64,000 nucleotides of DNA from positions 1,116,001 to 1,180,000 of the forward strand of contig NC_005027.1 in assembly GCF_000196115.1 (NCBI RefSeq), in the 5' to 3' direction. Shown piece by piece: positions 1 through 64,000 of the stretch; within the stretch, counting starts at the first letter, position 1, and each line of letters opens with the position of its first letter. A model generated the notes under the pieces. That model saw only the letters and a list, made by a program, of their open reading frames with translations, ran no database searches and was not told the origin of the DNA. The position numbers and the translations under genes are program-made. Source of the DNA: Rhodopirellula baltica SH 1 (GTDB lineage Bacteria; Planctomycetota; Planctomycetia; Pirellulales; Pirellulaceae).

Positions 1-2445
1 TTGCAGGATTTCACGGGCGTTCCCGCTGTGGTCGACTTGGCCGCGATGCGTTCCGCGATGGAACGAATCGGGGGCGATCCGAACAAGATCAACCCGCTGA
101 TCCCCGTCGACCTGGTCATCGACCACTCGGTGCAAGTCGACTTCTTTGGCAGCGAAGGCGCGTTGGTTCAAAATGTCGAGCGTGAATTCGAACGCAACAA
201 GGAACGCTACGAGTTCCTCCGTTGGGGCCAACAAGCGTTCGACAACTTCGGCGTGGTTCCTCCTAATGTTGGGATCGTTCACCAAGTCAACCTGGAATAC
301 CTCGCTCGCGTCGTTGCCATGGGCAAAGACGAGCAAGGCCCCGTGGCGATGCCCGACACATTGGTCGGTACTGATTCGCACACGACCATGATCAATGGTT
401 TGGGTGTTTTGGGATGGGGCGTTGGAGGCATCGAAGCCGAAGCCAACATGCTCGGCCAACCGCTTTACATGTTGATGCCCGAAGTCATCGGGTTCGAACT
501 GACCGGTGAATTGCCTTCCGGAGCGACCGCGACGGACATGGTGTTGCGAGTCGTCGAAATCTTGCGAGCCGAAGGCGTGGTGGGCAAGTTCGTGGAATTC
601 TTCGGGACCGGCATGAACGCGATGAGCGTCGCTGACCGAGCCACGATCGCGAACATGGCACCCGAGTACGGTGCGACGATGGGATTCTTCCCGGTCGATG
701 ATCTGACGCTGCATTACATGCGTCAAACCGGCCGCAGCAAGGAAAACGTCGAGCTGGTCGAACGTTACTGCAAAGAACAGGGTTTGTTCCGTCTCGATGA
801 CGGCCCCGCATTGAACTACACCAAGACCGTGTCGCTCGATTTGTCGACGGTTGAACCCAGCATGGCTGGACCGAAACGTCCGCAAGATCGTGTGCCGTTG
901 GCATCGATGAAGAAAGCGTTCAACGAATCGTTGACGGCTCCCGTTGGTGCCTCCGGATTCGGTCTCGCTCCCGAAGCTCTCAGCCGCACCGGTCACGTCT
1001 CCAACAACGGTGCCAGCACCGACATCACGCATGGTGCCGTCGTGATTGCTGCGATCACATCTTGCACGAACACGTCCAACCCATCGGTGATGGTTGGTGC
1101 CGGATTGCTGGCCAAGAAGGCAGCGGAACGCGGATTGACCGTGCCGTCTCACGTCAAAACATCGTTGGCCCCTGGTTCGCGAGTCGTGACGGATTACTTG
1201 AACAAAGCTGGTCTGTCCGAATCGCTCGACAAGCTTGGTTTCAACACTGTTGGCTATGGTTGCACGACCTGCATCGGTAACTCCGGACCTCTGCCAGAAC
1301 CCGTTGCCGCGGCCATCCAAGAAGGCGACTTGATCGCATCAGCGGTCCTGTCCGGCAACCGGAACTTTGAGGGCCGGGTCAATCCGCTGACCAAAGCCAA
1401 CTACTTGGCCAGCCCACCGTTGGTCGTTGCTTACGCTTTGGCGGGAACGACAGACATTGATTTGAACACCGAACCGCTGGGCAAAGACACCAACGGCGAA
1501 GACGTTTACTTGAAGGATGTGTGGCCATCGGCCGAAGAAATTCGCGAAACCATCGCGGCTTGCATTCAGCCCGAAATGTTCACCAACGAATACGAAGCCG
1601 CCGTGTCGGGCAACGACATGTGGAACGCCATTGAAGCGGCTGGCGGAGCGTTGTACCCGTGGGACGAAAAGAGCACCTACATTCACCACCCACCATTCTT
1701 GGACAGTGTCACCGCGGAAGCGGTGCCGGACATCGCTCCGATCAAGGGTGCGAAGGTGTTGGCATTGCTGGGCGATTCGGTCACGACCGACCACATTTCG
1801 CCTGCCGGTGCGATCGCGACCGACGGACCTGCGGGCCGTTACCTGCAAGAAAACGGTGTGCCGATTCGCGAATTCAACTCGTTCGGTTCGCGTCGTGGGA
1901 ACGACCGAGTGATGGTGCGTGGAACGTTCGCGAACATTCGCATTCGCAATCAACTGGCACCCGGCACCGAAGGCGGCGTGACGCGATACCTGCCGACTGG
2001 TGAAACGATGAGCATCTACGATGCTTCGATGAAGTACCAAGCCGACAATGTGCCATTGGTTGTCTTGGCTGGCAAGGAATACGGAACCGGCAGTAGTCGT
2101 GACTGGGCCGCCAAGGGAACGATGATGTTGGGTGTCAAAGCCGTCATCACGACCAGCTTCGAACGGATCCACCGCAGCAACTTGGTCGGGATGGGAGTGT
2201 TGCCTTTGGAATTCGCCGATGGCGGTTCGTGGCAATCACTCGGTTTGACCGGTGAGGAAAGCTATGACATCGACGGCTTGTCCAATGACCTCGAGCCTCG
2301 TTCGTTGATCACCGTTGTCGCCACGGCGGAAGACGGCAAGAAGACCGAGTTCGAGTGCCGCGTTCGCATCGATACGCCAGTTGAATTGCAGTACTACCAG
2401 AACGGTGGGATCCTCCCAACGGTTCTGCGAAACCTTCGCGGTTGA
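1..2445 (+). CDS. acnA: Aconitate hydratase A, 5' end cut by window edge
   Basis: Aconitase interconverts citrate and isocitrate in the TCA cycle using a 4Fe-4S cluster. The reading frame is open from base 1, and the first codon aligns with the conserved [15 protein letters not shown] stretch that lies roughly 90 residues into AcnA proteins, so the true start is outside the window. Cluster cysteines are visible: SCTNTSNPS (Cys355 in window numbering) and CTTCIGNSG (Cys421 and Cys424). The swivel domain follows, with [13 protein letters not shown] and the substrate-site [13 protein letters not shown]. The C-terminus is complete and the remaining 814 codons fit the 890-residue AcnA/IRP class rather than AcnB. 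The next gene begins 17 bases downstream on the same strand. Identification is certain; only the start is missing. Confidence 0.97.
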
Positions 2446-2462
2446 GCTTGATTGACTAGCCA

Positions 2463-4007
2463 GTGATTCATCGCGCCCCGCTGCACCTGCTGTATCTCAA
2501 CGTGCTCGTCATTGCGACGTGCGGGTTGATCTACGAGTTGTTGGCGGGGACGTTGGCGAGCTACCTACTGGGTGATTCCGTCACCCAGTTTTCGCTCATC
2601 ATCGGCGTCTATCTGTCCGCATTGGGCTTTGGTGCCTGGTTGTCTCAGTACGTGACAACCAAACTGGCACGCGTGTTCATCGAAGTCGAACTGGCTCTCG
2701 CGTTGTTGGGCGGGTTCTCGACACCGCTGCTGTTCCTTGCGTTCCCGATGATCGAGTGGTTTCAGTGGCTGCTTTTTGGCAGCGTGATCGTGATCGGGAC
2801 GCTGGTGGGTTTGGAGCTTCCGCTGTTGATGCGGATTCTCAAGGAACACCTCGAGTTTGAAGAATTGATCTCTCGGGTTCTCGCGTTTGATTACTTGGGG
2901 GCTCTCTTCGCCTCGCTCTTGTTCCCGATTTTTCTGGTCCCAAGACTTGGTCTCAACCGGACAGCGATCGTGTTCGGATTGCTCAACGCATTGGTTGGGT
3001 TGTGGGGGACGTATTTACTGCGTCCACTGCTAGCGAAGAAAGGTCTGGATGGGCTTCGAGGCCGTGCATTCTTGGTCATCGGATTGCTGATCGCCGGCTT
3101 TATCAAAGCTGATTCGATCACCAGCCTCGCGGAAGAAAACACGCTGGGTGGCCGAATTGTTTACGCTGACACGTCGCCCTATCAACGCATCGCGGTGACT
3201 CGGAACGAAAAAGGGTTTCAGCTCTATCTGAACGGGCATCTGCAATTCAACAGTGTCGACGAATACCGATACCACGAGGCTCTTGTGCACCCGGTCATGT
3301 CCGTTTGCAAAGACGCTCGACGAGTCTTGGTGCTGGGCGGTGGCGACGGTCTGGCCGTTCGTGAGATTCTGCGATACGATCACGTCGAGTCGGTTACATT
3401 GGTGGACCTGGACCCAGCGATGACGCGTTTGGCGACCCAGTTCGAACCGCTGGCGGAACTCAATGGACGATCGCTGGAGAGGGATCGCGTCACGGTCGTT
3501 CATCGAGATGCGTTTTTGTGGGTGGGCGAAGGCGATGAGCAATTCGATGCGGTCGTGATCGACTTCCCCGATCCCGGCAACTACTCAATCGGCAAACTGT
3601 ATTCCTCGCGATTTTACAATCTGCTTCGAGAGCGGATGACGGAGGACGCGGGTTTGGCGATTCAGTGCACCTCGCCGTTGGTGGCCCCAAAATCCTACTG
3701 GTGCATCCTGCGGACGATGCAGGCATCCGGGTTTGACGTCACGCCGTATCACGCACCGGTGCCCACGTTTGGGATCTGGGGGTTTGCTCTGGCTCGAATC
3801 GCTGAAGATCCAGAATCAGATTCGGATTGGCGGTTGCCGCCGGAGTTGTCGGCCAAGGTGGCTGGTCTGCGATATCTCACGCCGTCCACCATGGCGGGGT
3901 TGTTCGATTTGCCCGCCGATCAACAGCCCCGCGACGTGCCACCGAATCGATTGAACGATCAAATTCTCGTGCGTTTTTACGACGAGGAATGGGGCCAGAA
4001 CCAATAG
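2463..4007 (+). CDS. Membrane-anchored spermidine synthase-like protein
   Basis: The first ~220 residues form about seven hydrophobic helices (for example [17 protein letters not shown] and [20 protein letters not shown]). The soluble C-terminal half is a spermidine-synthase-type Rossmann domain: [16 protein letters not shown] near residue 290 is the nucleotide/decarboxylated-SAM loop, followed by [10 protein letters not shown] and [10 protein letters not shown]. This membrane-plus-SpeE arrangement is known in many bacteria, and its substrate is usually unproven. The start is GTG at 2463, just after acnA, so the two may be co-transcribed. Polyamine aminopropyl transfer is the family expectation, but the transmembrane domain means another methyltransferase-like or transport-coupled role is possible. 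Confidence 0.85.
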
Positions 4008-4017
4008 CCACAACACC

Positions 4018-4295
4018 GTAGCCGGATTCGCGAAAAATTCGGGTGTGTGAGTTGTTGTGCTGCCGTAGCTCACTTCGTTCGGTACGGCCTACTTTGAAGG
4101 TCTGGCGATGTAGCCGGATTTGCGAAGAATTTGGTGTTGTGAGACGTTGGGCAGCTTCGCACTCGTGGTTCGGCGATGGACGCCGACTTCGTAAACAGTT
4201 GTGGGCAACTGTTTGCTGTCGTGCTGCCGTAGTTCACTTCGTTCGGTACGGCCTACGTTTGGTTGTACTGCCGAAGCTTACTTCGTTTGGTGAAG
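4018..4295. repeat. Cluster of GTAG-foot hairpin repeats
   Basis: This gap holds several short inverted repeats and no convincing gene. GTAGCCGGATTCGCG (4018) and a variant at 4110 each fold back on a following AATTCGG/AATTTGG. GCCGTAGCTCACTTCG...TACGGCCTAC occurs at 4062-4092 and 4226-4255, and a diverged copy ends near 4295. A further hairpin, AAACAGTTG-TGGG-CAACTGTTT, lies at about 4193-4214. The first two types are the same families, in opposite orientation, as the eight-copy array at 58620-59350. ORFs crossing this stretch are not protein-like. Confidence 0.8.
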
Positions 4296-4296
4296 G

Positions 4297-4638
4297 CTAC
4301 ATTGCGTTGAGTTGTTGGGCTCGTGCCATGGCGTCTTCCGCGGCGGCGATGTAGGCCTGGTTTTGTGTTCCCGCCCAAGCGCGTTGGTAGGTGACGCTCA
4401 TCGCGGTGAAATTGAACGCGTCATCGGGTTCCAATTCACAAGCCTTCTTGCCATGCGCGATCGCTTCTTCGTGTTGGCCGGTTTTGGTGTACACGCGAGC
4501 GAGGGCCAAGTGAGCCAATACAAAGGTCTCATCTTCTTCCACCAAAGGGGTCAGGCCCGCGATGGCTTCTTCGTATTTCTCTTCATCGATGAGTTTTTCG
4601 ACTTCGTTGTATCGTTCGTAAAGTTCGTCGCTGGCCAT
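4297..4638 (-). CDS. Small tetratricopeptide (TPR) repeat protein
   Basis: This is a 113-residue acidic cytoplasmic protein without signal peptide. It contains about two and a half TPR helix-turn-helix units: EKLIDEEKYEEAIAGLTPLV, then VLAHLALARVYTKTGQHEEA ending in ACELEPDD, then a partial third unit. TPR units mediate protein-protein contacts; no partner can be named. Similar stand-alone TPR proteins of this size occur in planctomycetes. The ATG at 4638 is the only good start. It sits alone between two clusters of hairpin repeats and points away from the next minus-strand gene, ispG, with a 170-base gap that contains a repeat pair. Confidence 0.8.
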   Translation of the reverse strand: MASDELYERYNEVEKLIDEEKYEEAIAGLTPLVEEDETFVLAHLALARVYTKTGQHEEAIAHGKKACELEPDDAFNFTAMSVTYQRAWAGTQNQAYIAAAEDAMARAQQLNAM

Positions 4639-4710
4639 GGGATTTAAATCAGAGAACTAGGTGGATTGAAAAGCATTCAAAAATGGACGTCACTGCAACT
4701 CATTCCTCGG

Positions 4711-4778
4711 GTAGCGAAACTCGTCAAGAGTTTCGAGTTGCATGATGGTTCGCCGAAAGTCTTGACGACTTCCGCTAC
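4711..4778. repeat. REPIN-like pair of inverted GTAG hairpins
   Basis: Two hairpins face each other. The left one reads GTAG-CGAAACTC-GTCAA-GAGTTTCG (4711-4735). The right one, read on the minus strand from 4778, is GTAG-CGGAAGTC-GTCAA-GACTTTCG. Both share the GTAG foot and the same five-base loop. The pair lies in the 174-base gap between the TPR gene and the ispG stop. The architecture (two REPs in inverted orientation, GTAG outermost) is that of REP doublets in other bacteria. Confidence 0.75.
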
Positions 4779-4812
4779 GAATTGGTCCCGAAAACCAAGC
4801 GTAAACAGAAAC

Positions 4813-5949
4813 CTATTGCTTGGCGGCGATCAGATCGTCGAGTTCCTGCTTCAATTTTGGCAGGATCTCGTCGTACCCAAACGCGCCCAGAGCTTCCGGG
4901 CCACGCTTTAGATTGACTTTTGCAGGCCCGCACCACAACCCGAGGTCCGCGTCGTCGGTTTCGCCGGGGCCATTCACGCGGCATCCCATCACCGCAATGG
5001 TGATCGAATACTCTTGTGCAAACGTGGTCATCTCTTTGACCTTGGCGGCCAAATCGATGAACGCCTCATTCTCGACCCGCGAACAGCTGGGGCAGCTGAT
5101 AATGTTCAATTTCGAATCATCGAATTTCACAACGCTACGTACACGCCCTGCGTGAATGTCCTCGACGATCTGTTTGCCTGCGTCGATCTCTTCGGGTTTG
5201 CGAGGGTTCGGCAACGTCAGCGAGACTCGAACGGTGTCGCCGATGCCTTTGCCAATCAATTGCTCAAACGCGATTCGCGTTTTGATGATTCCATCCGGCG
5301 GCATACCAGCCTCGGTGACGCCCAAGTGCAATGCGACATCGGGACGCTTTTCAGCAAACAACGTGTTCACCTGGACAACCTTGGACGGATCGCTGTCCTT
5401 TAGCGAAACGACAAAGTTGTGAAAACCCAGGGAGTCGACCAATTCGCAGTGCTCAAGAGCCGATTCCAGCATCGGGGTGATGGAATCATCGTGGTCGTAT
5501 TTTTCTTTCTTTGCCGGGTCAACGCTGCCACAGTTCACGCCGATACGAACCGCGCAGTTGTTGCTGCCGGCGGTATCGATGAGGTAGCGAACTTTCTCCT
5601 GCCATGTCAGTTCGCGAGCGTGGTGATACAGGTGGCCGGGGTTGTAGCGAATTTTGTCGACGTGGGGCGCGACCTTTTCCGCCAGCCGAAAGTTCTCTTG
5701 CAAATCGACGGCGAGATTGGCTTGGGTTTGCTTGCGAATCTCGGCCAACGCCTCCGCGTCCTTGTCGCTGTCGACCGCAATCCGGACAACTCCGGCACCG
5801 CGAGCATGAAGGGCTTCGGCTTGTTCGACCGTCGCGTCAATGTTTTGCGTTTTCGTCGCTGTCATGCTTTGAACGGCGATCGGGTGACCGTCGCCGATCG
5901 TGATCGATCCGATGGTGACCGGGCGAGTCGGGTTGCGGCGAATTTTCAT
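4813..5949 (-). CDS. ispG: 4-hydroxy-3-methylbut-2-enyl diphosphate synthase (flavodoxin/ferredoxin type)
   Basis: IspG (GcpE) converts MEcPP to HMBPP in the MEP isoprenoid pathway with a 4Fe-4S cluster. The N-terminal TIM-barrel signature is clear ([37 protein letters not shown]). Cluster ligands are present at CPSC (Cys286, Cys289) and GCRVNGPGE (Cys323, Glu about 330). The length of 378 residues matches bacterial IspG and lacks the insertion seen in plants. I chose the ATG at 5949 ([11 protein letters not shown]) because homologues begin there; an in-frame ATG four codons upstream (5961) is possible. The gene stands alone, but dxs and ispA are in the operon at 17-20 kb. Confidence 0.95.
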
Positions 5950-6145
5950 GAACGAAAGCAATCAGTCGAGAAAAGTGTGGTCGTTAGTGGTCATGGACGC
6001 GTCATGCGAACAGCCGATCGGTCAAATCTTCATTGCTGGCGAATCGGAGTTTGTGCGGTCACTCATGTCGGAACAGTGAGTTTTCAGACGGATCCGCGTC
6101 TGACAAGGCACCCTACTGGAGAAAACCGCAATCGAGCGTGGTGAA

Positions 6146-7042
6146 TCACTCGTTCATCTCTTCCAATTCGCGTTCGTAGAGCCGCCGGATCTCATCCAAG
6201 TCAGCATCGATCTTTGGCAATTGCGGGTCCATGTCACGCAGCGTGTCGCGAACGATCGCCGCCACCGAGGCGTCGCGGTACCATTTTTTGTCGGCCGGGA
6301 TGACGTGCCAAGGAGCGATTTTTGAGTGGCATTTGGCCATCGCATCTTCGTATGCCTCGCGGTAGTCGCCCCATTTGTCGCGAGCGGCGTAATCGCCAGC
6401 GTTCAGCTTCCAGTGCTTCGTCGGATCATCGAGCCGTTTCTTGAATCGCTCGAGTTGTTCCCGAGGACTGATGTGAAGGTAGAACTTCAGGATTCGAGTG
6501 CCACGATGAGCGAGTAGCTTTTCGAAATCGTTGATGATCTCGTAGCGATCCTTCCAAACCGACTTTGGTACCAAATCCTCCACTCGCACGACCAAGACGT
6601 CTTCGTAGTGCGAGCGATTGAAGACGGAAACCTTGCCGGCCGCGGGCGTCGCCTTGTGGATCCGCCATAGGAAGTCATGAGCTCGCTCTTCCGAAGATGG
6701 CACCTTAAACGGATAAGTTCGGCAGCCCTGCGGGTTCATCTGGCCGAGCACTTTGCGGATCAAGCCATCTTTGCCCGCCGCGTCGGGAGCTTGCAAGACA
6801 ATCAGCAGCGATTGCTTGCCTTCCGTGTACATGCGGTATTGCAGGTCACGAATTTCGATGTTGGCAGCTCGAGTGAACGCGCGACCGTGGTCCTTGCCTT
6901 CAAACGGTCCTGAACACTCGGTGTCGATCTCCTTCAACGACACCTTGTCCTTCGAAAAAGGCAATCGATGAGCGTCAACGAAATCAAATTTAGGATCGAG
7001 ATCCCAATCTGGTTCGTCGAGTCGTTTGTCTTCCGTGCTCAC
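6146..7042 (-). CDS. ppk2: Polyphosphate kinase 2 family protein
   Basis: PPK2 enzymes transfer phosphate between polyphosphate and nucleotides in the cytoplasm. The 298-residue protein has the family Walker A APDAAGKDGLIR (residues 85-96), the Walker B/lid region VFNRSHYEDVLVVRVE, and the conserved WK.RY..IN.FE..L stretch (WKDRYEIINDFEKLLAHRGT). The C-terminus contains APWHVIPADKKWYRD, typical of single-domain PPK2. The subclass (NDP versus NMP as acceptor) cannot be settled by eye. It is transcribed alone, convergent with nothing obvious, with repeat-like sequence upstream at 7144-7225. Confidence 0.93.
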   Translation of the reverse strand: MSTEDKRLDEPDWDLDPKFDFVDAHRLPFSKDKVSLKEIDTECSGPFEGKDHGRAFTRAANIEIRDLQYRMYTEGKQSLLIVLQAPDAAGKDGLIRKVLGQMNPQGCRTYPFKVPSSEERAHDFLWRIHKATPAAGKVSVFNRSHYEDVLVVRVEDLVPKSVWKDRYEIINDFEKLLAHRGTRILKFYLHISPREQLERFKKRLDDPTKHWKLNAGDYAARDKWGDYREAYEDAMAKCHSKIAPWHVIPADKKWYRDASVAAIVRDTLRDMDPQLPKIDADLDEIRRLYERELEEMNE

Positions 7043-7143
7043 GTGGTTTTCTCGATCAGGAGTGTGGAGGTGTATCAGGCGGATGGGATTGGATTTGCCA
7101 AGCTGGGCAATGCATCCAATCAGCCGTTTTGGCGTTCGCGGGT

Positions 7144-7225
7144 TGTTGATTGAATGAGCCGTACCGCGTCAGCGGCGGTTGATCAGACGCCAACCGGGGC
7201 TGATGCCCATCGGCTAATTCAGTTG
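7144..7225. repeat. Dispersed ~75-bp repeat, copy 1
   Basis: The stretch GTTGATTGAATGAGCCGTAC followed by CGCGTCAGCGGCGGTTGATC and CAGACGCCAACCGGGGCTGA is shared, in reverse orientation, with 15490-15550 and 32015-32092. The core contains a small GC-rich hairpin (CCGC...GCGG). It fills the gap between the PPK2 gene start and the stop of the lectin-fold gene. Confidence 0.75.
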
Positions 7226-7267
7226 TTGCTTCTGCGGGTTCCCTTTTCGGAGCCTCCCGGGCATCGG

Positions 7268-7954
7268 TCACTGCAATTTGCGGATCACGACATCATCGAA
7301 CTCGTTCAAGTCATCGAACGATCCCAAGCCGACTCGTCCCGCACCGAAGGTCTTGTCGACGACGCTCATGTGAGGCGTTTCCATGTCGTCGAAATAAATC
7401 TCAATCTTGCCGTTCTCGATATCTCGACGGAGCAGCACGTTGTGCCAATCATTGTCCCACGGAGTCAGCTTTTCGTTGGTTGTCAAAGCCAATCGGGGAG
7501 CGTCGTTGACGATCATGATTTGACCGCTGTGTGGGTCGGGCTTGGCACCCAAATGGACGTAGTAGAAATGGGCGGAATCTTGATAGCCAAAGAACACGCA
7601 GCAATCTCGGTGGTTGCCAGTGTCCAGCGTGCTGCGGACGCGGAATTGAATTTCAAAACTGCCAACCTCGAGGTCTTTGACCAACGCCACATGTCCAGGG
7701 CTGCGGGTTGGTGGCGTGTACTCGGATTTTCGATCGGTGATCTCGATCGATCCATTTTTGGATTCTCCCGAAGGTGTATTCAGCTTCCAAGTCTTCGGAT
7801 CGAGGTATTCCCATTTGTCGTCGCCACTTTCAAAGTCGTCTTGGAAAACGACTTTTGCCGGCCGAGTGTCTTCGGCGGACACCAGCGGGGAGTAGGCGGA
7901 GAGAGTGGATGCCGCCAAAGCGGCCGACAGAACGTTCGCAAAAAGAGGTCGCAT
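7268..7954 (-). CDS. Exported concanavalin A-like (LamG/DUF1080-type) domain protein
   Basis: A 228-residue protein with a Sec signal peptide (MRPLFANVLSAALAASTLSA, cleavage near VSA-ED). The mature part is one jelly-roll domain of the kind seen in planctomycete DUF1080/LamG proteins. It opens with VVFQDDFESGDDKWEY and continues with FEIQFRVRSTLDTGNHRDCC, FYYVHLGAKPDPHSGQIMIV, LLRRDIENGKIEIYFDD and the closing GRVGLGSFDDLNEFDDVVI. Such domains bind or hydrolyse carbohydrates, but no catalytic residues can be assigned here. It is transcribed alone. Carbohydrate binding at the cell surface is an inference from the fold. Confidence 0.75.
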   Translation of the reverse strand: MRPLFANVLSAALAASTLSAYSPLVSAEDTRPAKVVFQDDFESGDDKWEYLDPKTWKLNTPSGESKNGSIEITDRKSEYTPPTRSPGHVALVKDLEVGSFEIQFRVRSTLDTGNHRDCCVFFGYQDSAHFYYVHLGAKPDPHSGQIMIVNDAPRLALTTNEKLTPWDNDWHNVLLRRDIENGKIEIYFDDMETPHMSVVDKTFGAGRVGLGSFDDLNEFDDVVIRKLQ

Positions 7955-8292
7955 GGTGTTCGTGATCAGGTGGGGACGTGGTGGGAATGCGGCGGTTCGT
8001 CAAATTCAACGAATTCGCGAATCGACGTGGAAAGAACCAGTGTAGTGCAACGAAACAGCCCGCGGCAGAGTTCACAGGACAGCTAATTGGAACGGATTCC
8101 TCCTGGTTTGGGTTCCAATTGAGGCGACTGAGTCGGTTGCGACATCCGGTGGGGTTCCGAACCTCAAAAAAGTTCCTCGTGTCAGGCTGTCAGAGGCCAG
8201 AAAGGGTTGCAGCGGAAAGCGGAATGAAGCACAATCCCGCCTGACCGAAACACGTCACGCGGCGGCAACGTCCCGCGGGCACGTTTCCACCA
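7955..8292. other. Gap without recognisable gene
   Basis: This stretch of about 340 bases between the lectin-fold gene start and tRNA-Ser contains no protein-like reading frame, repeat copy or strong hairpin that I could see. It presumably holds the promoter of the exported protein (minus strand) and that of the tRNAs. Confidence 0.5.
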
Positions 8293-8381
8293 GGAGCGGT
8301 GGCTGAGTGGTCGAAAGCGCCGGTTTGCTAAATCGGTGAACCGGGAAACTGGTTCCGCAGGTTCGAATCCTGTCCGCTCCG
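8293..8381 (+). tRNA. tRNA-Ser(GCT)
   Basis: The acceptor stem GGAGCGG (8293-8299) pairs with CCGCTCC (8374-8380), with discriminator G. The anticodon loop TTGCTAA gives anticodon GCT, reading AGC/AGT serine codons. The long variable arm (about 89 bases in total) and the GTTCGAATCC T-arm are typical of class II tRNA-Ser. The 3' CCA is not encoded. Confidence 0.96.
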
Positions 8382-8508
8382 CTTGAACTCGGTCGGCCAG
8401 TTTGCTTCTGCAATTGGCAGGTTTCTTTCTCTGATATTCGTTCTCGAATGTTGGTGAATTTTGCTTCACCGTTTCGGTCTAGTTCAAACCGGCGATTCGT
8501 CGTCGGTC

Positions 8509-8581
8509 GAGAGTGTAGCTCAGTTGGCAGAGCATTCGACTTTTAATCGAATGGTCCTGGGTTCGAGTCCCAGCACTCTCA
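8509..8581 (+). tRNA. tRNA-Lys(TTT)
   Basis: The acceptor stem GAGAGTG (8509-8515) pairs with CACTCTC (8574-8580), with discriminator A. The D-arm is GCTCAGTTGGCAGAGC, the anticodon loop CTTTTAA gives TTT (lysine), and the T-loop GTTCGAGTCC is canonical. Length is 73 bases and CCA is not encoded. It lies 127 bases after tRNA-Ser and may share a transcript with it. Confidence 0.96.
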
Positions 8582-8749
8582 CTTCTTTTTCCTTGGCCCC
8601 GACGTGGGCGAGCGGCCCAGCAGCACTTGTGCGTCGCGTTTGCCGCAAAAAGATGATTGGTTGATCGATCAACGAGCTCAAGTGGCGCGTTGGTCGAGAT
8701 GGCACCAGGCCAATCGCGAGAGTACGCCCCACGCCGGAGGCTGACGCCG

Positions 8750-11700
8750 CTACGGATCGATGCGATCAGCGTGGGCCGTCACTCGCTTGAGCAGCACGCG
8801 GACTTGGCGGCCTTCGCCATCTGCGTGCAATATGAACCTCAGGTCATCTGCCAGGATCGGATGGTTGCCAACTTCGAGTTTGCCAAGAACCTTTGCGACT
8901 TCATGTCCTGCCTCTTGAATGAGGACGTATAAAATTTCTTGTCTGCGAGCCACGCGAAGAAGCTGAACATTGGAAGCGGGGTAGTTTACCAGTTCGGTGT
9001 AATCAAACTTGCCGGTCTCTGAAACCTGGCGAAGCTGCACCTCACCTGTTTTCCGGTTGCTGGGCGAGATCGCGAACTTAGCGTGAATCGATGTCTTCTT
9101 CGGATCGCGAAACTCTGTCTCGAGGAAGACAACACTTTCACCTCTCCCAGCTGGCGGATCCAATCTCTCCACGTCCATCTCAGCCGCCACATCGAAATCA
9201 CCATGCAGTGCGAATGGAAGCGTCAGCCCATGGCCAGTCCACGTATCCGATCCCGGTGCGGTGATGAGCAAACCTTTCTCGGTCGCTTGAAGCGATGAGG
9301 ATTGGCCGATTGTTTGGGTCGATCGCTGCACGTCCTGATCCGAATAGTCCAGCGTTCTCGATTGCGCCAAAGCATCGCGTGATTGTCCAAGCTGTGCGAC
9401 AGAAAGTGAGGGCATGACCGCGGGCCCTGAAAGTCGATCCGCGCGAACGGTCAGAGATTTCCAGATCGCTTTGGCGTGACCATTCCTGGTGGTCTCAACC
9501 ACCAAGCGTATTTTTGCCGAACCGGCGGACTTCTTCGGAACTGTTTCGCTGTACAGATATCGAAACTGCGTCGAATCGTGGGCTGCAAACAAATAGTGGA
9601 TCTGATCGCCGCGTCGAACTAAACGTAGCTTGCCCGAAGTCGCTGCTTCGCTCGTTCGGAACGGAAAGTGAAACGTTCGCTCTCCTTCTCGAATCGTGAA
9701 AATCGCCGACTGGACAATCTGTTCCCCGATCTCTTTCTTTGCGTATCGAGTGAACTTTCGGTACAGAACGCAATCCGTTGATCGCTCCGGCAGTGAAACC
9801 TTGAGGTGCACGCTTGCATCGCCACCCTCTTCAACCGCCGCTTCGAAACCAGCAAACTCAGCGGTCAGGTCAAAGTCACCTTCCGTTTCCAAATTGGGCG
9901 AGATTCCATACTGAATGTGCTTTCCGCCGGGATGCTCGCAATGAATTCCCTCGTCCACCTGTAAGAAGTGCTTGGTCCAATCGTTCCCTGTCATAAAGAA
10001 GCTGTCCAGAGGAAGTCCCTCCGAAAACTCGTGGTGGAAAACGTTCATGCGCTCCGTTCCTTGGACCAATTGTTTCACCGTGTCTTCCGCGAGCTCCTGC
10101 TGATCAGCAGTTGGCAATTGCATTGGCCAGTCTCCGCTTAGTACGACCTTGCGAACGAGAGCGGTCGTTTGATCACAAAAGTGAAACAGGCCGAACTGGT
10201 GAGTCTGTCCTGGATCGATGGAAGCGTGGAAGACGCTTTCACCGTTCAGATGCAATTCAATGCTTTCACCAAACCGAACGATCTCCGCTCGGTTCCACTG
10301 ATCATTTCGAAGCAAACTTGCGGCGTTTTGGTTAATGGGATTGAACCGCAACTCGCCGGTTTCTGGAAGCCAAGCGATTCGGTCGGAATCCAGCAACACA
10401 ACGTCTCGACCGATTGCGGGATGAACAGAATGACTGCCTCGACGATAAAAGAACTCGTAGGAGATCGTTTCTTGATCACCCAGCGGTCGGCCATATTGCA
10501 ACAAGCTTTCTTGGAAGGATCCTTTGATCAACCCATGCTGGTCTCCTTTCAAAACCGGCGTTTCGCCGGAACCGTCGCCGTCCAGTTTGGCAGGCGTTTG
10601 CACCTGCCAATCACCATCCTTGCCGATTGATTCGTCGAAGTAACTGCTCCATCCGAGCAGACGTTCATCTTCCACTAAGTTCACCATCGCCGGGACTGTT
10701 GGATCGCCGGTGATCCTCAGATCACGAACCCATCCGTGCGTGTACCATTGACTGAAAATGGTGACCCAGGGATCAGCCGATGAAACCCGTTTGCGGCAAA
10801 CACTCCGACCATTGATGAGCGTTTCGCAGAAGCCATTCCGGATGACCAAACGAACTCGCATGGAAGAGCCAATGTCGTCGAGCGGGCGAGGAAGCGAGAT
10901 CGTTGGATCGTCCCCTGCGAAGTGACCGTTGAGTATCGCGAGATGATCGTGTCCAGGTCCGGCCCAATGCCCTCCGTATCCAAGGCGTGTCTCGCAATAG
11001 TCGAACCCGCTCACGATGGCCTCGACTTCGAAATCCCCAACTACAGGAACATCAAAGTACAAGAAGTCGCGGTCGTGCCCACCGGTCTTTTCAAAGTGGC
11101 CGCGTTCAAAGGCCCATTGAGCGGCGGGGTAACCTCCCTCTTCCGACAAGGCAGTTGACCTGGAGGTCGCATACCACCGTTGAGGAGTGAAGACCTCTCC
11201 GACCTGCGCATCAGGACCCCAGACGGCGTGCATTCGAAATTGCCGCCAATGCAGAGAATAGTAGGCAGCAAAAGCACGTCGCTTCCACCTTTCTGGGAGA
11301 ACCGACCCGCTTTCACGCCCAAATTCATAGAAGCAAAACAAAAGCGCTAAGCAGGATTCATGCAATGCTGGCAAACGCTCTGCCTTCGCAATCAGTTCTA
11401 ACGTGGAACCGATGAGCGACTCAACCCGATTGCGGTCGCAGACCAATGGCTCAAGCTCACCGAGCAACCGGACAGCCTCGTCGCTTTCTTCCCGTGCGAT
11501 GGCGATCAAGGCCTGAGCGATCAAGGCGTGAGCCAGGTCGGCGTCTCTCTCTCCGAGACGCTGCGCGACAGATGCTTCCACTTCGTCCAATTTGCCCAAC
11601 TGAGTCGCAGCATCGATGAGCAGAGACACAGGCACTACCGATCGAGTTTCACTCGGTGTGAATGGCACGCGGGCCGAACCAGGCCGGCTGCCGCGTTCGC

Positions 11701-12004
11701 CAGCCAGCATTGCAGCATCCACCAAGACGCTGTCACACCGAATCACGCTCGTGCCGGCAGGGAAGACATGTCCCTGCAGCAGGCGGTACTGTTCCAGTTC
11801 GGAAAGATCAGCCCATTGCCGAAACATTCCAGCACTGCTTTGCAGGTTTCCCTCACCAAAGATGTCGTGCAATGCCTGCTTGTCGGCCCGGAAGTCGCTC
11901 ATTGCAACTCCGTGCGAACAAAACGCGGCCACCAAGAAAATCACGATTCTGAGCAGTGATCGGCTTGGTGATGAGAGAGCGTTTCGGCAAATACCTTCAC
12001 TCAT
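8750..12004 (-). CDS. Large exported planctomycete protein (DUF1583-like)
   Basis: A 1084-residue protein with an N-terminal hydrophobic segment (LLRIVIFLVAAFCSHGVAMS), so exported or anchored. The N-terminal third is alpha-helical and repeat-like (LIDAATQLGKLDEVEASVAQ, ALIAQALIAIAREESDEAVR). The rest is a series of beta-rich, concanavalin A-like domains with recurring DFDVTAEF/GDFDLTAEFAGFE/HGDFDVAAEMDVE openings. It resembles the R. baltica DUF1581/DUF1583 group, whose function is unknown. The ATG at 12004 overlaps the stop of the upstream sulfatase by eight bases (ATTATGAGTGA), so the two are translationally coupled. A link to sulfated polysaccharide handling is inferred only from that neighbour. 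Confidence 0.8.
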   Translation of the reverse strand: MSEGICRNALSSPSRSLLRIVIFLVAAFCSHGVAMSDFRADKQALHDIFGEGNLQSSAGMFRQWADLSELEQYRLLQGHVFPAGTSVIRCDSVLVDAAMLAGERGSRPGSARVPFTPSETRSVVPVSLLIDAATQLGKLDEVEASVAQRLGERDADLAHALIAQALIAIAREESDEAVRLLGELEPLVCDRNRVESLIGSTLELIAKAERLPALHESCLALLFCFYEFGRESGSVLPERWKRRAFAAYYSLHWRQFRMHAVWGPDAQVGEVFTPQRWYATSRSTALSEEGGYPAAQWAFERGHFEKTGGHDRDFLYFDVPVVGDFEVEAIVSGFDYCETRLGYGGHWAGPGHDHLAILNGHFAGDDPTISLPRPLDDIGSSMRVRLVIRNGFCETLINGRSVCRKRVSSADPWVTIFSQWYTHGWVRDLRITGDPTVPAMVNLVEDERLLGWSSYFDESIGKDGDWQVQTPAKLDGDGSGETPVLKGDQHGLIKGSFQESLLQYGRPLGDQETISYEFFYRRGSHSVHPAIGRDVVLLDSDRIAWLPETGELRFNPINQNAASLLRNDQWNRAEIVRFGESIELHLNGESVFHASIDPGQTHQFGLFHFCDQTTALVRKVVLSGDWPMQLPTADQQELAEDTVKQLVQGTERMNVFHHEFSEGLPLDSFFMTGNDWTKHFLQVDEGIHCEHPGGKHIQYGISPNLETEGDFDLTAEFAGFEAAVEEGGDASVHLKVSLPERSTDCVLYRKFTRYAKKEIGEQIVQSAIFTIREGERTFHFPFRTSEAATSGKLRLVRRGDQIHYLFAAHDSTQFRYLYSETVPKKSAGSAKIRLVVETTRNGHAKAIWKSLTVRADRLSGPAVMPSLSVAQLGQSRDALAQSRTLDYSDQDVQRSTQTIGQSSSLQATEKGLLITAPGSDTWTGHGLTLPFALHGDFDVAAEMDVERLDPPAGRGESVVFLETEFRDPKKTSIHAKFAISPSNRKTGEVQLRQVSETGKFDYTELVNYPASNVQLLRVARRQEILYVLIQEAGHEVAKVLGKLEVGNHPILADDLRFILHADGEGRQVRVLLKRVTAHADRIDP

Positions 12005-13544
12005 AATCCCACTTCATGATCCAGGGGTCGTCGTACTTCTTCTGCAGCTTCTTCAGTTTTGCTTGGTACGCCTCCAGGACGTCCGTGTGACTGCTGCTGG
12101 TTGCCAGGTTGGTGGACTCATTCGGATCTGCCTCGATATCGAACAGCTCGAATTCGGGACGATGGATGTACTTCCCAACCGTTTGCTGTCCGTACGGTGC
12201 GTCCATGCCCTTGGCCAATTGAGCCTGCCACGAACTTGCCGCCCACAAATCGCTAGCGAAGGGGTAGTCCAACGCGTGAGCGATGTTCCAAATCAGTTTG
12301 TATTTGCCATCACGAATCACCCGCATCGGGTAGTACATTTGAATTTCGTGGAAGGTATGTGAAGCGAAGATCTCTTCGTGATGTGGTTTGGCTGGATCAG
12401 CCAACACGTCCATCCAGCTTCGACCGTGGTAGTGGTCCAGTGGTTTGTTGCCATTGTGGTTGTCCATCGGCGAGACCCCCAACTCGTTTCGAAGTTTCTT
12501 GGCGGGAACCAACTTCTTCGGCGCGTTGGTTTTTCGGTCCAATCCGCCGGCGAAATCCAAGATGGTCGGCGTGATATCGATGTGGCTGATCATCGAATCG
12601 CTTTCGACGCCACGCTTTTCCTGGTATGGATCGCGGACAACCATCGGAACTCGAAGCCCACCTTCATAAACCGTGGTCTTTCCGCCGGCGAACGCCATTC
12701 CATGATCGCTTGTGAACAGAATCATGGTTTTGTCGTAGAGGTCGGCTTCTTTGAGGATCTCAATCAATCTCGCGACGCCTTGGTCAATTCGGGCACATGA
12801 TTGGTAGTACTGCGCCAACTCAGCGCGTGTTTCAGGAGTGTCTGTCAAAAACGGCGGGATGACCACATCGGCCGGGTCAAAGAAGACCTCTTCGACGCCC
12901 GGAAACGAACCACGCCGAGGCTTGTTGCCGAACAAGTCTGGTTTCAGTTCCAGATCCGATGTTTTGTCAACGCCGCCACCGCGGTGTGGATCCGACGTCG
13001 CGAAATAAAGGAAAAATGGACGATCATCTTCTTTGTCTGTCAAAAACGGTTTTGCAACTTCGGCCATTTCGACGGCGCTGCGGGAATTGGCCTTCATGTA
13101 GGTTTCGTAGTGGTAAACCGATTCGGGCGCGACGTGATACTTGCCAATGTGTCCGGTGCGATAGCCGGTGTTTGCCATCACACGTGGCAAAGCCAACCCA
13201 GCGACGTCGTTGAACGAAGCAAACTTGTGATAATGATGTTGATGTCCAAACTGTCCGTTACGATGGTTGTGCAAACCACTCATCACCACACTTCGGCTGG
13301 CACTGCACGATGCCGTGGTCGCAAACGCGTTTCGAAAAACCATGCCATCGGCGGCAACGGCATCGATCGCGGGAGTCACCGCTGCTTCGTCGCCATAACA
13401 ACCCAACGTTGGGCTTTCATCGTCCGTGATAATGAACAAGACATTTCGTTCTGCTGCGTGCAACGACGTCGATGCGAAGAAGCAGACGGCGGCGATTGCT
13501 GCTGCGAACACGCAACGGCCTGCTTCGGTCCAAAGATTTTTCAT
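11997..13544 (-). CDS. Exported sulfatase (type I, formylglycine-dependent)
   Basis: A 515-residue arylsulfatase-family enzyme. The signal peptide is MKNLWTEAGRCVFAAAIAAV with cleavage near LHA-AE. Metal ligands Asp41-Asp42 lie in FIITDDESPTLGCYGDEA. The catalytic cysteine, converted to formylglycine, is Cys80 in TTASCSASRSVVMSG; this is a C-x-A-S-R rather than C-x-P-S-R motif. The further metal site is in FTSDHGMAFAGGKTTVYEGG. The ATG at 13544 was chosen because the signal peptide starts there; the frame is open 112 codons further upstream, but that stretch is not protein-like and overlaps the divergent gene. Planctomycetes carry many such sulfatases for marine sulfated polysaccharides. The substrate here is unknown. 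Confidence 0.93.
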   Translation of the reverse strand: MKNLWTEAGRCVFAAAIAAVCFFASTSLHAAERNVLFIITDDESPTLGCYGDEAAVTPAIDAVAADGMVFRNAFATTASCSASRSVVMSGLHNHRNGQFGHQHHYHKFASFNDVAGLALPRVMANTGYRTGHIGKYHVAPESVYHYETYMKANSRSAVEMAEVAKPFLTDKEDDRPFFLYFATSDPHRGGGVDKTSDLELKPDLFGNKPRRGSFPGVEEVFFDPADVVIPPFLTDTPETRAELAQYYQSCARIDQGVARLIEILKEADLYDKTMILFTSDHGMAFAGGKTTVYEGGLRVPMVVRDPYQEKRGVESDSMISHIDITPTILDFAGGLDRKTNAPKKLVPAKKLRNELGVSPMDNHNGNKPLDHYHGRSWMDVLADPAKPHHEEIFASHTFHEIQMYYPMRVIRDGKYKLIWNIAHALDYPFASDLWAASSWQAQLAKGMDAPYGQQTVGKYIHRPEFELFDIEADPNESTNLATSSSHTDVLEAYQAKLKKLQKKYDDPWIMKWDYE

Positions 13545-15408
13545 GTTGAAAAAGTGGTTGGGTGGGGGTGAGGTGGGGAAGGGATTCGCGAACACATTCG
13601 CGAGGGCACCACTATACCTGATCGTCCTGGCTTTTTTGTCGATTTCGCAGGCACCAGCAATCGTACGAGCCGACGAGGATTTGCAATCACCTTCCAGCCC
13701 AAAGCGGGACTCTGGTGACTCAATCGATCGAGTGACCGCCTTCATTCCGTTGCCTGCCGCCGCGGATCCGATCGCGTTGTCGAAACCCGATTCTGCGGGG
13801 ACGCCCTTGTTTTTGACCCCCGACGTTGCCGCTCGATCGGATTCTCCCAACGCTGCCGACGAGATTTGGTCGGCGTACATCGACCTGTGGAAGGCTCATC
13901 ACGCGGATCCGAGCCAAGCCGAACTTCGCACTTTGTTTGGTCTGCCGACCGGTGCGGATGTCTTGATCACTCAGCGTCGTGGACGGGTGGCTCCCAGTGA
14001 ACTGCAATGGCGGCCCGGTTCGTTTCGGGTCTGGCAAACCGATCACTTCGAAATCCTCAGCCAAGCCGACGACGTCGAGTCCCGTCGTGTTGCTGAGTCG
14101 CTCGAACGTGAGTACTGGGTTTGGACGCAAGTCTTCTTTCCGATCTGGGCCGGTCGTGACCAAGTCGCATTGGTCACGAACGATTGGAATCGGCAATCCA
14201 CCACTGCCGATGCGCATTTGAAGTCACTTTCTTCGCCCGCTCGAATCAAGCATGGGCAACGGCACCGAGTCGTTTTGTTATCGGACGCAGAAAGCTACCG
14301 AGCCACCGTCGCGTTGGCGTTTCAAAACACCGACTCCAATGCGGTTGCCGCGTCGACCGGTTTCTACAGCGACACGTTGCGACTCTCGTTCTTCTTTCCC
14401 CAACAAGATTTGTCGAGTTTGCATCACGAAGTCTGCCATCAACTCTTTACCGAAGCATCCGCCAACGCATCCCGGCGCCGGCCAACTCGCGGGCAGCTGT
14501 TCGCAACGGCGACGACGAAGGACTTTTGGTTGGTTGAAGGCATCGCGGGTTATTTCGAATCGTTGCGTTACGAACAATCGTTGGCCTACGTTGGCGGGTG
14601 GGAATCGCCGAGATTGCAGTTGGCTCGTTATCAAGCCTTGATCGGTGGCGTTCCCATCGCATCGCTGGGAAATCTGCAAGGAATTCGCGACGACATACAA
14701 TCCAAACCTGATCTGGCACGATGGTACTCTCAGGCGAGCCTGCGGACGCACTTCCTAATGGACTCGGCTGGCCCCTCCGTTCGCCGATCGTTGATCAAGC
14801 AGTTAGCAGATCTCTACTCGCCGTCAAAGAAAGCTGCCGAAGTGGATCCGCCGGCTACGGCAGCTGAAATCAACCCGGCGGGAATACTGCGTTCGCTTCG
14901 CGTTGACGACGCTCACATCAGTCAGAATCCGGTCAAGGGCGATTTGTCAACGCTGTGCTTGGCCGGTTGCGAAGTCACCCGTGAAGGTCTTTCCAAACAG
15001 AAACCGATCAGTGGTCTGACTTGGTGCGATCTTTCTCGATTGCCAATCACCGACGTCGATGTTCGGCGATTGGTTGCGGACACAAATCGGATGGACCAAC
15101 TCAGTTTGGAAGCAACCGGCGTCTCGAACGAGATCGTGCCGCTTTTTCGTGGGGCAACGCAATTGCGGGAACTTGACCTCAGTTACACCGCGATCGACGA
15201 CACCGCAGTTCAGTCCATCCCGTCGTCGGTCGAAACGTTGTGGTTGACGGGCACGAATCTGACCGACCAAGCCATCGACACGCTGGCGGCACTTCCGCGT
15301 TTGCAAACGATCGACATTCAACGCACCAAGATCACCGAACAGGGCCTGCAGCGTTTTCGGCAAGCCAAGCCCAACTGCCAACTCAACCCGCTGAACATTC
15401 CTGAGTGA
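13543..15408 (+). CDS. Exported HExxH metallopeptidase-like protein with C-terminal leucine-rich repeats
   Basis: A 621-residue protein. A hydrophobic export segment APLYLIVLAFLSISQAPAIV (residues 22-41) ends at RA-DE. The middle domain carries LHHEVCHQLF (HEVCH at 295-299), a zinc-binding HExxH helix, followed about 33 residues later by DFWLVEGIAGYFES (Glu332), matching a gluzincin-type third ligand and DUF1570-like planctomycete proteins. Residues ~485-620 are four to five leucine-rich repeats (LRELDLSYTAIDDTAVQSIP, VETLWLTGTNLTDQAIDTLA, LQTIDIQRTKITEQGLQRFR). The ATG at 13543 shares two bases with the divergent sulfatase start; GTG at 13573 (after GGTGGGGGTGAG) is an attractive alternative. 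Peptidase activity is inferred. Confidence 0.8.
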   Translation: MLKKWLGGGEVGKGFANTFARAPLYLIVLAFLSISQAPAIVRADEDLQSPSSPKRDSGDSIDRVTAFIPLPAAADPIALSKPDSAGTPLFLTPDVAARSDSPNAADEIWSAYIDLWKAHHADPSQAELRTLFGLPTGADVLITQRRGRVAPSELQWRPGSFRVWQTDHFEILSQADDVESRRVAESLEREYWVWTQVFFPIWAGRDQVALVTNDWNRQSTTADAHLKSLSSPARIKHGQRHRVVLLSDAESYRATVALAFQNTDSNAVAASTGFYSDTLRLSFFFPQQDLSSLHHEVCHQLFTEASANASRRRPTRGQLFATATTKDFWLVEGIAGYFESLRYEQSLAYVGGWESPRLQLARYQALIGGVPIASLGNLQGIRDDIQSKPDLARWYSQASLRTHFLMDSAGPSVRRSLIKQLADLYSPSKKAAEVDPPATAAEINPAGILRSLRVDDAHISQNPVKGDLSTLCLAGCEVTREGLSKQKPISGLTWCDLSRLPITDVDVRRLVADTNRMDQLSLEATGVSNEIVPLFRGATQLRELDLSYTAIDDTAVQSIPSSVETLWLTGTNLTDQAIDTLAALPRLQTIDIQRTKITEQGLQRFRQAKPNCQLNPLNIPE

Positions 15409-15489
15409 TTCGCACGCGAAAGTCGAACGCTGATCCACCCAACCTGGACAAAGCCAATTGGGCGCCATGGTAGCTGGCATCTGGGTTTC

Positions 15490-15550
15490 GCCCCGGATGG
15501 CGTCGAATCAACCGCCGCTAACGCGGTGCGGCTCAATGAATCGACAGCCT
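15490..15550. repeat. Dispersed ~75-bp repeat, copy 2
   Basis: CCCCGGATGGCGTCGAATCA followed by ACCGCCGCTAACGCGGTGCG and GCTCAATGAATCGACAGCCT matches the copies at 7144-7225 (inverted) and 32015-32092 (same orientation). It lies in the 268-base gap between two convergent genes. The remainder of that gap (15551-15676) shows GGGGTGGAAGTCCCGTGAGA, which is hairpin-like but not otherwise recognised. Confidence 0.75.
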
Positions 15551-15676
15551 GTTAGCTCGGGGTGGAAGTCCCGTGAGACCTACCATCTTTGGTCTCTACC
15601 GAGATGATAGAAGCCTGAGCAGCAGAACCGTGGCTAACGCCAAAACGGCTCGCGCCGTTGCCTCCAACCGACCTGG

Positions 15677-16321
15677 TCAAAATGGCAACTCGGGCAACTC
15701 AACTTCGACGGCACGCCCGTTGGTCGGGTCTCGGAACGACAACTTCGCCGCAACCAGACGCAGTGCGGACTCGTCTTCCGCGGTTCCATACAGCGGATCG
15801 CCGACGATCGGATGCCCGCGGTGAGCCGACTGGATTCGCAATTGATGCATGCGTCCGGTGACCGGCCGCAATTCAATTCGTGAGGTGTCACTCTCCGAAT
15901 CGTATTCCAGGAAGCTCACCTTCGTTTCCGCTTGCCGTCCATCGGTGGAATCAAGGCCGACGATTTCCACTCGAGCTTCATCGGTCAGCTTTGCGATCGT
16001 GTCGTGCCATGGTTCTTGTTTGCACGCTTCCAAGGCATTTCCCTGGACCATCGCAATATACTTTTTCTGAACGTGACGCAAACGAAATTGCTCGCTCAGC
16101 AAACGGGCCGCTTTCTTGCGAAGTGCGATCAAAACCAATCCCGACACCGGGCGATCGAGCCGGTGAACCGCGGTGAGGTAGCTGACCGGGTTGCCCGCCT
16201 GAGCGAACTGTTCGCGCAAGCACGACTCGAGGCTGTCCGTTCCCTTGGGTGAAGTGGTCGGAAGTCCCACCGGTTTGTTGACGACGACGCAGGCATGGCA
16301 CTGCCAAAGAATTTCAATCAT
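15677..16321 (-). CDS. RluA-family pseudouridine synthase
   Basis: The protein isomerises uridine to pseudouridine in rRNA or tRNA. It has the RluA catalytic motif AVHRLDRPVSGLVLIA (the Asp is the nucleophile), the preceding VVNKPVGLPT, and the C-terminal TGRMHQLRIQSAHRGHPIVGDPLYG. No S4 RNA-binding domain precedes the catalytic domain, and the length of 214 residues fits the short RluA/TruC-like group. I chose ATG at 16321 (MIEILWQCHACVVVNKP), 20 bases after the nadK stop; an in-frame upstream start at 16375 would overlap nadK. It is the last gene of the xseB-ispA-dxs-nadK operon. The target nucleotide cannot be predicted. Confidence 0.9.
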   Translation of the reverse strand: MIEILWQCHACVVVNKPVGLPTTSPKGTDSLESCLREQFAQAGNPVSYLTAVHRLDRPVSGLVLIALRKKAARLLSEQFRLRHVQKKYIAMVQGNALEACKQEPWHDTIAKLTDEARVEIVGLDSTDGRQAETKVSFLEYDSESDTSRIELRPVTGRMHQLRIQSAHRGHPIVGDPLYGTAEDESALRLVAAKLSFRDPTNGRAVEVELPELPF

Positions 16322-16341
16322 CGCAGGATCTTGATCACCGA

Positions 16342-17232
16342 TCAGAGTTGACGCAATGCCAAGCGTCCCGACCAACCGAGCTTTTCACGCAAGGTCCGGT
16401 AATCATTTTGCCCCGGAACTCGAAGCATTTCGAAGGACACCGGGGCACGGTGCACACGCACTCGATCGCCCGATTTCAGTTGTCCCAAAATGCGTCCGTC
16501 GACGACGATGCTGGTCGATTCATTGGGCTCGGTCACGGCTAGTTCCAACCGCGTGTCCGCTGAATCCACCAGTGGGCGATAGGTCAGTGTGTGTGGGCTG
16601 ATTGGCGAGATCACGATCGCCTGAAGCTGTCGCCTCAGAATGGGACCACCGGCCGACAAGTTGTGTGCGGTCGATCCAACCGGAGTCGCGACGATCAATC
16701 CATCGCATCGATACTGGGTCGCCAGTTCACCGTCGGCATACAAGTCGATGTCGAGGATTGCGAACGGGGGGCCGTTCAGAATGGCGGCTTCGTTTAGAGC
16801 CATTGATTGTGCAATCACTTCGTCGTCACGAATCAGTTGCACTTCCAGCATGAGGTGACGAATGATCGAGAAATCGCCCTGGCAGACCTTGGGCCAAGCA
16901 TCCAGGAAATCTTCGGGCGAAAGAGCGGCCAAGAATCCCAAGCGACCGCAATTGATTCCCAGGACGGGTGTTTGATTTTCGCCCATCTGGCGTGCGGATT
17001 GCAAAATCGAACCATCGCCGCCGATGACGATCACCAAGTCGACTTCTTTGTCCGAGAAGTCGTAGGTGAATTCAAAGTCCGCCGCGATCAATTCGGCGTG
17101 CGACTGGATCGTCGGACGAAGACGCTTCCACGCGGAGGACACGTTCAGCTTGTCAGGGGCACCCAGTACCACGATTCGTGGCGGACGCCCACATCCGCAC
17201 CAATCGAGTTTCTCTCCGCTTGAGGATGCCAT
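16342..17232 (-). CDS. nadK: NAD kinase
   Basis: NadK phosphorylates NAD to NADP. The motif VIVIGGDGSILQSARQ is the family GGDG site, followed by GINCGRLGFLA. Downstream are ALNEAAILNG, the conserved NE/D motif, and DGLIVATPVGSTAHNLSAGGPI. The length of 296 residues is normal. The ATG at 17232 overlaps the dxs stop as TAATG, so I prefer it over a start 15 codons upstream inside dxs. Its place behind dxs, whose pathway consumes NADPH at the next step (IspC), makes joint regulation plausible, though that link is inferred. Confidence 0.94.
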   Translation of the reverse strand: MASSSGEKLDWCGCGRPPRIVVLGAPDKLNVSSAWKRLRPTIQSHAELIAADFEFTYDFSDKEVDLVIVIGGDGSILQSARQMGENQTPVLGINCGRLGFLAALSPEDFLDAWPKVCQGDFSIIRHLMLEVQLIRDDEVIAQSMALNEAAILNGPPFAILDIDLYADGELATQYRCDGLIVATPVGSTAHNLSAGGPILRRQLQAIVISPISPHTLTYRPLVDSADTRLELAVTEPNESTSIVVDGRILGQLKSGDRVRVHRAPVSFEMLRVPGQNDYRTLREKLGWSGRLALRQL

Positions 17233-19139
17233 TAAATACCAACCTGTGATCCGACCTCGGAAGCGGCTTCGCGACACACTTCAGCAATCTTTTGAGCCGA
17301 CAAGGTTGATTGATCCAACAATTGCGATCGATCACCGTGCAGCACGAACTCATCCGGCAATGCCAGTCGGTGGACGGCCCGCGTGTCCAATCGCTGGTCG
17401 ACGGCGGATTCTAGAAACGCAGATCCGAAGCCACCAACCCGCGTGCCTTCTTCGAGCGTGACCACAAAGCGTCCATCGCTGAGCGTTTTGTGAACCATCT
17501 CGGCATCGATCGGTTTGACGAAGCGAGCGTTGACGACGCCGATTTCCAGTTCGCCTTCGAGTTGTTCCGCTGCCGCGATGGCTTGTTCCAGCATCGCTCC
17601 GTAGGCCACGATCGTGCCGTCCGTTCCTTCGCGAATCCATTCCGCCTTGCCGATTTCGATTGGCGCCGGTGTGTGGGTTGCTTCGAGAGCGGATGCTTTT
17701 GGATAGCGAATGCCGGACGGATGATCGAGCGTCAAAGCCTTGTCCAGCATCATCGACAATTCTTCCGCGTAACCCGGTGCCATCAAGACAAGGTTCGGGA
17801 ACAAACGCATGTAGCCGATGTCGTACACGCCATGGTGAGTCGGCCCGTCCGGTGCGGTCAGTCCGGCGCGGTCCATCATGAAGACAACCGGCAAATCCTG
17901 CAGGGCAACTTCCTGGAAAATCTGATCGTAGCTGCGCTGCAGGAACGTGCTGTAGATATCAACGATCGGACGCATGCCGGTTTTGCATTGCCCCGCGGCG
18001 AAGGCGACCGCGTGAGACTCGCAAATTCCAACGTCAAAGAAGCGTTCGGGGAACTGTTCCCGGACGGGCTCGAGTTTGTTGCCTTGGCACATCGCCGCGG
18101 TGATCACAGTCACTCGCGAATCGCGTTTCATTGCCTCGCCAATCGCATCGCGAGCGTGCGTTGTGTACGGCGGGCGACCATCGCTGCCGCGGGTGACCGG
18201 CGTGCCGCCGCGATCTTCAAAGGCTGGCGGGGTATGGAAGAAGACGGGGTCTTCGGCGGCAGGTTTGTAACCGTGTCCCTTTTCCGTCACCACGTGCAAT
18301 AAGACCGGACCGGGAGTCTCCTTGCACAGTCGCAGGTACTTCTGCATCAGCGGGATGTCGTGGCCGTCGATGGGACCGATGTAACGAATGCCAAGTTCTT
18401 CGAACAGCATTCCGCCCAGCAGTCCGGCTTTGACACCTTCCTTCATCTGAGCCAGCAAACGTTCGGCTGGATCACCAAACATTGGCACTCGGTCGAGTAA
18501 CTTCGTGACTTCGTGTTTCAGTCCCGTGTAGAACGGATTGCCGCGAAGACGATCCAAGTACTGAGCCACCGAACCGGTGCGATGGCAGATCGACATTTTG
18601 TTGTCGTTCAGAATGATCGTCAGATCGTCGCCAAGTTCGCCAGCGTTGTTGAGGGCTTCGAAGACGACTCCGCAGGGGAACGCACCATCACCGATTACCG
18701 CGACCGTTCTTCGGTCCTTCTGGTCCATCAAGATGTCGCCGCTGCGAAGCCCAACCGCGGTGCTGACGCTGCAACCCGCATGTCCGGTCATGAACAAGTC
18801 ATAAACGCTTTCGTGCGGGTTCGGGTAACCCATCAATCCGCCGGCGGTGCGAATCGTTTCGAATCGGTCATAGCGACCGGTGACCAGCTTGTGCGGGTAG
18901 ACCTGGTGGCCAGTGTCCCAGATCAATCGATCGGTTCGAAAATCAAACTCGCTGTGCAACGCCAAGCAGAGTTCCACGACGCCCAAGTTCGACGCGAAGT
19001 GGGCGGTTCGGGTCGCGAGCAAGTTGCACAGCACGTCTCTGATTTCGACGGCGGCGTTGCTCAGTTCGGTGCTGGACCAATTGGCCAATGGCGTTGCGTC
19101 CTGCAAGCCGGCCAGCAATGGGTGTTTTTGATCAGTCAA
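17232..19139 (-). CDS. dxs: 1-deoxy-D-xylulose-5-phosphate synthase
   Basis: Dxs condenses pyruvate and glyceraldehyde 3-phosphate with thiamine diphosphate, the first committed step of the MEP pathway. The N-terminal domain shows DRLIWDTGHQVYPHKLVTGR and the ThDP motif VIGDGAFPCGVVFEALNNAG. The central pyrimidine-binding domain shows FDVGICESHAVAFAAGQCKT and the transketolase C-terminal domain ends the protein at 635 residues, the usual length. The start appears to be TTG at 19139, overlapping the ispA stop (TTGA), which implies coupled translation. The Dxs-typical PDGPTHHGVYDIGYMR segment separates it from transketolase. Confidence 0.96.
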   Translation of the reverse strand: MTDQKHPLLAGLQDATPLANWSSTELSNAAVEIRDVLCNLLATRTAHFASNLGVVELCLALHSEFDFRTDRLIWDTGHQVYPHKLVTGRYDRFETIRTAGGLMGYPNPHESVYDLFMTGHAGCSVSTAVGLRSGDILMDQKDRRTVAVIGDGAFPCGVVFEALNNAGELGDDLTIILNDNKMSICHRTGSVAQYLDRLRGNPFYTGLKHEVTKLLDRVPMFGDPAERLLAQMKEGVKAGLLGGMLFEELGIRYIGPIDGHDIPLMQKYLRLCKETPGPVLLHVVTEKGHGYKPAAEDPVFFHTPPAFEDRGGTPVTRGSDGRPPYTTHARDAIGEAMKRDSRVTVITAAMCQGNKLEPVREQFPERFFDVGICESHAVAFAAGQCKTGMRPIVDIYSTFLQRSYDQIFQEVALQDLPVVFMMDRAGLTAPDGPTHHGVYDIGYMRLFPNLVLMAPGYAEELSMMLDKALTLDHPSGIRYPKASALEATHTPAPIEIGKAEWIREGTDGTIVAYGAMLEQAIAAAEQLEGELEIGVVNARFVKPIDAEMVHKTLSDGRFVVTLEEGTRVGGFGSAFLESAVDQRLDTRAVHRLALPDEFVLHGDRSQLLDQSTLSAQKIAEVCREAASEVGSQVGI

Positions 19140-20089
19140 TTCGTACGCTCCAAGACAAAGTCCGCCAGTTTTCTTAACCGCTGGCCAGCTGTTCCGAACA
19201 ACTGCAACGATTCGTGCGCCATGTGGATGGTGCTTTCCGCGTGGGCTCTCGCCCGGTCCAGACCCATCAACCCCGGGTAAGTCAGCTTGCCACGGCCGTC
19301 GTCTTTGCCCGTTCGTTTACCAAGTCGCTCATCCGTGGACGTGCAATCAAGTAAATCATCCGTGATTTGAAACGCGAGTCCAAACGCTTTAGCGTAATCG
19401 GTCAAGGCCGAAACAGCATTAGTATCCGCTCCGGCGGAAATTGCGCCCATCGCCGCACAGGCTGTAAACAGAGCCCCCGTTTTGCGGTGGTGGATTGCTT
19501 CGAGGTGTTTGAGGGCAGCATCCGCCCCCCCGAAGTCCTCGACGGTGTACTTCTCGGCATCCAAGTCGTCCGCTTGGCCCCCGACCAACCCGGCCGGTCC
19601 GGCGGCGGTCGCCAATGTGCCGATCAGAGCGGCTGATTTGGTGGCGTCCGATGTGCTGTGGTGCAGGTGAGCAAATGCCATCGATTGCAGGGCATCGCCA
19701 GCCAAGATTGCCGTCGCTTCGTCGAATTCGATGTGCGTCGTCGGTCGACCACGCCGCAAATCGTCGTCATCCATCGCTGGCAAGTCATCGTGAATCAACG
19801 AATAAGCATGAATCATTTCGACCGCGACAGCCGACGGCATTGCCGATTCCGCATCGCCACCGCAAGCTTCCGCGGCCATGATCGTCAGCATCGGACGGAG
19901 CCGTTTGCCGGGCGCCAGTACCGCGTATCGAATCGCCGCGGCCAGACGCTCGGGGACACCCGGCCGGTCTTCGCACGCAGCTTGCAATGCCGCTTCCACC
20001 GCCGGTCGGCGAGCGTCCATGTAGTCCTTCAATGATTCATTGGAATCGATCGGTTGTTCACGACGATCCCCCGACGCTTGCACGCTCAC
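19136..20089 (-). CDS. ispA: Polyprenyl diphosphate synthase (farnesyl/geranylgeranyl type)
   Basis: This trans-prenyltransferase elongates DMAPP with IPP. The first aspartate-rich motif is SLIHDDLPAMDDDDLRRGRP (a DDx4D form, typical of bacterial FPPS/GGPPS) and the second is FQITDDLLDCTSTDERLGK. APGKRLRPMLTIMAAEA matches the IPP-binding GKR motif. Length is 317 residues. It starts with GTG at 20089, overlapping the xseB stop (GTGA), and ends overlapping dxs. Product chain length (C15 versus C20) depends on residues before the first motif (AVEMIHAYSL) and is not safe to call by eye. Confidence 0.93.
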   Translation of the reverse strand: MSVQASGDRREQPIDSNESLKDYMDARRPAVEAALQAACEDRPGVPERLAAAIRYAVLAPGKRLRPMLTIMAAEACGGDAESAMPSAVAVEMIHAYSLIHDDLPAMDDDDLRRGRPTTHIEFDEATAILAGDALQSMAFAHLHHSTSDATKSAALIGTLATAAGPAGLVGGQADDLDAEKYTVEDFGGADAALKHLEAIHHRKTGALFTACAAMGAISAGADTNAVSALTDYAKAFGLAFQITDDLLDCTSTDERLGKRTGKDDGRGKLTYPGLMGLDRARAHAESTIHMAHESLQLFGTAGQRLRKLADFVLERTN

Positions 20090-20505
20090 TCATCGTCCTC
20101 CGCTGAATCGAGGTCCGCAGAATCAACGCCCGTTGTGTCGCTTGCGGAATGATCCGGCGCGACGGCTCCGCGGCGTTTGCCTCTGGAGGCCTGCTTTTGA
20201 ACGAGTGACTCGCCACCGGACATGTTTTCCAGTGGCTCCGTCACGGGTCGACCTTCGGCATCGACGCCGGCCAACACCGAAATTTTTCGTTCGGCAACGT
20301 CCAGTAACTGATAGCACTGTCGCATTTTCGCCACCGCGACCTCGTACTGCTTTAGCGAATCGTCCAGCGTCAATGCACCAGATTCGAGCTTCCGAACGAT
20401 CGTCTCCACATCGCCCAGCGTCGTTTCAAAATCCCCTAATTCTGCTGCCGTTTGCTCGCCGTCGCCGGCCTCTTCAGCAGAGGGGTTCCGTTTCTTCTTA
20501 GCCAA
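20086..20505 (-). CDS. xseB: Exodeoxyribonuclease VII small subunit, with acidic extension
   Basis: The XseB core is residues ~25-90: FETTLGDVETIVRKLESGAL, LDDSLKQYEVAVAKMRQCYQ and LDVAERKISVL. XseB is the small subunit of the single-strand-specific exonuclease VII. The core is followed by an unusual ~50-residue tail of low complexity (ENMSGGESLVQKQASRGKRR and a terminal SADLDSAEDDE), making the protein 139 residues against the usual ~80. The large-subunit gene xseA is not next to it, unlike in many bacteria. It is the promoter-proximal gene of the isoprenoid operon and overlaps ispA by four bases. Confidence 0.88.
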   Translation of the reverse strand: MAKKKRNPSAEEAGDGEQTAAELGDFETTLGDVETIVRKLESGALTLDDSLKQYEVAVAKMRQCYQLLDVAERKISVLAGVDAEGRPVTEPLENMSGGESLVQKQASRGKRRGAVAPDHSASDTTGVDSADLDSAEDDE

Positions 20506-20675
20506 AACTGTCTTTTTCTGGATTGGGTGAGGATGGTCTGTGTGAATTTTTGACCAGCAATTGTTTGTGATCTATTGTTCCGAAGAAGTGGTGAGAATGG
20601 ACTATAGCAGACAGTCCATCACACCCATCAGGCCATGCCTGTCCCGATTTGCCCCGGAAATGAATCTCTAGCCAA

Positions 20676-21986
20676 ATGGCTCGAAACAACCGTAAACGAA
20701 AGCGACGTCTTTCTTCACCTGCACCGCAGCCGCGGCCGCAGGTGGAGCAATCCACTGCTGGCAATATCGAAGGGACCGAAAATCCTTGTGATCAGGTCCC
20801 TGAATCGGCTTCCATGTCCACCAACGAAACCAATCCAAACGATCTGAACGACTCGCCGGAGGCGGATTCTCTCACGAATCCCGCTGCCATCGGCGACGCT
20901 TCTGCTGAACCAGCCGGCGCAACCGGCTCCGCGATCACTCGCGCCGACTTGGTCGAAGTCGTGTCAGATGCTGCGACGCCGATCGATGAACGCTTGCAGC
21001 AAATCGTTTCACTGCTTGGTGAATTCGAAGGCCGCCTGACATCACGTCTGGACGAATTCGCGCTCGCGCCGCTGACGCCTTACGAATCCGAACAATCGGC
21101 AGATCCCGAAATCTCGGCGGACGAATTCGAACAACCCGCCGACACCTGTGCGGTCTCGTGGCAGCCACCTGTTCCGACCGAAAACACAGACGAGCCAGCA
21201 GACCAGAACTACGACGGCGACCAGTACACCGAAGGCAAATACGGCCAAGGCGATTACTGCGACTTGATTCCGCCGGAAGTGCAGCGGTTGGAGGAGGAGT
21301 TGCAGGCCGAGCGAATGCGCTCGCATGAACTGCAAACCCAGAATGACCAGTTGGCGGCACAGCTTGCATCGAACGATGTCAAACGCACCGTGTCCGACAC
21401 GCAGGGCTGCGACGACTCAATGTCCTGGGAAGAGCGGAAGGCACGCATCCTGGAGCAGATGGAAAACGATGACTTCAACGCGGAGTCGTTCCTCGAGTCG
21501 CTGTCCCAACCCGCCCAAGAAATTGCAGCGTCGATCGATCCTGATTGGGTCAGCAATCCGGTTGCATTCATCGATGATTTGGTCGACCGGCTTTCACTCG
21601 CCGAACAGACGATTTCTGAACGCAATGCCGAGATCCACGAACTGCAGATTCTGCTGCAAAACCGCGCGGACACTCGCAACGACCAAGTCGCATTTGGTGC
21701 TGCTGCGATCGCCGGAATGGTCGACTGTGACGAATTGGTGATCGAAGAACGCGAACGCCTGGCGCAATTGAAATCCGAATGGGAAGACAAATTCCGAAGC
21801 GCTGAGATCGAAGTTTCGCTCGAACGAGCCAAGCTTTCGCGAGAGCGTCAGGAGTTGGCTCGTCGCACAGAAGAACTGGAAGAACAAATCGACCAGTTGC
21901 AGCGTGAAAAAAGAGATGCCCGCAACTACCCCAAAACCGGCCGCCGTTGGCTGGCCGAATTGGGATTGCAATCCGAGGGCGAATGA
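20676..21986 (+). CDS. Acidic coiled-coil protein of unknown function
   Basis: I do not recognise this 436-residue protein. The N-terminus is strongly basic (MARNNRKRKRRLSS), then a long acidic, low-complexity region (~40-190) leads into coiled coil. Heptad-rich stretches are EVQRLEEELQAERMRSHELQ, LAEQTISERNAEIHELQILL and, at the end, LARRTEELEEQIDQLQREKR. There is no signal peptide or membrane segment. It ends with KTGRRWLAELGLQSEGE. It is divergent from the xseB operon with a 170-base shared promoter gap. ATG at 20676 is used; ATG at 20814 is an alternative. A cytoskeletal or scaffolding role would be a guess. Confidence 0.7.
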   Translation: MARNNRKRKRRLSSPAPQPRPQVEQSTAGNIEGTENPCDQVPESASMSTNETNPNDLNDSPEADSLTNPAAIGDASAEPAGATGSAITRADLVEVVSDAATPIDERLQQIVSLLGEFEGRLTSRLDEFALAPLTPYESEQSADPEISADEFEQPADTCAVSWQPPVPTENTDEPADQNYDGDQYTEGKYGQGDYCDLIPPEVQRLEEELQAERMRSHELQTQNDQLAAQLASNDVKRTVSDTQGCDDSMSWEERKARILEQMENDDFNAESFLESLSQPAQEIAASIDPDWVSNPVAFIDDLVDRLSLAEQTISERNAEIHELQILLQNRADTRNDQVAFGAAAIAGMVDCDELVIEERERLAQLKSEWEDKFRSAEIEVSLERAKLSRERQELARRTEELEEQIDQLQREKRDARNYPKTGRRWLAELGLQSEGE

Positions 21987-22115
21987 TGCGTCCACCTCAC
22001 TGGCTCACGGACTAGTGAACCAGAGACGATCAATCGCATTCCTCGTGGCGGCTACAAATTGCATGGGGCGGAGCAACGGGTTCAAACAACCGATCGCTCC
22101 ACCAGCCATCAAAGA

Positions 22116-22205
22116 TTATTTCTTGCGGTGACGAATCTTGGCTCGCATCCGTCGTTTCTTGCGGCCTACCTTGCGTCGTCCCTTGCCAGATTTCTTGGTA
22201 CCCAC
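22116..22205 (-). CDS. Tiny basic ribosomal-type protein (AURKAIP1/COX24-like)
   Basis: A 29-codon gene, too short for usual ORF finding. It starts with GTG at 22205, preceded by AGGAG ten bases upstream, a clear Shine-Dalgarno in a genome where these are rare, and an in-frame TAG stop directly before the start. The product is about 60 percent Arg/Lys: it begins MGTKKSGKGRRK and ends RMRAKIRHRKK. This matches the pattern of the ~30-residue bacterial AURKAIP1/COX24 domain proteins (related to mitochondrial mS38 and small-subunit proteins of the bS22 type), which sit on rRNA in the small ribosomal subunit. Assignment rests on composition and the KKRRMRAKxRHRKK ending, compared from memory. Confidence 0.65.
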   Translation of the reverse strand: MGTKKSGKGRRKVGRKKRRMRAKIRHRKK

Positions 22206-22371
22206 CTAGATCGCTCTCCTGGAAAAATGTTCGTGTTTTGCGTGCATGGCCAGGTTTCGCGTCTTGGCACCGCCATTCATTGGCGTTCCAAACTGGGGCG
22301 AATTCAAACACCGGCCGGATCGAATCGCGTAGCCTAGCAGAACGCCAGCGACCGACAAGGCGAGTTTTCCC

Positions 22372-22839
22372 TCAGGACGTCGAGGAATCTGTCCAAGGCA
22401 ACTCGATCTCGCCGCCTCGCCACGCCGCCAGAAAATCAGGCAGGCTGGGCAGCACGCCGCGTGCGGTGACGATGTCATTGGCCGTCATCCAGTGAACCTC
22501 AGCCACTTCGTCGGGATTCGGCACGGGATCGATGTGATCAGGAAATTCCGCCACCCACCACGCCAACCGAGTTCCCCAGGGCGTAACGCTTCGCCAACAC
22601 AAACGTGTCGGCGTCACATCAATCGCCAGTTCTTCTTGCATCTCGCGAATCAGAGCCTCTTCTTCGCTCTCACCAGCCTCGATGCCTCCGCCAGGCAAAC
22701 ACAACTTGCCTGGTGCATTGACGGTCAACGAGCGGCGGATGATCAGCAACTTATCGGCGCGGAACATCACTCCGATCACACCGCGTTTGCGGTTGCGATG
22801 TCTTGATTGGTTCGGTTTCGTATTCGGCAATCCAGTCAT
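22372..22839 (-). CDS. NUDIX hydrolase
   Basis: A 155-residue MutT/NUDIX protein. The Nudix box is GGGIEAGESEEEALIREMQE-ELAI, with the REmqEE metal-binding core, preceded by GVIGVMFRADKLLIIRR and LCLPGGG. These enzymes cleave nucleoside diphosphates linked to another moiety; the substrate cannot be told from sequence. No extra domain is present. It lies alone on the minus strand, 107 bases beyond the neighbouring membrane-protein gene's stop, and could be co-transcribed with that gene. Confidence 0.92.
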   Translation of the reverse strand: MTGLPNTKPNQSRHRNRKRGVIGVMFRADKLLIIRRSLTVNAPGKLCLPGGGIEAGESEEEALIREMQEELAIDVTPTRLCWRSVTPWGTRLAWWVAEFPDHIDPVPNPDEVAEVHWMTANDIVTARGVLPSLPDFLAAWRGGEIELPWTDSSTS

Positions 22840-22945
22840 GCTGCGCTTCTACCACCTGATAGAAGAAACGGCAAGGGAACCCGCCTCGGAATCGATGCCC
22901 AGTGGGATCAATGCTCAGTCAGCAGTGCAGTCATCGGCGGTGCGA

Positions 22946-24091
22946 TCAAACGCCCACGAACGGGACGGGCACCAACAAAGCATGCTGGCGAACCCAAGTT
23001 TCCACACCGTCCCAACTGGTGAATTGGCTGCCCATCAGAACCAGCATGTAGAAGCCGACAATCGCGGGCATCACCACCAACCGAACCGCCCATCGAGAGA
23101 CAAACCACCAACGCCCCGACCAAACACCCGGAGACCATTCGCCCGATTCCGCTAGGACACGCAGCCGCCGGCATCGACGCAGCGCCAACCCTTCTGCGAT
23201 TCGAGCCGGCAGCATGAATGCCACAAACACCAAACACGGCAACCAAGTGATCTCTTGCGGAGTCGCTTCAATCTTCAGCAGGTACAGCGGGATCGGCATC
23301 AGCACCAACCCGACCAACATCGCTCCCGCCCAAGACCAAGGTGCGTATCGAAAGTCACTGCGAACTTGCCGCCACTGGAACATCGCTCGCCAATTGTTTT
23401 GGGCCGCAAAGTGAGTTTGCAACATCGGCAAGTACAGCAGCACAAACGCGAGCGTGAACAAAGCCAACACGCCCAGCAGACCATCCGCGGCGTTGTCGCC
23501 TTGCCGAGTCACACCCATGATCACAAACGCGGGAATCAACCAAACCAAAGTCAGCAAGGCACCGCGAACGCCCATCCAAAACAATGCCGGAATCCGCAGG
23601 CCTTTTAAAAACGCCCACACTCGATCCGCAAACTGCGACCAAGTCGACGGACGCCACGCTTCTTTGAAAAACCGTTTGGGCTGTGGCCACAGATAGTGCT
23701 TCAGCCGTCCGCCGCGAACCCAAGCCCAACCCAAGTAAACGGTCAAGAACGCCGACAGCGCGAGAGCCCCGATCCGCAGTCGAGTCGCATCGGGAGACCC
23801 CGGATCAATCACCGCAGCAACGGATTCCCAATGAGCCAGCAATCGAGTCGGTGCGGACGCAACCGCGAGCGCCAAAAACGCGGCTCCAAAGACCCCCGCC
23901 GCGTTCAAATTCGGCAGCGCGTCTTTGAGTTGCCCTCCCGAGGCCAGATGCCCGGCAACGGCGAGCAGATACCCCAACGTGATCAACTGCAACAACGGAA
24001 GCGCCGTGACGAACGCCAAGATCAACGCCAACGACGCAAGACAAAACAGCGTCCAAGTGGCTTTTCGAATGGATTGAAAGAAGCGTCGCAT
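22946..24091 (-). CDS. Multipass membrane protein of unknown function (DUF4013-like)
   Basis: A 381-residue integral membrane protein. About eight hydrophobic segments are visible, including TLFCLASLALILAFVTALPL, VFGAAFLALAVASAPTRLLA, IPALFWMGVRGALLTLVWLI, LLGVLALFTLAFVLLYLPML, PWSWAGAMLVGLVLMPIPLY and LVVMPAIVGFYMLVLMGSQF. The cluster around GYLLAVAGHLASGG recalls DUF4013-type planctomycete proteins. ATG at 24091 (MRRFFQSIRKATWTLF) is chosen because it directly precedes the first membrane helix; an upstream ATG at 24193 adds 34 unlikely residues. No enzymatic motif is seen. Confidence 0.75.
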   Translation of the reverse strand: MRRFFQSIRKATWTLFCLASLALILAFVTALPLLQLITLGYLLAVAGHLASGGQLKDALPNLNAAGVFGAAFLALAVASAPTRLLAHWESVAAVIDPGSPDATRLRIGALALSAFLTVYLGWAWVRGGRLKHYLWPQPKRFFKEAWRPSTWSQFADRVWAFLKGLRIPALFWMGVRGALLTLVWLIPAFVIMGVTRQGDNAADGLLGVLALFTLAFVLLYLPMLQTHFAAQNNWRAMFQWRQVRSDFRYAPWSWAGAMLVGLVLMPIPLYLLKIEATPQEITWLPCLVFVAFMLPARIAEGLALRRCRRLRVLAESGEWSPGVWSGRWWFVSRWAVRLVVMPAIVGFYMLVLMGSQFTSWDGVETWVRQHALLVPVPFVGV

Positions 24092-24271
24092 ACCCGGTGT
24101 TCGAAATCTTCCCCGAGATCTTGGCAATGAAAATGAGTTTTGTGGGAGGGAAGTGGAAAGGGGGCTTGATAGTGGAAAGGGGCACAGGATCACAGAACCA
24201 CAGGATCATGCAAATCCTTAGGATCCTGATTCATGCAGCAAACCCCGATCTTACCAGCATCCCAAAAACCT

Positions 24272-24483
24272 GTAGCACGGTGGTCCCCACCGTGACCCAA
24301 ACACCATCCGCACCAGAGTAGAACAGTTGTCCCCAACTGTTCCGCCAACCAGAGTTCTCCGTCCAAGTCTCGCCCCACCCAAACCAAGCTCCAACTCATC
24401 TGGAGCTCGCATCCCTGCCCCACCTCGCAAACCGCTCGCGACGTCGATTCAGTGCTCGTCTCGGTGGGGGACCACCGAGCTAC
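24272..24483. repeat. Composite GTAG-hairpin element, unit 1
   Basis: A 212-base unit bounded by inverted hairpins. It opens with GTAG-CACGGTGG-TCC-CCACCGTG and closes with the near-inverse CTCGGTGG...CCACCGAG-CTAC. Inside, from 24318, is a third hairpin: GTAG-AACAGTTG-TCCC-CAACTGTT. Every hairpin starts with GTAG at its foot. The unit is repeated directly 230 bases downstream. Confidence 0.85.
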
Positions 24484-24501
24484 AGAAAACGTCAAAAACC
24501 T

Positions 24502-24713
24502 GTAGCACGGTGGTCTCCACCGTGACCCAAACACCATCTGCACGAGAGTAGAACAGTTGTCCCCAACTGTTCCGCCAACCCACGTTCTCCCTCCAAGCCT
24601 CGCCCCACCCAAACCAGCCTCCAACTCATCTGTGTCACGCATCCCTGACCCACTGCGCAAACACCTCGCAACATCGACTCAATGCTCGTCTCGGCGAGGG
24701 ACCACCGAGCTAC
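24502..24713. repeat. Composite GTAG-hairpin element, unit 2
   Basis: A second 212-base copy with the same three hairpins and a spacer that is clearly related to, though diverged from, that of unit 1. Together the two units fill most of the 910-base gap between the membrane-protein gene and the GH57 gene. The remaining 24714-25001 shows no gene or repeat I can identify and should hold the promoter of the GH57 gene. Confidence 0.85.
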
Positions 24714-25001
24714 GGTTTGCTTTTGGGGTGCCGCTCCAGCCCGCAGAACCGTTACGACCGTCGTTTCCGCTCAAGCTGACACAACCGTCAGCCGATGATG
24801 TTCGCAGCGGTTGTCGCGAGTGTGACGATTGCGCCAATTAACCGGCTGGAAACGACCAGCGAATTTGGCTCGCCCAAACATTCGCGTCGTTTCGAAAATT
24901 CCGGTTGTTTTTTGCATTCGCGCAATGCATGCAAATCGTAAAATTCGCGCACCGTCATCGCCTGTTTCACGACGTCCTTCCACACACTGACCCCAGCGCC
25001 C

Positions 25002-27161
25002 ATGTCGCCTCACGTTCACCTTTGCTTGGTCCTTCACAACCACCAGCCAATCGGAAACTTCGATGGCGTGTTTGAACAAGCGTACCAGGACAGCTACTTG
25101 CCGTTTCTGGAGGTGTTTGAACCCTACGACGCCCTGAACATCTCGCTGCACACCTCTGGCCCGTTGATGCTGTGGTTGGCCGAACGCCATCCCGAGTACC
25201 TCGACCGTGTGCGTTTGCTGGTCGAAGCCGGCCGCATCGAGATCGTCGGTGGGCCTCAGTACGAACCGATCCTGACGATGTTGCCCCGACGTGATCGCGT
25301 GGGCCAGATCCAATCGTACAGTTCATGGCTGCAACGCAACCTAGGTGTCTCGCCCGCCGGCATGTGGATGCCCGAACGAGTTTGGGAATCAGGACTGACC
25401 GCCGACGTGGCTGCGGCCGGAATGCGTTACACCGTCTTGGACGACTACCACTTCAAATCCGCTGGGATGGCGGAAGAAGAACTGCGCAGTTATTTCGTTG
25501 TCGAAGACCAAGGCCAACTGCTCCGCGTCTTCCCTGGCAGCGAACAACTTCGCTACACGATCCCATTCCGCCCGGCTCACGAAACGATCGACTACCTACG
25601 CGGGATCGCTCATTCGAATCCCGGTGCCGTGATGACGTTCGGTGACGATGGCGAAAAGTTCGGCACTTGGCCCGACACGAAATCGCACGTCTACGACGAA
25701 GGCTGGTTGCGTTCGTTCTTTGATGCGTTGACTGAAAACCAAGAGTGGCTGCACACGGTCACCTTGGCAGAATCGATCCAAAACGCGGCTCCAGCTGGCA
25801 AAGCCTACCTGCCCGATTGCAGCTATCGCGAAATGACGGTTTGGTCGCTGCCCGCGGAATCACAAGAGATCCTCGACGACGTTTCCCACGCGATGGAAAA
25901 CGACGAACGCTGGAGTCACTTGGAATCGTTCGTGCGAGGAGGTTTCTGGCGGAACTTCAAAGTCAAATACGAAGAAACCAACGAGATGTACGCTCGCATG
26001 ATGCACGTGAGCGATCGGTTGGCCAAAGCCGAAGCCAGCGGTCACGATGCGGGTGAGCTCTCCGAAATTCGCGACCACCTGTATCGCGGTCAATGCAACT
26101 GCCCGTACTGGCACGGTGCCTTCGGCGGAATCTACTTGCCTCACCTTCGCAACGCGATCTACGAACACCTGATCCAAGCCGACACGTTGCTTCAAGAAAT
26201 CGAAGGCACGTTGCACACCGTTTCGGCAACCGCGGGCGACTACGACTACGACGGCCAACAAGAAATCCGGCTGTCCAACGAATCCATGGTCGCTTGGATC
26301 GATCCCGCCCAAGGTGGCCGGATGTACGAGTGGGATTTGCGAGGCATCAACCACAACTTGTTGGCCACGCTGCAGCGTCGCCCGGAAGCCTACCATCGCA
26401 AAGTCCTGGCTGGACCAAGCTCCGCCGGTGGCGACGTGGCCAGCATCCACGACCGAGTCGTGTTCAAACAAGAAGGGCTGGATCAAATGATTCAGTACGA
26501 CCGTTACGCTCGCAAGAGTTTGATGGACCACTTCTTTGACAACGAAGCGACGTTGGAATCCGTCTCACGCGGCGAGTCGCCCGAACGAGGTGACTTTGTA
26601 GAACTTCCATTCGAAGCCAAACTGCGTCGAGGCAGCGACCGCGTTCAAGCTCAACTGCGCCGCGATGGCAATGCTTGGGGAATTCCAATCACGCTGACCA
26701 AAGCGGTCACGTTGCAAGAAGGCAGCGGCAACTTGTCCGTGACTTACTTGCTGGAGAACCTGCCACCGGCCAGCCCTCTGCACTTCGCCGTGGAGTGGAA
26801 CTTTGCTGGTCTGCCGTCCGGAGCTGACGACCGTTATTTCAGCGACGTCGACGGCAACCAACTCGGGCAACTCGGCGAACGTTTGGACCTCACCGATGTT
26901 CGCGGCTTGTCGCTCTCGGATCGTTGGTTGGGCGTCGACATCGACTTGCGAACCAATCGCGACAGTGGCGTTTGGGCATTCCCAGTCGAAACGGTCAGTC
27001 AAAGCGAAGCTGGGTTTGAACTCGTGCATCAATCGGTGTGCGTGATGCCTCACTGGATCATCACTGCGGATGCCGAAGGACGCTGGGCGGTCACGATCGA
27101 CATCGCGACTCGCTGCGAAAATTCGGTCGAACTTCAATCCCACGATCATGTGAACGCGTAA
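25002..27161 (+). CDS. Glycoside hydrolase family 57 (4-alpha-glucanotransferase/alpha-amylase type)
   Basis: A 719-residue cytoplasmic enzyme acting on alpha-1,4-glucans. GH57 motifs are in order: LHNHQPIG (residues 11-18), GGPQYEPIL, MWMPERVWE with the nucleophile Glu125, and TFGDDGEKFGTWP with the acid/base Asp near 215. These positions match those established for the Thermococcus litoralis 4-alpha-glucanotransferase (Glu123, Asp214). The C-terminal half (DUF1925/DUF1926-like beta domains, from about residue 300) also fits that subfamily. Transferase versus hydrolase activity cannot be separated by eye. A kinase gene follows; glycogen or maltodextrin metabolism is the likely role. Confidence 0.92.
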   Translation: MSPHVHLCLVLHNHQPIGNFDGVFEQAYQDSYLPFLEVFEPYDALNISLHTSGPLMLWLAERHPEYLDRVRLLVEAGRIEIVGGPQYEPILTMLPRRDRVGQIQSYSSWLQRNLGVSPAGMWMPERVWESGLTADVAAAGMRYTVLDDYHFKSAGMAEEELRSYFVVEDQGQLLRVFPGSEQLRYTIPFRPAHETIDYLRGIAHSNPGAVMTFGDDGEKFGTWPDTKSHVYDEGWLRSFFDALTENQEWLHTVTLAESIQNAAPAGKAYLPDCSYREMTVWSLPAESQEILDDVSHAMENDERWSHLESFVRGGFWRNFKVKYEETNEMYARMMHVSDRLAKAEASGHDAGELSEIRDHLYRGQCNCPYWHGAFGGIYLPHLRNAIYEHLIQADTLLQEIEGTLHTVSATAGDYDYDGQQEIRLSNESMVAWIDPAQGGRMYEWDLRGINHNLLATLQRRPEAYHRKVLAGPSSAGGDVASIHDRVVFKQEGLDQMIQYDRYARKSLMDHFFDNEATLESVSRGESPERGDFVELPFEAKLRRGSDRVQAQLRRDGNAWGIPITLTKAVTLQEGSGNLSVTYLLENLPPASPLHFAVEWNFAGLPSGADDRYFSDVDGNQLGQLGERLDLTDVRGLSLSDRWLGVDIDLRTNRDSGVWAFPVETVSQSEAGFELVHQSVCVMPHWIITADAEGRWAVTIDIATRCENSVELQSHDHVNA

Positions 27162-27270
27162 GAGTCATGCTGGTTCGAAAGTGTTTTGATTCTGATTTCG
27201 GTTTTGATTTCGTTTGGTCGGCACGAGCCCTTCGCCGTGCGAATTTGATGTCCCCTTTGAGGCAACGCCC

Positions 27271-28158
27271 GTGACGGCACGTTTGAAATTGGTGATGGAT
27301 CCCGGCGAATCGACGCGTCGTCTTCGCGTCGGCATGCGGTTGGATAAATACCGGCTCGTCAAAAAGCTTGGCGAAGGTGGGTTTGCGACCGTTTATTCCG
27401 CCCACGACACGATCGAGGATCGCGACGTGGCGCTGAAAATTCCGGAGTCCCATTCTTCGGACGATCACCAATCTGCCGACGACCTGCAACGCGAAGTCCG
27501 CATCATGGCGAGCCTGTCGCACGAGAGTATTTTGCCGCTCAAGGACGCTCGGTACATCGACGGCCACTTCGTGATGGTGTTCCCACTTGGCGAAGAAACC
27601 TTGCACGATCGACTTGGTCGCCGTATGGCTCGAGCAACCACGCTGGACTACGTCCGTCAAATGACATCGGCCGTCGCGTACGCACACGAACGCCGAGTGC
27701 TGCACCGCGATATCAAACCTGAGAACTTCATTCTCTTTCCCAACTCCAAGATCTGCCTGACCGACTTCGGGTTGGCACGGATCGAACGTGGCCGTCACGC
27801 CGTTTCGGCATCGGGAACGCTCGGTTACATCGCGCCCGAGCAAGCGATGGGCAAACCAACGTACCGCAGCGACGTGTTCTCGCTCGGCTTGGTGATCTAC
27901 CGGATGTTGTCGGGATCGCTGCCCGAGTACCCGTTCGAAGCCCCTTTGCCTTCGTACGCCAAACTGCGTCGCGGTCTGAACCAAGAGTTTGTGGACTGGA
28001 TCCGTAAGTCGATGGATCCCAAACCGCTGAAACGATTCCGAGACGGAGTCGCGATGGCCAACGCACTGGACCGGATCAAATCGTTGACCGTTCCTGGCTC
28101 CGCAACGGGAACCACTTCCACAAGAAGCACCCGGCACCGAACACGCCGAGTCGCGTGA
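27271..28158 (+). CDS. Serine/threonine protein kinase (Hanks type)
   Basis: A ~295-residue soluble kinase of which nearly all is catalytic domain. The glycine loop is LGEGGFATVYSAHD, the lysine is in VALKIPES, the catalytic loop is LHRDIKPENFILF, the Mg site is LTDFGLARIE, and GTLGYIAPEQAMGKPTYRSD is the activation/APE segment. No transmembrane or sensor domain follows, unlike PknB-type kinases; the C-terminal ~20 residues are a basic tail. GTG at 27271 or ATG at 27295 are both possible; the frame is open from TTG at 27214. It lies just after the GH57 gene with a ~110-base gap. Substrates are unknown. Confidence 0.9.
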   Translation: MTARLKLVMDPGESTRRLRVGMRLDKYRLVKKLGEGGFATVYSAHDTIEDRDVALKIPESHSSDDHQSADDLQREVRIMASLSHESILPLKDARYIDGHFVMVFPLGEETLHDRLGRRMARATTLDYVRQMTSAVAYAHERRVLHRDIKPENFILFPNSKICLTDFGLARIERGRHAVSASGTLGYIAPEQAMGKPTYRSDVFSLGLVIYRMLSGSLPEYPFEAPLPSYAKLRRGLNQEFVDWIRKSMDPKPLKRFRDGVAMANALDRIKSLTVPGSATGTTSTRSTRHRTRRVA

Positions 28159-28183
28159 ACAAAACGCTCTCGCTAAAAAAACT

Positions 28184-28383
28184 GTCGCACGGTGGTCCCC
28201 CACCGTGACCCACGCATCACCAAAGTAGAACAATTGTCCCCCATTGTTCCGTCAACCAACGCTCTGCCCTAAGCCTGTTCCCCCCAAGCCAAACGCCAAC
28301 CAATCGGCTGTTGGTATCTCTGCCGCGAAAACAGCAAGCAGCGTAGATTCTGCGATCGTCTTGGTGGGGGACCACCGAGCTAC
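28184..28383. repeat. Composite GTAG-hairpin element, copy 3
   Basis: A 200-base copy of the element at 24272. It opens with a CACGGTGG-TCCC-CCACCGTG hairpin (foot GTCG here), has the internal GTAG-AACAATTG-TCCC-CCATTGTT hairpin, and closes with CTTGGTGGGGGACCACCGAG-CTAC. It is followed by a partial copy at 28533. Confidence 0.8.
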
Positions 28384-28532
28384 AGGTTCACCAGTGGCCT
28401 GAGTTTCCAGCTTGGGTTCGAACCAATACGCCTCACGCCACCCCTGCGTTGACTTGACTCGCGTCCGCGCCGAGCATCTCGACCCGCCAGCGATTGCCGA
28501 AGCGACGCAAACAAGCAGCGACCCAAAAACCT

Positions 28533-28600
28533 GTATCACGGTGGTCCCCCACCGTGATACACGCATCACCAGAGTAGAACAATTGTCCCCAATTGTTCCG
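28533..28600. repeat. Composite hairpin element, partial copy 4
   Basis: This copy retains the first hairpin (TATCACGGTGG-TCC-CCCACCGTGATA) and the second (GTAG-AACAATTG-TCCC-CAATTGTT) but lacks the closing inverted end. The first stem has been extended by compensating changes (TATCAC/GTGATA), which suggests selection for pairing. The surrounding 28384-28789 holds no gene. Confidence 0.75.
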
Positions 28601-28789
28601 TCAACCAACGCTCATCAATCAAGCCTTGCTCTACCAAGCGCTAACGTCCATCCATCCGCATTGGACGTCTTGGTGTGCGAGCCCTCTCGCGGGAACCATT
28701 GAAGGCAACGGTTTGCTCGAGTGCTGCCGGAACTCCGCTTCGCTATGGTCCGGCCTACGAATGGGGGCGGATGCTCAATCAATCGCCCT

Positions 28790-30214
28790 TCAATACCCGA
28801 GCCCGGGGCCATCCAAGCAACTCGTCGGCACGCTTCCGCCTCGGACTTCGAACATCGGTCCGAAGCAAGCCATCCATTCGGCGTTGCCCTCCGGGCAGTA
28901 CTGGCGGCCATTGCTCTCCACCGCGGCCACGCCGGGGATATGAGCTGACAATGACGCTGAGTGCAGCAGCGACGCTCCCACGCACGTCAGGTCTTGCACG
29001 CACAAGAACAAGTTCTCGTGCACCGCGATCGCGCCGAGCAACAACGCTTCGGCGTGCCCCTTGCAAGCCTTCAACGCAATGCCACTGTAACCTTGCGACA
29101 CGGCCAGATGCAGACTTTCCAGTCCCGTCAGCGACTCATCGATCACGACGGGGATTCTCGCGGCCGCTTGATGCATCGTCACCGCGCCCGGTCGCTTTAA
29201 GTCACGATGAGTGGGTTGCTCGATGTATTGGATCCGCTCGAACGCTTCCGGGCACTCCGATTCCAATCGGTCCAGCAACCCGAGCACGTAGGCTTCGTCC
29301 TCGCAGCGTTCGTTGAAATCCAACGAGAACCACCAAGGCTTGCCGGTCGACGATCCGCGGTCAGTCGTTTCGTTGGCCACCGTGTTGATGTCTCGAACGC
29401 GGCGAAAATCCCAGTCGGCGTCGTCGCCGTTCAACTTGATCTTCAGGTGAGTCAACTCGTTGCGAGTGATCCACTCACCGAGCGTCTCGGGCAAACCATC
29501 CCCGACGGGTTCCGCCAAATCATCTTGCGTCAATGGATCGAGCGCCCCGACCAAGTGGTACAGCGGCAACGTGGCGACGGGCGACGAAGAAATGAACTGA
29601 TCCAAACGTAGACCTGCGTAGCGATCATCGCCGGTCATCTCACCCAAATCCGGCGGAAGATGCTCCGCCGACAGCAGGCTGTAACTGCTCTGCCCTGCAG
29701 CTTTCCCATGAGCGTCAAACAAAGCGGCTTCGATTGGCGATGCGGCCAACAAGATCGCCAGTTCCGGAATCGGTGCTGTCAGATCGTGCCCCGCCGCGAC
29801 GGCAGCGACCAGATCCTCACGCTGACTGGCCAACTGCAGACAAATTTCCATCGGGTGTCCAGTAAGGGTTCCCGACGCTTCGTTGACTTGCGCGGCCATG
29901 CGACTGGCCAACTCCAACACGACCTCCAGCTTGGTTCCATCGGCGACAGAAGCGTCCGGCCACGCCCAGGCCACTCCCATCGTCATGCTGCCGATCCCGA
30001 TCTGATCACCATCGGCGACCTGACCTGCCTGATTCGTCGCGGTGCACTGAGCCGTCAAAACCGTGACCTCTTCGACCACCCGCCCGCCAAATTTCATCGG
30101 CGTCCGGTAGCGATACGATTCCGATTGCAGGGTCAATGCGAACTGTTTGAGAGCCGTTGGAGCAGGATTGGCGGGGAAACGAAGTGGCTTTGGGGCAGAC
30201 AAGGCGGGACTCAA
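28790..30214 (-). CDS. Enolase-superfamily protein (mandelate racemase/muconate lactonizing-like)
   Basis: A 474-residue protein with the enolase-superfamily barrel. LTHLKIKLNGDDADWD is the first catalytic-lysine strand, SLDFNERCED, YIEQPT and VVIDESLTGLE are the three metal-binding strands (Asp, Glu, Asp), and GIALKACKGHAEALLLG holds the opposite lysine. The N-terminal capping domain is longer than usual. The subgroup and substrate are not recognised; acid-sugar dehydratase and dipeptide epimerase are both possible. The reading frame continues to TTG/ATG at 30214 and the real start may be somewhat internal (MKFGGRVVEEVTVL). Confidence 0.82.
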   Translation of the reverse strand: MSPALSAPKPLRFPANPAPTALKQFALTLQSESYRYRTPMKFGGRVVEEVTVLTAQCTATNQAGQVADGDQIGIGSMTMGVAWAWPDASVADGTKLEVVLELASRMAAQVNEASGTLTGHPMEICLQLASQREDLVAAVAAGHDLTAPIPELAILLAASPIEAALFDAHGKAAGQSSYSLLSAEHLPPDLGEMTGDDRYAGLRLDQFISSSPVATLPLYHLVGALDPLTQDDLAEPVGDGLPETLGEWITRNELTHLKIKLNGDDADWDFRRVRDINTVANETTDRGSSTGKPWWFSLDFNERCEDEAYVLGLLDRLESECPEAFERIQYIEQPTHRDLKRPGAVTMHQAAARIPVVIDESLTGLESLHLAVSQGYSGIALKACKGHAEALLLGAIAVHENLFLCVQDLTCVGASLLHSASLSAHIPGVAAVESNGRQYCPEGNAEWMACFGPMFEVRGGSVPTSCLDGPGLGY

Positions 30215-30429
30215 CTGGGGAGGGGATCGAGTGACTTTGCCAGCAGTTTAACGCACTCGATCGATCAGAAGTGATGCCCGAGAAACCGGATTTTTCCCGA
30301 ATCGATTGCCTCGGTTCGCAAAAGTCGTTTACAATGTGGAGGCGACCTGCGTCTAAGAACCAACGTCACGTGTTCTAAGATCGCGTCCGCCCCCGCCTCC
30401 CTTCCAACCTGCTGCCTCATCATCACGCC

Positions 30430-31911
30430 ATGAACGCACCTCGACCAAGCCATTCCGGTAACTTCTGTGGCCGCACCCGTCGCGAATTCGTCTGGGAAAC
30501 CGGATGTGGGTTCGGAGCCGCCGCGCTGAGCTCGATGCTGGCCTCCGATGGATTGTTGCCACATGCGTCTGCGGCAACGGCGTCACAGGTCTCCGGATCG
30601 GCGGGACCGATGGCGGTCAAACCACCGCACTTCGCTCCCAAAGCCAAGACGGTGATCTTCTTGTTCATGTACGGCGGCCCCAGCCACATCGACACGTTTG
30701 ATCACAAACCTGCGATGAAAGGCATGGATGGCAAAACCGTCGACGTCAAAACGTTCGGTCGCGGCGGACACAAAGCCGGCGGCCGAATTGTTGAACCTCG
30801 TTGGGATTTTGCTCCTCACGGCGAATGCGGCAAAATGGTCAGCACGCTTTTCCCCAACGTTGCCAAACACGTCGACGACATCGCGTTCCTGCATTCATTG
30901 ACCGCGGACTCGCCGATTCACGGATCCGCCATGCTGATGATGAACAGCGGCAAGATCCTGTCCGGCTCGCCCGCTCTGGGATCTTGGCTGACGTATGGGC
31001 TGGGCAGCGAAAACCAGAACATGCCGGGCTTCGTCGTGATGCTCGATCCGACCGGTGGTCCCATCAGCGGTGCCAAAAACTGGTCCAGCGGTTACATGCC
31101 GGCCACTTATCAAGGCACCGTGTTCCGCACCGAAGGCAATCCGATTCTCGATCTGAATCCGCCTTCCGATTTCCCACCTGGGTTGCAGCGTCGCCTGATC
31201 GATTCCATCCAAGACGCCAACCGCCGTCACTTGGTCCAACACGTTGGCGAAGAACCCTTGGCTTCGCGAATCTCCAGCTATGAACTGGCGTACCGAATGC
31301 AGTCCGCTGCACCGGAAGCGGTCGACCTCTCCGACGAGACCGAAGAAACGCTTTCGATGTACGGCGTGAACAATCCCAAAACGCAAGCCTTCGGCAAACG
31401 CTGCTTGCTCGCACGTCGTCTGGCTCAGCGCGGTGTTCGGTTCATCCAGCTTTACAGTGGCGGTGCCCACAACGACGACAACTGGGACGCCCACGGTGAC
31501 CTGGAAATCAACCACAACAAACACGCCGGAGCGACTGACCAGCCCATCGCTGCGTTGCTGGCCGATCTGAAACGAACCGGCATGCTGGACGAAACCTTGG
31601 TCGTTTGGGGTGGCGAATTCGGACGTCAACCTACCGCGGAATACGCCAACGGCAGCGGCCGAGACCACAACGCCTACGGATTCACCATGTGGATGGCCGG
31701 AGGCGGAATCAAAGGCGGCGTCAGCTACGGGACGACCGACGAGCTCGGTGCCGCCGCGGTCGAAAACCCGCTGCACGTCCGTAACTTGCACGCCACGATC
31801 TTGCATCAAATGGGACTCGATCCAAACCATCTGTCCTACTTCTATGGTGGCTTGGACCAGAAACTGGTTGGCGTCGAACACGTTCGCCCCATCCACGAAA
31901 TCATCGCCTGA
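30430..31911 (+). CDS. Tat-exported DUF1501 protein (sulfatase-like fold)
   Basis: A 493-residue DUF1501 member. The twin-arginine leader is CGRTRREFVWETGCGFGAAA, ending after ASA. DUF1501 hallmarks: VIFLFMYGGPSHIDTFDHKP, FAPHGECGKMVSTLFPNVA, CLLARRLAQRGVRFIQLY, ETLVVWGGEFGRQPTAE and GRDHNAYGFTMWMAGGGIKG. The domain is related to alkaline-phosphatase/sulfatase folds, but its activity is not established. In planctomycetes a DUF1549/DUF1553 gene usually precedes DUF1501; here the upstream neighbour is an unrelated enolase-superfamily gene on the other strand, so this copy is an orphan. Confidence 0.92.
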   Translation: MNAPRPSHSGNFCGRTRREFVWETGCGFGAAALSSMLASDGLLPHASAATASQVSGSAGPMAVKPPHFAPKAKTVIFLFMYGGPSHIDTFDHKPAMKGMDGKTVDVKTFGRGGHKAGGRIVEPRWDFAPHGECGKMVSTLFPNVAKHVDDIAFLHSLTADSPIHGSAMLMMNSGKILSGSPALGSWLTYGLGSENQNMPGFVVMLDPTGGPISGAKNWSSGYMPATYQGTVFRTEGNPILDLNPPSDFPPGLQRRLIDSIQDANRRHLVQHVGEEPLASRISSYELAYRMQSAAPEAVDLSDETEETLSMYGVNNPKTQAFGKRCLLARRLAQRGVRFIQLYSGGAHNDDNWDAHGDLEINHNKHAGATDQPIAALLADLKRTGMLDETLVVWGGEFGRQPTAEYANGSGRDHNAYGFTMWMAGGGIKGGVSYGTTDELGAAAVENPLHVRNLHATILHQMGLDPNHLSYFYGGLDQKLVGVEHVRPIHEIIA

Positions 31912-32014
31912 GCAGCAACCAAGTGGCATAGGCTTCTCGCTTGTGATTGCGCTGAACACAGGCTGGAAGCCTATCAGCCCGTTGATTTAGTCGTATACCG
32001 AGTGACAACAATTA

Positions 32015-32092
32015 GCCGATGGGGGTTAGCCCCGGTTGGCGTCTGACTAACCGCCGCTAACGCGGTGCGGCTCATTAAATCAACAGCCCGCT
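32015..32092. repeat. Dispersed ~75-bp repeat, copy 3
   Basis: ATTAGCCGATGGGGGTTAGC, CCCGGTTGGCGTCTGACTAA and CCGCCGCTAACGCGGTGCGG followed by CTCATTAAATCAACAGCCCG match copies at 7144-7225 (inverted) and 15490-15550. Flanking CCCGTTGATTTAG at 31980 is partly inverted relative to the AAATCAACAGCCCG end, suggesting an element with inverted ends about 110 bases apart. Confidence 0.7.
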
Positions 32093-32133
32093 ATGCCACT
32101 CTTTCTCTGCTCGTTTCAGAATGTCGGACAGAC

Positions 32134-32514
32134 ATGACGACCGCAATCAGAATTCTCGCCGCTGGATGCACCGACACGGACTCTGCATTGCTTCTCGACA
32201 CGATCTCTGAACGAGGCTGGGACTTCAGATCCGTTGACAACGGTGCGAACGGCCTCAATCAGTTGCAAAAGTACCAGCCACATCTTGTGTTGCTTGACAC
32301 TGAACTCGTTGAACCAGACGCGTATGAACTGTGTCGTCAAATTAAAGATGATCACACTGCGTTGGTCATGCTCGTTACGTCCTTGAGGGACCACAGCGAG
32401 ATTGCTCGCGGTGCGGAAGCAGGAACGGACGATTTCTTGTCGAAACCGATCGCAGAAACGGATCTTCGCAGTCGCTTGGTGAATCTCGTCGCCTTGCACG
32501 ATACAATCCGTTGA
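32134..32514 (+). CDS. Stand-alone receiver-domain protein, apparently degenerate
   Basis: A 126-residue CheY-like fold. The phospho-acceptor Asp55 is in HLVLLDTELVEPDAYELC, the conserved Thr is in MLVTSLRD, and the lysine is in DDFLSKPIAETDL (Lys104). The acidic pair that normally follows the first strand (ILVVDDE) is replaced by RILAAGCTDTD, so Mg2+ binding and hence phosphorylation is doubtful. There is no output domain. The start ATG at 32134 lies directly behind repeat copy 3. No histidine kinase is nearby. It opens the accessory block of small genes. Confidence 0.8.
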   Translation: MTTAIRILAAGCTDTDSALLLDTISERGWDFRSVDNGANGLNQLQKYQPHLVLLDTELVEPDAYELCRQIKDDHTALVMLVTSLRDHSEIARGAEAGTDDFLSKPIAETDLRSRLVNLVALHDTIR

Positions 32515-32597
32515 TCAGAGCAAACCGCCGTTTCAGAATGGAGCGGGATCATGACGCGAGCTCATCCTGCCCATCTGCTTCGAAACATCCAAGAGCA

Positions 32598-32807
32598 ATG
32601 CTCGAATCTGTCGTACCGATCTTCTTGACCGTGTCGGCGATCCTAACGTGTCTCCTGCAACTTTGGACTGGATTCGCGGTCGCAGGTTTGCTTGGCGACA
32701 ACGCTTTGATCGACCGCCGCACTGCACCAGGCCCTTACTGGTTTATGATGGCATTCCAAACTTTGGTTCTAATCGGCATGCCGATACTGATCGCCCTGGC
32801 TGGCTAA
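32598..32807 (+). CDS. Small two-helix membrane protein
   Basis: A 69-residue protein with two hydrophobic helices (VPIFLTVSAILTCLLQLWTG and WFMMAFQTLVLIGMPILIAL) joined by a short polar loop, DNALIDRRTAPGP. I do not recognise a family. ATG at 32598 is chosen because it starts just before helix 1; an upstream frame from 32511 adds a poor, cysteine/serine-rich stretch. It sits 83 bases after the receiver gene on the same strand. Confidence 0.6.
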   Translation: MLESVVPIFLTVSAILTCLLQLWTGFAVAGLLGDNALIDRRTAPGPYWFMMAFQTLVLIGMPILIALAG

Positions 32808-33034
32808 GCAGGGATGCAGAAATCATCGGGATGAATTCCATGAGCCGTTGGCGTGTTCGCTCCGGTCATGCGTGGGAACCGTGGCGAACGCCAAACCGGT
32901 CGCAGACGCGAAGCCTCCTGCCGATCTGCATCGTCGCGGTGCTTTACGCCGTTTGCGAGGGTGGCAAGCCCACGACTGACCAAACGATCAACATCGATTT
33001 TAACACACGTGTGCAGGCTGCTTGATGATCTGCG

Positions 33035-33685
33035 TTGCTTTCCCTGTACAACGATGACCGAAGCTCCTCGGGCTCATCGCCTTTCCTCTCGCCAAACGAA
33101 ACCGTGTTCAAAAGCAAACCCAAATCGTCCAACCCAGCGAAACTGAAACTGTCAAAAGATCTTTGGAGGCAAATCGAACCGGACAAATTCGGTTTCGCTG
33201 CGATTGCGAAAGACTTCATGATCGCCAGTTCCGGAAAACACACTGGTTACACAGGTTTATCCCAAGCCTTGCACATTGGTGATGTCGATGCGGGGTGGGT
33301 TGTCTCGGTGAAACGCCCAATGGTGGCTGCGTACTCCATCGAACTTGACGCGGTTGTGCTCTTGGAAATGGACAAGAATTGGCCTGGTGTTGCATCGTGG
33401 AAAAGAGGCCAACGGATTCTTGTGGTGAATGTCTATCCGCTGGACGGTCGATCCGACCCACGCATTCCACCAGGTCCGAATTCACATGATCGTTTTCGAG
33501 ATTTTAATCCGATTGTCCCAGCACTGATCTGCTCGGATAGCAAGAGGATTGATTCCCTGATGCGATCAATACCAGAAAGCATTTGGCAGCGTTCTTTGGA
33601 ACACGCCAAGCTTGCAACGTCCGTCGAGTCTCCATATATCCGCGATGGTCGTCCTTCACTCGCAGTCGTTGGCTTTGCGATGTAA
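33035..33685 (+). CDS. Hypothetical protein in accessory block
   Basis: An unrecognised ~216-residue soluble protein. It has a mixed alpha/beta pattern: LKLSKDLWRQIEPDKFGFAA, VKRPMVAAYSIELDAVVLLE and RGQRILVVNVYPLDG, then DRFRDFNPIVPALICSDSK. There is no signal peptide or membrane segment. The frame opens with TTG at 33035 and the true start is uncertain; no Shine-Dalgarno is apparent. The hydrophobic beta-strand spacing supports it as a real gene rather than a shadow frame. It ends 35 bases before a GGTGTCGGACACC palindrome. Confidence 0.55.
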   Translation: MLSLYNDDRSSSGSSPFLSPNETVFKSKPKSSNPAKLKLSKDLWRQIEPDKFGFAAIAKDFMIASSGKHTGYTGLSQALHIGDVDAGWVVSVKRPMVAAYSIELDAVVLLEMDKNWPGVASWKRGQRILVVNVYPLDGRSDPRIPPGPNSHDRFRDFNPIVPALICSDSKRIDSLMRSIPESIWQRSLEHAKLATSVESPYIRDGRPSLAVVGFAM

Positions 33686-33720
33686 CCAGACCGGGAGGAG
33701 CCTCACTGCATTTGTACCCA

Positions 33721-33741
33721 AAAAGGTGTCGGACACCTTTT
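33721..33741. repeat. Perfect 21-bp palindrome, copy 1
   Basis: AAAAGGTGTC-G-GACACCTTTT, followed by CCG, is a perfect inverted repeat. An identical copy, including the CCG, is at 40010. It lies in a 395-base stretch (33686-34080) in which I see no convincing gene. It could act as a bidirectional terminator or be a mobile hairpin. Confidence 0.7.
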
Positions 33742-34080
33742 CCGACTCTGCCTTTTCCGACTGTTGGTAGAACGCGGAGGACGTCCATATCACATGTTCA
33801 ACGGCAAAAGGAACGTTACCGAAACCAACCCCACTGCCGATTACGCTGGTCAAGTGGGTTGGTCCGCGAGCAATGCATTTCTTTGAGCTTTCAACGTCGG
33901 TCCGACGGAGTGCGATGATTTCTAAGCCCACAGGTTTGGGTCGATGGCATCACTGCCCTCAACAGATTACGAGAATCGAGCCAACGGTTGGTGATGCAGG
34001 GCGAGACAAATCGCTGTGGTCCGTTTTTCTCTGTCGGATTGCGACGTTTGCCAAATCTGCCATCAGAGAAAAGCCAGGCG

Positions 34081-34587
34081 ATGATGGAAAGCTTGCGGTT
34101 TGAATTTCGGAGCGATACAAAAATATGTTATGCAATAGATGACCTGCCAAACAACTCGCTCGAAGGATTGACTTCGTCGAGACTTCGGCCTCACCATCGG
34201 CTACCTATGTGGAATACCTATGCAATAACGCTGGCTGGCACTTCGATCATCGCCATGCTCGTGTTGTCGGTTGCTCTTTCGCCAAGAGAAACATTCTCGG
34301 GAATGCGGGATCTTTTTGACGCCCGTATTGTACGTCGAGCGTTGAAGAGCAGTTTCCGATTTCATATCAGTTCGTTGCTTTGGTTCACCGCATCCGTTGC
34401 GATTGCTATCAGCGTCTTTCAAACATTCGAAGCATCGCCGATCGCCTACGTGGTTGTTCTACTGATAATCGCGATGCTGGCTTTGACACGCGTCGCGTTG
34501 AAATCCATCTTCGAAACTCGAGTAAGACGTCTGCCTCCAAATCCAAAGTTTCCTCATTCCAGTGATATCTCAAACGGTGATGAATGA
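34081..34587 (+). CDS. Small multipass membrane protein, unknown
   Basis: A 168-residue protein with about four hydrophobic segments: MWNTYAITLAGTSIIAMLVL, FHISSLLWFTASVAIAISVF, and ASPIAYVVVLLIIAMLAL. The FRFHISSLLWFTASVAIAIS segment resembles the F.FSLR.LLW.T...A N-terminal helix common to many planctomycete small membrane proteins. ATG at 34081 is preferred; the frame extends to 33988. Function unknown. Confidence 0.6.
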   Translation: MMESLRFEFRSDTKICYAIDDLPNNSLEGLTSSRLRPHHRLPMWNTYAITLAGTSIIAMLVLSVALSPRETFSGMRDLFDARIVRRALKSSFRFHISSLLWFTASVAIAISVFQTFEASPIAYVVVLLIIAMLALTRVALKSIFETRVRRLPPNPKFPHSSDISNGDE

Positions 34588-34750
34588 CGAACTTTGCATC
34601 TCGCAGAGGGAATGACCTGCCTCAACTTTGGTAAATATGAGGGCATTCGCCTTGTGCCGTCCGCCGACATCCAGTGAAAGCCGCCAGTCGATGGAGGCGA
34701 ACGCCGCTTGGCCTACGAAACAGTCGCACTGCGAACACGGAGCTGCTGAC

Positions 34751-35242
34751 ATGAAACTCGGGATACGCACGCTCGGACTCGTTACTGCCACACTTGCTGC
34801 CACCGTTGCGTGGTTCTCGGGGATGGTCACGATTTTCGATGACACGTTTGGCGGTGAGCCGCTGATCGGAATTGTTTTTGCGATGCTCGTGGTGCTATCC
34901 ATCCCAATTGGAATTCTTCTCACGACATTTAGCTTCGCAAAGGATCACAAACGCGAGCATTGGCCGATCGCCGCAGTCAGCAGTGCACTGCTAGTGATGA
35001 TAGGTCTTGCGAGCTACAACGGAGCGTGGCCGCTCGCAAAACTGTTGACCGCCGACTTTGTCCGAGGCACCGCGTTCACGAACAACCCTCGGTTTTGGTG
35101 GATGATGGCACGAGAGGTTCGAGACGCCGGGTTCTATTTGCTTTGCATCGCAGCCATCGTTGCATTTGGCAACTTATTGATCTATGCCGTCCATCGCTTT
35201 TGCGGCAATATCCCACGGCCGAGCGACTCAACTCAAAGTTGA
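34751..35242 (+). CDS. Small four-helix membrane protein, unknown
   Basis: A 163-residue membrane protein. Helices: LGLVTATLAATVAWFSGMVT, LIGIVFAMLVVLSIPIGILL, IAAVSSALLVMIGLASYNGA and AGFYLLCIAAIVAFGNLLIY. ATG at 34751 starts directly before helix 1. No family recognised. It is followed after 57 bases by another small membrane gene (the IS-split one), so the two may form a unit. Confidence 0.65.
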   Translation: MKLGIRTLGLVTATLAATVAWFSGMVTIFDDTFGGEPLIGIVFAMLVVLSIPIGILLTTFSFAKDHKREHWPIAAVSSALLVMIGLASYNGAWPLAKLLTADFVRGTAFTNNPRFWWMMAREVRDAGFYLLCIAAIVAFGNLLIYAVHRFCGNIPRPSDSTQS

Positions 35243-35299
35243 GTCCGCAATCGCAATTGAGCGACCGCACTTCCTTGAATCTCTTCATGCATAGACAAC

Positions 35300-35558
35300 A
35301 TGTCTCGCTCGGCTCGAATTGAAAGAAGGCTCGCTGCCAAACGCAGTTATCAAACGGTGCCGTTTTTGCGTCGCTCTCGCACGCTCGAGTCGATCTTAGC
35401 CACTACCTGTGTCTTGACACTCATCGTTCTTAAGATCGCTTCTCAAGTCGGCCTGTTGTCGGGAAGTGATTCGGTCGGAAAGGCAATGGCTCTGATATGT
35501 TTGCTAGCACTACTTGTTGCTGCACTCAGTGTTTTGTTCATCTGCACGCTGGCTCTAA
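35300..35558 (+). pseudogene. 5' half of a membrane-protein gene split by insertion sequences
   Basis: ATG at 35300 opens a basic N-terminus (MSRSARIERRLAAKRSYQTV) and two hydrophobic helices (ESILATTCVLTLIVLKIASQ, ALICLLALLVAALSVLFICT). The frame runs into the insertion sequence at 35559 after the CTAA target site (35555-35558). The other half resumes in frame at 38062. Joined, the intact protein would be ~137 residues with three helices. The codons after 35558 belong to the IS, not to this gene. Confidence 0.8.
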
Positions 35559-36515
35559 GAACCTATCCGGTAACCCAATTAAGTCGTAAGTCTATATTTG
35601 AACGGAGGTTGATCACCGGTTGGAGCAAGTCGCCTAAGCATGCGTCCGATCGAAGCGACATGGATCATTGCTTCGCTTGATTCTGTCCGGTGTTCATAGT
35701 CGCGACTGAGTCGCCGCCAACGTCCAAACCAACTGAATGTTCGTTCCACTACCCAACGTTTCGGAAGCAACACAAATCCCTTTGCTCCCTTGGGTCGCCG
35801 AATGACCTCCAGCTTCCAAGTCAGATTCGCTTGACGACCGAGCCAGGAATTCAAAGCGTGATTGTGGTACTTCGAATCGGCCCAGATAACTTGTAGTCGT
35901 GATTGCTTTGATTGCGAAAGCTGCTTCAGCACCGGCCTAGCCGCATAGGCATCGTCGACCGATGCGATCGTCACCGTGACAGCAAGTAGCAGACCGAGCG
36001 TGTCGACCACAATGTTTCGCTTTCGCCCCGTGATTTTCTTGCCTCCGTCGTATCCTCGGCTTCCACTTCGTTCGCTTGTCTTGACGCTTTGGCTGTCGAT
36101 ACTGCCCGCGCTGGGTTCCAGTTCTTCACTCGGCGCCTCCAGCATTCGAATCGCCCCAACGAGTCGCTCGTTGACTTTTCGCAGGGTGCCATCATCACGC
36201 CACTTGGCGAAGTAGTCGTACACCGTGCTCTTGGGAAGAAGGTCATGAGGGAGCATGTCCCACTGGCAGCCGCTACGGCATTGGTAGAGGATCGTGTTGA
36301 CGACTTCACGCATATCCACAGTGCGTGGCCGACCGCCCTTTCGACTCTTGCGAGGCTGCGGAATCAACTCGCAGATGATCTCCCACTGCTGATCAGTCAA
36401 GTCGCTTGGATATCGTTTTCGTCCACCGTCGTTCATCGCACACTCCGTTGCTTCGAGGAACACAAAGTGTGGTGATTACTGGCGTTTTCGAGAAGTCCAG
36501 TTTCCGGATAGGTTC
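35559..36515 (-). mobile_element. IS5-family (IS427-like) insertion sequence, complete
   Basis: The ends are inverted repeats: GAACCTATCCGGTAAC at the left and, read inward from the right, GAACCTATCCGGAAAC. The element is 957 bases and is flanked by a TAA direct repeat (35556-35558 and 36516-36518), which fits the TNA target duplication of the IS427 group. It carries one transposase gene. It inserted exactly at the left junction of the IS701-type element that follows, so it is the younger of the two. Confidence 0.88.
35579..36436 (-). CDS. IS5-family transposase
   Basis: A 285-residue DDE transposase. It starts MNDGGRKRYPSDLTDQQW, the usual opening of the IS427 group, with SGCQWDMLPHDLLPKSTVYD as helix-turn-helix/insertion region. 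The catalytic residues are in GSIDSQSVKTSE (D), VIWADSKYHNHAL (D) and RWVVERTFSWFGRWRRLSRD (E). The frame has no stops, so it looks functional. ATG at 36436 is preferred over 36463. Confidence 0.92.
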   Translation of the reverse strand: MNDGGRKRYPSDLTDQQWEIICELIPQPRKSRKGGRPRTVDMREVVNTILYQCRSGCQWDMLPHDLLPKSTVYDYFAKWRDDGTLRKVNERLVGAIRMLEAPSEELEPSAGSIDSQSVKTSERSGSRGYDGGKKITGRKRNIVVDTLGLLLAVTVTIASVDDAYAARPVLKQLSQSKQSRLQVIWADSKYHNHALNSWLGRQANLTWKLEVIRRPKGAKGFVLLPKRWVVERTFSWFGRWRRLSRDYEHRTESSEAMIHVASIGRMLRRLAPTGDQPPFKYRLTT

Positions 36516-36518
36516 TAA

Positions 36519-38061
36519 TACTACAGCGCTAAGTTTTGGGCCATCGGCATCGTGTGATGCTTTCGGGGTCGATACCGAGTTCGGCGTATCTGTCGAGCTT
36601 CGTTTGCGTATGGCTGATGCGAGCCGCTACGTTGCGTGATTGATGGTAGTTGATCCGTGAGGCGACCTGATCAAGCAACATGCGACGACTCTCACGAGGG
36701 AGTGACCAGCTGACAACGATTGCGTCGACCGCGTCGCGAATTTGCTGAATTGTCCACTCCGGATTTTTTTTCCCGCTCCTGCTGGCAGGTTTGCGAAAGA
36801 AACAGATAGCTCAACGACGTGATGATCAAGTGGCGTTTCAGACCCAAATATCGGCGCCCCTCGTAACAGTCTAAGCCGACCTCTTGTTTCTGATCCTCGA
36901 AACAACGTTCCACTCGCCATCGCTGAAACGCAACCTGTAGCAGCATCGCCATCGAAGCGAACTCGCTCGCGTTGCTGACGAAGAATTTCAGTTCGCCGTC
37001 AAGCACGTTTCTCGCGACCACCAACCACAGAGACAGCCCCGGTAGTCCGTCGCTGCCTTTGAGTGTGACGCGAACCCGCTTGGCTTCCCAGATGATGGGA
37101 CCTTTCTCGCCGTCTTTGACGCGGTAGCGTTTCCAGCGTTTCGCTTTCATCGCTTCGCCGTGCCAGAACACTGTTTCAACACTTCGCGGCGAACTTTCCC
37201 CGCTCTTGACGCGGGGTGTCTTGCGACCTCGGCCGCGGCCGCCCTTGCGATAGGGCTGCTCGGTCACTTCGGGATGCTTCTCCCAAACCGAAAACGTTCG
37301 CGGCACTTCAAGCACAAACTTCTGATCGCGGTCGGCAAGAGCTTCCAGGAATCCAGGTTTACCGCCGTAGCCTTCGTCAGCGGTTAGCCAAGGATATTCA
37401 ATCCCCTCCTCCTTACTGCGATCAAGCAATTCCAACGCGATCTGCCACTTGGGGCGATAGACCATCTCATCGGGAATGCCGGCGGCGGCACAACGCTCGC
37501 GGTCGTTACTCCAGCTCTCGGGGAGGAACAGTTCACCATCGACCATGCAGTGAAAGTCTTCGTTCGCCGCAGCCAGATGAACCGTGACGATACAGTTCTC
37601 CTGCTTGCCGACTTTGCCGCACCACTGTCGTTGCACGCCAGGCGTTTTGTCGCCCTTCTTGACGTCGCTGGTTTCGTCAATGATCGCGACAGTGTTCTTG
37701 TTGACATGCTCATCACGGACGATGTGGATCAGCCTCCTGCGAAGTCCATCTTCGTCCCACCGATGCTGGGCGATAAATTCCTGCAAGGTTCGCACCGGTG
37801 TACCGGCTTGCAACGCAATCGGCTCCACACTCTTGGCGTCCAGGTCGGAAAGTTGACCACGGACATAGGTCGTCAAATGAGCCCTCGTGTCGCTTCGTCG
37901 AAAACAATCGCCAAAGCGAGCCAAGTAAGCATTTAACCGATCTTCGAGTTGTTCCAGTTCAGCGACATCCATGCCAAGCTCTCCGTGCAGCAAACAAAAT
38001 CTCCAGCTGCTATTCTCAGCGAAAAGCCCGGCCCTCTACAACACCATTTATCGCTGTAGTA
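36519..38061 (-). mobile_element. IS701-family insertion sequence
   Basis: The element is 1543 bases with ends TACTACAGCGCTAAG (left) and, read inward from the right, TACTACAGCGATAAA. The target duplication is CTAA: 35555-35558 on the left, now displaced by the younger IS, and 38062-38065 on the right. CTAA fits the 4-bp YTAR preference of IS701 elements. It disrupts the membrane-protein gene that begins at 35300. The transposase gene carries a reading-frame break in an A8 run. Confidence 0.88.
36529..37993 (-). CDS. IS701-family transposase with a frame break at an A8 tract
   Basis: Frame 0 runs from 37993 to 36692 (433 codons) with family motifs VAIIDETSDVKKGDKTPGVQ-RQWCGKVGKQENC, YPWLTADEGYGGKPGFLEAL and FQRWRVERCFEDQKQEVGLD. 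At 36764-36771 (eight As on the coding strand) the conserved sequence leaves frame 0. The homologous C-terminus, NPEWTIQQIRDAVDAIVVSW through SHTQTKLDRYAELGIDPESI, continues in another frame for 78 codons to a TAG at 36529, inside the left inverted repeat. Reaching it needs loss of one A (a +1 shift). This is either slippage-dependent expression, a disabling indel, or a sequencing error. Confidence 0.85.
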
Positions 38062-38217
38062 CTAACTGGGCCGGTTTACAAAAATCAGCTCGATTTTGCT
38101 ACCGGCGAACTTGAAACGTATGGGCCAATCGACAAGTTTGCGGCCATTGTATTGGCCGCCCTGATTATCGGTACGCTTGGCTACATCGCATGCCGCTTTC
38201 TGGATGTTTTTGTGTAG
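38062..38217 (+). pseudogene. 3' half of the IS-split membrane-protein gene
   Basis: Starting with the right CTAA target copy, the frame reads LTGPVYKNQLDFATGELETY then GPIDKFAAIVLAALIIGTLG and ends YIACRFLDVFV-stop. It is the exact in-frame continuation of the 35300 fragment after removal of both insertion sequences and one CTAA copy. It contains the third hydrophobic helix. Nothing in the current arrangement would start translation here. Confidence 0.8.
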
Positions 38218-38305
38218 CTTCGTATGGCGCCGCCAGGATTTGGCTTCATCTGCCTTTGATCACGCGGTAGGTTCAGACGGAGCCAACCGAGACTGTGGAA
38301 CTAAG

Positions 38306-38584
38306 ATGAACGACGATCCGCCAATGTTGAAGTTTGATGAACACCGCGAGTCGGCGAACGCGGACGCTCGAGTTCGATGTCCAAAATGCGGCAGTCGCAT
38401 CTTTATGCACGACATGCGATGCGAGCACTGCGGAATCCATTTCGAAGGTGAAACTTGGGAGTTCTCTCCATCGACAAAGCAAAGCCTGCATTCAACGATG
38501 CTGGGTTCAGCGAGATGGATCCTGATTGTCGCTGTCGTTGTTTTATTGTGTCTGATTCTGTCCGCATTCTTCCGGCCGCTTTGA
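38306..38584 (+). CDS. Small zinc-ribbon protein with C-terminal membrane helix
   Basis: A 92-residue protein. Two CxxC knuckles (VRCPKCGSRIF and MRCEHCGIHFEGE) form a zinc ribbon at residues ~24-47, and a single C-terminal helix (ARWILIVAVVVLLCLILSAF) anchors it, with the ribbon probably cytoplasmic. ATG at 38306 gives the compact form. This tail-anchored zinc-ribbon layout is common in planctomycetes, with unknown roles. Confidence 0.7.
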   Translation: MNDDPPMLKFDEHRESANADARVRCPKCGSRIFMHDMRCEHCGIHFEGETWEFSPSTKQSLHSTMLGSARWILIVAVVVLLCLILSAFFRPL

Positions 38585-38760
38585 TCGGCGGCGATACTTT
38601 CGTGACGATTTCGGCGGAAGTGATTCGCATGAGTCGATTGTGAATCGGAAAATTCACAATCGTCGTTGAGCAATGTTTTGCAAAGTATTTCATCGACTGT
38701 GTTGGATAAGTCGAGTGCCCCTTAAACCGACCATCAGATACTGCTAGAGAGGTTCCTTCC

Positions 38761-39291
38761 TTGAATCGTGTTAATCGAAACGTCGCTAGTTACCTGTTGC
38801 TGTTGTTAATTGCGGTTGGCTGGCCACCCATCTATTCGTTGTATATCCATCCGCATCTGCAGCAGCGGATTGACAGCCGGAATGTTTCGACCGATGAGTT
38901 GATGAACCTTCTCCACGCGAAGAGGTACACCATCGAAATCCCACCGGAACTTGACGGGCAAGTGCTTACCTTCGATGTGACGGTCAATGGAGAAACGACC
39001 CAAGGAGGCGGTACCACCGTGGAAGGTGGATCCACGGTCGTCTTGCTACTGCGTCGCGACCAGAAGTCGAGGAAGATTGAGTACTGTTGGTCAGCCGGAA
39101 GCACACTGGCCCGCGGAGTCCTGGACGATCCTCTCTCTGATGCGGGCGTAACAAGCTGGAGAAACGAAGGGCTGATCAAACCTGGCGATTGGCTTTTGCG
39201 CGGTGGCAAGGAGCGCGTCAATGTGTTCCCAGCTACCGAACCTGCTGAGTTCGAGTTGCGTCTGGTATTTCAGTCTGTGAGTGCGGTTTGA
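38761..39291 (+). CDS. Membrane-anchored hypothetical protein
   Basis: A 176-residue protein with one N-terminal helix (VASYLLLLLIAVGWPPIYSL) and a beta-rich extracytoplasmic part: YTIEIPPELDGQVLTFDVTV, GSTVVLLLRRDQKSRKIEYC and AEFELRLVFQSVSAV. The start is TTG at 38761. No family recognised. The gap before it (38585-38760) shows no feature. Confidence 0.6.
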   Translation: MNRVNRNVASYLLLLLIAVGWPPIYSLYIHPHLQQRIDSRNVSTDELMNLLHAKRYTIEIPPELDGQVLTFDVTVNGETTQGGGTTVEGGSTVVLLLRRDQKSRKIEYCWSAGSTLARGVLDDPLSDAGVTSWRNEGLIKPGDWLLRGGKERVNVFPATEPAEFELRLVFQSVSAV

Positions 39292-39366
39292 GAGCACGAA
39301 TCTCGTCGGACGCCTGCGTTCAACAGATAGTGAGACAGTTTGCATTCGGCCAGCGAGACGCCCGCG

Positions 39367-40002
39367 ATGAAATATGAGCGATGGAGAGACGAACTGTTTG
39401 AATTACCGCCTGGAAGCGACCCGGTAATGCACGAGCGGTCAGAGAGCTTCTACGATGTTTCGGCGGAAATTGCATTTGATTACGTCGATCAAATGCTGGT
39501 TGACCCAGAGGTTCACGTTTTGTTCACAAAGGATCAACTCGGTAAAGGCATCAACACCGTCTATTCAAATTGCTGCAGCAATCTTCCGTTTCTCTACACG
39601 TCGGATTGTAGTGAAGATCGGAGAATCGTGGGGATTCGCAACCTGTCGAATCTCTATCAAAACTTTTTCAACCGGCACTGCACTGGTAGAGTGACCGACA
39701 TCGGTAACTCCCGGGACGACGGTCCAATGGGATTCATCTGTTACATGTTCTGGGACGTTTTCGTTTTGTACCCTGGCAATGCAACATCGGGGATGGTCGA
39801 CGCTGCGATCGATGTCATGCGTTTGGTTCTTCAAACGAATCATGACAATAGCCTGGTGTCTGCCATCCACGGACTCGGTCACTGGGCATCCACTGTGCCC
39901 GAGGCGGTCTCGATATTGAAACATTGGTGTCAAAAGCCGACGACGCAGAATCAATCGGTCGTGCAATACGCTCGCGCGGCTACGTCGGGGATGATACATT
40001 GA
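39367..40002 (+). CDS. Hypothetical soluble protein in accessory block
   Basis: A 211-residue alpha-helical protein of unknown family. Segments such as YDVSAEIAFDYVDQMLVDPE, GIRNLSNLYQNFFNRHCTGR, MGFICYMFWDVFVLYPGN, and LVSAIHGLGHWASTVPEAVS suggest a compact helical repeat fold. ATG at 39367 is preferred; the frame begins at TTG 39340. It has no export signal. Seven cysteines are scattered without a metal motif. It ends directly before the second GGTGTCGGACACC palindrome. Confidence 0.6.
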   Translation: MKYERWRDELFELPPGSDPVMHERSESFYDVSAEIAFDYVDQMLVDPEVHVLFTKDQLGKGINTVYSNCCSNLPFLYTSDCSEDRRIVGIRNLSNLYQNFFNRHCTGRVTDIGNSRDDGPMGFICYMFWDVFVLYPGNATSGMVDAAIDVMRLVLQTNHDNSLVSAIHGLGHWASTVPEAVSILKHWCQKPTTQNQSVVQYARAATSGMIH

Positions 40003-40009
40003 GCCCCAA

Positions 40010-40030
40010 AAAAGGTGTCGGACACCTTTT
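40010..40030. repeat. Perfect 21-bp palindrome, copy 2
   Basis: Identical to the palindrome at 33721, including the following CCG, and in the same orientation. It begins about 8 bases after the stop of the preceding gene, so a terminator role is possible. The two copies bracket a 6.3-kb stretch containing both insertion sequences. Confidence 0.7.
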
Positions 40031-40163
40031 CCGTGTCCAAAGTTTCCTTTGAGCTTTGAAACACCTGTTACTTGCTGTGTGCGTCCGGTAGCGTTTGCCG
40101 CACAACGCGGAACGCATGTCATGCTGGAGCCCTCTTTGCTCATTGCATTGGAAAGCATCGAAA

Positions 40164-40949
40164 TTGAACCAAGAAACTACACCGACTCCATCGCGTCGGC
40201 CACGCCGTCGCCGAGTCATTCACTTGCTCATTGGCTTGGCAGTCGCCTGGGGCCTTTTGGCGTACCTGGTGGCCCCTTTTGTATGGAAGGATATCGCGTG
40301 GATGGACCCTGCATTGGATGCTGTGCCACGGATCACAGAAACAAGCGATCGTCATCCAGGTGACCCGCTGAATGTGGAGTTGATCGGCACGAAGTTCCAG
40401 CTCGAATCAACCATGAACGCCGCGGGCTGGTACACGGCGTCTGCACTGGGAGTCAAAAGCGACCTAGAGATTGCGGCTGACACGATTCTTTCGAGGCCGG
40501 ATGATGCTGCGCCGGTTAGCAGTTTGTATCTCGATGGACGCAAGGAAGACTTTGCTTTTGAGCAACCGGTCGGCGATAACCCACGGCATCGACATCACGT
40601 GCGTTTTTGGAAGAGTAACGAGTTGAGCGAAGATGGAAGACCGAAATGGATCGGAGCGGCAGTCTACGATGAGCACGTCGGCCTCAGCCGAACAACGGGA
40701 CAAATCACACATGTCACTGCCGCGGATGTTGATGCGGAGCGGGACTACCTCTTCGAATGCTTGGAGAAAACGGGACAACTCGAATCAACGTTCATTGTGC
40801 GTGGATTCCATTCAAAACGCTCCGGTCGAAACGGAGGCGGTGATCTCTGGGAAACCGATGGTGACCTCTATCGAGGCGTGATTCGCGCGACAAACGAACC
40901 CGTCGTGTCCGCTCAAGATGGAGAGGCATCAAACGCTTCCCGCCTTTGA
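40164..40949 (+). CDS. LssY C-terminal-domain-like membrane-anchored protein
   Basis: A ~261-residue protein. A basic stretch (PSRRPRRRRVIHLLIGLAVA) leads into one membrane helix ending near LVAPFVW. The rest matches the LssY_C domain pattern: DPLNVELIGTKFQLESTMNA-AGWYTA, PVSSLYLDGRKEDFAFEQPV, RHRHHVRFWKS, KWIGAAVYDEHVGLSRTTGQ and THVTAADVDAERDYL. LssY_C occurs alone or fused to DedA/PAP2 membrane domains; its activity is not known. The start is uncertain (TTG 40164, ATG 40116 or 40095). Confidence 0.7.
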   Translation: MNQETTPTPSRRPRRRRVIHLLIGLAVAWGLLAYLVAPFVWKDIAWMDPALDAVPRITETSDRHPGDPLNVELIGTKFQLESTMNAAGWYTASALGVKSDLEIAADTILSRPDDAAPVSSLYLDGRKEDFAFEQPVGDNPRHRHHVRFWKSNELSEDGRPKWIGAAVYDEHVGLSRTTGQITHVTAADVDAERDYLFECLEKTGQLESTFIVRGFHSKRSGRNGGGDLWETDGDLYRGVIRATNEPVVSAQDGEASNASRL

Positions 40950-41486
40950 CGAGCACGAGCCTCGGCGAAGAGCGTTGCCCACTATGTTTCTGAGACAGAA
41001 TCGTGGTCGATGGCCAGTTTTTCGAAACTTACACCTGCTGCGCGCATTCAAGGACCGTAGGGGCGTTGGGCCCGGGCAACCATCGATAGGCTGTTTCGCG
41101 ATCCACCAGACCAGCGAATAGCGAATCTCGATGAACTTGCACGACGAGAAAAGAAGAGAAGGCTGAAGCCGTTCGTTGGGATCTCAGGCACCCGCGACAT
41201 TTCCGGTACCGACCACCAAGACTTCTTCCGCCTGATGCCACCCGGCGACAAGCGTTTGCTGTGGTTTCATGACGCGTCTCACTCCAGTTTTTCCGATCCC
41301 ACCGGCGGTCCACGTAGACTTCCGAACACAGACACAGACGTGACCAACGCTCTAAAAAACATGGTTCCCCGGGTCTTGGACAAGTACCTTCTCGACAAGG
41401 GCGAACTGGATCAGACGAACCGCGATGAATTGATCAAGCGAAGTCTTGGTGGATCCGTCCGGCAAATTGAGTGGAAAGTGAAGTGA
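40950..41486 (+). pseudogene. Remnant of an exported alpha/beta hydrolase-like gene
   Basis: One frame reads continuously as protein from about 40950: SAKSVAHYVSETESWSM, KLTPAARIQGP, then an in-frame TAG at 41058, then [36 protein letters not shown], and [20 protein letters not shown] to the stop at 41486. The FHDASHSSF segment resembles the catalytic-histidine loop of planctomycete dienelactone-hydrolase-like enzymes. The N-terminal nucleophile region is missing. With one nonsense codon and no start, I call it a decayed fragment; a short expressed form from ATG 41235 (83 codons) cannot be excluded. Confidence 0.5.
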
Positions 41487-41513
41487 GCCAAGCGGTGTTC
41501 TGTTCGCCTGAGA

Positions 41514-43070
41514 TCACGACTTTTCAGGCAAACTGGTTTGGTACACATGGACATCTTGCTGCGGGAAGGGGATGGAAATCCCAGCGGCGTCGAACCGACG
41601 CTTCACCTCCCGAGTGACATCCGTCTTTACCTTCCACCAGTCGGATGTCGCCGCCCAAGGACGACAAACGATGTTCACCGAAGAATCCGCTAGGGCATGG
41701 GTGACGACGACCGGTTCCGGTTCTTCCAACACCAAGTCATGGCTTTTGACCACATCGGCAATGATCTCTTCCGCTTGCTCAAAGTCATCGCTGTAGCCGA
41801 TCCCAAATTCCATATCAACGCGACGCTTGTCATTGGCGGTGATGTTGGTGATCACGTTGTTCCAGATTTCGTTGTTGGGAACGTAGATCGTTTGGTTGTC
41901 GAAAGTGTGAAAGGTCGTCGAAACCAGATTCATTTGGTGAACGGTTCCGGTGACCCCACCCGCGTTGACGACATGCCCCACATCAAACGGACGGTTGATC
42001 AAGATCATCAGTCCACTGGCAAAGTTGCTGAGCGTGTCCTGCAACGCCAAACCGACGACCAATCCCGTTGCACCGATCGCTGCCAGAATTGGCGTGATGT
42101 CCACTTCCAATGCCGTCAGCGCCACGGCAAATCCAACGGCGAGAAAGACGTTCCGGATCGTGTTGGCAATCAACCGCTCGGCAAGTTGTGAGAGGCGAAT
42201 CTTCCGGTCCAAAAGCCAGTTCACTCCCCCGGACAAGACCTTGGAGACCAGGTACGCAACGACCAAGATCAGAATAAACTTGACGATGTTCCATGCCCAA
42301 CGCTGCCCACCTTCTTTGGATACAAACCAACCAACGACGGTGGACCAAGCGGCTTCGGCATCCGTCGTGTCAAGTTCTACGCCGGACACGGCTGCGATGT
42401 ACTTGCGGTAACTTTCGGCCTCTCCGCCTTTGGCTTCCCATGAATCTAGAACGATCGTAAACCGATCACTGAGCGAGGTGCGTTCGTCTTGCAAAACCGT
42501 GATGTCTTCGAGCAAATCAGTTTTCAGTTTGGCAGCCGTTTCGGTCGACTGCGCCGTTTCCGATGTGTCCTCGGCGGACGGTTCGCCCCCTTCGTCTGCT
42601 TCCGGAAGCTGCTCTTCTGAACGGTCAATGACATCCACCCCAGTGCTTTCACGAGCCGCCTGCGTGACCGTTTCCTCGGCCTTCTTCGCGACCTCGTCTC
42701 CAAGCTTTTTGACCTGTTCAGCTTCCGCCAGCGACCTGCTGGCTTCTTCTTCACTTTCAGCAGCCAATGCGTCGCTGGTCTTTCTCACCCCAAGCTTGGC
42801 GACCGCGATCTGACGTGCTTTCGCTTTCAGCAATTCGAACCAAGCGTCGGCTTCGACAGCCAATTCGTCCTGCGTCAACGGCTTGACCATCACCCGAAGG
42901 CTGTCCATCGGGACGTTGGGATCCGCCGTGGTGACGGGCGCCGTTTTGGGCTGGTCCGATTCCTGTGCAACGACTGGCAGACCGCTGACCCAGAGCGTGA
43001 TCAAAGCGACAATACTAAACGCGAGAGCCGAGGGCGTTCGGGAGAGAATGCGATGGGTTGCCTGACACAT
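41514..43070 (-). CDS. MscS-family mechanosensitive channel with long periplasmic N-terminus
   Basis: A 518-residue protein. The signal peptide is IVALITLWVSGLPVVAQES. Residues ~40-200 are helical and coiled-coil rich, with an acidic EQLPEADEGGEPSAEDTSET linker. The channel core begins near residue 270: IVKFILILVVAYLVSKVLSG, LIANTIRNVFLAVGFAVALT, then the pore helix AAIGATGLVVGLALQDTLSN-FASGLMILINRPFDVGHVVN, the MscS signature. The C-terminal beta domain follows (NNEIWNNVITNITANDKRRV). MscS channels release solutes on hypo-osmotic shock. ATG at 43070 is preferred to 43097 because it precedes the signal peptide. Alone on the minus strand. Confidence 0.93.
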   Translation of the reverse strand: MCQATHRILSRTPSALAFSIVALITLWVSGLPVVAQESDQPKTAPVTTADPNVPMDSLRVMVKPLTQDELAVEADAWFELLKAKARQIAVAKLGVRKTSDALAAESEEEASRSLAEAEQVKKLGDEVAKKAEETVTQAARESTGVDVIDRSEEQLPEADEGGEPSAEDTSETAQSTETAAKLKTDLLEDITVLQDERTSLSDRFTIVLDSWEAKGGEAESYRKYIAAVSGVELDTTDAEAAWSTVVGWFVSKEGGQRWAWNIVKFILILVVAYLVSKVLSGGVNWLLDRKIRLSQLAERLIANTIRNVFLAVGFAVALTALEVDITPILAAIGATGLVVGLALQDTLSNFASGLMILINRPFDVGHVVNAGGVTGTVHQMNLVSTTFHTFDNQTIYVPNNEIWNNVITNITANDKRRVDMEFGIGYSDDFEQAEEIIADVVKSHDLVLEEPEPVVVTHALADSSVNIVCRPWAATSDWWKVKTDVTREVKRRFDAAGISIPFPQQDVHVYQTSLPEKS

Positions 43071-43285
43071 GAGACATGGCTCCTCAGGATGGAACAAAGA
43101 CGATCGAACGAATGCGGGAAGAACGCGAATACCCTAACGCTGTCGCGCAGATTCATGAAGAGTTGCCCGAACAATTGCAGGATTGGCGAGCCATTGTTTG
43201 CCTTGCAATCTCACGTCACTGCCGGACAATGCCGAGCCTTGTTTACTCGAATAAGATTTCTTCCAGAAAATGAAGGCCCAGATGC

Positions 43286-44347
43286 ATGGTCGCACAGCAG
43301 CACTTTTTTCATGAATCCATCTGGTCAATCCTGGCGATTGTGTTGGCAATGTCAGCCTCCACCGCATTGGCCTGCACTCGCATTCTGTGGAATACCAATG
43401 GCGTTCTGACCGTTGCCGGACGGACAATGGATTGGGCGGAATCAACAGAACCCAGGCTGCATGTCTTCCCGAGAGGCATGCACCGAAATGGGGGTCGAGT
43501 CGGACCGCTTGATCTCGGTGATGAGAATCCACTCACCTGGATGTCTCGCTATGGATCGGTCGTAGTTTCCGCATACGGCTTGGCATCTGTCGACGGCTTG
43601 AACGAAAAGGGACTCGCCATGCACTTGCTATTCCTGACCGCCACCGACTACGGGCCGCGAAATCCTGAGAAAGCTGGCCTCCAGGCGGGCCTTTGGGGAC
43701 AGTACTTGCTAGACAACGCTGCCACGGTGGAAGAAGCCCTGGAGAGAATGAAAGACGTTCAACCAATCATGGTCGAGCATGCCGGTTTCAAGTCGTCGCT
43801 TCACTTAGCAATCGAAGATGCATCAGGAGATTCCGCGATCATCGAATACGTCGATGGCCAGCCAAAAATCTATCATGGATCCGAACATCAAGTGGTGACC
43901 AATGATCCGCCCTACGATGAACAACTCATTGAGTTGGAGAAGTGGGATTTCGCGAATGCGACACGCCAAACCCCGCTGCCCGGCAACGTCAATCCAATTG
44001 ATCGCTTCGTGCGAGCCAACTATTTCTTGAAGACGCTTCGCAAACCCGAGGGAGAACGAGAAGCAATCGCCACGACACTGTCGCTCGCCCGAAACGCGTC
44101 GGTGCCGTTCAACGCGCCCTACAAAACACCTGGAACGATCTACGACACAGAATACCGCACCGTCGTGAACCTTGATTCCAGACGTTTCTTCTTTGAGCTG
44201 ACAACGAGCCCCAACGTCATTTGGGTGAACCTGGAGGACTTGGCTCTTTCTCCAGGCTCCCCGGTTCTTACGCTCAACCCAGATAACATTCATCTGTCAG
44301 GCAATGTGAACAAAGACTTCACACCCGTGGCTGAACCTCCGTTCTAA
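43286..44347 (+). CDS. Exported choloylglycine hydrolase/penicillin V acylase-family amidase
   Basis: A 353-residue Ntn-hydrolase. The signal peptide WSILAIVLAMSASTALA is followed directly by Cys30, the N-terminal nucleophile released on cleavage, in CTRILWNTNGVLTVAGRTMDW. Other family positions: GLASVDGLNEKGLAMHLLFL, HLAIEDASGDSAIIEYVDG, VVTNDPPYDEQL (Asn region) and the arginine in NASVPFNAPYKTPGTIYDTEYRT. Family members cleave linear amides such as bile-salt conjugates, penicillin V or acyl-homoserine lactones; for a marine planctomycete the substrate is open. Located in the periplasm. Confidence 0.9.
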   Translation: MVAQQHFFHESIWSILAIVLAMSASTALACTRILWNTNGVLTVAGRTMDWAESTEPRLHVFPRGMHRNGGRVGPLDLGDENPLTWMSRYGSVVVSAYGLASVDGLNEKGLAMHLLFLTATDYGPRNPEKAGLQAGLWGQYLLDNAATVEEALERMKDVQPIMVEHAGFKSSLHLAIEDASGDSAIIEYVDGQPKIYHGSEHQVVTNDPPYDEQLIELEKWDFANATRQTPLPGNVNPIDRFVRANYFLKTLRKPEGEREAIATTLSLARNASVPFNAPYKTPGTIYDTEYRTVVNLDSRRFFFELTTSPNVIWVNLEDLALSPGSPVLTLNPDNIHLSGNVNKDFTPVAEPPF

Positions 44348-44496
44348 GAACCACGGGAACCACAAGTGACCTAGCGGAAGGGCGCGAGCTCTCCGGTTCC
44401 TCACCGGGCGGCTTGCGACACAACGCCAACATCGTCACTTGTTGTTCACGCGTTGCGAAAGCAGGCACCCGTGAAAGCTTGCTTTCCAGCAAGGTC

Positions 44497-45396
44497 TCAC
44501 AAGCAAATCAGCTCTTCCTGTCGATGACTGACAGGAACATCCAAGTTCCGAAGTCGCGAAATGATCTCGCCGCAGAGTTCTCGATAACGGGCCGCGAATT
44601 GTCGTCCGTACTTCGCATCGCAGTTCGTTTGCGAGTTGCTCAGTTCGCGTGGGTCGACCGCCCGAGCCAATTGAGCCGCGTTGGGAATGACTGATTCAAA
44701 TGGTGTGGGCAGCATCGAATAGGGTTCCGCAACCATTGCGCGGTGCAGCGGTGTTTGCTGGCGGTACAACGTCCAGAGCGTTCCTAGCGTCTCGACGCGA
44801 AAACGCTTGAGTCGATCAACCAAGTTCGCAGATCCTCGCACAGACAACTGGTCCGGGATCGATGGGATCACGCATCCATCCGCAATCCGCAAGAACATTT
44901 TGACTTGCATCGCAATGCTGGGTGGGCAGTCCACGATGACGAAGTCATACAGTTCGTTGAGCCACTTCTTCGCACCTGGCATTTGTTTCTTGATCTGCGT
45001 GAACAATTCTCTCTCGGTTTGAAACAAGCCCGCACGACGCTTGGATCGAAACGCATTGCTGTAGAAATCGTCAATTCGAAACGAACATGGGATCACATCC
45101 AGGAAGTCATGGACGGTCGCAACATTGGATGTTTCTTGTGCGATGAAGGATCTCAAGTCGTCGACTTCGAAGTCTGGATCGCACATCTCTAGAAAGACGT
45201 CGTGCAGCGTGCGTTTGCGATTCTCGCACTGGAGCATTCTCGTTTGGCCCAGCAACAATTCGCCGGCCATGCTCTGATGATCCGCATCGATCACCAAAGT
45301 CTTGTACCTTTCCTCCGCCAGAGTTTCCGCAATGGCAACCGTCGAAGCGGTCTTTCCAACTCCACCTTTGAGATTGATCATCAATAGAACAGGCAT
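44497..45396 (-). CDS. Orphan ParA/MinD-type ATPase
   Basis: A 299-residue P-loop ATPase. The deviant Walker A is NLKGGVGKTASTVAIAETLA (residues 8-27), Walker A' is VIDADHQSMAGELLLG, and the Walker B-like YDFVIVDCPPSIAMQVKMFL follows. VIPSIPDQLSVRGSANLVDR is the partition-type segment. ParA proteins use ATP-driven DNA or membrane binding to position cargo. No parB or cargo gene and no parS-like repeats are adjacent, and the protein is longer than minimal ParA, so the cargo is unknown. Confidence 0.88.
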   Translation of the reverse strand: MPVLLMINLKGGVGKTASTVAIAETLAEERYKTLVIDADHQSMAGELLLGQTRMLQCENRKRTLHDVFLEMCDPDFEVDDLRSFIAQETSNVATVHDFLDVIPCSFRIDDFYSNAFRSKRRAGLFQTERELFTQIKKQMPGAKKWLNELYDFVIVDCPPSIAMQVKMFLRIADGCVIPSIPDQLSVRGSANLVDRLKRFRVETLGTLWTLYRQQTPLHRAMVAEPYSMLPTPFESVIPNAAQLARAVDPRELSNSQTNCDAKYGRQFAARYRELCGEIISRLRNLDVPVSHRQEELICL

Positions 45397-45607
45397 GGGC
45401 TTTCAATGGTTCGAGGGTTCGGGATCGCCTAGCGGAAGCAGCACCCGAGAGGGGCACTGATCCACTCAACAATTCAACATAAACTCACGCATGCTCAAAC
45501 CGAGCGTTCGAAAAGCCGGCTCTTTCGTCTTCCGGGGCATCAAAGCTCGCCCAATCATGCCAACCGCTTTGCCACGTTGATTGCACAACGTCGTCAAAAC
45601 CGATCCT

Positions 45608-46279
45608 TCATCGGTCGTAGATTCGACGCAAATCGTCCGGGGATGCACCTTGGGAAAACGCGCGTTGGATTCGCCAGTTCAGCAAGGTTTGACGGACAAC
45701 TCCTCGCTGCTGCCATCGTCTTGCGTCGACTCCAACTGGGCCGGCCAGCACCATTGCGGGCGTGATCTTGCGAAGTTCAGCTGACAACATCACGTCTTCC
45801 ATCAGGCTCACGGCGGCGAATCCACCTACCTGTTGATACACATCGCGGCGAACGAACATTGCTTGGTCACCAAACACGTTGGATCTCGCGCGAGCTCGCC
45901 AGGCGTTCCCCCATTCCAACGAACGGTACCGCCATCCGTCCGCGTCGATGTGTTGGCGGAACCCACCCCAAACTGGCCAACCCGCGTTTCGCAGTTGTTC
46001 GAGTGCATCGGTTGGCAAACGATTGTCCGCGTGTAGAAACAGCAGCATTTCCCCGGTCGCTAGCTCGGCTGCCGCACGCAACTGCACGCCACGTCCCGGC
46101 GGAGCATCTATACAGCGCACGCGAGGGTCGCTCAGGGATTCGACAATTTCGCAAGTCCGATCGCCGCTGCCACCATCGCTCACGACCACTTCTGCGGCAC
46201 CGCAACTCAACGCAGATTCAATGCACGCCTCGATGTTGGCGGCTTCGTTCCAGGTCGGCACGATGATACTGACTTTCAT
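45608..46279 (-). CDS. Family 2 glycosyltransferase (TIGR04283-like)
   Basis: A 223-residue GT-A fold enzyme without membrane helices. It begins MKVSIIVPTWNEAANIEACI, with the nucleotide-binding VVVSDGGSGDRTCEIVES, the GRGVQLRAAAELATGEMLLF-LHADNRLP stretch (DxD equivalent HAD), and SLMEDVMLSAELRKI near the catalytic site. The GRGxQ...LFLHAD pattern is the one seen in the small TIGR04283 glycosyltransferases. Donor and acceptor are unknown. It is 50 bases from the LptF-like gene and on the same strand. Confidence 0.92.
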   Translation of the reverse strand: MKVSIIVPTWNEAANIEACIESALSCGAAEVVVSDGGSGDRTCEIVESLSDPRVRCIDAPPGRGVQLRAAAELATGEMLLFLHADNRLPTDALEQLRNAGWPVWGGFRQHIDADGWRYRSLEWGNAWRARARSNVFGDQAMFVRRDVYQQVGGFAAVSLMEDVMLSAELRKITPAMVLAGPVGVDARRWQQRGVVRQTLLNWRIQRAFSQGASPDDLRRIYDR

Positions 46280-46330
46280 CGTCGGCTTGCCAACTCAATG
46301 GCGGCAATCACGTTCGGTAAACCGGTTCGT

Positions 46331-47713
46331 TCAGACTGTTTGAACATGGCGGTAGCGTGAGTACGCCAGCGGTCCAATGATCAGCAGCGGGATCCATGCT
46401 GCGATGCCGGGTGTGACCATCGTTGTGCTGCCACCCAGGGCGCTCGCGATGGTTTTCAATGCGAAGAATGCGATGATCAATCCCACGGCGGAGCCAATCA
46501 ACACGAACAGTTTGCGTCCGCGGCGGTTGACCACCATCGGCAAGACCAGCAGGATCAAAGCGAAATCGAGCGGTGCTCGGACGATTCGTTCGTGCGTTGT
46601 CGTTCGCAGCGCCATGCTGCTGTGCACGGCCGGATTGCGAACTCTTCCGGCCAACTCCATGACGGATGCCAGTTTCGTGGCGGTGTCTTGAGTCTGCAAC
46701 ATGTTGGGGTGAATGCTGGTGACGACAAAGCATTCCGTCGGTCCCAACCATGGTTGATCGGCTGGCGTGAATATCACCAAATCTTCTCGCGAAGAAAGTC
46801 CCGCCGAAGGGACGCTGTTAGGTTGTTCCGGTCGACGAACACCCTGCAACAAATAACCGGTGACGTCTGGCATTCCCGCTCGGCTGGCCAAATCAGTCCA
46901 GCTGCTTCGTTTGCCATCGATGCCGGAAGGAGTTGCTGGTGTCGACGTCGATTGCGGCGAAGCGGTGTCGGAACCAGTGGGCTCAGTCGGTCCCATTTCC
47001 GTCCGCCATTCTGCCATCGCCTCGGGGTCCCACCAAATCGCTTCGCGGGCGAGCAAAACGTCTCCAAATCCAGCGTATTCGCTGTAGAGCCGAAAGTTTG
47101 GACGCGAAATGACTCGCCCGAGCGTCCGCAATTTGTCACCTTCGATCAGAATCCCGGAGGATTGATCGTATGTTGGCATGACCGCTTGTTCGATGTCACC
47201 GGACAGGTTTTTCGCTTTCATCGTCAATGAATCGCGAAAACGGGGAATCACCCATTCGCGATTGGCTAACTGGACCGAGATGATTGCCAACGACGCGATG
47301 ATCATCGGCCGGAGGATACGTCCGTGGGAAACTCCCGCGGACAAAGTTGCGGTCAGTTCTCCCGTTCGCCGCAGCCAACCGGCAGTGAAGAGGAACGCCA
47401 TCAGCGTGATGATGGTGCCCGTCATGTCGAAAAGCAGCAGCAAATATGGTCCATAGAACTTGGCCAGGACCAGCGGCAATGAGTCGCCGACTTTCGATTG
47501 CGCAATCAGGTCATCCATCGCCGTGAAGGCGTGAAACACGATGAAGATGCCCGCCAACGACAAAAAGCACACACAAACGGTGCGCAAGAAGAGGATCAGG
47601 ACATAGCGATCGATCTGGGTCACGATGCGGCGGGCAAGGTCAGTGAGGCGAACCGGCTTTTGAGAGCAAGGTCTCGAAAGGTTGGGGAACTTGGGAAAAC
47701 GGATATCTCCCAT
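46331..47713 (-). CDS. LptF/LptG-family permease (YjgP/YjgQ)
   Basis: A 460-residue permease of the lipopolysaccharide export system. N-terminal helices: YVLILFLRTVCVCFLSLAGI and LLLLFDMTGTIITLMAFLFT, with AGWLRRTGELTATLSAGVSH, the coupling-helix region for LptB. A large periplasmic domain follows, with an extra low-complexity insert (EPTGSDTASPQSTSTPATPS) near residue ~255. The C-terminal helices are PLDFALILLVLPMVVNRRGR, KLFVLIGSAVGLIIAFFALK and ITPGIAAWIPLLIIGPLAYS-like. Only one permease gene is present here; its partner must be elsewhere. It supports an outer membrane with LPS-like lipids. Confidence 0.9.
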   Translation of the reverse strand: MGDIRFPKFPNLSRPCSQKPVRLTDLARRIVTQIDRYVLILFLRTVCVCFLSLAGIFIVFHAFTAMDDLIAQSKVGDSLPLVLAKFYGPYLLLLFDMTGTIITLMAFLFTAGWLRRTGELTATLSAGVSHGRILRPMIIASLAIISVQLANREWVIPRFRDSLTMKAKNLSGDIEQAVMPTYDQSSGILIEGDKLRTLGRVISRPNFRLYSEYAGFGDVLLAREAIWWDPEAMAEWRTEMGPTEPTGSDTASPQSTSTPATPSGIDGKRSSWTDLASRAGMPDVTGYLLQGVRRPEQPNSVPSAGLSSREDLVIFTPADQPWLGPTECFVVTSIHPNMLQTQDTATKLASVMELAGRVRNPAVHSSMALRTTTHERIVRAPLDFALILLVLPMVVNRRGRKLFVLIGSAVGLIIAFFALKTIASALGGSTTMVTPGIAAWIPLLIIGPLAYSRYRHVQTV

Positions 47714-47775
47714 CCCATCTCACCATCGCATCCAACCCGTCGACGCCTCAAGATCAATCGCCACGGACTGAAGCT

Positions 47776-48254
47776 GTAGCGCGGTGGTCACCACCGTTGG
47801 TTTGCGCTCGGCTCGCTGGGGGCCCCAGCGAGCTACGGATTGTGCTCGCGCGACGCCGCGGGAATTCGGCGGGGCAGAGTAGAACAATTGTCCCCAATTG
47901 TTCCGTCGAGCAGGTTGGAGCCGCTAGTCGGCTTCGCATTCGCATTTATCGCAATACGCCGTGCATCGCCAGCGAGGCAATCTGTAGCACGGTGGTCACC
48001 ACCGTGAGTTTGCGCTCGGCTCGCTGGGGGCCCCAGCGAGCTACCGGGTGTGCTCGTGCGATGCCGCGGAATTCGGCGGGGCAGAGTAGAACAATTGTCC
48101 CCAATTGTTCCGTCGAGCAGGTTGGAGACGCAGCTCGTCTTCGTATTCGCATTTATCGCGATGCAGCGTGCCTCGTCAGCGAGGCAATCTGTAGCACGGT
48201 GGTCTCCACCGTGAATGCGCACACAGCTCGCTGGGGGGCCCCAGCGAGCTACAT
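47776..48254. repeat. Tandem composite GTAG-hairpin elements, three units
   Basis: Three units begin with GTAG hairpins at 47776, 47984 and 48191 (periods 208 and 207). Each contains GTAGC-CGGTGG-TC-CACCG, an inverted partner GCTCGCTGG...CCAGCGAG-CTAC, and, in units 1 and 2, the GTAG-AACAATTG-TCCC-CAATTGTT hairpin. Unit 3 ends after the second hairpin. The order of parts differs from the copies at 24 and 28 kb. They fill the 577-base gap 47714-48290, which has no gene. Confidence 0.85.
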
Positions 48255-48290
48255 GGTTCGGCAACTTCAGTGATTACTGAGTTGACTCAA

Positions 48291-48905
48291 TCAATCGACC
48301 AGCTGAGCACCGGGTGGCAGTGGATCAGCGTGGATGATCACGTCGCCTTGCGAGTCAACGCGATTCGATTGGTAAGTGGAGCGTGGGCCGAACGAATCAC
48401 CTTGGATCGTGCCACCGTAAGCGTCGACGGGATAACCGCCACCAGGAACGATGGTCTCGCCGTAACCCAGCGTGCCGCTGCCCAAGTAAGGATCGACAGC
48501 ACCCTCGTAGTAACCAGGCATGCCGACGGCATACTCGCTGCCGCATCCGTCACCAACATAGGCTTGCGGTGCGGGGCATGTCGAACAGGTGCCCGCGGAA
48601 GCTTGAGGTGCAGCGTAGGGCACATAAGCAGGTGCGGGTGCATAAACAGGTTGTTGTGGGATCATCGGCGGAGCAGCGACGGCTGGACCGCGATTGAACA
48701 ATCCACAGGATCCCGTGTTGCAACCACCAGCGCTTGGTGCAGGCGGCGGAGCGAACGGGTTGACGGCACGACCGATCGCGCCGACGCGATTGCAAAGGCC
48801 ACAGTTTGCACCACGGCCGAAGAAGAAGTTTCTCATTCCTGAGCAGCCGGTCGAGGTAACCGTGACCGTCACGAGCATCAGGAGCGTTAGAGTTCGGATT
48901 GTCAT
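48291..48905 (-). CDS. Exported lipoprotein-like Pro/Gly/Cys-rich protein
   Basis: A 204-residue protein. MTIRTLTLLMLVTVTVTSTG ends at a lipobox-like TSTGC, so Cys21 is probably lipidated. The mature part is low complexity: FAPPPAPSAGGCNTGSCGLF, YAPAPAYVPYAAPQASAGTC and a final GDVIIHADPLPPGAQLVD. Such planctomycete proteins are thought to be cell-envelope components. ATG at 48905 is chosen because it starts the signal peptide. Function unknown. Confidence 0.75.
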   Translation of the reverse strand: MTIRTLTLLMLVTVTVTSTGCSGMRNFFFGRGANCGLCNRVGAIGRAVNPFAPPPAPSAGGCNTGSCGLFNRGPAVAAPPMIPQQPVYAPAPAYVPYAAPQASAGTCSTCPAPQAYVGDGCGSEYAVGMPGYYEGAVDPYLGSGTLGYGETIVPGGGYPVDAYGGTIQGDSFGPRSTYQSNRVDSQGDVIIHADPLPPGAQLVD

Positions 48906-49185
48906 CAGAGTTTCCTTGACTGGCAAAGCAGGCGGATCGGGCAAGGTGGACCCAAAGGGAAAACCGAGCCTAAACGTTGGCCTTGGCATCAAGACCACTC
49001 AAAAGTAGGACGCTCTGCGTGTTGTGCAAATGCAACACGCTAATTTTGGGCAACAATTTGTTGACAAAACGCCACATCCCACCTTCAGAAGGGCTGTGGT
49101 AGCTTGGATGCCCCGCACGATTCATACGACCCGTTTGATTGTTCGCATGATGCAGCTCCCTTACTTTCACGACCACAAGTCGCTG

Positions 49186-50499
49186 ATGACCGACAACGCC
49201 ATCAGCCGATCATCCGGTTCCTCGATTCGCGTCACCGCGGAACGAACGAAGCTCTTGCGTGTGATCCCGCCTTGGTTGCTCAGCGTCACAGTGTCCTGCA
49301 TGACGCTGTGCTGCGCGATCGTGTCGCAAGCGAATCCTGCTCTCGCGGGCCAGCCGCTTTCGTTTGATACAAGCAGCTTCTCAAAGCCTCTCACTTTGTC
49401 CGCGTCCAGCGATTGGACATCAAGCGAAACGATCGCCGCTCGCGATGTTGCTGAACTCGAACGGGCAGAAGAGATCGAACGACAAGCTGAATTGCAACTG
49501 GACGCGTCAGAGTCGCTGGCGTCCGTCCATCCTGCCGCAGACGCCGTGATTCATCCGTCGTCGATGATTCCATCGGGATCGTTCTCCGTTCCTGCCCCTT
49601 CCAGTTTGCAACAGTGCTTGGCCAGCGATCGATATTGGTTGATCAGCACGCGTCACATCACCAGCACGGCTTGTCGAGCCAACCTGCAGAATCCCAACCT
49701 GCATATCTCGCGGCTGAATCGTTGCGGTCGAGTCACTCCGTCGAGTCTCGATGAATACCTCGCGACGTTTGATCCGGGGCGCCCGCGAGTCATCTACGTG
49801 CATGGCAACCGCCGATCCGCACCCTTGGCCATCGAACGCGGTTTGGATGTTGCTCGCGAGTTGGAATCGAATCGATGCGGCCAGGGACCGATGGATTTTG
49901 TGATTTGGAGTTGGCAGAGCGATCGCGAAACGTTCGCGATCACCGACGCACGAATCAAAGCCGAACGAACCGACGCCCAAGGTTTGTATTTGGCTTGGTT
50001 GTTGCATCGTCACGTGGACGCCGCCCAACCGACAGCGTTGATCGGTTTCAGTTTTGGTGGCCGCATCGTGACAGGCAGTCTTCACGCTTTGGCGGGTGGC
50101 ACGATTGGTCGCCGTCGTTTGAGCGAAGAGCCCGTGATGGCCGCCAACCTCGACGTTGGCTTGTTGGCTCCCGCGATTCAGAGCGATTGGTTGATGCCGC
50201 ACGGGTACCACCGTTTGGCGACTCAAAACATGAATCGTTTGGTTCTGCTGTACAACCAACGCGACGCAATCCTCAAAAACTACTGGCTGCTTTCGCGAAT
50301 TCGTGGCACACGGGCTTTGGGGTACACGGGCCCGACGCGGTTCGCCGCCCGCTACGACGGATCGCCGCTTCCCGTGCGTTCGCGAGACTGTTCGCCCACG
50401 GTCGGCAAGGCTCACTCGGAAGAGGAGTATTACAAGCGATCGTGTTTCGCCGGCCGCGAAATGGCGACGTTGCTGACCAGCAGCATGCAAGTTGATTGA
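49186..50499 (+). CDS. Exported alpha/beta-hydrolase-like protein
   Basis: A ~437-residue protein. Its signal peptide (LLRVIPPWLLSVTVSCMTLC, cleavage near ALA-GQ) lies ~20 residues after ATG 49186; the frame extends upstream to 49024. The C-terminal ~270 residues form an alpha/beta hydrolase fold: RPRVIYVHGNRRSAPLAIER (oxyanion loop), FVIWSWQSDRE, and PTALIGFSFGGRIVTGSLHA with the nucleophile Ser in GFSFGG. A histidine in a late position (EEEYYKRSCF region or TVGKAHSEEE) may complete the triad. The first ~140 mature residues are unstructured or coiled. Substrate unknown. Confidence 0.75.
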   Translation: MTDNAISRSSGSSIRVTAERTKLLRVIPPWLLSVTVSCMTLCCAIVSQANPALAGQPLSFDTSSFSKPLTLSASSDWTSSETIAARDVAELERAEEIERQAELQLDASESLASVHPAADAVIHPSSMIPSGSFSVPAPSSLQQCLASDRYWLISTRHITSTACRANLQNPNLHISRLNRCGRVTPSSLDEYLATFDPGRPRVIYVHGNRRSAPLAIERGLDVARELESNRCGQGPMDFVIWSWQSDRETFAITDARIKAERTDAQGLYLAWLLHRHVDAAQPTALIGFSFGGRIVTGSLHALAGGTIGRRRLSEEPVMAANLDVGLLAPAIQSDWLMPHGYHRLATQNMNRLVLLYNQRDAILKNYWLLSRIRGTRALGYTGPTRFAARYDGSPLPVRSRDCSPTVGKAHSEEEYYKRSCFAGREMATLLTSSMQVD

Positions 50500-50753
50500 C
50501 GGGACCGGGCAAACGCTCACGGGTCGTTGGATTCACGGATTCACCCCTATCGTTCTTACGTCTCTGCTTCGCTGTTCAAATCCCCGCAGGCCGAACAGTT
50601 TGACTAAGCCGATGACTTTGCCTGTTGGTTGCGACGCGCGAAAGTGCGAACGTGTTGTACCGGACCGATCGATCGCGACGATTCGATGGATGTCGCAAAG
50701 GATCTGCGACGTTTACTTCGTTCGGTTTCGCAGGATGCAGTGCCGCCAGTCTC

Positions 50754-51413
50754 ATGAAAGTCAACTCACTTCACGCGTCGGTTCCCGTATTGTTGGTCGC
50801 GATGTTGGCTGGTTGGGCCAGCAACGAGTGCCACGCCGATTGGCCTTTTCCATTGCTGCGTCCCGACGGAGCGCAGCGGATCGATGTGATCGGACCGGTC
50901 GGTAGCCGGATGCCAGAATCGTATCGACGCCAATACAACCGCCCGACGTACCTCGGTGGTAAGACCGCGGCAATCATCGCTCCTTCCAGCCAAGAAGCAC
51001 GGGCTTGGCAACGAGCCGATGCGTTGGGTTTGTACGACGACAACGGCATCAAAGGAGCATTGCACGGCAAACACTGCCCACCTCAACGAGTCGAGCAACA
51101 TTATTTCTATCCCAAGCCATGGGAAGTTCTGACCGTTGGACCTCGTCAATCGCGATCCGCTGATGCCACCGATGTCGATCGCTATCAAGAACCCGTGCTG
51201 ATGAAAGAGGTCGCCGAGGAACTGGAGGAAGCGGAAACATTGCATCGCCCTAGTCCTGACGAACTGGAATCCGTTCTGCCGGAGCCCGAAGCTCAACAGC
51301 CCGTGCAAGATCCAGCGACCGACGCCTTGGACCTGAACGACCAATCGTCGCTGCCGAGCGTCATTCGCGATCCCGTCTTCGTTGCACCAGTCAGCGGACT
51401 GATTCATCGCTAG
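50754..51413 (+). CDS. Exported hypothetical protein
   Basis: A 219-residue protein with a signal peptide (MKVNSLHASVPVLLVAMLAG, cleavage near CHA-DW). The mature part begins DWPFPLLRPDGAQRIDVIGP, has a tyrosine- and proline-rich centre (VEQHYFYPKPWEVLTVGPRQ), and an acidic tail (ELEEAETLHRPSPDELESVL, PEPEAQQPVQDP). No family recognised. It lies 254 bases after the hydrolase on the same strand; the gap shows no feature. Confidence 0.7.
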   Translation: MKVNSLHASVPVLLVAMLAGWASNECHADWPFPLLRPDGAQRIDVIGPVGSRMPESYRRQYNRPTYLGGKTAAIIAPSSQEARAWQRADALGLYDDNGIKGALHGKHCPPQRVEQHYFYPKPWEVLTVGPRQSRSADATDVDRYQEPVLMKEVAEELEEAETLHRPSPDELESVLPEPEAQQPVQDPATDALDLNDQSSLPSVIRDPVFVAPVSGLIHR

Positions 51414-51674
51414 TCAGCGATCGTTTGATGCAGTGGCATCTGTTTTCAGCATCTGATAGCGGTGAACACAAACTGGGAGCCTTTGCCGCTCTATGGAGCG
51501 TCACGCTCTCTTTCCGGGTAATTTAGGTTCATCCTTTCCTTGACCAACTTGGAATCCGCCACTAATCTGTGCGTAAGCGGGGATTCACCCCGCTCCCGCC
51601 TGCCACCTCCCACACGGCTACCGAATCAGTGTCTCCCCGGGATTGATTCGGATCGGCGATGATTTTTCGTCCCC

Positions 51675-54600
51675 ATGCATCTGCTTGGAAGGAAATTCGT
51701 CGTGATAGATATTTCGTTGGTCACGCTGTCCAAACAGTCACCGCGATCCCCACTTCCCCACTTAGCCGTTGCGGGACTCTTCTTTCTCTCTGCCCTTGGT
51801 GCTCCACCGAGTTCGGCAGCGAATGAAACCGATGCGGACAACGTCAGTTATCACGACGACGTCTTGCCAATCCTTCGAACCAATTGCTTCGGGTGCCATC
51901 AAGGCGCCAAGCAATTGGGCGAATACGTCATGACCGACTTTGACGCGTTGATTCGCGGCGGCGAAAGCGGAGATGCGGCAATTGTTCCCGGAGATGCCGA
52001 TTCGAGCTATTTGATCTCCTTGATCACGTCGCACGAGGGCGTTGCCGAAATGCCCAAGGCTCCTCGGAAACCTTTGCACGAAACCGAGGTCGATACGATT
52101 CGGCGATGGATCGAGCAAGGTGCGAAGAACGATTCCCCTGAAACATCCGGCCCGCGATTCGATGCGGACCAGCCACCGGTATACGCCGGGCCGCCGACCC
52201 TGCCATCGATCGATCTATCGCCCGATGAGCAAACGCTCGCAATCGCGGGTTACCACGAGATTTGTTTGCTAGACGCGAAATCAGGCGAAATGCAAACTCG
52301 TTTGGTGGGTATTTCGCCTCGCATCAACTCCGTTCGCTTCTCACCTGATGGATCTCGCATCGCGGCCGCTGGTGGCATGCCCGGCGAACTGGGTGAACTA
52401 CAGATTTGGAACGCATCGACCGGCAAGTTAGAACTTTCGCGGCAAATCACCTACGACACGATCACGGGTTTATCGTGGTCGCCCGACGGATCCAAAATCG
52501 CGATTGGAGCCAACGACAACACGGTGCGAGCCTTGGACTCAGCCACCGGTGAACAAGTTTTGTTCCAAGGTGCACACGAAGATTGGATTCGCGACACGGT
52601 GTTCACGCCGGACGGCAAGCACTTGGTTTCGGTCGCGCGAGACATGACTTGCAAGTTGACCGAAGTCGAAACCGAACGCTTCATTGACAATGTCACGTCC
52701 ATCACCCCGGGCGCTTTATCGGGCGGATTGTCCAGCGTCGCGATGCATCCTTCTCGCGATGAAATCGTGGTGGGCGGATCCGATGGTGTGACGAAAGTCT
52801 ATCGCGTCTTTCGTCAAACAAAACGACAAATTGGTGACGATGCAAACTTGGTTCGCAATCTACCTCGATTGAACGGACGCATCCGCCAAGTTGTCGTGAA
52901 CTCAGCTGGGACGCATCTCGCCGCCGTTGCAACGATCGACGGGCACTCTGAACTGCGAGTGTGGAAGTACGACTTCACCGGCGAGTTGACCGATGAACTC
53001 AAAGCCATTCTCGGCAAACGCGTTGCGAATCGCTCCGCCGACGAAAAGAAAAAGGTCGACGAATCGGTCAACCAAACGACCACGCAAACGGTGCATTTCG
53101 AACTGCCTGACGCGGCCGCCTATTCGTTGGAATTGACCAACGACGGGAGTGTCTTTGTTGCCGCCAACGACGGACAAATTCGACACCTCGAAGCGACCGG
53201 AAAGCTGGTGCGGTCATTTCACGCCGTTCCGCAAGATGAATCGGTCTCGAATGAAGTACTCGCGGCAACCGCACCCACTTTGGATTTCGCAGACGCCAAA
53301 CTAGAACCCGCCGATGAGGCGAGTGACGTGCAACCTGAGTCGGCGGTCGCACCCTCCGATGTCGTCGAAATATCCGTTGTTCCGAAGTCGATTTCGCTGA
53401 CTTCGCCGTACGACTACGTTCAACTCGTCGCCATCGGAAAACGACATGATGGATCGACAATTGATGTAACGCGTCAAATCAATGTGTCAAAATCAGACTC
53501 GTATGTCAGTCTCCCCGGTGGTCTGATTCGTCCTCAAAGCAATTCCGTCGGCGAAGTCACCGTCAGCTTCGGATCGCATCAACACACGCTGCCGATCGAG
53601 ATCACTGGACAAAGCAAATTCGATGTCGATTTCATCCGTGATGTGAACCCGGTGTTGTCTCGTTTGGGATGCAATCAAGGCACCTGTCACGGGGCTCAGA
53701 AAGGCAAGAACGGTTTTCGTTTGTCGCTGCGAGGTTATGACCCCATTTTCGACATTCGAGCCCTGACGGATGATTTGGCCGCGCGACGCATCAATCCGTC
53801 TGCTCCCGATGATTCGATGATGCTTCGCAAACCGTTGGGCATCACGCCTCACGAGGGCGGCACGCTGATGAAGAAGGGCGATCCTTATCACGCGGTCTTG
53901 CATCGCTGGATCGCTGATGGTTCCAAACTTGATTTGGAAACGCCACGTGTCACCTCACTTGAAATTTCCCCGCGCAACCCCGTCGTTCAGTCCACCGACG
54001 CTCGGCAACAGGTCCGTATCGTTGCGACCTATGCCAACGGCGAAGCTCGAGATGTGACGCGGGAAGCGTTCATCAGTTCGGGCAACACCGAAGTCGCGAC
54101 CGCAAAAACCGGCGGGATGCTCCACGCTGTTCGTCGTGGTGAAGCACCTGTGCTGGCTCGTTTTGAAGGCGCATACGCCGCTACGACGCTGACCGTGATG
54201 GGTGATCGAACGGGATACGAACAAGCCGAAGTGGACACATGGGGGCGTATCGATGAGTTGGTCGCTCAGAAGTGGGATCGAATGAAAATCGTTCCCAGTG
54301 ACGTTGCCGACGATGCCACCTTCCTACGCCGCGTGCACTTGGACCTGACTGGGTTGCCTCCGACCAGCCAAACGGTGCGAGAGTTTTTGGCGGATGAAAC
54401 GCCGACCAAACTCAAACGCCAAGCCGTGATCGATCGACTGATCGGCAACGAGGACTTCGTCGAATACTGGACGAACAAATGGGCGGATCTGTTGCAGGTC
54501 AACCGCAAGTTTCTGGGCGTCGAAGGCACAAAACTCTATCGCGACTGGATCCGCAAAGCGGTCGAAGAAAATCGTCCGTACGACGAGTTTGCCTATCAGA

Positions 54601-57032
54601 TTCTGACAGCGTCGGGGTCCAACCAAACTAACCCGGCCGCGTCGTATTACAAAGTCCTCCGGACCCCCGAGGACACGATGGAAAACACGACGCACCTGTT
54701 CCTTGGCATTCGCTTCAATTGCAACAAGTGCCACGATCACCCGTTCGAACGCTGGACCCAAGACCAGTACTACGAGCTGGCGGCCTACTTCGCCAAAGTT
54801 GATCGGAAGAAGGATCCAGACTCTGGCAATCGAAAAATTGGTGGTACGGCGGTCGAAGGTGCCACGCCACTGTTCGAGATCATCGCTGACTCGGCAGATT
54901 CCGAAGTTCAACACGCTCGAACGGGCGAAGACGTTGTGCCCTCGTTTCCTTACGAGTTGGCCGGTAATGTTGCGAACGAATCTGAGCAGCAGACACGAAT
55001 TGCTCCATTGGATGGACAAACGTTGGTCTCAAAATCCAACGACACACCCACGCGACGTGAGGAACTCGCGAGCTGGATGACGGATCCAGCCAATCCGTAC
55101 TTCGCGCGTTCTTACGTCAATCGCATCTGGGGATACATGACCGGTGTCGGTTTGATCGAACCGATCGATGACATCCGCGCCGGTAACCCGCCAACTAACC
55201 CACTGCTGTTGGACTACTTGACCGACGAGTTCATCGGGTCGAACTTCGACACCCGGCATCTAATGCGATTGATCGTCAGTTCGCGAACTTATCAGTTGTC
55301 CGTTGAGTCCAATCAATGGAACGAAGACGATCATCTGAACTACTCCCACGCGACACCGCGACGTCTGCCAGCTGAAGTGATCTTCGACGCAGTCCACTCG
55401 CTCACGGGAGCCACCAGCCAAATTCCCGGCATGCCGGCTGGGACACGTGCCGCCGCCGCAACGGATTCGGGGGTGGCTCTGACCGACGGTTTCCTCGCGA
55501 ACCTTGGTCGTCCCGTCCGAGAAACCGCGTGTGAATGTGAACGAGGCACGGACCTGCAGCTCGGTCCGGTGATGGCACTGATCAGTGGTCCGACGATCGG
55601 CACCGCGATCAGCGACCCAAAGAACGAACTCGAAAAGATCGTCGCAGAAAATTCCACTGACGAGGCCGTTACGGAAGAGATTTTCTTGCGAGCCTTGGGC
55701 CGCTACCCGACCGACAAAGAACGAGCGGCTTTCGCGACCATTCATTCGCAGATCGCTGGCGACCACGAAACGCTGGTTCAGCGTTTGGCGGATGCAGAAG
55801 CCGCTTGGACGGAGCGTTTCCCTAAGTTGGAAGCGTCACGCAAAGAGATGCTTTCGAAGCTCGCCAATGACATTGAAGCTCGACGTGTGGAGATCGCCGA
55901 TGAACGAGCCAAAATGGAGGCCGACCGTCAAAAGAAGATCGCCGAGGCAACTCAGAACCTTGCTGATCAAGAAGCGAAATTGCCCGAGTTGGTTGCTGCG
56001 TTTTTGGCGGAGAAAAAGGCCGACACGGAATGGCATCCTTTGACACCGATCTCATTGTCCGCGACCAACCAAGCGACGTTGGCCGTTCAGCCCGATCGCA
56101 GCGTTTTGGCGAGCGGAAAGCAGGGCAACGGTTCCTACATTGTTGACTTCGAAACCAACCTGACGGGCATCACTGGTTTCCGTGTGGAAGCACTCACTGA
56201 CCCGAGCCTGCCACAAGACGGTCCGGGTCGCGCGGGAAACTTCGTGGTCACGGAGATTACCGTTCGTGCTGGCTCGGACGGGGCTGAATCGGACGGGACT
56301 GAATCGGACGGGACTGAATCGGACGGGACTGAATCGGACGGGACTGAATCGGACGGGACTGAATCGGACGGGACTGGCTCGGACACGAAGATCCAATCGA
56401 AAGATCTGCCAACCGTCAAGATTGCCCGAGCCTCAGCGGACTTCTTGCAGAACGGTTTCAAAATTGAAAACACGTTCGACGGAAATGCCGGCAACCAATC
56501 AGCCTGGGCCGTATCCGGAGCCAATGGACACGAGCACTGGGCAACCTTCCAATTTGCGAAACCAATTGAGAGCAAAGGGAAGACGCGTTTGCGGTTCGAA
56601 CTGGCTCAGAACCACAATGCAAAAGATCATCAATTGGGACGGTTCCGGATCAGCGTGACCACGGATTCGGGCGAAATCCCGTTGGGATTGTCGGAGACCT
56701 TCGCCGCCGCGGAACGTACCCCGGCCGACCAACGTGGCGAAGCATTGTCAAAAACGATCGATCAGTACGTTTCCACGATCAACCCCGATTTGAAGTCGGC
56801 CCGTGACGCACTGAACCAAGCCAAACGCCCGCTGCCGGAAGACGCGCAGATTGTCGCTCTGCAAAAGCGACGCAAACGCTTTGAGGCCGAGACACCGATC
56901 GACCCGTCTTTGGTCGAACTGCGAGCAAACGTGGAACGGTCCAAGACTCAATTGGGCAGCGTTCGCCTGACCGCAGCGGAAGACTTGGTCTGGGCCCTCG
57001 TCAACTCGCCCGCCTTCTTGTTCAACCACTGA
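51675..57032 (+). CDS. Giant exported cytochrome c/WD40/DUF1549/DUF1553 protein
   Basis: A 1785-residue protein. Domain order: signal peptide (about 1-49); planctomycete cytochrome c domain with CFGCH at residue 71; WD40-type beta propeller about 165-500 ([20 protein letters not shown]); bacterial Ig-like domains; a second cytochrome-like domain with CNQGTCH at 666 (CX4CH, atypical heme motif); DUF1549 about 870-1080 containing CNKCH at 1016; DUF1553 about 1120-1400; coiled coil about 1410-1470; an ESDGT repeat at ~1533-1570; a discoidin-like domain; and the usual [15 protein letters not shown] end. A periplasmic redox/polymer-degrading complex with the following DUF1501 protein is inferred from constant pairing in planctomycetes. 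Confidence 0.92.
56274..56391 (+). repeat. In-frame 15-bp coding tandem repeat
   Basis: TCGGACGGGACTGAA is repeated about seven times inside the giant gene, encoding (E)SDGT units. Repeats are nearly identical at the DNA level, and 15-bp steps keep the frame, so length variation by slippage would change only the linker between the DUF1553 and discoidin-like parts. Confidence 0.9.
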
Positions 57033-57060
57033 TCCGTCGCCACCAATCTTCGAGAAAACA

Positions 57061-58557
<1,497 letters not shown>

Positions 58558-58619
58558 TCGTCTAGCACTCGCAGATTCAATAGACGCCGAGAATCAGCCC
58601 ACGTCGTTGAGCCCCAAAA

Positions 58620-59350
58620 GTAGGCCGTACCGAACGAAGAGAGTTACGGCATCACCACTGCCCCAGAACTTACCCTCACCGAATTCTTGGCGAATCCGGC
58701 CACATCGTTGCGTTCCAACAGTAGGCCGTACCGAACGAAGAGAGTTACGGCATCCCCACTGCCCCAGAACTCACCCCACCGAATTCTTGGCGAATCCGGC
58801 TACATCGTTGCGTCCCAACAGTAGGCCGTACCGAACGGAGTAAGCTACGGCATCCCCACTGCCCCAGAACTCACCCCACCGAATTCTTGGCGAATCCGGC
58901 TACATCGTTGCGTTCCGACAGTAGGCCGTACCGAACGAAGAGAGCTACGGCATCACCACTACCAAAAACTCACCGAACCGAATTCTTGGCGAATCCGGCC
59001 ACATCGTTGCGTCCCAACAGTAGGCCGTACCGAACGAAGTGAGCTACGGCAGTACCACTGCCCAGAACTCACCCCTCCGAATTCTTGGCGAATCCGGCTA
59101 CATCGTTGCGTTCCAACAGTAGGCCGTACCGAACGAAGAGAGCTACGGCAGCACTACTGCCTAAAACTCACCCCGGCCGAATTCTTGGCGAATCCGGCCA
59201 CATCGTTGAGCTCCAAAAGTAGGCCGTACCGAACGCAGAGAGCTACGGCAGCCCCACTGCCCAGAACTCACTCCACCGAATTCTCGGCGAATCCGGCTAC
59301 GTCGTTGAGATCCAACAGTAGGCCGTACCGAACGAAGTGAGCTACGGCAG
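58620..59350. repeat. Array of eight ~100-bp tandem repeats made of two GTAG hairpins
   Basis: Units start with GTAGGCCGTACCGAACGAAG at 58620, 58721, 58821, 58921, 59020, 59119, 59219 and 59318 (period 99-101). Each unit contains GTAG-GCCGTA...TACGGC, a variable ~30-base spacer (CACCACTGCCCCAGAACTC type), and CCGAATTCTTGGCGAATCCGGC-TAC, which read on the other strand is GTAG-CCGGATTCG-CCAA-GAATTCGG. The eighth unit is cut after the first hairpin. It fills the gap between the DUF1501 gene and the reductase gene; no coding frame here is credible. Single copies occur at 4018-4295. Confidence 0.92.
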
Positions 59351-59509
59351 CAATCTGCTGAACCGACACAATCGGTGCAAACTGACCGGTCGTGGCATGA
59401 CTGCGAGGGATTCCGTTTTTCATGACGCGCATGCTCGTTCGGCGGAGCAACAAATTCATTGGTCGACCTGTTGAATTTGATTGCTTCCACTTTTTCGAGC
59501 GTTTGAGCC

Positions 59510-60826
59510 GTGTCTCCATCGTTGTTTTTCGCTGCTATTTTCTGTGGAAGCTGCTTCCTTCTGTTCGTCGGTAGCGCCGACGCGATCGAAGAATGGGAAT
59601 GGAAACGGCTGACGCGAAAACGGCTTCCAAAACTTCGCAGTGGCAAAGCTATTGATGCCGTATCAGCAAAGCTGGCTGATCAGTCCGCTTCAGCAGCGAA
59701 GCCCGATGTGACGAACCATCCAAGTCGTTGGAAAGGCTGGCGGTCGGCAAGCGTTCAATCGGTCAAAGACGAATCGCTGGATTGTCGCTCCTTCGTTTTT
59801 GTTCCTACCGATGGGGAACCGTTCCCGCCATTTTTGGGCGGTCAGTACCTGACAGTCCGATTGAAGGATCCGTCGTCAGGCAAGAATGTTTCGCGTTGCT
59901 ACAGCCTTTCGAGCGGACCCGATGAACCGCACTATCGAATCACGGTGAAACGGGTTCCGGGCGGGACGATGAGTAATCTGCTGCACGACACAATTGATGT
60001 TGGCGATCGGATCGAGATTCAAGCTCCCAAGGGCAGGTTCCATTACTCGGTGGAGGAGAGCCAAAGCGCCAATCTAGAGCCACTGAATTTGGTCGCCGCG
60101 GGCATCGGGATCACTCCGATGCTCTCAATGCTGTTTCAAAGTTTGAACGAACGGACGGACCGCGACGTCAATTTGTTCTATCAAGTAAGAAATGCAGTCG
60201 ATGCACCTTTCCTGGCACCGATTCGCGAGATCGCGAAAATGCTGGAAGCCACCACAGGAGTTCGCGTGCATCTTTGGTTCAGCAAACCGGAAGACGACGA
60301 TTTGCGACCGGGTGACTCGGTTGGACGGTTGTCAGCGGAGCGGATCGTGGAACGTCTCGGTCATCACCGCGGCGAATATTTGATTTGCGGACCAGATGTG
60401 TTCATGAACGCGATTGCCGAAGGGTTGATCGAGTGCGGAGCGTCCGCCGATCGTGTGATGTTTGAATCGTTTGGCGGGAAGTCTAAATCGGCGGGAGCGT
60501 TGGCGGTTCCGGCGTGCGACCCTTGTTCTGATGCGTCGGACGTTGATGAATCAAACTCAGATGACTCTGTTGGTTGGAACGTGACGTTTCAGACCAGCGG
60601 GAAGTCGGCTTCGTTTGAGGCTGGAATGGACGGTTTGTTGGACGTGGCTGAATCATTGGACGTGGATGTCGATTCAGGGTGTCGTTCGGGAGATTGTGGA
60701 GCTTGCGTCCGTCGTTTGCTCTCAGGCGAAGTTCGTTATGCCGAGACACCTGAGTGCGACGTCGAAGATGGCGAAGCGGTTTTGTGCGTTGCCAAACCGG
60801 TCAGCGAAGTCGTCGTCGACGCTTGA
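59510..60826 (+). CDS. Membrane-anchored NAD(P)H:2Fe-2S flavin oxidoreductase
   Basis: A 438-residue protein. A hydrophobic N-terminus (SPSLFFAAIFCGSCFLLFVG) suggests export or anchoring. The FAD-binding domain shows GGQYLTVRL and RCYSLSSGPDEPHYRITVKR; the NAD-binding domain shows LNLVAAGIGITPMLSMLFQS and EYLICGPDVFMNA; and the C-terminal plant-type 2Fe-2S domain shows GCRSGDCGACVRRLL with a final Cys near VLCVAKP. The order matches the Hcr/flavohemoglobin-reductase-like family. Known relatives reduce hybrid-cluster protein or oxygenases, but no such partner is adjacent. Start is GTG 59510. If the signal is real, a periplasm-facing FAD domain would be unusual. Confidence 0.88.
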   Translation: MSPSLFFAAIFCGSCFLLFVGSADAIEEWEWKRLTRKRLPKLRSGKAIDAVSAKLADQSASAAKPDVTNHPSRWKGWRSASVQSVKDESLDCRSFVFVPTDGEPFPPFLGGQYLTVRLKDPSSGKNVSRCYSLSSGPDEPHYRITVKRVPGGTMSNLLHDTIDVGDRIEIQAPKGRFHYSVEESQSANLEPLNLVAAGIGITPMLSMLFQSLNERTDRDVNLFYQVRNAVDAPFLAPIREIAKMLEATTGVRVHLWFSKPEDDDLRPGDSVGRLSAERIVERLGHHRGEYLICGPDVFMNAIAEGLIECGASADRVMFESFGGKSKSAGALAVPACDPCSDASDVDESNSDDSVGWNVTFQTSGKSASFEAGMDGLLDVAESLDVDVDSGCRSGDCGACVRRLLSGEVRYAETPECDVEDGEAVLCVAKPVSEVVVDA

Positions 60827-60835
60827 GCTTGCACC

Positions 60836-60958
60836 GTAGGCCAGGTTGTACCTGGCGTTCAGGCCGATGCTTTGCCAAAAGCGAGGCGATTGATTTGGTT
60901 GATACGCAAGTGCGTTCTGAGTTTGGCGTTTCACCATGCCAGGTGGGACCTGGCCTAC
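60836..60958. repeat. REPIN-like pair, family GTAG-GCCAGGT
   Basis: The left hairpin is GTAG-GCCAGGT-TGT-ACCTGGC at 60836. The right is GCCAGGT-GGG-ACCTGGC-CTAC ending at 60958, that is, the same hairpin inverted. The pair is about 123 bases long and lies between the reductase stop and the SDR stop (convergent genes). Confidence 0.8.
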
Positions 60959-60974
60959 TTTGGGCGGTGAGGAA

Positions 60975-61805
60975 TCAGGCGGTGCTTTTGCTTAGCAACC
61001 AATCGGCCAGTCTTGGTGAAACTGCGTTGATGGCCATCAAAGCTCGCACCTTTGGCGGCAACACGATTTCGATCTTGCGTTTTTGAATGCATCGCAAAAC
61101 GGCGTCCGCGACTTCTTCGGGCGGCAAACCCTTCAGCTTGGCTCCGCCGCCGGGTTGGGCCGCCGTCGCAGGAACGCCGGCTTTCTTGTCCGTTTCGTAA
61201 CGGTCGATCGGTTGGTCGTCGTCACGGCGAATGGGTCCCGGGCAAACCACACCGACATGGATTCCATCCGCTTCCAGCTCCATTCGAAGTTGTCGTGAAA
61301 AACCGACCAGAGCGTGTTTTGCGATGACGTAGCCACCGAGGTAACGCGGTGCGACTCGGGAAGCGAGTGAACCGAGGTTAACGATCGTGCCGCGAGATTT
61401 CTTGAGTTCGTCATAGGCGGCACGGCAACAAGTCCATGCGGAGACAACGTTGTCGCGAAACATTGATTCAAGTTCCGCGGCACCGCTGTTGATCAGCAAC
61501 CCACGATCGCTGCGTCCAACAACGTTGACCAAGACATCCAATGATCCAAATTTCGCGACGTGCTGTTCGACCAAGGTGTTCATCGCTTCCGAATCGCAAG
61601 CGTCACCGGCGAATGTGTTGACGATCTTGCCATCGAATTCTTTCGCCAGAGTCGCTGATGCTTGATCGAGTCGTTCCGGATTGCGTCCCAGCATCGTGAC
61701 TGAATAGCCTTCGCCGAGCAGTCGACGACAGACGTGCAGACCCAGGCCCGCGGAAGCTCCCGTGACGATGGCCGATGGAGTCTTCGTCGGCGAAGTCACA
61801 CCCAT
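60975..61805 (-). CDS. Short-chain dehydrogenase/reductase (SDR)
   Basis: A 276-residue classical SDR. The cofactor site is AIVTGASAGLGLHVCRRLLG, with GRNP after the second strand indicating NADP preference. The Asn/Ser/Tyr/Lys set is in VLVNVVGRSDRG, GTIVNLGSLASRV and GGYVIAKHALVGF. ATG at 61805 overlaps the end of the upstream SDR gene by ten bases (ATGGGTGTGA), so the two are coupled. Substrate unknown. Confidence 0.9.
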   Translation of the reverse strand: MGVTSPTKTPSAIVTGASAGLGLHVCRRLLGEGYSVTMLGRNPERLDQASATLAKEFDGKIVNTFAGDACDSEAMNTLVEQHVAKFGSLDVLVNVVGRSDRGLLINSGAAELESMFRDNVVSAWTCCRAAYDELKKSRGTIVNLGSLASRVAPRYLGGYVIAKHALVGFSRQLRMELEADGIHVGVVCPGPIRRDDDQPIDRYETDKKAGVPATAAQPGGGAKLKGLPPEEVADAVLRCIQKRKIEIVLPPKVRALMAINAVSPRLADWLLSKSTA

Positions 61806-62527
61806 TCTTGCGTGGTGGGTTTGATTACGATCTCGGGCACACAGGCTCGCGGTGGCAGTTGGCAAATCGAGAGCACGACCGAAGCGATGTCTTCGGGTTG
61901 CAGGATCGATTCCTTGTGCTCTTGGCTGACCGGTACGGGGCGGTTGTCCAAAATCGGCGTGTTGACTTCGCCGGGATAAACGTTGGTGATCCGGACACCT
62001 TCGTGACGGACTTCATTGGCGACGGCCGTTCCCATCGCGGTCATCGCGAATTTGCTGGCGCAGTAGACGACTCCGCCCAGCGTGATGGCTCGTTTACCGG
62101 CCACGGAGGAGATGTTGATGATCAATCCATCGTGCCGGTCTCGCATCGCACCGATCACTTGGTGGATGCAGCGGTAGGCGCCGGTCGCGTTGATTCGAAG
62201 AACGCGGTCCCACTCGTCGGGATCCATTTCGGCCATGGTCCGCTTGGCAATGTTGATTCCGGCGCTGTTGACCAAGATGTCCACGTCACCCACGTTGGTT
62301 CGGACGTCTTGGAAGAAAGCTTCGATGCTCTCGTTTTCGGCAACATCAATGGTGTGCGTGCGAACAGGGTTGGGGGAATCGATGGACCCGGCGAGTTCCT
62401 TCAGCGGTGCTTCGCGACGGCCACCGATGGTGACTTTCGCACCTGCCATCGCTAATTCGCGAGCGATCCCTGCACCGATTCCGGTGCCTCCACCGGTGAT
62501 GGCAACGACTTTGTCTTTCAAATTCAT
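61796..62527 (-). CDS. Short-chain dehydrogenase/reductase (SDR)
   Basis: A 243-residue SDR. MNLKDKVVAITGGGTGIGAG is the cofactor-binding start; DILVNSAGINIAKRTM, IINISSVAGKRA and VYCASKFAMTAMG give the Asn, Ser, Tyr-x3-Lys catalytic set. ATG at 62527 is chosen because it begins the first beta strand; upstream codons to 62614 are not SDR-like. First gene of a two-gene unit with the downstream SDR. The second is not a duplicate: their sequences differ greatly outside the motifs. Confidence 0.92.
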   Translation of the reverse strand: MNLKDKVVAITGGGTGIGAGIARELAMAGAKVTIGGRREAPLKELAGSIDSPNPVRTHTIDVAENESIEAFFQDVRTNVGDVDILVNSAGINIAKRTMAEMDPDEWDRVLRINATGAYRCIHQVIGAMRDRHDGLIINISSVAGKRAITLGGVVYCASKFAMTAMGTAVANEVRHEGVRITNVYPGEVNTPILDNRPVPVSQEHKESILQPEDIASVVLSICQLPPRACVPEIVIKPTTQEWV

Positions 62528-62674
62528 GGTGGAATGCAAGTTGGGGGATGATGCGTGGGGGAAGTTTGATTTTCGAATTGCGGCGGGCATTTCGCAATCC
62601 CCCCTTGGCGACACGGTTATAGTGATGATGCTTGTTTTGCTCCCCCTCCCTTTTGTTTTCCCACAGGAAAATCG

Positions 62675-63253
62675 ATGTCACGTTTTTTGCTTCTCACGCT
62701 CGCCCTGGGTTGTCTGATGAATGCTCCTCAACCTGTTTCCGCCGCTGACTCCACTGCGGATCACGAATGCGTGTTGGCTCACGAGGCCAAAACCATCGAA
62801 GGCAAGGAAGTGGATCTGCACGACTACGAGGGCAAAGTCGTCCTGATCGTCAACGTCGCTAGCAAGTGCGGCTACACCAAGCAGTACGCTGGGTTGCAAT
62901 CGCTGTACGAAGCCCACAAAGACGACGGATTGGTCATCCTCGGGTTCCCTTGCAATCAATTCGGCTCGCAGGAACCTGGCACGAACGCGGATATTTTGGA
63001 ATTCTGCAGCGCTCGGTACAACGTCACCTTCCCGATGATGGGCAAAGTGGACGTCAATGGCGATGACGCGTCGCCTTTGTACAAACAGTTGACCAGCGTT
63101 GAAGCCAAACCGGCGGGCAAAGGTCCGATCAGTTGGAACTTCGAGAAGTTCTTGATCGGTCGCGATGGTCAAGTTGTCGGACGCTACAAATCGAAGGTCG
63201 CACCATCGGACGAAGAATTGGTCTCGGCGATCAAGTCAGCTTTGAAGGGCTGA
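62675..63253 (+). CDS. Exported glutathione peroxidase-family protein
   Basis: A 192-residue thioredoxin-fold peroxidase. The signal peptide is SRFLLLTLALGCLMNAPQPV, ending SAA. Catalytic Cys65 is in VNVASKCGYTKQYAGLQSLY, the glutamine in LGFPCNQFGSQEPG, and the tryptophan/asparagine in GPISWNFEKFLIGRDG. Cysteine rather than selenocysteine forms, like this one, usually use thioredoxin. In the periplasm it would reduce peroxides. The gene is followed by a clear terminator. Confidence 0.94.
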   Translation: MSRFLLLTLALGCLMNAPQPVSAADSTADHECVLAHEAKTIEGKEVDLHDYEGKVVLIVNVASKCGYTKQYAGLQSLYEAHKDDGLVILGFPCNQFGSQEPGTNADILEFCSARYNVTFPMMGKVDVNGDDASPLYKQLTSVEAKPAGKGPISWNFEKFLIGRDGQVVGRYKSKVAPSDEELVSAIKSALKG

Positions 63254-63279
63254 GAGCGAGACGTCCGCGCAAAAAAAAC

Positions 63280-63318
63280 GGGGCGAACTTGTCATGCAAG
63301 TTCGTCCCCATTTTTGTT
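63280..63318 (+). terminator. Rho-independent terminator of the peroxidase gene
   Basis: GGGGCGAACTTG-TCATG-CAAGTTCGTCCCC is a 12-base stem (one G-U-type mismatch aside) followed by ATTTTTGTTT, and preceded by an A-rich tract, 27 bases after the stop codon. Confidence 0.9.
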
Positions 63319-63457
63319 TGATCGCGTAGTTTCCACAGGAGCACCCCGGTGACTTCGTGGCCGGTGATTCGTTGTTCGGTCGGATGTCCGAATCAACACG
63401 GCCGACGAAGTCGGATGGGGTCGCTTTGTGGAGAGCGTTACGTCAGTGGTTCTCCGG

Positions 63458-63482
63458 GTAGCCCCGTCGTAGGGGGCTCCCC
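63458..63482. repeat. Single GTAG hairpin
   Basis: GTAGCCCC-GTCGTA-GGGGGCT folds into a short stem with the GTAG foot. It lies just downstream of the Cys-rich gene's stop in the 63319-63498 gap; no further copy was seen. Confidence 0.5.
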
Positions 63483-63498
63483 TGAGATCCGAATTCAA

Positions 63499-64000
63499 TT
63501 AGCAACCGCAAGCTGGTGCAACATCGCAGCCAGCGTCGCAACCGCAGTCGTTTCCGCAGCCACAGCCGTTGCCGCCAAGGATTCCCTTGAGCAAGCTACG
63601 GATAGGACCAGCCGAAGCAGGTGCACATGCTGGAGCACAAGCGTCTGCACAAGGATCTGCACATCCGCAAGCTGGAGCTGGGCAGCAAACGGTGACAGGA
63701 ACTTGCTTGCAAACAACTCGTGGCACGCAACGAGTCACGGTGTAAGGCTCGCAAACTTTGCGGCACTTCTTGACCTTGATCGTTTCTTGGTAGCACTCTT
63801 TGCGGCAAGTCGTGTGGCACACGGTCTTGGTACGGCATTCTGGGATCATCTTGCAAACTTTGTACTCGCAAACCTTGGTGCGGCACTCAGGAACCATCTT
63901 GCAGACGGTGTACTTGCAAACTTTGGTGCGAGGCTCGCAGACCATCTTGCAAACGGTGTAGTTGCAAGTCTTGGTGCGGCACTCAGGAACCATTTTGCAG
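63499..64000 (-). CDS. Cysteine-rich YTV-like repeat protein, start beyond window
   Basis: At least 167 residues, about 20 percent Cys. It consists of ~11-residue repeats such as CNYTVCKMVCEPRTK, CKYTVCKMVPECRTK, CEYKVCKMIPECRTK, then KCRKVCEPYTVTRCVPRVVC. The end is low-complexity, GGNGCGCGNDCGCDAGCD. The frame is still open at base 64000, with the repeat continuing. This pattern fits the YTV/Cys-rich surface proteins described from Rhodopirellula-type planctomycetes, thought to form a disulfide-linked cell wall. A signal peptide would lie outside the window. Confidence 0.85.
   Translation of the reverse strand, partial: CKMVPECRTKTCNYTVCKMVCEPRTKVCKYTVCKMVPECRTKVCEYKVCKMIPECRTKTVCHTTCRKECYQETIKVKKCRKVCEPYTVTRCVPRVVCKQVPVTVCCPAPACGCADPCADACAPACAPASAGPIRSLLKGILGGNGCGCGNDCGCDAGCDVAPACGC

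Follow-up and report, generated by a model that had tools for sequence, protein, structure and literature searches.

A near-universal 29-codon gene of the Planctomycetia encodes an overlooked ribosomal-type peptide, with bS22 as the leading but unproved assignment

Known bS22 proteins are 33 amino acids long in mycobacteria, 30 in Flavobacterium and 28 in the Borrelia chain. The Borrelia protein consists of 61% Lys/Arg, is encoded by an unannotated gene with a GUG start, and was the one ribosomal protein that tryptic LC-MS missed in Borrelia; in published structures the helix of bS22 is bent, whereas that of eL41 is straight (PMC10618245). In mitochondria, mS38/AURKAIP1/Cox24 places a basic helix at the site occupied by bS22 (PMC6582356), and eL41 is a 25-residue basic helix at an analogous site (PMC10618245, PMC10085706). 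None of the papers searched dealt with bS22 or other small ribosomal proteins in planctomycetes. We analysed a 64-kb stretch of the Rhodopirellula baltica SH 1 chromosome (64,000 nt, hereafter the window), in which the following features concern us:

22116..22205, minus strand: small basic-peptide gene of 29 codons with GTG start and TAA stop, recognized by its frame, homologues and codon pattern
22206..22208, minus strand: in-frame TAG, abutting the GTG at 22205-22203
22216..22220, minus strand: Shine-Dalgarno sequence AGGAG, 10 nt before the GTG
22372..22839, minus strand: NUDIX hydrolase gene upstream of the small gene, given as context only, with no functional partnership claimed

The gene product is VGTKKSGKGRRKVGRKKRRMRAKIRHRKK, with the first residue read as fMet. 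A first-pass annotation, made from the letters alone, had proposed a hidden 29-codon gene for a strongly basic peptide here, with a good Shine-Dalgarno sequence and a GTG start right after an in-frame stop; its frame proved exact, the strand, which it left unstated, is minus, and both signals lie where it had seen them. As the TAG stands immediately 5' of the GTG, an in-frame start further upstream is excluded, and the same TAG-then-GTG arrangement recurs in the congeners that we examined. An alignment of seven species from the genus shows AGGAGA unaltered throughout. Lys and Arg make up 59% of the 29 residues, and among the 686 open reading frames of 20-60 codons in the window this is the only one that reaches a share of at least 50%. 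Neither a sigma-70 promoter pattern before the gene nor a terminator after it was found. Three other species of the genus have the NUDIX neighbour too, and no neighbouring gene is held in common across the wider family.

Conservation of the frame in other Pirellulaceae, which had been suggested as a check, was borne out. Strong tblastn matches were obtained in 57 of 60 relatives of the order (E 2e-10 to 3e-7); two genomes (G024 and G043) gave no match, and one congener (G006) gave a weak one only (E 0.68). G006 also has no NUDIX neighbour; a gap in this draft is therefore the probable cause. A profile built from 15 rows matched 240 of the 248 Planctomycetia genomes at E <=0.1, nearly always in one copy. 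In a set of 30 loci from the order the protein sequence hardly changes: we counted 6065 synonymous against 755 non-synonymous codon differences (about 8 to 1), and per-site differences of 0.071, 0.026 and 0.558 at codon positions 1, 2 and 3, so that the third position differs some 8 to 20 times as often as the other two. Nucleotide identity falls to background (~0.26) beyond the frame and the Shine-Dalgarno sequence, and a Shine-Dalgarno-like motif precedes 163 of 170 distinct loci. The 29-codon frame is a genuine conserved protein-coding gene.

The gene is near-universal in the class Planctomycetia and has variants in other lineages of the phylum, with peptides ranging from 26 to 31 amino acids. 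Outside the class, MGKPRRRRKIGSKKRHMRWKIRHKIS and its relatives come from genomes labelled Phycisphaerae, Phycisphaerales and Sedimentisphaerales, MAFKPRRRRKIGSKKRRMRKLMRKKK from another family, and MASGKKTGRGRRKIGSKKRRARRRRRKKRGK from a genome that is the sole member of its class in the collection. One scan, made with the exact peptide RRKIGSKK, gave 80 named loci, each from a genome labelled as a planctomycete; with such a query, carriers in other phyla are still possible. The aligned N-termini place the start at the same position across loci, and the codon used there differs between lineages: the distinct loci of Pirellulales have GTG (33), TTG (6) or ATG (1), thus 39 of 40 are non-ATG, whereas 129 of the 130 loci elsewhere have ATG (47 ATG and 1 GTG in other Planctomycetia, 82 ATG outside the class). 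That a whole lineage should have turned to weak start codons while the gene itself is near-invariant is a notable observation.

Searches of Pfam, NCBIfam and the PDB sequences, run with the single sequence and with profiles, gave no match. The COX24_C profile PF08213 found nothing in the genome, nor did it match any member of our broad alignment at its curated cut-off; the eL41 profile PF05162 did not match this alignment either. The first-pass annotation had counted a missing profile match among the grounds for refuting its proposal, which does not hold: the bS22 proteins of F. johnsoniae and B. burgdorferi, both seen in solved structures, escape PF08213 as well, which makes this profile a poor guide to bS22 in the wider sense. 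We conclude that the family has been overlooked, is genuine and of ribosomal type, and is common to Planctomycetia and other planctomycetes.

In F. johnsoniae (PDB 7jil) and B. burgdorferi (PDB 8fmw), bS22 resembles the planctomycete form in having 28-30 residues, ~60% Lys/Arg and a stand-alone gene, in not being found by PF08213, and in the layout K[IV]....KRKKRxRxNRH; missing annotation and a GUG start are further points that the Borrelia gene shares with ours (PMC10618245). The planctomycete core K[IV]G.KKR..R.K[IV]RH can be aligned to K[IV]..HKRKKRxRxNRH of bS22 with one deletion, and RHKVATHKRKKRARANRHKKK of F. johnsoniae, written by eye over RRKVGRKKRRMRAKI-RHRKK of the window, shares 11 identical residues with it over 21 columns, mostly basic ones. 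Unlike these two proteins, the planctomycete form has no counterpart of the conserved HK pair, one residue fewer before RH, and an invariant G in K[IV]G; it also lacks their N-terminal MP[SC]GxK, the nearest sequence being MASGKK in G297. The bS22 proteins of Mycobacterium and Cutibacterium (PF08213) are likewise short, basic and stand-alone, but their MGSVIKKRRKRM start and RVQRRK end are absent from the planctomycete form and no profile match links the two. In mS38/AURKAIP1/Cox24 the basic domain ends a much longer protein, with no detectable sequence match. AlphaFold2 predicted one helix (residues 8-25) after a loose N-terminus for a 30-residue homologue (L119; mean pLDDT 77). In length, composition and predicted helicity the peptide thus has what is seen in bS22-like proteins (~28-33 residues, ~60% Lys/Arg, helical), yet a single predicted helix does not discriminate between the bS22 and eL41 shapes.

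Since basic peptides of this kind match one another through composition alone, profile comparisons were scored against column-shuffled, composition-matched controls, in a first run and in a second at a lenient and a stricter gap cost. Pooled bS22 had the best z among the comparators in the first comparison (z 1.6, p 0.066) and gave p 0.165 and, at the stricter gap cost, 0.50 in the second. The Flavobacterium/Borrelia type gave p 0.21 in the first comparison and 0.515 at one gap cost of the second; at the lenient one it scored best of the comparators (z 2.0, p 0.037), which is not significant by itself given the many comparisons made. For bL37 we obtained p 0.15-0.17, for eL41 p 0.35-0.50 (not above shuffles) and for bL34 and bL36 p 0.24 or more in the second comparison. 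Alignment of the planctomycete family to bS22 with hhalign produced an uninformative local match of 9 columns only. Hence bS22 appears as the best-scoring comparator in most settings, with a similarity that is not robust (p 0.04 to 0.5) and not convincingly significant. Membership of eL41 by sequence similarity to PF05162 was rejected.

Of 294 genomes sampled within the phylum, 17 matched the canonical bS22 profile; the planctomycete-form profile found 35 in the same set at E <=0.05, one or two of these being doubtful; the weak hit in G297 was judged a real variant by inspection. Neither profile finds the loci of the other, and the two forms share no neighbourhood. They do not occur together in any of the 294 genomes, where ~2 such cases would be expected by chance; as zero co-occurrence arises by chance in about one in eight cases (~13%) at these counts and the genomes are related, this lends only mild support to replacement of canonical bS22 by the planctomycete form. 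About 240 of the genomes have neither form, and in these lineages the site may be empty, differently filled, or occupied by more divergent forms that were missed. The phylum itself contains two types of bS22, one resembling that of Flavobacterium and Borrelia (PCGRKRR.KINKHKRKKRxRxNRHKK; L148, L150, L151, L153) and one of the mycobacterial MGSVIKKRRKK kind (L087-L094), in different planctomycete families.

The peptide is very probably a tiny ribosomal protein, to judge from its size, charge, single copy and near-invariance; the ribosomal character claimed at first sight is the best reading. Its location in the ribosome we consider likely, and the bS22 site as its place there has a slightly better than even chance. 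Taken as a whole, a functional single-copy ribosomal protein that most likely sits at the bS22/mS38/eL41 site as a shortened bS22 is the account we favour, with a somewhat greater than even probability. It is consistent with protein-level selection, with the essentially single-copy, class-wide occurrence, with the known bS22 pattern (26-31 residues, 59% Lys and Arg, a stand-alone gene) and with the lack of any genome with both forms among the 294; against it stand the empty PF08213, NCBIfam, Pfam and PDB searches, the lack of cross-detection, and the stricter gap cost, at which bL37 (p 0.15) outscores bS22 (p 0.5). The resemblance to AURKAIP1/COX24 (mS38/bS22) noted in the first-pass annotation thus survives as the leading reading, unproved, in that bS22 leads the comparators in most settings while PF08213 is silent and the shuffle-controlled similarity is borderline at best. 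In the small subunit, the protein would lie among 16S helices h2, h27, h44 and h45, against 23S H68. A flexible basic N-terminus would be followed by one helix whose Lys and Arg residues would offset the charge of rRNA phosphates and thereby steady the decoding region, with GRRKVGRKKRRMRAKIRHRKK predicted to fit the h44/h45/h27 pocket; such a protein would be a lineage-specific shortened bS22.

Conservation, size and composition would equally suit a ribosomal protein unrelated to bS22 at another rRNA site, e.g. the bL37 pocket or an undescribed one, and bS22 similarity is not significant after composition control, with bL37 scoring about as well as pooled bS22. Against this possibility, which we hold to be rather unlikely, the one bS22-type match that aligns over its full length keeps the terminal RH-K, and no sampled genome has the peptide together with canonical bS22. 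A similarly doubtful proposal is that the Planctomycetota have a ribosomal family of their own, non-homologous to bS22, at the same or a new site, and that the GTG/TTG switch in Pirellulales tunes or autoregulates its synthesis. A conserved basic peptide that binds nucleic acids elsewhere than in the ribosome (RNA chaperone, nucleoid protein or assembly factor), or one of antimicrobial type, would explain the strong positive charge, and bS22 of C. acnes inhibits the growth of other bacteria in vitro (PMC10085706); this is improbable, as the peptide has no hydrophobic signal segment and its 20-residue core is near-invariant and single-copy across the class, which would be typical of ribosomal proteins. 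That the frame is untranslated, as a conserved RNA or by chance, is very improbable: no point in its support was found, an Rfam search of the locus matched no RNA family, conservation is lost outside the frame except at the Shine-Dalgarno sequence, and the codon pattern, with its third-position variation and 8:1 synonymous changes, amounts in practice to a refutation. A form of bTHX (Thx) is hardly credible, as profile scores lie within or below shuffled expectation (p 0.99 in the first comparison, 0.36 and 0.93 in the second), the SYG/TYG..RP motif is absent and membership by similarity to PF17070 was rejected, despite a superficial GKG...R similarity and a Thx slot that appears vacant, since none of 15 relatives has a Thx match passing the Pfam cut-off.

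The ribosomes of Planctomycetia probably include a protein that neither the Pfam nor the NCBIfam library has. Its exact sequences are needed to build the first ribosome maps of planctomycetes and to complete the databases used in mass spectrometry, where trypsin cuts the peptide into pieces too small for detection. The sequences also suggest that the bS22/mS38/eL41 site is filled more widely than profile searches report.

Two further features of the window may be mentioned. Convergent with the small gene lies a gene for a 436-aa protein (20676-21986, plus strand) with a basic N-terminus, much predicted coiled coil and no Pfam match. At 24263-24713 (plus strand), between a DUF4013 gene and a GH57 amylase-type gene, a 230-bp unit is present in two head-to-tail copies that match at 88%.
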